Positions 1 to 16,520 of a stretch of DNA of 16,520 nt are shown in pieces (positions within the stretch are counted from its first letter, which is position 1; each line of letters opens with the position of its first letter). Position numbers and translations under genes: made by a program. The notes beneath the pieces are model-generated. The model searched no databases, was not told the DNA's origin, and saw nothing but the letters and a program-made list of their open reading frames with translations. The DNA comes from a bacterium (GTDB lineage: Bacteria; ARS69): positions 1 to 16,520 of the forward strand of contig JALGZO010000757.1 in NCBI GenBank assembly GCA_025774865.1, written 5' to 3'.

Positions 1-747
1 ACGCCGCACGAGGAGCACGACTCGCGTCAGCGCGACCGTCGGGCGCCTGGGCGGCAGCTCCGGAAGGGCTTCGGTGAGGTTCTCTCGTCGCGCCGCGCAC
101 GTCCGCTCGAGCGGGCAGGCCACGCACTCCGGCCCGACGGGCCTGCACACGAGCGCCCCGAACTCCATCTGCGCCTGGTTGACCTCGCCGGGCTCGCCCT
201 GAGCGACGACCTGTTCCGCCACCCGCCACAGCAATCGCGACACTGCCGCCTTCGAAACGTCGCCGCGGATGCCGAACGCGCGGGTCAGCACGCGTGTGAC
301 GTTCCCGTCGAGGATCGGAGCCCGCCGCCCCCCGGCGATCGAGAGGATCGCACCGGCCGTGTATCGACCGATTCCCGGCAGCGCGAGCACGGCGTCGGGA
401 TCTGCGGGAAACTCCCCGGCGTGCCGGCGAACGATTTCCCGCGCCCCCGCGAGCAGCATCCTCGCCCGCCGGTAGTATCCGAGCCCACTCCACGCCTCCA
501 GAACCTCCTCCTCGCTCGCGGCGGCGAGAGCGTCGATGCCCGGAAAGCGGCGCAGGAACCTTTCGTAGAATGGAAGAACCGTCCCCACTTGCGTTTGCTG
601 GAGCATGATCTCGGACACCCAGATGTGGTACGGGGTGGGATCGCGGCGCCAGGGCAGATCGCGGGCGTTCTCCCGAAACCAGGGAACGAGCGCGCTTCGA
701 TAGGCGGAGACCGCTTCCGGGGCGGGGAGTGGGAGATCCGGACTCAT
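1..747 (-). CDS. mutY: A/G-specific adenine glycosylase MutY (C-terminus beyond window)
   Basis: Base-excision repair enzyme that removes adenine mispaired with 8-oxoguanine. The 249 visible residues cover the HhH-GPD catalytic domain and the iron-sulfur cluster. Visible motifs are LPWR (31-34), SEIMLQQTQV with the catalytic Glu46, the helix-hairpin-helix LPGIGRYTAG (123-132) and ILDGNV with the catalytic Asp147. The cluster is C-X6-C-X2-C-X5-C at Cys201, 208, 211 and 217. The family is usually about 350 residues, so the C-terminal Nudix-like 8-oxoG recognition domain is missing only because the window ends; its first strand (VVLLVRR) is just visible. The ATG at 747 is preceded by GAGGG four bases upstream and by a good promoter. 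The gene is divergent from the Lon-type protease. Family assignment is firm. Confidence 0.96.
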   Translation of the reverse strand, partial: MSPDLPLPAPEAVSAYRSALVPWFRENARDLPWRRDPTPYHIWVSEIMLQQTQVGTVLPFYERFLRRFPGIDALAAASEEEVLEAWSGLGYYRRARMLLAGAREIVRRHAGEFPADPDAVLALPGIGRYTAGAILSIAGGRRAPILDGNVTRVLTRAFGIRGDVSKAAVSRLLWRVAEQVVAQGEPGEVNQAQMEFGALVCRPVGPECVACPLERTCAARRENLTEALPELPPRRPTVALTRVVLLVRR

Positions 748-767
748 GAGACCCTCGAAAGAGGCCG

Positions 768-796
768 ATTCTAGCGGTCTCGGGGGCCTCTGGGAA
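768..796 (-). promoter_or_regulatory. Predicted sigma70-type promoter of mutY
   Basis: Read on the minus strand: -35 TTCCCA (791-796), a 17-base spacer and -10 TAGAAT (768-773, five of six consensus bases). Transcription would start near 761, giving a leader of about 14 bases that includes the GAGGG ribosome site. Prediction from pattern only. Confidence 0.5.
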
Positions 797-813
797 CCGG
801 CCGCCCCCGCGCC

Positions 814-842
814 TCCCCAGATCCACCGCGACCCGGTATGAT
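814..842 (+). promoter_or_regulatory. Predicted promoter of the Lon-type protease gene
   Basis: -35 TCCCCA (814-819, weak), a 17-base spacer and -10 TATGAT (837-842, five of six consensus bases). Transcription would start near 849-850. No heat-shock (sigma32 or CIRCE) element is visible. The -35 is poor, so the call rests on the -10 and on its fit with the ATG start at 873. Confidence 0.4.
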
Positions 843-860
843 TCGCTCGCCACGAACCCC

Positions 861-866
861 GTGAGG
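861..866 (+). promoter_or_regulatory. Ribosome binding site that decides the lon start
   Basis: GTGAGG lies six bases before the ATG at 873. The GTG inside it (861) is in frame and could be read as an earlier start, but no purine-rich site precedes it and it would sit only about 11 bases from the predicted transcription start. The ATG at 873 is therefore preferred. Confidence 0.5.
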
Positions 867-872
867 CCACGA

Positions 873-3332
873 ATGACCGAACCGCTCATCCCGGCACCGC
901 CCCTACCCGAGGTCGCCCCCGAGCAACTGCGCTGGAAGTGCGACCCGTCTGCCTTCCGGTTCCGCGACACGTCGGAGCTCGAGCCGATCCGCGACATCAT
1001 CGGCCAGGACCGGGCGCTGCGCGCGATTCAGCTCGGGCTGGAGATGAAATCTCCGGGCTACAACATCTTCCTCTCGGGATTCGTCGGGACGGGGCGCAAC
1101 ACGACCGTGAGCCGCGTCCTTCAGAAGCTCGACCGCGGCGAGGAATCGCCACCCGACCTCTGCTACGTCTTCAACTTCCGGGACCCCGACTGCCCACGCG
1201 CCCTCCTCGTGCCGGCGTCGAAGGGCTGCGACCTCGTCCAGCGGATGCGAAGGCTCGTGCGGCAGCTCGCGCGCGACGTTCCCAAGGTCTTCGAAGGTCA
1301 GACCTACCAGCGGGCCAGGGCCACGATCCGGAAGCGCTACGAGAAGCGCCAGCGGTCGGTCGTCGAGCAATTCCAGAAGCGTGCGGAAAAGGAAGGGTTC
1401 GCCCTCGTTCAAGTCCAGGCGGGAGCGATCGCGAACCCGGAAGTCGTGCCACTGATCGACGGCGAGCCGAAGTTTCTCTCGGACCTCGAGGAGGCGGTGG
1501 ACGGGGGGACGTTCGACGCGAAGAAGCTCGAACAGCTCCGCGACCGACAGGTGGAGTTCAGTTCGGAGCTCCCCACCGTGTTCAAAGAGGCTATGAAGGT
1601 CGAGACCGAGATGATGGTGCGCATCCAGGAGCTCGACGTTCGCTCGGTCAAACCGATCGTGGCCACGTGCGTCAGCGACGTCCGCGACGCCTTCTCCGAA
1701 CTGCCCGAGGTTCTCGATTACCTCGAGCAGGTCCAGGAGCACGTACTCGAGAACCTCGCGCCGTTCGTCGGGACCCACCCCATCCCGCGTCCTTCCCCCA
1801 CTGGCAACGGAATCGGCGAGTCCGAGGAACCCGGGGGACCGATCGAGTACCGGGTGAACCTCGTCGTCGACAATCGACGCGTCCGGGGGGCGCCGGTCCT
1901 GACGGAGGACGTGGCCACGTCGGCGCATCTCTTCGGCTTCGTGGAGCGGTCCTTCTCGACCGAAGGCGAGGGACCCGTCAATCACATGAAGATCAAAGGG
2001 GGGCGCCTTCACGAGGCGAACGGGGGCTACCTCATCCTGAACACCTCGGACCTGTTCAGCGAGCCGCCCGACGTCTGGAACCAGTTGAAGCGGGTCCTCC
2101 GCACCGGCAAGCTCGAGATTCCCACCTCGCCACCGGGATCGATGCTGGGGCCGTCCCCCGTGAAGCCGGAGCCGGTGCCCATTTCCGTGAAGGTGGTGCT
2201 GATCGGGGACCACCACCAGTACGCGATCCTCCATGCGTACGAGGAGGACTTCCGCAAGATCTTCAAGGTCCGCGCGGACTTCGACACGGAGATGTCGAAC
2301 GGTCTCGAGAACATCGTCCAGTACGGCTCCTTCGTGCAGCGGCTCGCTCAGGAAGAAGGCATCCTGGCGTTCGACCGGGGGGCCCTGTCCGCCACCGCGG
2401 AGTACGGTAGCCGCCTCGCCGGGCGCAAGAGCAAGCTGTCCACCCGATTCAACCTCATCGCGGATCTAGCACGGGAGGCCACCTACTTCGCTCGCCTGGC
2501 CGGCGCCAAGAAGGTCGGCGCCGAACACGTGGAGAAGGCCCTCGAGGAGAAGGACCACCGCGACAACCTCGCCGAGGAGAAGATGCGCGAGCAGATCGAG
2601 GACGGTTCGATCTTCATCGACGTCGAAGGTCAGAAGGTCGGCACGGTGAACGGGCTCGCCGTCTACGAGTCGGGTGACCACGTGTTCGGCCTTCCGTCGA
2701 GGATCACCGCCACGGTCAGCCTCGGCAACGCCGGCATCATCAACATCGAGCGAGAAGCGGACCTTTCCGGCCGGACGCACGACAAGGGCGTGCAGATCCT
2801 GTCCGGGTATCTGCGATCGAAATACGCGCAGGAGAAGCCGCTGACGCTCAGCGCGTCACTCTGCTTCGAACAATCGTATTCCGGGATCGACGGCGACAGC
2901 GCGTCCTCCACCGAGCTCTTCGCGCTTCTGTCCGCGATCGCCGAGCTACCCCTACGACAGGATGTCGCCGTCACCGGATCGGTGAACCAGAGCGGCGAGA
3001 TCCAGCCGATCGGCGGCGTCAACGAGAAGATCGAGGGGTTCTTCGCGATCTGCGAGGCGAGGGGACTCACCGGCACGCAGGGGGTCATGATCCCGGCCGC
3101 CAACGTCCCGGACCTGATGCTGCGACGGCGGGTCGTGGAGGCCGTGCGGGAAGGCCGCTTTCACGTCTGGGCGGTGGGTACCATGGACCAGGGGTTCGAG
3201 GTCCTGACCGGGGTCGCGGCCGGCGACAAGCAAGGGCGCCGCGCCTACCCGCTCGGCACCGCCAACGGACGCGTCGATCAGCGCTTGAAGAAGCTCGCGA
3301 ACCTGATGCGGGACTACGGCGGGCACAACTGA
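873..3332 (+). CDS. Lon-type ATP-dependent protease (AAA_32 / LonB-like class, peptidase S16)
   Basis: An 819-residue cytoplasmic protease of the Lon-related class that has an N-terminal AAA_32 ATPase with a long helical insertion and a C-terminal Lon proteolytic domain. In order: the conserved start IIGQDRALRAIQLGL, the P-loop region GFVGTGRNTT (about 69-78), a charged helical insert (about 120-290), ANGGYLILN (Walker B region, about 383-390), the sensor-2-like KLSTRF, then the protease domain from about residue 580. The catalytic dyad is visible: Ser676 in GDSASS and Lys719 in GGVNEK, 43 residues apart as in E. coli Lon. Two ATPase positions are atypical: Arg75 replaces the Walker A lysine and Asn390 the Walker B aspartate. 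Length is normal for the class. A GTG at 861 would add four residues. Its substrates are unknown; a quality-control role is inferred. Confidence 0.93.
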   Translation: MTEPLIPAPPLPEVAPEQLRWKCDPSAFRFRDTSELEPIRDIIGQDRALRAIQLGLEMKSPGYNIFLSGFVGTGRNTTVSRVLQKLDRGEESPPDLCYVFNFRDPDCPRALLVPASKGCDLVQRMRRLVRQLARDVPKVFEGQTYQRARATIRKRYEKRQRSVVEQFQKRAEKEGFALVQVQAGAIANPEVVPLIDGEPKFLSDLEEAVDGGTFDAKKLEQLRDRQVEFSSELPTVFKEAMKVETEMMVRIQELDVRSVKPIVATCVSDVRDAFSELPEVLDYLEQVQEHVLENLAPFVGTHPIPRPSPTGNGIGESEEPGGPIEYRVNLVVDNRRVRGAPVLTEDVATSAHLFGFVERSFSTEGEGPVNHMKIKGGRLHEANGGYLILNTSDLFSEPPDVWNQLKRVLRTGKLEIPTSPPGSMLGPSPVKPEPVPISVKVVLIGDHHQYAILHAYEEDFRKIFKVRADFDTEMSNGLENIVQYGSFVQRLAQEEGILAFDRGALSATAEYGSRLAGRKSKLSTRFNLIADLAREATYFARLAGAKKVGAEHVEKALEEKDHRDNLAEEKMREQIEDGSIFIDVEGQKVGTVNGLAVYESGDHVFGLPSRITATVSLGNAGIINIEREADLSGRTHDKGVQILSGYLRSKYAQEKPLTLSASLCFEQSYSGIDGDSASSTELFALLSAIAELPLRQDVAVTGSVNQSGEIQPIGGVNEKIEGFFAICEARGLTGTQGVMIPAANVPDLMLRRRVVEAVREGRFHVWAVGTMDQGFEVLTGVAAGDKQGRRAYPLGTANGRVDQRLKKLANLMRDYGGHN

Positions 3333-3350
3333 GCTACGGGGCCGCTGACC

Positions 3351-5453
3351 CTAACGCCGGAGTCGAACGAGCTTCTTGACGACCGTGTCCGGTCCCGCCA
3401 CCAGCCGCGCGAAGTAGATTCCGGAGGCCACCGGCCGACCGTGCCGGTCCCGTCCATCCCAGACGGCGAAGTCCTCGCCCGCCTCGCGTTCCTCGTCGAC
3501 CAGGGTCCGCACCCGCCTCCCACCCACGTCGTGGATCGCGAGCCGCACGGTGCCACGCGCGGGCATCACCCACGAGAACTGCGTCGCCGCCGAGCTCGGG
3601 TTCGGGCGTGGCGGGTAGAACGTGAACACGCTCGCGCCGAGACCGGACGTCTCCACCGAAGTGCCGGCCAGGGGCGTCGTCGACTGAAACGCGTAGAGGT
3701 GGCCGTCGCTCGCCCCCACGAAGAGCATGTTCCCCGAAACCGCGGGGGAGGATGCGACGGGGGTGCCGAAGTACCACTTCCAGAGTTCGGTTCCCGCATC
3801 GAGGTCGAGCGCGTAGAGGTAGCCGTCCAGGGATCCGACGTACGCCACCCTCCCCGTGATCGCCGGCGTCCCCATGGTCCCGGACGCGTCCCGGATCCCC
3901 GACACCATGTGATAGAGCTCGGGGCCCACCGGGTGGGACCAGAGGCTCGCCCCATCCGTGGCGCTCACCCCTTCGATCGTGCCGTCCCGGCCGGCCACGA
4001 CGACCACATCGTGGGCGAGCGCGGGGGATCCCGTCCCGTTGCCGAAGTTCACCGGTGATGTCCAGGAGATCGCCCCCAGCTCGTCGCGCGCGGTGAGTTT
4101 CTGGTTGTTCTTGTCGGCGTCGCCGACCACGTAGAGGATCGCCCCCGTCCAGATCGGCGATCGAAACGCGCCTTCGTCCACCCACACGCGCCCGCCCGTC
4201 GCGCGGTCGACGATCGCGAGACCCCCCTGGTTGAGCGGCGACACCCCGTAGAACCCGAAGTAGACGTAGTTCGCACCGACCGCCGGGCCGGAGTAGATGT
4301 ACGGGAACCAGTCTCCCCCCAAGGGATCCGTTTGCCAGTCGACGGCGCCGGTCGCCCACTCGATCTGGAGCGGGCGAGGTTCGGCCCCGACCCAGGCGAC
4401 GTCGCCGGAGAAGACCGGCGCCGTCATGTGGTAGCGCGAGACCGGGCTGGCGGTACTCCAGAGCAACTGCCCGGTCGCCGCGTCCAACCCGTAGACCGAG
4501 TCGGTGATCGCCGTGGCCAGGACGACGCCGCCGGCCACCGCCGGGGCGAGCGCGACACCCCCCGGGAAGTGCGTGAACCAGTCCACGGCTCCCGTCTCGG
4601 CGTCGCAGGCCATGACTCCGGCCTCGCTCACGTCGCGCTCCGGGCGCGAGCCGAAGTACACGGTTCCATTCGCGACGACCGGCGAGTTCAGGGCCACCAG
4701 GCCCGCCGACGGCGTCGACCAGGCGAGCTCCAGGGGCGGGGTAAGCTCATGCGCGACGAAGCTCGAGCCAGCCGGTCCATTGCGGAACATCGGCCAGTCC
4801 AGGTTCGGATTTCGCACGATCGGAACCACCGTGGCCCGTTCGAAGGAAGACATGATCGAGATCGGCGTTCCGTCGGCGAAGCTACCCGTCACCGTGATGT
4901 CGTACGTGCCTTCGGGCAGCGACGAGACGTCGAGTAGCTCTCGCCAGAGAGAGATCCCCTGCTGCGCGAGCGACACGGGCCCCGCCGTTCCTCCCGGACC
5001 GGAGACGCTCGCCGAGAGCGACGCTACGAGCGACGACGTGTCGTACGCCTGGACCATCACGTCGAGTGACGATCCGCCGAGCGCCTGTCCGGACTGCGGG
5101 TGCGTGATCTCCGCGCGGTGATCGACCGAGAACCGCCGAAGCTCGTAGCCGATGGTGCCGTCCGATTCGAAGGTGACGAAGCCGAACGCCCGTGGCGTCC
5201 GATCGAGCGGACCGATCGGGGTCCGGCCGAGATTGAACTCGAGGATCCCCTCGGGGCGATCGGTGAGCTGAAGCGCGTGCCAGTGCCCTGAGAACGAAGC
5301 GAGGATTCCGTCGGCCGCCCACTGCTCGCGCACGCTCAGATTCGACTGCTTCAAGAGATTGTGCTGGTACATGGCGAGGTGAGCGCCGGGCGGCGCGGCC
5401 GCGATGTCGTTATCCCACCACGACTCTTGGGCCCGGTGTCCCCACTGCCGCAT
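3351..5453 (-). CDS. Secreted phosphoesterase / PQQ-propeller protein, C-terminal frame after frameshift
   Basis: Downstream 700-residue frame of a gene broken by one base near 5430. It starts inside the metallophosphoesterase domain and carries that domain's last metal ligands: His31 in AMYQHN and GHWH (56-59). A beta-sandwich region follows (about 65-210). Next comes a PQQ-type beta-propeller (about 218-605) with repeated strands such as GTVYFGS, VYGLDAATGQLLW, YVGSLDGYLYALDLDAGTELW and FVGASDGHLYAF, probably seven blades. The end is a FlgD-like Ig domain (about 613-700) with PPRPNPSS, HDVGGRRVRTL and ASGIYFARL, a tail often found on exported proteins of FCB-related phyla. The first ATG of the frame (5453) is only nominal; the natural start is the GTG at 6213. 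It converges on lon, with 18 bases between stops and no hairpin terminator visible there. Confidence 0.85.
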   Translation of the reverse strand: MRQWGHRAQESWWDNDIAAAPPGAHLAMYQHNLLKQSNLSVREQWAADGILASFSGHWHALQLTDRPEGILEFNLGRTPIGPLDRTPRAFGFVTFESDGTIGYELRRFSVDHRAEITHPQSGQALGGSSLDVMVQAYDTSSLVASLSASVSGPGGTAGPVSLAQQGISLWRELLDVSSLPEGTYDITVTGSFADGTPISIMSSFERATVVPIVRNPNLDWPMFRNGPAGSSFVAHELTPPLELAWSTPSAGLVALNSPVVANGTVYFGSRPERDVSEAGVMACDAETGAVDWFTHFPGGVALAPAVAGGVVLATAITDSVYGLDAATGQLLWSTASPVSRYHMTAPVFSGDVAWVGAEPRPLQIEWATGAVDWQTDPLGGDWFPYIYSGPAVGANYVYFGFYGVSPLNQGGLAIVDRATGGRVWVDEGAFRSPIWTGAILYVVGDADKNNQKLTARDELGAISWTSPVNFGNGTGSPALAHDVVVVAGRDGTIEGVSATDGASLWSHPVGPELYHMVSGIRDASGTMGTPAITGRVAYVGSLDGYLYALDLDAGTELWKWYFGTPVASSPAVSGNMLFVGASDGHLYAFQSTTPLAGTSVETSGLGASVFTFYPPRPNPSSAATQFSWVMPARGTVRLAIHDVGGRRVRTLVDEEREAGEDFAVWDGRDRHGRPVASGIYFARLVAGPDTVVKKLVRLRR

Positions 5454-6213
5454 TCTCGTTGTTGTGGATCATCATGTGCCAGCTTCCGACCTCGACGGAG
5501 TAATACGGCGGGCCCACGTACAGTTCGTAGTACGCCATCGGGGTCGACGTGCCCAACGTGTCGTGATTCCCGACGACGTGGAGAACCGGGAAGTCGGAGG
5601 CCGCCAGCTGCGACACGTAGTTGTTCCAGTGCGTGGAATCCGAGCCCACCTGAACGATGTCCCCCGTGTTGATCAGGAACGACGGCGGCACGGCGAGCTC
5701 GTTGATCTCCAGCAGATCGTCGTCGAGGTGGCCCTGGCCCCACGTCTTGATCTGAGTGTCGGTGATGTGCACCCAGTGGACCGGGTCGGTGGCGGTGGCG
5801 GGGTTCGTCCTCAGGCCGAAGTCGACCGTGTCCGGACCCGCCGTACCGACCGGCACCCAGTGGTACCAATCAGTGGTCGGCCAGTAGCCGGCGGGAATCG
5901 TCATCGTCGCGAACCGGTACAGCGCTCGGTCGACCCAGACGTCGAGCTCGCCCAGGGCGTCGGTCGCGAGGACTTCGACCCCGTTCGTGAACCGCACGTC
6001 GGCGATCCCCGGCTCACCCCCCTGGCGAACGCCGTCTTCGTCGAGGTCGTGAAAGACCCGGCAGTGAACGAAGATGGAATCAGGCTGCGCGACCGCGACG
6101 GCGGTCACCGTCCAAGACAAGAGAAGTGCGACGATCGATCCGGTGGCCGCACGTCGACCCGTGGCGAGTTGGCAGGAGCCCGAAGACACGGCAGCCTCAA
6201 CAGCGGGGGTCAC
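5410..6213 (-). CDS. Secreted calcineurin-like phosphoesterase, N-terminal frame before frameshift
   Basis: First 267 residues of the broken gene. A GTG start leads into a signal peptide: GRRAATG, a hydrophobic stretch of about 15 residues, then a probable cut after AVAVA near residue 42. An SdrD-B-like domain follows (about 46-95, FHDLDEDGVRQGGEPGIA), as in the N-terminal domain of many exported calcineurin-like phosphoesterases. The phosphoesterase core then shows TDTQ (151-154), INTGD (181-185) and GNHD (215-218). The usual D-x-H of motif I is D-x-Q. The frame runs out as TPGPRVVVG; removing one base gives TPAQESWWDND and joins the next frame, making a 953-residue protein. An internal GTG eight codons in is an alternative start. 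It lies 62 bases after the Nudix gene. Alone, this product lacks the GHxH metal ligands and should be inactive. Confidence 0.82.
   Translation of the reverse strand: MTPAVEAAVSSGSCQLATGRRAATGSIVALLLSWTVTAVAVAQPDSIFVHCRVFHDLDEDGVRQGGEPGIADVRFTNGVEVLATDALGELDVWVDRALYRFATMTIPAGYWPTTDWYHWVPVGTAGPDTVDFGLRTNPATATDPVHWVHITDTQIKTWGQGHLDDDLLEINELAVPPSFLINTGDIVQVGSDSTHWNNYVSQLAASDFPVLHVVGNHDTLGTSTPMAYYELYVGPPYYSVEVGSWHMMIHNNENAAVGTPGPRVVVG
5428..5440 (-). other. Frameshift site inside the phosphoesterase gene
   Basis: On the minus strand the text is ...ACACCGGGCCCAAGAG... The upstream frame reads ACA-CCG-GGC-CCA, the downstream frame GCC-CAA-GAG. Deleting one G from the GGG run (5432-5434) restores a continuous, domain-consistent protein. 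Both flanking frames look well conserved, so this is either a recent one-base insertion or a sequencing or assembly error in a G/C run. No convincing programmed +1 site (a slow codon or stop in the A site) is present. Confidence 0.75.
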
Positions 6214-6275
6214 GATCGGGGCAAAGCGACGGACCCACAGGATAGCATGCGGCTCCGCGCGAATGGAGGTGGAGG

Positions 6276-6782
6276 TTAGCGGAGATTTCGGGAGAGCCCC
6301 ACTCCGGCTCCTCGGCCGGCGTCGAGATAATCGCGGATCGCCTCGTGCGTGCTGTGGAACGCGAGGTCGTCCCAGGGGATCCCGGACTCCGGGAACGAAC
6401 GCGCCTCCAGGGATTCGGAAAGGGCCCGTGGCACGCCGTCGGTCACCGTTCCGCGGTAGACGATGATCACGGCCGTCTGCTGCGGATAGCTGTAGATCCC
6501 GAGCAGATCATCGAGCTGAACGCCGCAGCCGGCTTCTTCCCGAACCTCGCGCACCGCCGCGGCCTCGACGGTCTCTCCGCGGTCCACGTAGCCACCGGGG
6601 TACGTCCAGCGCCCGTACCCCGGTTCGATGGCGCGCTTCATGAGAAAGATCCCGCCCTCCCACCGGAAGATCACGCAGGCGGCGAGCTTCGGATCGAGGT
6701 AGTGCACGTGGCTGCAGGCCGGGCACGTCGGCGGCTGCCCCGCCAGCTCCGAGCCGCAGCGCACGCAGTGCTTCGCGGTCAC
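6276..6782 (-). CDS. Zinc-ribbon Nudix hydrolase
   Basis: A 168-residue pyrophosphohydrolase that cleaves a nucleoside diphosphate linked to another group. An N-terminal zinc ribbon (Cys6, Cys9, Cys20, Cys23) precedes the Nudix fold. The Nudix box is complete at 64-86: G-X5-E-X7-REV-x-EE-x-G, with Gly64, Glu70, Arg78, Glu79, Glu82, Glu83 and Gly85. The ribbon resembles that of NudC-like and ADP-ribose pyrophosphatase-like members, but the substrate cannot be read from the sequence. The GTG start at 6782 shares bases with the stop of the M20 gene (GTGA), and GGGGAG lies just upstream, so translation is probably coupled. It is the last gene of the eight-gene run. Given its neighbours, a dihydroneopterin-triphosphate pyrophosphatase role is possible but is only inference. 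Confidence 0.9.
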   Translation of the reverse strand: MTAKHCVRCGSELAGQPPTCPACSHVHYLDPKLAACVIFRWEGGIFLMKRAIEPGYGRWTYPGGYVDRGETVEAAAVREVREEAGCGVQLDDLLGIYSYPQQTAVIIVYRGTVTDGVPRALSESLEARSFPESGIPWDDLAFHSTHEAIRDYLDAGRGAGVGLSRNLR

Positions 6783-7927
6783 TCCGCTCCCCGCGACAAG
6801 AACAGCCTGGCGGCCCGCGTCATGATCTCGAGCCCGAGGGACAGCGCCCGTTCGTCGATGTCGAAGGTGGGATTGTGATGGCCTCCGGTGGGCGGCGTCG
6901 GCTGCGCTCCCACGCCGAAGAAGCAGCCCGGGACGGCGGCCAGGACGGAAGCGAAATCCTCCCCCGCCATCGTCTGCCAGCGGCCGATCACGTTCTCCGG
7001 GCCGACGATTCCCCCGGCCGCCTCCCGCACGATCTCGCTGACGCCGGGGTCGTTCACGAGAGCCTGAGTCACGCCCGTGATCTCGAGCTCTCCCCGGTCG
7101 CCCACGATCTCGTGCATTCGCCGGTGCACCTCGGCGCGCGTCTTCGCCGAGAACGTCCGGACGGTGCCCTCCATCCGCACCCGATCCGGAATGACGTTGA
7201 AGGCCGAGCCTCCGTGCATGGTCGTCACCGAGACGACGGCGCCCTCGAATGGGTCCACGCCTCGACTCACGATACTCTGGAAGCGCTGGACGATGTCCGC
7301 CGCGGCGACGATCGGATCGACGCACACCTGCGGTTTCGCCGCGTGTCCACCGCTCCCGTGCACGTCCAGCGTGAAGACGTCCGCCGCCGCCATCATGGGA
7401 CCCGGGCTGACGATCACCTTCCCCACCGGAACGTCGTTCCAGAGATGGAGGCCGATCGCGGCGTCGACGCCCGTAAGCAGCCCCTCCTCGATCATCCGGT
7501 CCGCGCCCTGTCCGCCTTCCTCCGCCGGCTGGAACGCGAACCGCACTTGTCCGGGAAAGTCGGCGCGCGCCAAGCGGCCCGCGGCCAGGAGCGCGATCGC
7601 GGTATGCCCGTCGTGGCCGCAGGCATGCATCACGCCGTCGTTCCGGCTCTTGTACTCGACGTCGTTCGCTTCCTGGATCGGCAGTGCGTCCATGTCGGCG
7701 CGAAGGAGCAACGACGGGCGGCCCTCACCGCGCGTCGCCAGCACGCCGGTCTCGGCCACTCGTTCCACGACGTCGTAGCCGAGCTCCTTCATCCGCTCCG
7801 CGACGATTCCGGCGGTGCGAGTCTCCTGATAACCGAGCTCCGGATGTCGATGGAAGTCGCGCCGGAGACGAACGAGCTCGTCGGTTTCGTCCGCCGTCGC
7901 GCGGGCTTCGAGGGGCACCGCGTTCAC
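6779..7927 (-). CDS. M20D family amidohydrolase / metallo-aminoacylase
   Basis: A 382-residue zinc- or manganese-dependent hydrolase of the HipO/AbgB-like group that removes acyl or amino-acid groups from amide-linked compounds. Visible motifs are the N-terminal RRDFHRHPELGYQE, RADMDALPI (76-84), HACGHDGHTA (101-110) with the M20D metal ligands Cys103 and His105, AEEGGQGA with Glu136 (catalytic base) and Glu137 (metal), GLHLW with His161, GSGGHAAKP in the dimerisation domain, and GGHHNP (350-351). Length is normal and no signal peptide is seen, so it is cytoplasmic. The GTG start at 7927 overlaps the ygfZ stop by four bases, and the stop overlaps the Nudix start in the same way. Relatives include N-acetyl-diaminopimelate deacetylase, hippurate hydrolase and p-aminobenzoyl-glutamate hydrolase; the substrate here is undetermined. 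Confidence 0.92.
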   Translation of the reverse strand: MNAVPLEARATADETDELVRLRRDFHRHPELGYQETRTAGIVAERMKELGYDVVERVAETGVLATRGEGRPSLLLRADMDALPIQEANDVEYKSRNDGVMHACGHDGHTAIALLAAGRLARADFPGQVRFAFQPAEEGGQGADRMIEEGLLTGVDAAIGLHLWNDVPVGKVIVSPGPMMAAADVFTLDVHGSGGHAAKPQVCVDPIVAAADIVQRFQSIVSRGVDPFEGAVVSVTTMHGGSAFNVIPDRVRMEGTVRTFSAKTRAEVHRRMHEIVGDRGELEITGVTQALVNDPGVSEIVREAAGGIVGPENVIGRWQTMAGEDFASVLAAVPGCFFGVGAQPTPPTGGHHNPTFDIDERALSLGLEIMTRAARLFLSRGAE

Positions 7928-8877
7928 GCAGGGTCTCCGTCCGGCGTGAGTGACAGGACCTCCGCGACCGCACCGGCGACGGAGAGCCGCGTTCCCGGCG
8001 ACTCGCGCCCCACCGCAACGTAACCGAGCGCCAGCGACCCGGCCTCGTCCCGAGCAGCGCTGGTGACGACGCCCACCTTCTCGTCGCCGTCGAGCAATTC
8101 GTCGCCCGGCGCGGGAGGATCCGCCGCTTCGATGCGCAGACGCACGAGCGCGCGCTTGACGCGATCGTAGCGGTTCACCCTCGCGATCACCTCCTGTCCG
8201 ACGTAGCAGCCCTTGGTGAAGCTGATCGCGTCGGTCATCCGAGCTTCGAGGGGGACGGTTCCTTCGTCGAACTCCGTGCCGAACGCGGGCACGCCGGCCG
8301 CCACGCGCAGTTCGTGCCACCGCGCTGCGTCGGCCCGGGGCAGCTCCGCGAGTACCTCCTCGACCGCGGCGACGGCGGCCGGCGGCCCGATCAAGTGGAA
8401 GCTCTTGCCTCCGACGTTTTCGGCGCGCATCAACCGGACCACCTTCCCTTCCAGCGCTCGATGCTCCCACGGCGCAAAACCACCGGCCGCCACCCCCAGC
8501 TCGACTTCGATCATTTCGACCGCGCGCGGCCCGCACACGGTGAGGAGCCTGCTCTCACCGGCCACGTCGGTGCACGTGACGTCGTCGGCGATGATGTACT
8601 TCTCGAACCAGCCCGCGACGTCCGGCCCCCGTCCCGAGCTCCCCACGAGGAGAAAGTCGTCTCCACGATCCGCGACGATCACGCGATCCACGACGCGCCC
8701 AGTCCGTTCGAGCAGAAGCGTGGGCACCCCGCGCCCGACCGACAGACCGCTCACGTCGTTCGTGACGAGCCTCTGCAAGAAGTCGCGCCGCTCCGGCCCG
8801 CCCACCACGACGCGGGCCAGATCGCTTCGATCAATGCGGGCGCTCGTCGTGCGCTCAATCACCGAGATACTCGACAT
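7924..8877 (-). CDS. ygfZ: Folate-binding protein YgfZ (GcvT-like)
   Basis: A 317-residue relative of the glycine-cleavage T protein that binds tetrahydrofolate and supports iron-sulfur enzyme maturation or repair. The family signature KGCYVGQE is at 222-229, with the conserved Cys224. FLQRLVTNDV (33-42) and PLEARMTDAISFTKGC match the GcvT-like fold, and the C-terminal part (about 243-317) is the small beta-barrel. The ATG at 8877 lies 23 bases inside the end of the preceding queD-like gene; no strong ribosome site is present, so reading may depend on the upstream gene. A GTG five codons later is an alternative start. Its place directly after a pterin enzyme fits its folate requirement. MutY in this window also carries an iron-sulfur cluster, but no functional link can be claimed from that. 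Confidence 0.93.
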   Translation of the reverse strand: MSSISVIERTTSARIDRSDLARVVVGGPERRDFLQRLVTNDVSGLSVGRGVPTLLLERTGRVVDRVIVADRGDDFLLVGSSGRGPDVAGWFEKYIIADDVTCTDVAGESRLLTVCGPRAVEMIEVELGVAAGGFAPWEHRALEGKVVRLMRAENVGGKSFHLIGPPAAVAAVEEVLAELPRADAARWHELRVAAGVPAFGTEFDEGTVPLEARMTDAISFTKGCYVGQEVIARVNRYDRVKRALVRLRIEAADPPAPGDELLDGDEKVGVVTSAARDEAGSLALGYVAVGRESPGTRLSVAGAVAEVLSLTPDGDPA

Positions 8878-9619
8878 GGTTGCGGTCCGTCTCCCGGATC
8901 CGGATGCGGTGCAGGCGAACGCGACCGGGCGCCGATCCCTCGAGGGGATCCTTGACGCGACGCCAAGCGATGCGCGCGATCTCTTCCGCCGTCGGATTCA
9001 GGTTCGCGAACTCCGCGAGGTCCTCGTTCAGGTTCCTGTGATCCCACCGGTCGACGATCTCGGTCGCGACGATCGTGTCGAACGTCGCGGCCTCGAGCAA
9101 TTCGCCGGTCTCTCCCGGCTCGCCCCGCACCGTCACCTCGAGGATGTAGTTGTGTCCGTGCCCCCGCGGGTTGTTGCACTTGCCGAAGACGCGGAGGTTC
9201 TCCTCGTCCGTGAGCGACGGGCTGTGAAGACGATGGGCGGCGCTGAACTCGTACACGCGCGTTACGTCCACGGTGTCTCCTCCGCGGTAGTCGAAGACCG
9301 ACCGACCCCCCGCCAGGCGCACCCTCCGCACCGGTATCTGGCCAAGTCGGCCCCCGAGCATACCCCAGATCCCGCGCGCCAGTGCCTCCGGGGTGCGGAG
9401 CTCGGGCGTGCCGTTCGTCCCGTCGAGACAGCGGCCCGCGAGCCTCTGCACGACGTCACGCCGTAGCGTCTCCTTCATCTCCGAGAGGTTCACCACCATT
9501 CCGTGCTCGGGATCCACGGGCCCTTCCACCGTGACCACGAGATCGAACGCGAAGACGTGGAAACGCCCGTCCGCCGCCGGGGCGAGCGTGGTGATCTTCT
9601 CGACACGGGTGACGTACAC
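8855..9619 (-). CDS. Tandem 6-pyruvoyl-tetrahydropterin synthase / QueD-like protein
   Basis: 254 residues with two PTPS-like (T-fold) domains. The C-terminal domain (about 118-254) holds the full zinc and catalytic set: FSAAHRL (His129), KCNNPRGHGHNY (Cys148, His154, His156), WDHRNLN (Asp193, His194), PTAEEIARIAW and IRIRETDRNHVEY (Glu243). The N-terminal domain (1-about 115) keeps the fold pattern and DPEHGMVVNLSEMK (36-49), typical of PTPS, but lacks the zinc histidines and the catalytic cysteine. Single-domain QueD proteins are about 120-150 residues, so this is a fused duplication. Family members act on dihydroneopterin triphosphate in queuosine, biopterin or folate synthesis; which one applies here is undecided. 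The GTG start at 9619 follows AAGGGA. It lies 42 bases after the permease gene and overlaps ygfZ by 23 bases. Confidence 0.88.
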   Translation of the reverse strand: MYVTRVEKITTLAPAADGRFHVFAFDLVVTVEGPVDPEHGMVVNLSEMKETLRRDVVQRLAGRCLDGTNGTPELRTPEALARGIWGMLGGRLGQIPVRRVRLAGGRSVFDYRGGDTVDVTRVYEFSAAHRLHSPSLTDEENLRVFGKCNNPRGHGHNYILEVTVRGEPGETGELLEAATFDTIVATEIVDRWDHRNLNEDLAEFANLNPTAEEIARIAWRRVKDPLEGSAPGRVRLHRIRIRETDRNHVEYLGD

Positions 9620-9661
9620 GGGATCCCTTCGGTTCGAGGCGAGTCGGGCGCCGGCGCGCGC

Positions 9662-10594
9662 TCAGCGGCTCCGCCGAAACGGCTTCGCCAGGGCGGCCGG
9701 AGCGCCCGAGCCCTTCCGCGCGGTGGTTCCGAGCGCGACCAGGGTGAGAGCGTAAGGCAACATCTGGAAGAACTGGTAGGGGATCTCGCCCCCGAAGAGC
9801 TCACGTCCCTGGAGCCTCACCTGGAGCGCCATCGCGAGCCCGAAGAGGAGCGCACCGAGACCGCCCGCGATCGGATTCCAGCGCGCGAAGACGACGATCG
9901 CCAGCGCCACGAAGCCGCGGCCCGCCGACATGTTCTCGACGAACGTGTTCGAATACCCGATCGAAAGGTAGGCGCCGGCGGCTCCGGCCGCGGCCCCGCC
10001 GAAGAGCACCGCCAGTGCCCTCACCCTGAGAACGTCGATGCCCGCGGTCTCGACCGCTTCGGGATTCTCGCCCGCCGCGCGAACGAGAAGCCCCGGCGAC
10101 GTCCGGTTCAGAAAGAACCCGGTGGCGACCATCGCCGCGATCGCCGCCCATCCCAGGGCGTTCTGCCTGAAGAGAGCCGGCCCCACGAGCGGAAGATCGC
10201 CCAGCAAGGGAATCGTCCAGACCCGCAGCGACGCGACGAAGATGGTTCCGTCGTGCGCACTCGCGACGGCGCGGTACGCCACCCCCGTCACCCCCAGGGC
10301 GAGCACGTTCAACGCGACGCCCGTGACGATCGGGTCGATCCGCCCGGTCAGGACGAGGGCGGCGAAGAGCGCAGCCCAGATCGTCGAGGCCAGGATGCCG
10401 GCGGCGACCCCCACCGCCGACCCACCGAGCCCCCACGCCCCGACGAACGCCGCGAACGCGCCCACCAGGATCATCCCCTCGAGCCCGATGTTCAGGACGC
10501 CGGCCCGCTCCGCCACGATCTCGCCGATGACCACGAGGAGAATCGGGATCGAGATGCGAACCGCAGCGGTGAGGAGGCCTTCTCCGAACTCCAT
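9662..10594 (-). CDS. BMP-type ABC transporter permease 2 (NupQ/YufQ-like)
   Basis: A 310-residue inner-membrane permease of the BPD_transp_2 family (PF02653), partner of the preceding permease. Multiple hydrophobic segments run through the protein, including ISIPILLVVIGEIVA, LVGAFAAFVGAW, ILASTIWAALFAALVL and YALTLVALG. The family signature AERAGVLNIGLEGM lies at 28-41. The ATG start at 10594 shares one base with the upstream stop (TGATG). In this family the two permeases form a heterodimeric channel served by one double-ABC ATPase. The basic C-terminus (KPFRRSR) is probably cytoplasmic. The substrate is set by the binding protein and is unknown. Confidence 0.92.
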   Translation of the reverse strand: MEFGEGLLTAAVRISIPILLVVIGEIVAERAGVLNIGLEGMILVGAFAAFVGAWGLGGSAVGVAAGILASTIWAALFAALVLTGRIDPIVTGVALNVLALGVTGVAYRAVASAHDGTIFVASLRVWTIPLLGDLPLVGPALFRQNALGWAAIAAMVATGFFLNRTSPGLLVRAAGENPEAVETAGIDVLRVRALAVLFGGAAAGAAGAYLSIGYSNTFVENMSAGRGFVALAIVVFARWNPIAGGLGALLFGLAMALQVRLQGRELFGGEIPYQFFQMLPYALTLVALGTTARKGSGAPAALAKPFRRSR

Positions 10595-11604
10595 CAGTCG
10601 TCTCCCCGCCGACCGACGACGACGCCGGACGCGATCGACGCGAGGATCACGACCGCCTGGATCACGAGCACGAGGACGTACGAAACGTCCGCTTCCTGCT
10701 GCATTCGAGAAGAGCCGGCTTCCAGCGCCCCGAAGAACAGCGCCGCGGGTACGAGCGCCCACGGCCGGAGCCGGGCCAAGAGCGCCACGGCGATTCCAGT
10801 GAAGCCATAGCCGGGTGACACCTTGTCGAAGAGGCGGCCGAGAACCCCGAGGACCTCCACCGCGCCGGCCACCGCCGCGATCCCGCCCGAGACGGCCGCG
10901 GCCGTGAAGATCGTACGACTCACCGGAATGCCCGCCCACGCCGAAGCGCGGGGGTTGCGGCCGACCGCCTTCATGCGAAACCCGGTCTCCGTCCGCTCGA
11001 GAAGGAACGCGACGATCACGACTGCGGCGAGGGCGAGGAAGATCCCCGCGTGAAGCGGATACGCGCGCCCGAACACTCGAGGCAGCGCGGCCGACCCGGC
11101 GACCAGGTCGCCGATCGGCTGGGCGCGCGACGCCTGCTGCAGCGGCCCGTGGACGAGCCACGAGAGCGTGTACAGCGCGACGAAGTTCAGCATGATCGTC
11201 GAGATGACTTCGAACGCGCCGCGGCGCACCTTCAGCCACGCCGCCAGGCCGCACCAAGCGGCTCCGCCGGCGAACGCGAAGACGACGATCACGGGCAAAT
11301 GGATCGCCGTCGGCCAGCCTTCGATGGCACCGATCCAGCCCGCGACGATCGCACCGACGACGAACTGACCCTCCGCCCCGATGTTCCAGAAGCCGGCCCG
11401 AAACGCCACCAACACGGCGAGCCCGGTCAGGAGAAGCGGGATCGCTTTCGTCCAGACCGTGAGGAACCCGTAGAGCGATCCGACGCTGCCTCTGGCGAGG
11501 GCGGTCATCGCGAGCCACGGATCGCGCCCGGAGACGAGCACGACGACGCACGAGGCGGCCACCGCCCCGAGGAGAAGAGCCGCGACCCGCACTCCGCTCC
11601 TCAC
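10594..11604 (-). CDS. BMP-type ABC transporter permease 1 (NupP/YufP-like)
   Basis: A 336-residue inner-membrane permease of the BPD_transp_2 family. The first hydrophobic segment is at about 6-24. The family signature FRAGFWNIGAEGQ lies at 68-80, and the conserved ERTETGFRMKAVGRNPRAS loop follows in the middle. Several further hydrophobic helices are seen, ending in VSYVLVLVIQAVVILAS. The GTG at 11604 overlaps the ATPase stop by four bases (GTGA), the junction style used elsewhere in this operon. A second GTG at 11592 has a better ribosome site (AGGAG, four bases upstream), so the true product may be four residues shorter. The reading frame is open further upstream, but that part lies inside the ATPase gene and has no membrane-protein character. 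Confidence 0.92.
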   Translation of the reverse strand: MRSGVRVAALLLGAVAASCVVVLVSGRDPWLAMTALARGSVGSLYGFLTVWTKAIPLLLTGLAVLVAFRAGFWNIGAEGQFVVGAIVAGWIGAIEGWPTAIHLPVIVVFAFAGGAAWCGLAAWLKVRRGAFEVISTIMLNFVALYTLSWLVHGPLQQASRAQPIGDLVAGSAALPRVFGRAYPLHAGIFLALAAVVIVAFLLERTETGFRMKAVGRNPRASAWAGIPVSRTIFTAAAVSGGIAAVAGAVEVLGVLGRLFDKVSPGYGFTGIAVALLARLRPWALVPAALFFGALEAGSSRMQQEADVSYVLVLVIQAVVILASIASGVVVGRRGDD

Positions 11605-13109
11605 GAGAGGTCGGACCCGAGCATCATCGCACCGAGGAGCTCGGCGTCCGGACGATCCGCTTCCCGCAGTCGCCCACCGGTCATCACGGCCCACCGATCC
11701 GCGATCGCCAGCACTTCCTCGAGCTCGGTCGAGAACAGGATGATCGCGCGCCCGTCGTCACGGAGCGCCGCGAACGTCCGCCGCAGCTCCCGGATGGCGG
11801 CGAGGTCGAGACCGCGCAACGGGTTGTGCAGTATGAGGACAGACGGGTTTGCCGCGAGCTCGCGCGCGACGAGGAGCTTCTGCTGGTTGCCGCCGGACAG
11901 CGTCGCGGCCGGCGCATCGACGCTGGGTACGCGCACGTGGAATCGGTCGACCAGCTCGTGGGCGCGCCTGGCATGCTCCCGGGGGTCGATCCAGAGACCC
12001 CGGCGCGCCCACGCCGCCCCGAACTCTCGAAGCGCGAGATTCTCCGTGACCGTGGCGTCCAGCACGAGCCCTTCGCGGGCGCGATCCCCCGGAAGCACCG
12101 CGAGCCCGCGTCGCCACCGCTCAGCAACCCCGGCAGCCGTCACATCGGTGTCGCCGAGACGAATCCGTCCGCTCCCGGGGCGCTCCATTCCGGCCATGAG
12201 CCGAACGAGCTCGTCCTGACCGTTGCCGTCGACGCCCGTGACACCGAGAATCTCGCCCCCCGAGAGCTCGAATGAAACGTCCCGGACCGTCACCCGGCCG
12301 GCGTGGGACGACAGGTTCTCGACCGTGAGGAGCGTTCGCGCCGACGCCGGCCGCGCGCGCGGAACGTCGGCCGACGGAACGCTGTCCGCTCCGACGATAC
12401 GGCGCGTCAACTCGCCCCGCTCGGTATCCCCGGTGCGACCCCGCGCGAGGATCCGTCCGCGGCGGAGCAGCGTGATCCGATCGGAGATCTCCAGCGCTTC
12501 ATCCAACTTGTGACTGATGAACGCCACGGCCGTACCGCCGTCGGTGAGCCGCCGGATCACGTCGAACAGGTCACCGACCTCACTCGGCGCGAGCACCGCC
12601 GTCGGCTCGTCCAGAATGAGCAGTCGGACGCGGCGAGAGAGCGCCTTTGCGATCTCGACTCGTTGCCGAGCTCCGACCGGTAGCTCCTCGACCTTGGCGT
12701 CGAGCGGAAGGTCCAGCCGGAAGCGACGGCCGAGCTCTTCGCACGCTCGGCGCGCCCTTCCCCGGGTCAGCCGGAACCGAGGGCGATCCGGATGAGCCAG
12801 CCAGATGTTCTCCCAGACGGAGAGCGCGGGGACGAGCATGAAGTGCTGGTGCACCATCGCGATTCCGAGGGCGCGCGCGTCGGCGGACGAGCGGAGTCGA
12901 ACGTCCTGTCCGCGCCACACGAGCTTCCCGGCGTCCGGCCGGAGGATCCCGTACAACACGTTCATGAGAGTGGTCTTGCCTGCTCCGTTCTCGCCGAGCA
13001 CGGCATGGACCTCGCCGGCGGCGACGTCGAGATCCACTTGATCGAGAGCCACGACGGAGCCGAAGCGCTTCGTCAACCTCTCGACGCGCAGGAGGGTCGC
13101 GTCCGTCAA
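11601..13109 (-). CDS. BMP-type ABC transporter ATP-binding protein, two ABC domains (YufO/NupO-like)
   Basis: A 502-residue ATPase with two fused ABC domains, as in sugar, nucleoside and riboflavin importers of the BMP group. Domain 1: Walker A GENGAGKT (39-46), Q-loop HQHF (87-90), signature LPVGARQ (143-149), Walker B LLILDE (163-168) and switch histidine ISHK (198-201). Domain 2 has the degenerate P-loop GVDGNGQDEL (292-301) normal for this group, a canonical LSGGNQQK signature (404-411) and LILHNPLRGLD in place of a full Walker B. Domain 1 is thus the likely main hydrolytic site. The TTG start at 13109 overlaps the stop of the binding-protein gene (TTGA). Length matches the family. Confidence 0.95.
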   Translation of the reverse strand: MTDATLLRVERLTKRFGSVVALDQVDLDVAAGEVHAVLGENGAGKTTLMNVLYGILRPDAGKLVWRGQDVRLRSSADARALGIAMVHQHFMLVPALSVWENIWLAHPDRPRFRLTRGRARRACEELGRRFRLDLPLDAKVEELPVGARQRVEIAKALSRRVRLLILDEPTAVLAPSEVGDLFDVIRRLTDGGTAVAFISHKLDEALEISDRITLLRRGRILARGRTGDTERGELTRRIVGADSVPSADVPRARPASARTLLTVENLSSHAGRVTVRDVSFELSGGEILGVTGVDGNGQDELVRLMAGMERPGSGRIRLGDTDVTAAGVAERWRRGLAVLPGDRAREGLVLDATVTENLALREFGAAWARRGLWIDPREHARRAHELVDRFHVRVPSVDAPAATLSGGNQQKLLVARELAANPSVLILHNPLRGLDLAAIRELRRTFAALRDDGRAIILFSTELEEVLAIADRWAVMTGGRLREADRPDAELLGAMMLGSDLS

Positions 13110-14101
13110 TTCGGCGAGGCGAGTACGTCGATCTCGCCAGAGGCGATGCGCTGCTCGAGATCCGCGAGGAAGGCCGCGACGTCCGGGCCGAGCTCGGGAG
13201 CGGCCTCGGGACTCACGACGACGCTCACCACCCCTTCCTTCACTCCCATCGTGGTCGCGGCGGGAACGAAGCGGCCTGCCTTCACCGCCCGCCCGACGGC
13301 GAGGTAGGCGGCCGGCACGTCGAGCACCGCGCTCGCCAGGATCGCGCCAGGCACCACGCGATTCTGATCCTTGTTCGAACCGAACGCCCAGACGCCGTCA
13401 TGCTCCGCCGCGGCCTGGAAGACTCCGAGCCCGGCCTTGTCGGCGTTCTGAAACAGGAACCGGGCGCCCTGCTCGATCAGGGCTTCCGCGTGCTCGCGCG
13501 CCAGCGCCACATCGTGCCAGTTGCCCACGTACTTCGTGACGACCTCGAACTCGGGGTTCACGCCCTTCGCGCCGTTCTCGAATCCGTCGAAGCCCGGTTT
13601 CAGCGAGGGAATCTCCTCGCCGCCGATCATGCCCGCGACCGGCCGTTCCGAGAGGTGCGCGGCGAGCGCGCCGAGGACGTACGTCGCCTCTTCGAGCCGA
13701 AAGTGCACGGCTGCGACGTTCGCGGCGTGTCGATTGCCGGCGATCACGATGAATGTGGTGCCAGGGAAGTCCGGCGCGACGCGAAGGGCCGCGTCCTGAA
13801 ACTCGTACGCGTGTCCGATCACGAGCTCGTAGCCTTGCGCAGCGAACTCGCGCAGATTCTCTTCGAAGCGGCTCTTGTCGAGGCTCTCTACCTTCGCGAT
13901 CTGCGCTCCGAGCTCCCGCTCGAGCAGGAGAAGGCCCTCGTGAGCGCTCGCGTTCCAGCCGTCGTCGGAGACGGGCCCGGTGAGCAGCAGCGCCACCCGG
14001 AAGTCGCTCGGCGGCGAGGCGTCACGACCGGCGCAGCCGGCCGCGCCCAGCACCAGGGCGAGCACCGACGCCCGAGTGACGAGGCGAAGAACTCCGTTCA
14101 A
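13106..14101 (-). CDS. BMP-family substrate-binding lipoprotein (PnrA/BmpA-like)
   Basis: A 331-residue periplasmic or surface binding protein of the BMP (PnrA/Med) family and first gene of the run. The signal peptide runs from a basic start (RLVTR) through VLALVLGAAG to the lipobox cysteine Cys23, so it should be a lipoprotein. The ligand-site signature SDDGWN (45-50) corresponds to the DD..N motif that contacts the nucleoside ring or ribose in PnrA-type proteins. Other family blocks are the FEENLREFAAQGYELVIGH region and FGSNKDQN. Known ligands in the family are purine nucleosides (PnrA), riboflavin (RfuA) and others, so the substrate is open. The TTG start at 14101 has a well-placed GGAG site and a strong promoter upstream, which supports it despite the rare codon. 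Confidence 0.93.
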   Translation of the reverse strand: MNGVLRLVTRASVLALVLGAAGCAGRDASPPSDFRVALLLTGPVSDDGWNASAHEGLLLLERELGAQIAKVESLDKSRFEENLREFAAQGYELVIGHAYEFQDAALRVAPDFPGTTFIVIAGNRHAANVAAVHFRLEEATYVLGALAAHLSERPVAGMIGGEEIPSLKPGFDGFENGAKGVNPEFEVVTKYVGNWHDVALAREHAEALIEQGARFLFQNADKAGLGVFQAAAEHDGVWAFGSNKDQNRVVPGAILASAVLDVPAAYLAVGRAVKAGRFVPAATTMGVKEGVVSVVVSPEAAPELGPDVAAFLADLEQRIASGEIDVLASPN

Positions 14102-14106
14102 AGATG

Positions 14107-14110
14107 CTCC
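14107..14110 (-). promoter_or_regulatory. Ribosome binding site supporting a TTG start
   Basis: GGAG on the minus strand, five bases before the TTG at 14101. No in-frame ATG or GTG lies nearby that would preserve the signal peptide, so the site and the lipoprotein leader together fix this unusual start. Confidence 0.6.
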
Positions 14111-14130
14111 GCGGGAACGAGGCCGGCAGG

Positions 14131-14159
14131 ATTCTCGGCGCGAGATCGCCCGCTGTCAA
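14131..14159 (-). promoter_or_regulatory. Promoter of the transporter-pterin operon
   Basis: Minus strand: perfect -35 TTGACA (14154-14159), a 17-base spacer and -10 GAGAAT (14131-14136, four of six consensus bases). The start point would be near 14124, leaving a leader of about 23 bases, too short for a riboswitch. A direct repeat CGTGC-N3-CGTGC (14161-14165, 14169-14173) sits immediately upstream, between this and a possible divergent promoter, and could be an operator; that part is speculative. Confidence 0.62.
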
Positions 14160-14434
14160 GCGTGCGACCGTGCTAGACTGCGCGCCCCTATGCCGATCGG
14201 AGCAATCTCCCGGACGCGGTTCGCCACGCTCGTCGTTACCGCGGTAGGTCTCCTCGTCGGATGCGGCGCGGACGAGACGGACGTCCACTCGCAACATCCC
14301 GCGGAGCAGCCGGACCGCGACGCCGCCACTTCCTCGAGCGAGTCTTCGAACTCCGTGACGCGGTAGAACCGATTCATCGGCACGTCCAGAAACTCCTGCG
14401 TCGAGTCGCTGGCTGGCCAGTAGACTGTCGACAC
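14156..14434 (-). CDS. Possible small hypothetical protein, antisense to the lipoprotein frame
   Basis: Unrecognised. From a GTG at 14434 (or TTG at 14458) the minus strand encodes a peptide whose first 45 or so residues have ordinary protein composition, for example STVYWPASDSTQEFL and NRFYRVTEFEDSLEEVAA. About 85% of third positions are G or C, better than the alternative plus frame HFLERVFEL (about 63%). The second half turns Ser/Arg/Pro-rich, as expected of an antisense frame, and the stop falls inside the -35 of the next operon. The frame is the same as that of the upstream helicase-partner gene, separated only by its TGA. It may be a remnant of a longer C-terminus, a separate small gene or an artefact. 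Confidence 0.3.
   Translation of the reverse strand: MSTVYWPASDSTQEFLDVPMNRFYRVTEFEDSLEEVAASRSGCSAGCCEWTSVSSAPHPTRRPTAVTTSVANRVREIAPIGIGARSLARSHA
14171..14179 (+). promoter_or_regulatory. Possible extended -10 element for the small lipoprotein
   Basis: TGCTAGACT fits an extended -10 (TGnTAnnnT) on the plus strand. No clear -35 is seen. Transcription would begin near 14186, only about four bases before the ATG at 14190, giving a practically leaderless mRNA, consistent with the lack of a ribosome site. Confidence 0.3.
14190..14366 (+). CDS. Possible small lipoprotein (58 residues)
   Basis: Not a recognised family. The translation begins with a well-formed lipoprotein signal: basic n-region ending SRTR (7-10), hydrophobic FATLVVTAVGLLV (11-23), lipobox LLVGC with Cys25. 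The mature part is 34 polar, Ser- and Asp-rich residues. GC at third codon positions is high. No ribosome site precedes the ATG, but an extended -10-like element lies about 10 bases upstream. Against it: the second half is low in complexity, and the opposite strand has a reading frame sharing the same third positions, so codon statistics cannot separate them. If real it is divergent from the transporter operon. It may be a chance signal. Confidence 0.38.
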   Translation: MPIGAISRTRFATLVVTAVGLLVGCGADETDVHSQHPAEQPDRDAATSSSESSNSVTR

Positions 14435-14479
14435 GAGATCCGGCTCGCCGCGGGGCAATGAGCGGCTGAAGCCGAGGCC

Positions 14480-16207
14480 TCAGGTGGGTCGGGACTCCGG
14501 CAACGGTTCGACCGGCACCACATCGTCCCAGTAACTGCCGGGGGGAGTGCCCTCGCCACCGTGCTCGACGCGCCGCTGCCACGCCTCCAGCGCGCGCGCA
14601 TACTCCTCGCGAACCGAACGTCCGAACTCGCCCGGCGGATCGCTGTCCTCGCCGGCTACACGAAACCCCTGCTCTTCCAGCCACCGTTCGGCCGCCGCCC
14701 GGTTAGTGACCGGGCGCAGCCACGAGTTTTCGCGCTCGAAGCGCTCGTCGAATCCGTCGGCGGCGGCGATCGTCTCGAACAGCGTCTTCTCCGCGCGGAG
14801 GAACGTTCCGTCGCCGTCGGCGTCTACCCACCACGCGGTTTGTCCCCAACCACGCACGGCATCGCGCACGTTCGAGGGAAGCTCTCCCTCCACCAGCGAA
14901 TCCAGAAGCTGGAGGATCTCATCCGCCGTCAGCCCTTCCTCGACTCCGCGGGCGACGGAGTGCGGCGTGAGCGTGTAAGTCCAAAAGCGGTCCAGGGACT
15001 TCAGCTCCGCGATTGCTCCGATACGCCGGTGCATCTCGGGTGAGCACTCTTCCGGAATGAGCAGCTCGAAGTTCGGTTGCGCGTAGGCGCGCAGGCGTTC
15101 CCGCTCGCGTCGGCGGCGGCGGATCGTCTTCGATGTGTGCAGGAGCCTCCACGCCTCGATGGCGCTGTCGACGGCGGCGGCGACCGGCTCGCCCTGCGGG
15201 TCTTTCCCCGTGTACACGAGGCCGAGATCGGCCAGCAGATGGACACAGGCCGAGACCCAGCGACTGGTGGGGCCCTCGACGCTCACGTCGGCCTGCGGAC
15301 GAATCCGTAGCACATGGAACGAGCTGCGAAGGGCGCGGTACCGGACCGCCTCCGTCAGCGACTCCAGGGGAATCCACGCGGCCCCCTTCCAGTCGACGAG
15401 CGCCTCCAGTGCGATGGGGATGTTCTCGTAGTTGTCCTTTAAGAAGGAGAGGAAGAGACTCTGACGCTCCACTTCCCGACGACTCGCCCAGTCGGTCCAG
15501 TTCTCCGCATCGAGGTAGAGACGCTTCCCGCGCTTCTCGAGGAATCCCATCTTGCGGAACAGCTCGATGAGTCGGCTGATGCGTCCGCGGATGAGGCCGA
15601 CCGACCCCGCTCCCTCGCCGGGCTCGTAGAGATAGGGATGAAAGAAGTCCCCCATCCCCTCGAGGTCTCGCTTCCAGATCTTCTCTTCCTCGGCCATGAC
15701 GCGCGGAGGGTTCTGGTGGATGTGATTCAGCACGGCGACGGCGAGACCGTGTACCGATTGTCGGAGAGCGCTGGAGCCGGGGACGACCTCCGACTTCCGG
15801 CGCTTCGGCTGGCCGATGATCCTGCGGCCGAAGACCTCGCCCATCCCCTCGGGGAGGTAGGCGATGTCGCTGCCGATCAGGAACGTGATGTGGCGGCTGC
15901 GCAGCCCGAGGAACGTGCGCTCCCATTGCTCGGCGGATCCGCGTCCCCGGGACACCAGCTCGCCGAACAACCACCGCCGCGGCGCGATCCCGCCCACTTG
16001 CCGAAGGACATAGAGCAGCTCGGCGTCTTCCGGTGAGAGCTCCGCCGCGAGCTGCTTGGCGACTTCGGGACTTTCGAGGTGCGCCGCGAGCTCCGCCACC
16101 ATCTCGTTGCGATCGTAGCCGCCCGTGTCGAGGTGGTAGCGGTAGATCGTCCGCAGATGCTCGAAGAGAAGCTCGTTCCCGAGAAAATCGGTCAGAGTTC
16201 TCTTCAC
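14480..16207 (-). CDS. XPB helicase partner with helicase-associated (XPB/Ssl2-like) domain
   Basis: A 575-residue protein of the helicase-associated family commonly encoded beside bacterial XPB. The recognisable part is the Helicase_C_3-type domain (PF13625), about 375-456: AYAQPNFELLIPEECSPE, ELKSLDRFWTYTLTPHSV, EEGLTADEILQLL and LPSNVRDAVRGW. The N-terminal 370 residues are helical and winged-helix-like (RISRLIELFRKMGFLEKRGKRLYL), without ATPase motifs. The tail is acidic and Pro/Trp-containing. By analogy with archaeal XPB-Bax1 it may modulate or add nuclease activity to the helicase; no nuclease motif was identified, so this is inference. The GTG at 16207 overlaps the helicase stop in the GTGA style; a GTG at 16219 would add four residues. 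Confidence 0.85.
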   Translation of the reverse strand: MKRTLTDFLGNELLFEHLRTIYRYHLDTGGYDRNEMVAELAAHLESPEVAKQLAAELSPEDAELLYVLRQVGGIAPRRWLFGELVSRGRGSAEQWERTFLGLRSRHITFLIGSDIAYLPEGMGEVFGRRIIGQPKRRKSEVVPGSSALRQSVHGLAVAVLNHIHQNPPRVMAEEEKIWKRDLEGMGDFFHPYLYEPGEGAGSVGLIRGRISRLIELFRKMGFLEKRGKRLYLDAENWTDWASRREVERQSLFLSFLKDNYENIPIALEALVDWKGAAWIPLESLTEAVRYRALRSSFHVLRIRPQADVSVEGPTSRWVSACVHLLADLGLVYTGKDPQGEPVAAAVDSAIEAWRLLHTSKTIRRRRRERERLRAYAQPNFELLIPEECSPEMHRRIGAIAELKSLDRFWTYTLTPHSVARGVEEGLTADEILQLLDSLVEGELPSNVRDAVRGWGQTAWWVDADGDGTFLRAEKTLFETIAAADGFDERFERENSWLRPVTNRAAAERWLEEQGFRVAGEDSDPPGEFGRSVREEYARALEAWQRRVEHGGEGTPPGSYWDDVVPVEPLPESRPT

Positions 16208-16520
16208 GGACCCACCCACCGGTCGGCTTCCCGGACGGTCCCGCGGAGGTGCTCTTCCAACTCCTCCGGTACCTCCAGGTCGACGACCTTGTAGTGATAA
16301 CCCTGCTCGGTCAGGAACAGCTGCCTCTTCAATGCGAACTCCTGCTCGGAGGTGTGAGAGGTCACGAGCGAGTAGAATCGAGTGTCCGCGTCCTTGGGGC
16401 GCAGAATACGGCCGAGTCGCTGGGCTTCCTCTTGGCGCGACCCGAACGTTCCGGAAACCTGAATGGCGACGTTCGCCTCGGGAAGGTCGACCGCGAAGTT
16501 CGCGACCTTCGAGACGACGA
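16204..16520 (-). CDS. XPB/ERCC3-type DNA helicase, C-terminal end (start beyond window)
   Basis: The last 104 residues of a superfamily 2 DNA helicase of the XPB/Rad25 class. Visible are SKVANFAVDLPEANVAIQ (motif V region) and GSRQEEAQRLGRILRPK (motif VI with the arginine finger), then the XPB-typical ending FYSLVTSHTSEQEFALKRQ and YKVVDLEV. Motif VI with QEEAQRLGRILRPK distinguishes XPB from other SF2 helicases. XPB unwinds or remodels DNA in nucleotide excision repair and transcription in eukaryotes; in bacteria the role is poorly known. The stop overlaps the start of the partner gene by four bases, so the two are coupled. Confidence 0.95.
   Translation of the reverse strand, partial: VVSKVANFAVDLPEANVAIQVSGTFGSRQEEAQRLGRILRPKDADTRFYSLVTSHTSEQEFALKRQLFLTEQGYHYKVVDLEVPEELEEHLRGTVREADRWVGP

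Follow-up and report, generated by a model that had tools for sequence, protein, structure and literature searches.

In the biopterin pathway, GTP is converted to dihydroneopterin triphosphate, this to 6-pyruvoyltetrahydropterin, and the latter to a reduced product. The enzymes of the 6-pyruvoyltetrahydropterin synthase (PTPS) family that belong to the biopterin type, PTPS-II, are recognised by the motif CxxxxxHGH (PMC5041015). How pterins cross bacterial membranes is stated to be unknown in a 2026 review (PMC13259868), and in the open-access papers searched we found neither a BMP-type pterin importer nor a pterin-specific bacterial ABC importer. The closest described systems of the BMP family are the nucleoside importers with PnrA/TmpC, BmpD and Lbp, the riboflavin-binding RfuA of Treponema and AtzT, a BMP protein with guanine bound (PMC6834077). 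Here we describe a bacterial locus in which the genes of a BMP importer adjoin a gene encoding a tandem PTPS, an arrangement of two PTPS domains that we did not find described in these papers.

The stretch of DNA analysed (the window, 16,520 nucleotides) makes up the entire contig G000:C761, which belongs to a genome of 4.7 Mb in 785 contigs, with 92.7% completeness and 8.3% contamination. Despite this contamination the locus is not suspect, as sister genomes carry the block too. A run of eight genes on the minus strand, from 14101 down to 6276, was confirmed; these genes and two flanking ones are as follows.

14480..16219, minus strand: Helicase_C_3-type protein, flanking; in G002 and G003 it borders the module on the left (PF13625, 2.3e-12)
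13106..14101, minus strand: BMP-family substrate-binding lipoprotein, signal peptide ending in ..LGAAGC (Pfam PF02608, 1.7e-56; trees; AF2 model with pLDDT 90.7)
11601..13109, minus strand: ABC importer ATPase with two ATPase domains (PF00005, 7.6e-51)
10594..11694, minus strand: ABC importer permease 1, BPD_transp_2, start uncertain (PF02653, 2.6e-40)
9662..10594, minus strand: ABC importer permease 2, BPD_transp_2 (PF02653, 3.1e-30)
8855..9619, minus strand: tandem PTPS (PF01242, 9e-41; match to PDB 1b66/3i2b; residue counts)
7924..8877, minus strand: YgfZ, CAF17-like, with a folate-binding fold (TIGR03317, 90.4 bits, cut-off 49)
6779..7927, minus strand: M20D amidohydrolase (TIGR01891, 346 bits, cut-off 154; gene order in G003)
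6276..6782, minus strand: Nudix hydrolase with zinc-ribbon-like cysteines at the N-terminus (PF00293, 4e-17)
861..3332, plus strand: LonB-like protease, in G002 and G003 a right-hand marker of the older neighbourhood (PF13654, 1.7e-37)

The coordinates bear out the original prediction of a one-direction run of eight genes in which six of the seven junctions overlap. In run order, the overlaps measure 4, about 16, 1, 23, 4 and 4 bases, and at the lone junction without overlap, permease 2 and PTPS are 42 bases apart. The second value depends on the uncertain start of permease 1, for which the sole in-frame start codon in the overlap is a GTG at 11694 and homology begins at about 11616. The assignments to the BMP, permease, PTPS, YgfZ, amidohydrolase and Nudix families all hold, apart from the label 'PTPS/QueD', as the enzyme is a PTPS-II and not QueD. 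Together, the BMP domain, the ATPase and the two BPD_transp_2 permeases identify the first four genes as a BMP ABC importer. Rfam and tRNA scans of the window yielded no RNA element or riboswitch that would name its cargo.

The tandem PTPS and its link to the importer

The C-terminal domain of the tandem PTPS carries CNNPRGHGHNY, an instance of CxxxxxHGH, and has the complete PTPS-II residue set (H129, C148, H154, H156, D193, H194 and E243), on which its predicted PTPS-II activity rests. All 84 full-length tandem PTPS proteins examined carry the motif, and H129, C148, H154, H156, D193 and E243 are invariant among them. The N-terminal domain of the window protein has no metal-binding or catalytic residues. 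Across tandem PTPS proteins, the fold of this domain is kept and its Cys and Glu are lost in most, and in the family of the window the metal-binding motif is missing as well. Judged by its residues, the N-domain is thus to be regarded as a decayed PTPS copy that has retained its fold. Human PTPS was the best match in the PDB by sequence (2e-28) as well as by structure (Z 20.5, rmsd 1.7 Å over 135 residues, 42% identity; model pLDDT 92.6).

Among the tandem PTPS loci, FolE, the GTP cyclohydrolase I, is found in 26 and a gene of the SDR family in 28, and in L102 FolE is replaced by FolE2. This company fits the biopterin pathway. None of the SDR neighbours reached a sepiapterin-reductase equivalog of NCBIfam, and one Poribacteria SDR passed a general SDR model alone; these genes are therefore named no further than SDR.

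Searching named genomes with the tandem PTPS alignment turned up 80 loci, and importer genes were found beside the tandem PTPS in 14 of them, and also in G008 and G168, both of which have the full set of importer and PTPS genes. Twelve of the 14 loci belong to Armatimonadota (L097, L120, L122, L123, L127, L129, L131, L135, L139, L143, L145 and L162) and two to Planctomycetota (L119 and L130). BMP, ATPase, two permeases and PTPS are all present in nine of the 14, in a mostly unbroken order. In L135 about 4 kb separate importer and PTPS, L139 and L145 end at contig borders, with importer and PTPS divergent in L145, and in L097, L119 and L130 no BMP gene lies within reach of the importer genes. 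Further pterin genes join the arrangement in some cases: an SDR gene follows PTPS in L120 and L129, L097 has the order ABC-PTPS-FolE, and a related importer in G307 has FolE (249 bits) immediately after it. Within the phylum of the window, for which our sample consisted of five genomes of a single family, the core of importer and PTPS is present in four. Gene order is kept, as far as the contigs reach, in G001, G002 and G004, which are all the other carriers of tandem PTPS in this phylum. Since the arrangement is kept in other genera and the core occurs in other phyla too, it exceeds chance.

On a quick tree of 88 tandem PTPS proteins, the link to the importer appears at four separate places and amounts to five state changes, at least two of which are forced by well-supported branches. 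The link is therefore either old and repeatedly lost, or was made more than once. The expectation that transporter and pterin enzymes belong together has thus been upheld by the gene-order comparison across relatives, in which transporter and PTPS genes stay side by side in other genera as well as in Armatimonadota and Planctomycetota.

We also looked at the pathway context of these genomes. Of 13 importer-linked genomes that do not belong to the phylum of the window, 12 have the biopterin-dependent aromatic amino acid hydroxylase (PF00351, PAH), compared to one of 14 control genomes; it was found in none of the five genomes of the phylum itself. In the latter, pterin-4a-carbinolamine dehydratase (PCD) is present in the four genomes with tandem PTPS and missing in G003, although these numbers are small. 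No sepiapterin reductase was identified in the genome of the window, which, like the missing hydroxylase of the phylum, counts against the proposed module. On balance, importer and PTPS-II probably form one module of biopterin-type pterin metabolism.

The binding protein and its likely cargo

In our trees, the pterin-linked BMP proteins and four others form one clade (support 100/99; 98/92 in the first tree). PnrA, Lbp and a BMP paralog encoded on contig C528 of the same genome fall in a different group, from which the window protein is separated with support of 100/99. AtzT is in a third group, closer to the pterin-linked clade in this unrooted tree. The placement that had been proposed for the binding protein therefore shows no grouping with the nucleoside binders of the PnrA type. 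Two outcomes had been named as refuting the original prediction; neither occurred, because importer and PTPS remain neighbours and the BMP protein does not group with PnrA.

A sample of genomes chosen without regard to PTPS contained nine members of the clade and eight PnrA-like loci. PTPS or FolE lies next door in five of the nine (G000, G002, G008, G168 and G307), compared to none of the eight PnrA-like loci, some of which are on short contigs. The other four members of the clade lack a neighbouring pterin gene, which speaks against the link, and nothing recognisably pterin-related was seen when the DNA downstream of the G368 and G218 importers was examined.

The pterin-linked clade has its own signatures, namely W49, GHxxE (H97 and E100), PS and GSNxxQN, and W49, H97, E100, N243, Q246 and N247 are invariant within it. 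N243 stands where the GVDxDQ motif of the PnrA type has its Asp. Such residues would fit a flat-ring ligand with hydrogen bonds unlike those of guanine or a nucleoside, and as a guess, E100 may be the partner of a pterin amino edge. Comparison of folds gave Z values of 35–39 for the BMP model and did not separate binders of nucleosides, nucleobases and riboflavin. All four proteins stay below the cut-offs of the putative B6 BMP importer (NF047927–NF047930), with 89.5 against 400 for BMP, 436.5 against 670 for the ATPase, and 180 against 400 and 194 against 465 for the permeases.

We propose, at a probability of roughly 0.5, that the core is a transport-plus-synthesis module of the biopterin type, with a pterin as the likeliest candidate cargo. 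FolE of this genome would make dihydroneopterin triphosphate, which PTPS would turn into 6-pyruvoyltetrahydropterin. A flat heterocycle held between aromatic residues would be the ligand of the lipoprotein and would enter through the transporter; most likely it would be a pterin that the cell, or its neighbours, had lost to the medium. Synthesis and recovery of pterins would thereby share one transcript. For the cargo taken by itself, a pterin, either scavenged or recovered once lost to the medium, is the leading candidate at slightly less than even odds. We suggest still more tentatively that the BMP clade represents an ABC importer by which bacteria specifically take up unconjugated pterins, of the neopterin, monapterin or biopterin type, and that it forms part of biopterin-type synthesis operons in several phyla.

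An unlikely reading, and the best of the others, is that the importer carries guanine or guanosine and is kept beside FolE and PTPS because pterin synthesis draws on GTP. A purine ligand is conceivable because AtzT, the nearest characterised relative by phmmer, holds guanine (PMC6834077), and because the more distant relatives G113 and G379 are near genes for a nucleoside hydrolase and a deaminase; in the unrooted tree, moreover, the linked clade joins the AtzT-type nucleobase binders and not PnrA. However, where AtzT contacts guanine through E165, N220 and S97, the window protein has S166, D221 and A98, and the clade has invariant residues of its own (H97, E100, N243, Q246 and N247). A purine importer would also serve all nucleotide synthesis, which makes its tie to PTPS hard to explain, and the host already has a PnrA-like importer.

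That same PnrA-like importer on C528 weakens a second and considerably less probable reading, namely an ordinary nucleoside importer followed by unrelated genes, with the link to PTPS due to chance or shared inheritance. The BMP family is mostly nucleoside-binding, the closest folds are those of BmpD, Lbp and PnrA, and M20D and Nudix are indeed unrelated neighbours. On the other hand, neither the four places of the link in the quick PTPS tree nor FolE in G307 would be expected from such an importer, the PnrA-like importers of the same genomes have neither PTPS nor FolE nearby, and the BMP clade is well separated from PnrA.

Two units within the run

The eight genes are two units, a core consisting of the BMP importer and the tandem PTPS, and a tail consisting of M20D and Nudix. 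This follows from two genomes of the same phylum. In G003, which is listed as 100% complete and does not have the tandem PTPS, the order is helicase-M20D-Nudix-LonB (identities of 55, 60, 71 and 54%) with nothing between helicase and M20D. In G002 the order is helicase-BMP-ATPase-permease-permease-PTPS-M20D-Nudix, followed by LonB, and YgfZ is absent from the locus. The gene order of G003 indicates that M20D and Nudix have stood beside the helicase and LonB genes for a long time, and that the block of importer, PTPS and, where present, YgfZ was inserted into, or lost from, the site between helicase and M20D. M20D and Nudix are thus mere neighbours of the importer module, and because they belong to the older neighbourhood, the short gene overlaps of this run are weak evidence of a common function. 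YgfZ, missing in G002, is optional and accessory to the core.

These gene orders led us to reject a single functional unit of eight genes as it had been envisaged, in which a folate-type compound is imported and processed by PTPS, YgfZ, M20D (cleaving p-aminobenzoyl-glutamate) and Nudix (acting as NudB). The eight genes are co-directional, mostly overlapping and kept together in G001 and G004 over the extent of those contigs; even so, we consider this full scheme very improbable, as the tail stands without the importer in G003 and YgfZ is missing in G002. In addition, neither YgfZ, M20D nor Nudix was found to adjoin the importer in any of the Armatimonadota or Planctomycetota loci. The Nudix protein scored 28 bits against a cut-off of 103 for NudB (NF006961), far too low for this identity, which we rejected. 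Among curated families, M20D is above the cut-off solely for the general amidohydrolase subfamily and reaches no specific family, which gives the p-aminobenzoyl-glutamate reading no support.

The check for missing folate or pterin genes in the host likewise spoke against the folate reading, as folE and folB are both present. All five genomes sampled from the phylum have FolE, and four have FolB, the exception being G001, which is 67% complete. On this evidence the host is no auxotroph for folate or pterin, and since it makes its own dihydroneopterin triphosphate, it is independent of pterin import, a point that also counts against the proposed module.

Least probable of all is salvage of queuosine precursors with PTPS acting as QueD: QueD does lie within the PTPS family and 7-deazaguanines resemble guanine, but this identity was rejected because the enzyme has C-x5-HGH and not CxxxHGH, reaches 81.6 bits with the NCBIfam QueD model TIGR03367 (cut-off 89.25, or 89.3 when rounded), and has a PTPS-I counterpart (CRRLHGH) elsewhere in the genome, on contig C28, beside genes that are QueC- and QueE-like in translations read by eye.

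Comparison with known systems

The protein families found here are already known, and it is the pairing of importer and PTPS that makes this a candidate bacterial pterin importer. If true, it would be the first proposed pterin uptake system of the BMP ABC type. The importer clade is conserved and there are few genes to express, so that uptake can be put to a direct test. Calling every BMP importer a nucleoside importer is, moreover, not warranted. Furthermore, a widespread tandem PTPS-II with a pseudo-domain has been described in this work.

On the side of synthesis, the enzyme shares CxxxxxHGH, the three His metal ligands, the catalytic Cys/Asp/His and the Glu with PTPS-II of biopterin synthesis, and differs in being fused to the second, decayed domain. 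The layout of the whole chain resembles that of two-domain T-fold enzymes, for example urate oxidase (Z 13).

On the side of transport, the known folate/biopterin (BT1) and folate transporters resemble the proposed system in their pterin-type cargo and belong to families unrelated to the BMP importer. The nucleoside importers with PnrA/TmpC, BmpD and Lbp share its fold (Z 38–39) and the four-gene ABC importer layout, whereas the pterin-linked clade is separate from them, has Asn for the Asp of GVDxDQ, GW for SF and an added GHxxE, and is tied to genes of pterin synthesis. RfuA has the same fold (Z 35.1) and a pteridine-related flavin as its cargo; however, its sequence match is weaker (8e-14, compared to 2e-37 for AtzT), and no riboflavin genes were noted in the neighbourhood in the window. 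AtzT gave the top phmmer score in the PDB and shares the aromatic sandwich, its Y45 corresponding to W49 and its W194 and N218 being kept in the window protein. It differs, besides its guanine contacts, in its gene neighbours and in the second aromatic residue, which is absent in the Armatimonadota members of the clade.

A decayed domain in the tandem PTPS

Across all tandem PTPS loci (set A1), the C-domain is conserved throughout, and the N-domain lacks the Cys and Glu residues in most members. In those members, the N-domain is a pseudo-enzyme domain. Proteins of this architecture are widespread, being common to Cyanobacteria, Bacilli, Poribacteria, Armatimonadota and others.

In four Bacilli loci (L109, L112, L121 and L125; Paenibacillus, Pontibacillus and Virgibacillus), the gene order is FolE-tandem PTPS-SDR, and the next genes resemble an ATP-binding regulator of the anti-sigma or kinase type and its partners.

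BMP importers and orphan binding proteins

In genome G307, the gene encoding GTP cyclohydrolase I (FolE) directly follows a four-gene BMP importer, an order which is a second type of link between importer and pterin gene:

L242 (G307), 4800-10181: BMP, ATPase, permease, permease, then FolE

Two BMP genes of the pterin-linked clade were found without adjoining ABC genes, and the one in G043 is adjoined by formate-dehydrogenase-like genes:

L082 (G043), 5154-6206: orphan BMP
L240 (G332), 9021-10085: orphan BMP

A second BMP importer in the window's genome (G000:C528, locus L086) is PnrA-like, with homologues in genomes G002, G003 and G004. Close to more distant BMP importers (L243 and L244; G113 and G379) lie genes for a nucleoside hydrolase, a deaminase and an SDR, possibly a salvage cluster for a nucleoside or nucleobase.

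ORFs 3′ of the eight-gene run

Within 3351-6213 of the window, two mutually overlapping ORFs lie in different frames:

5410-6213, minus strand: metallophosphoesterase
3351-5453, minus strand: PQQ/FlgD-type propeller

They look like two pieces of a single gene that a frameshift has split; alternatively, the assembly may be in error here.
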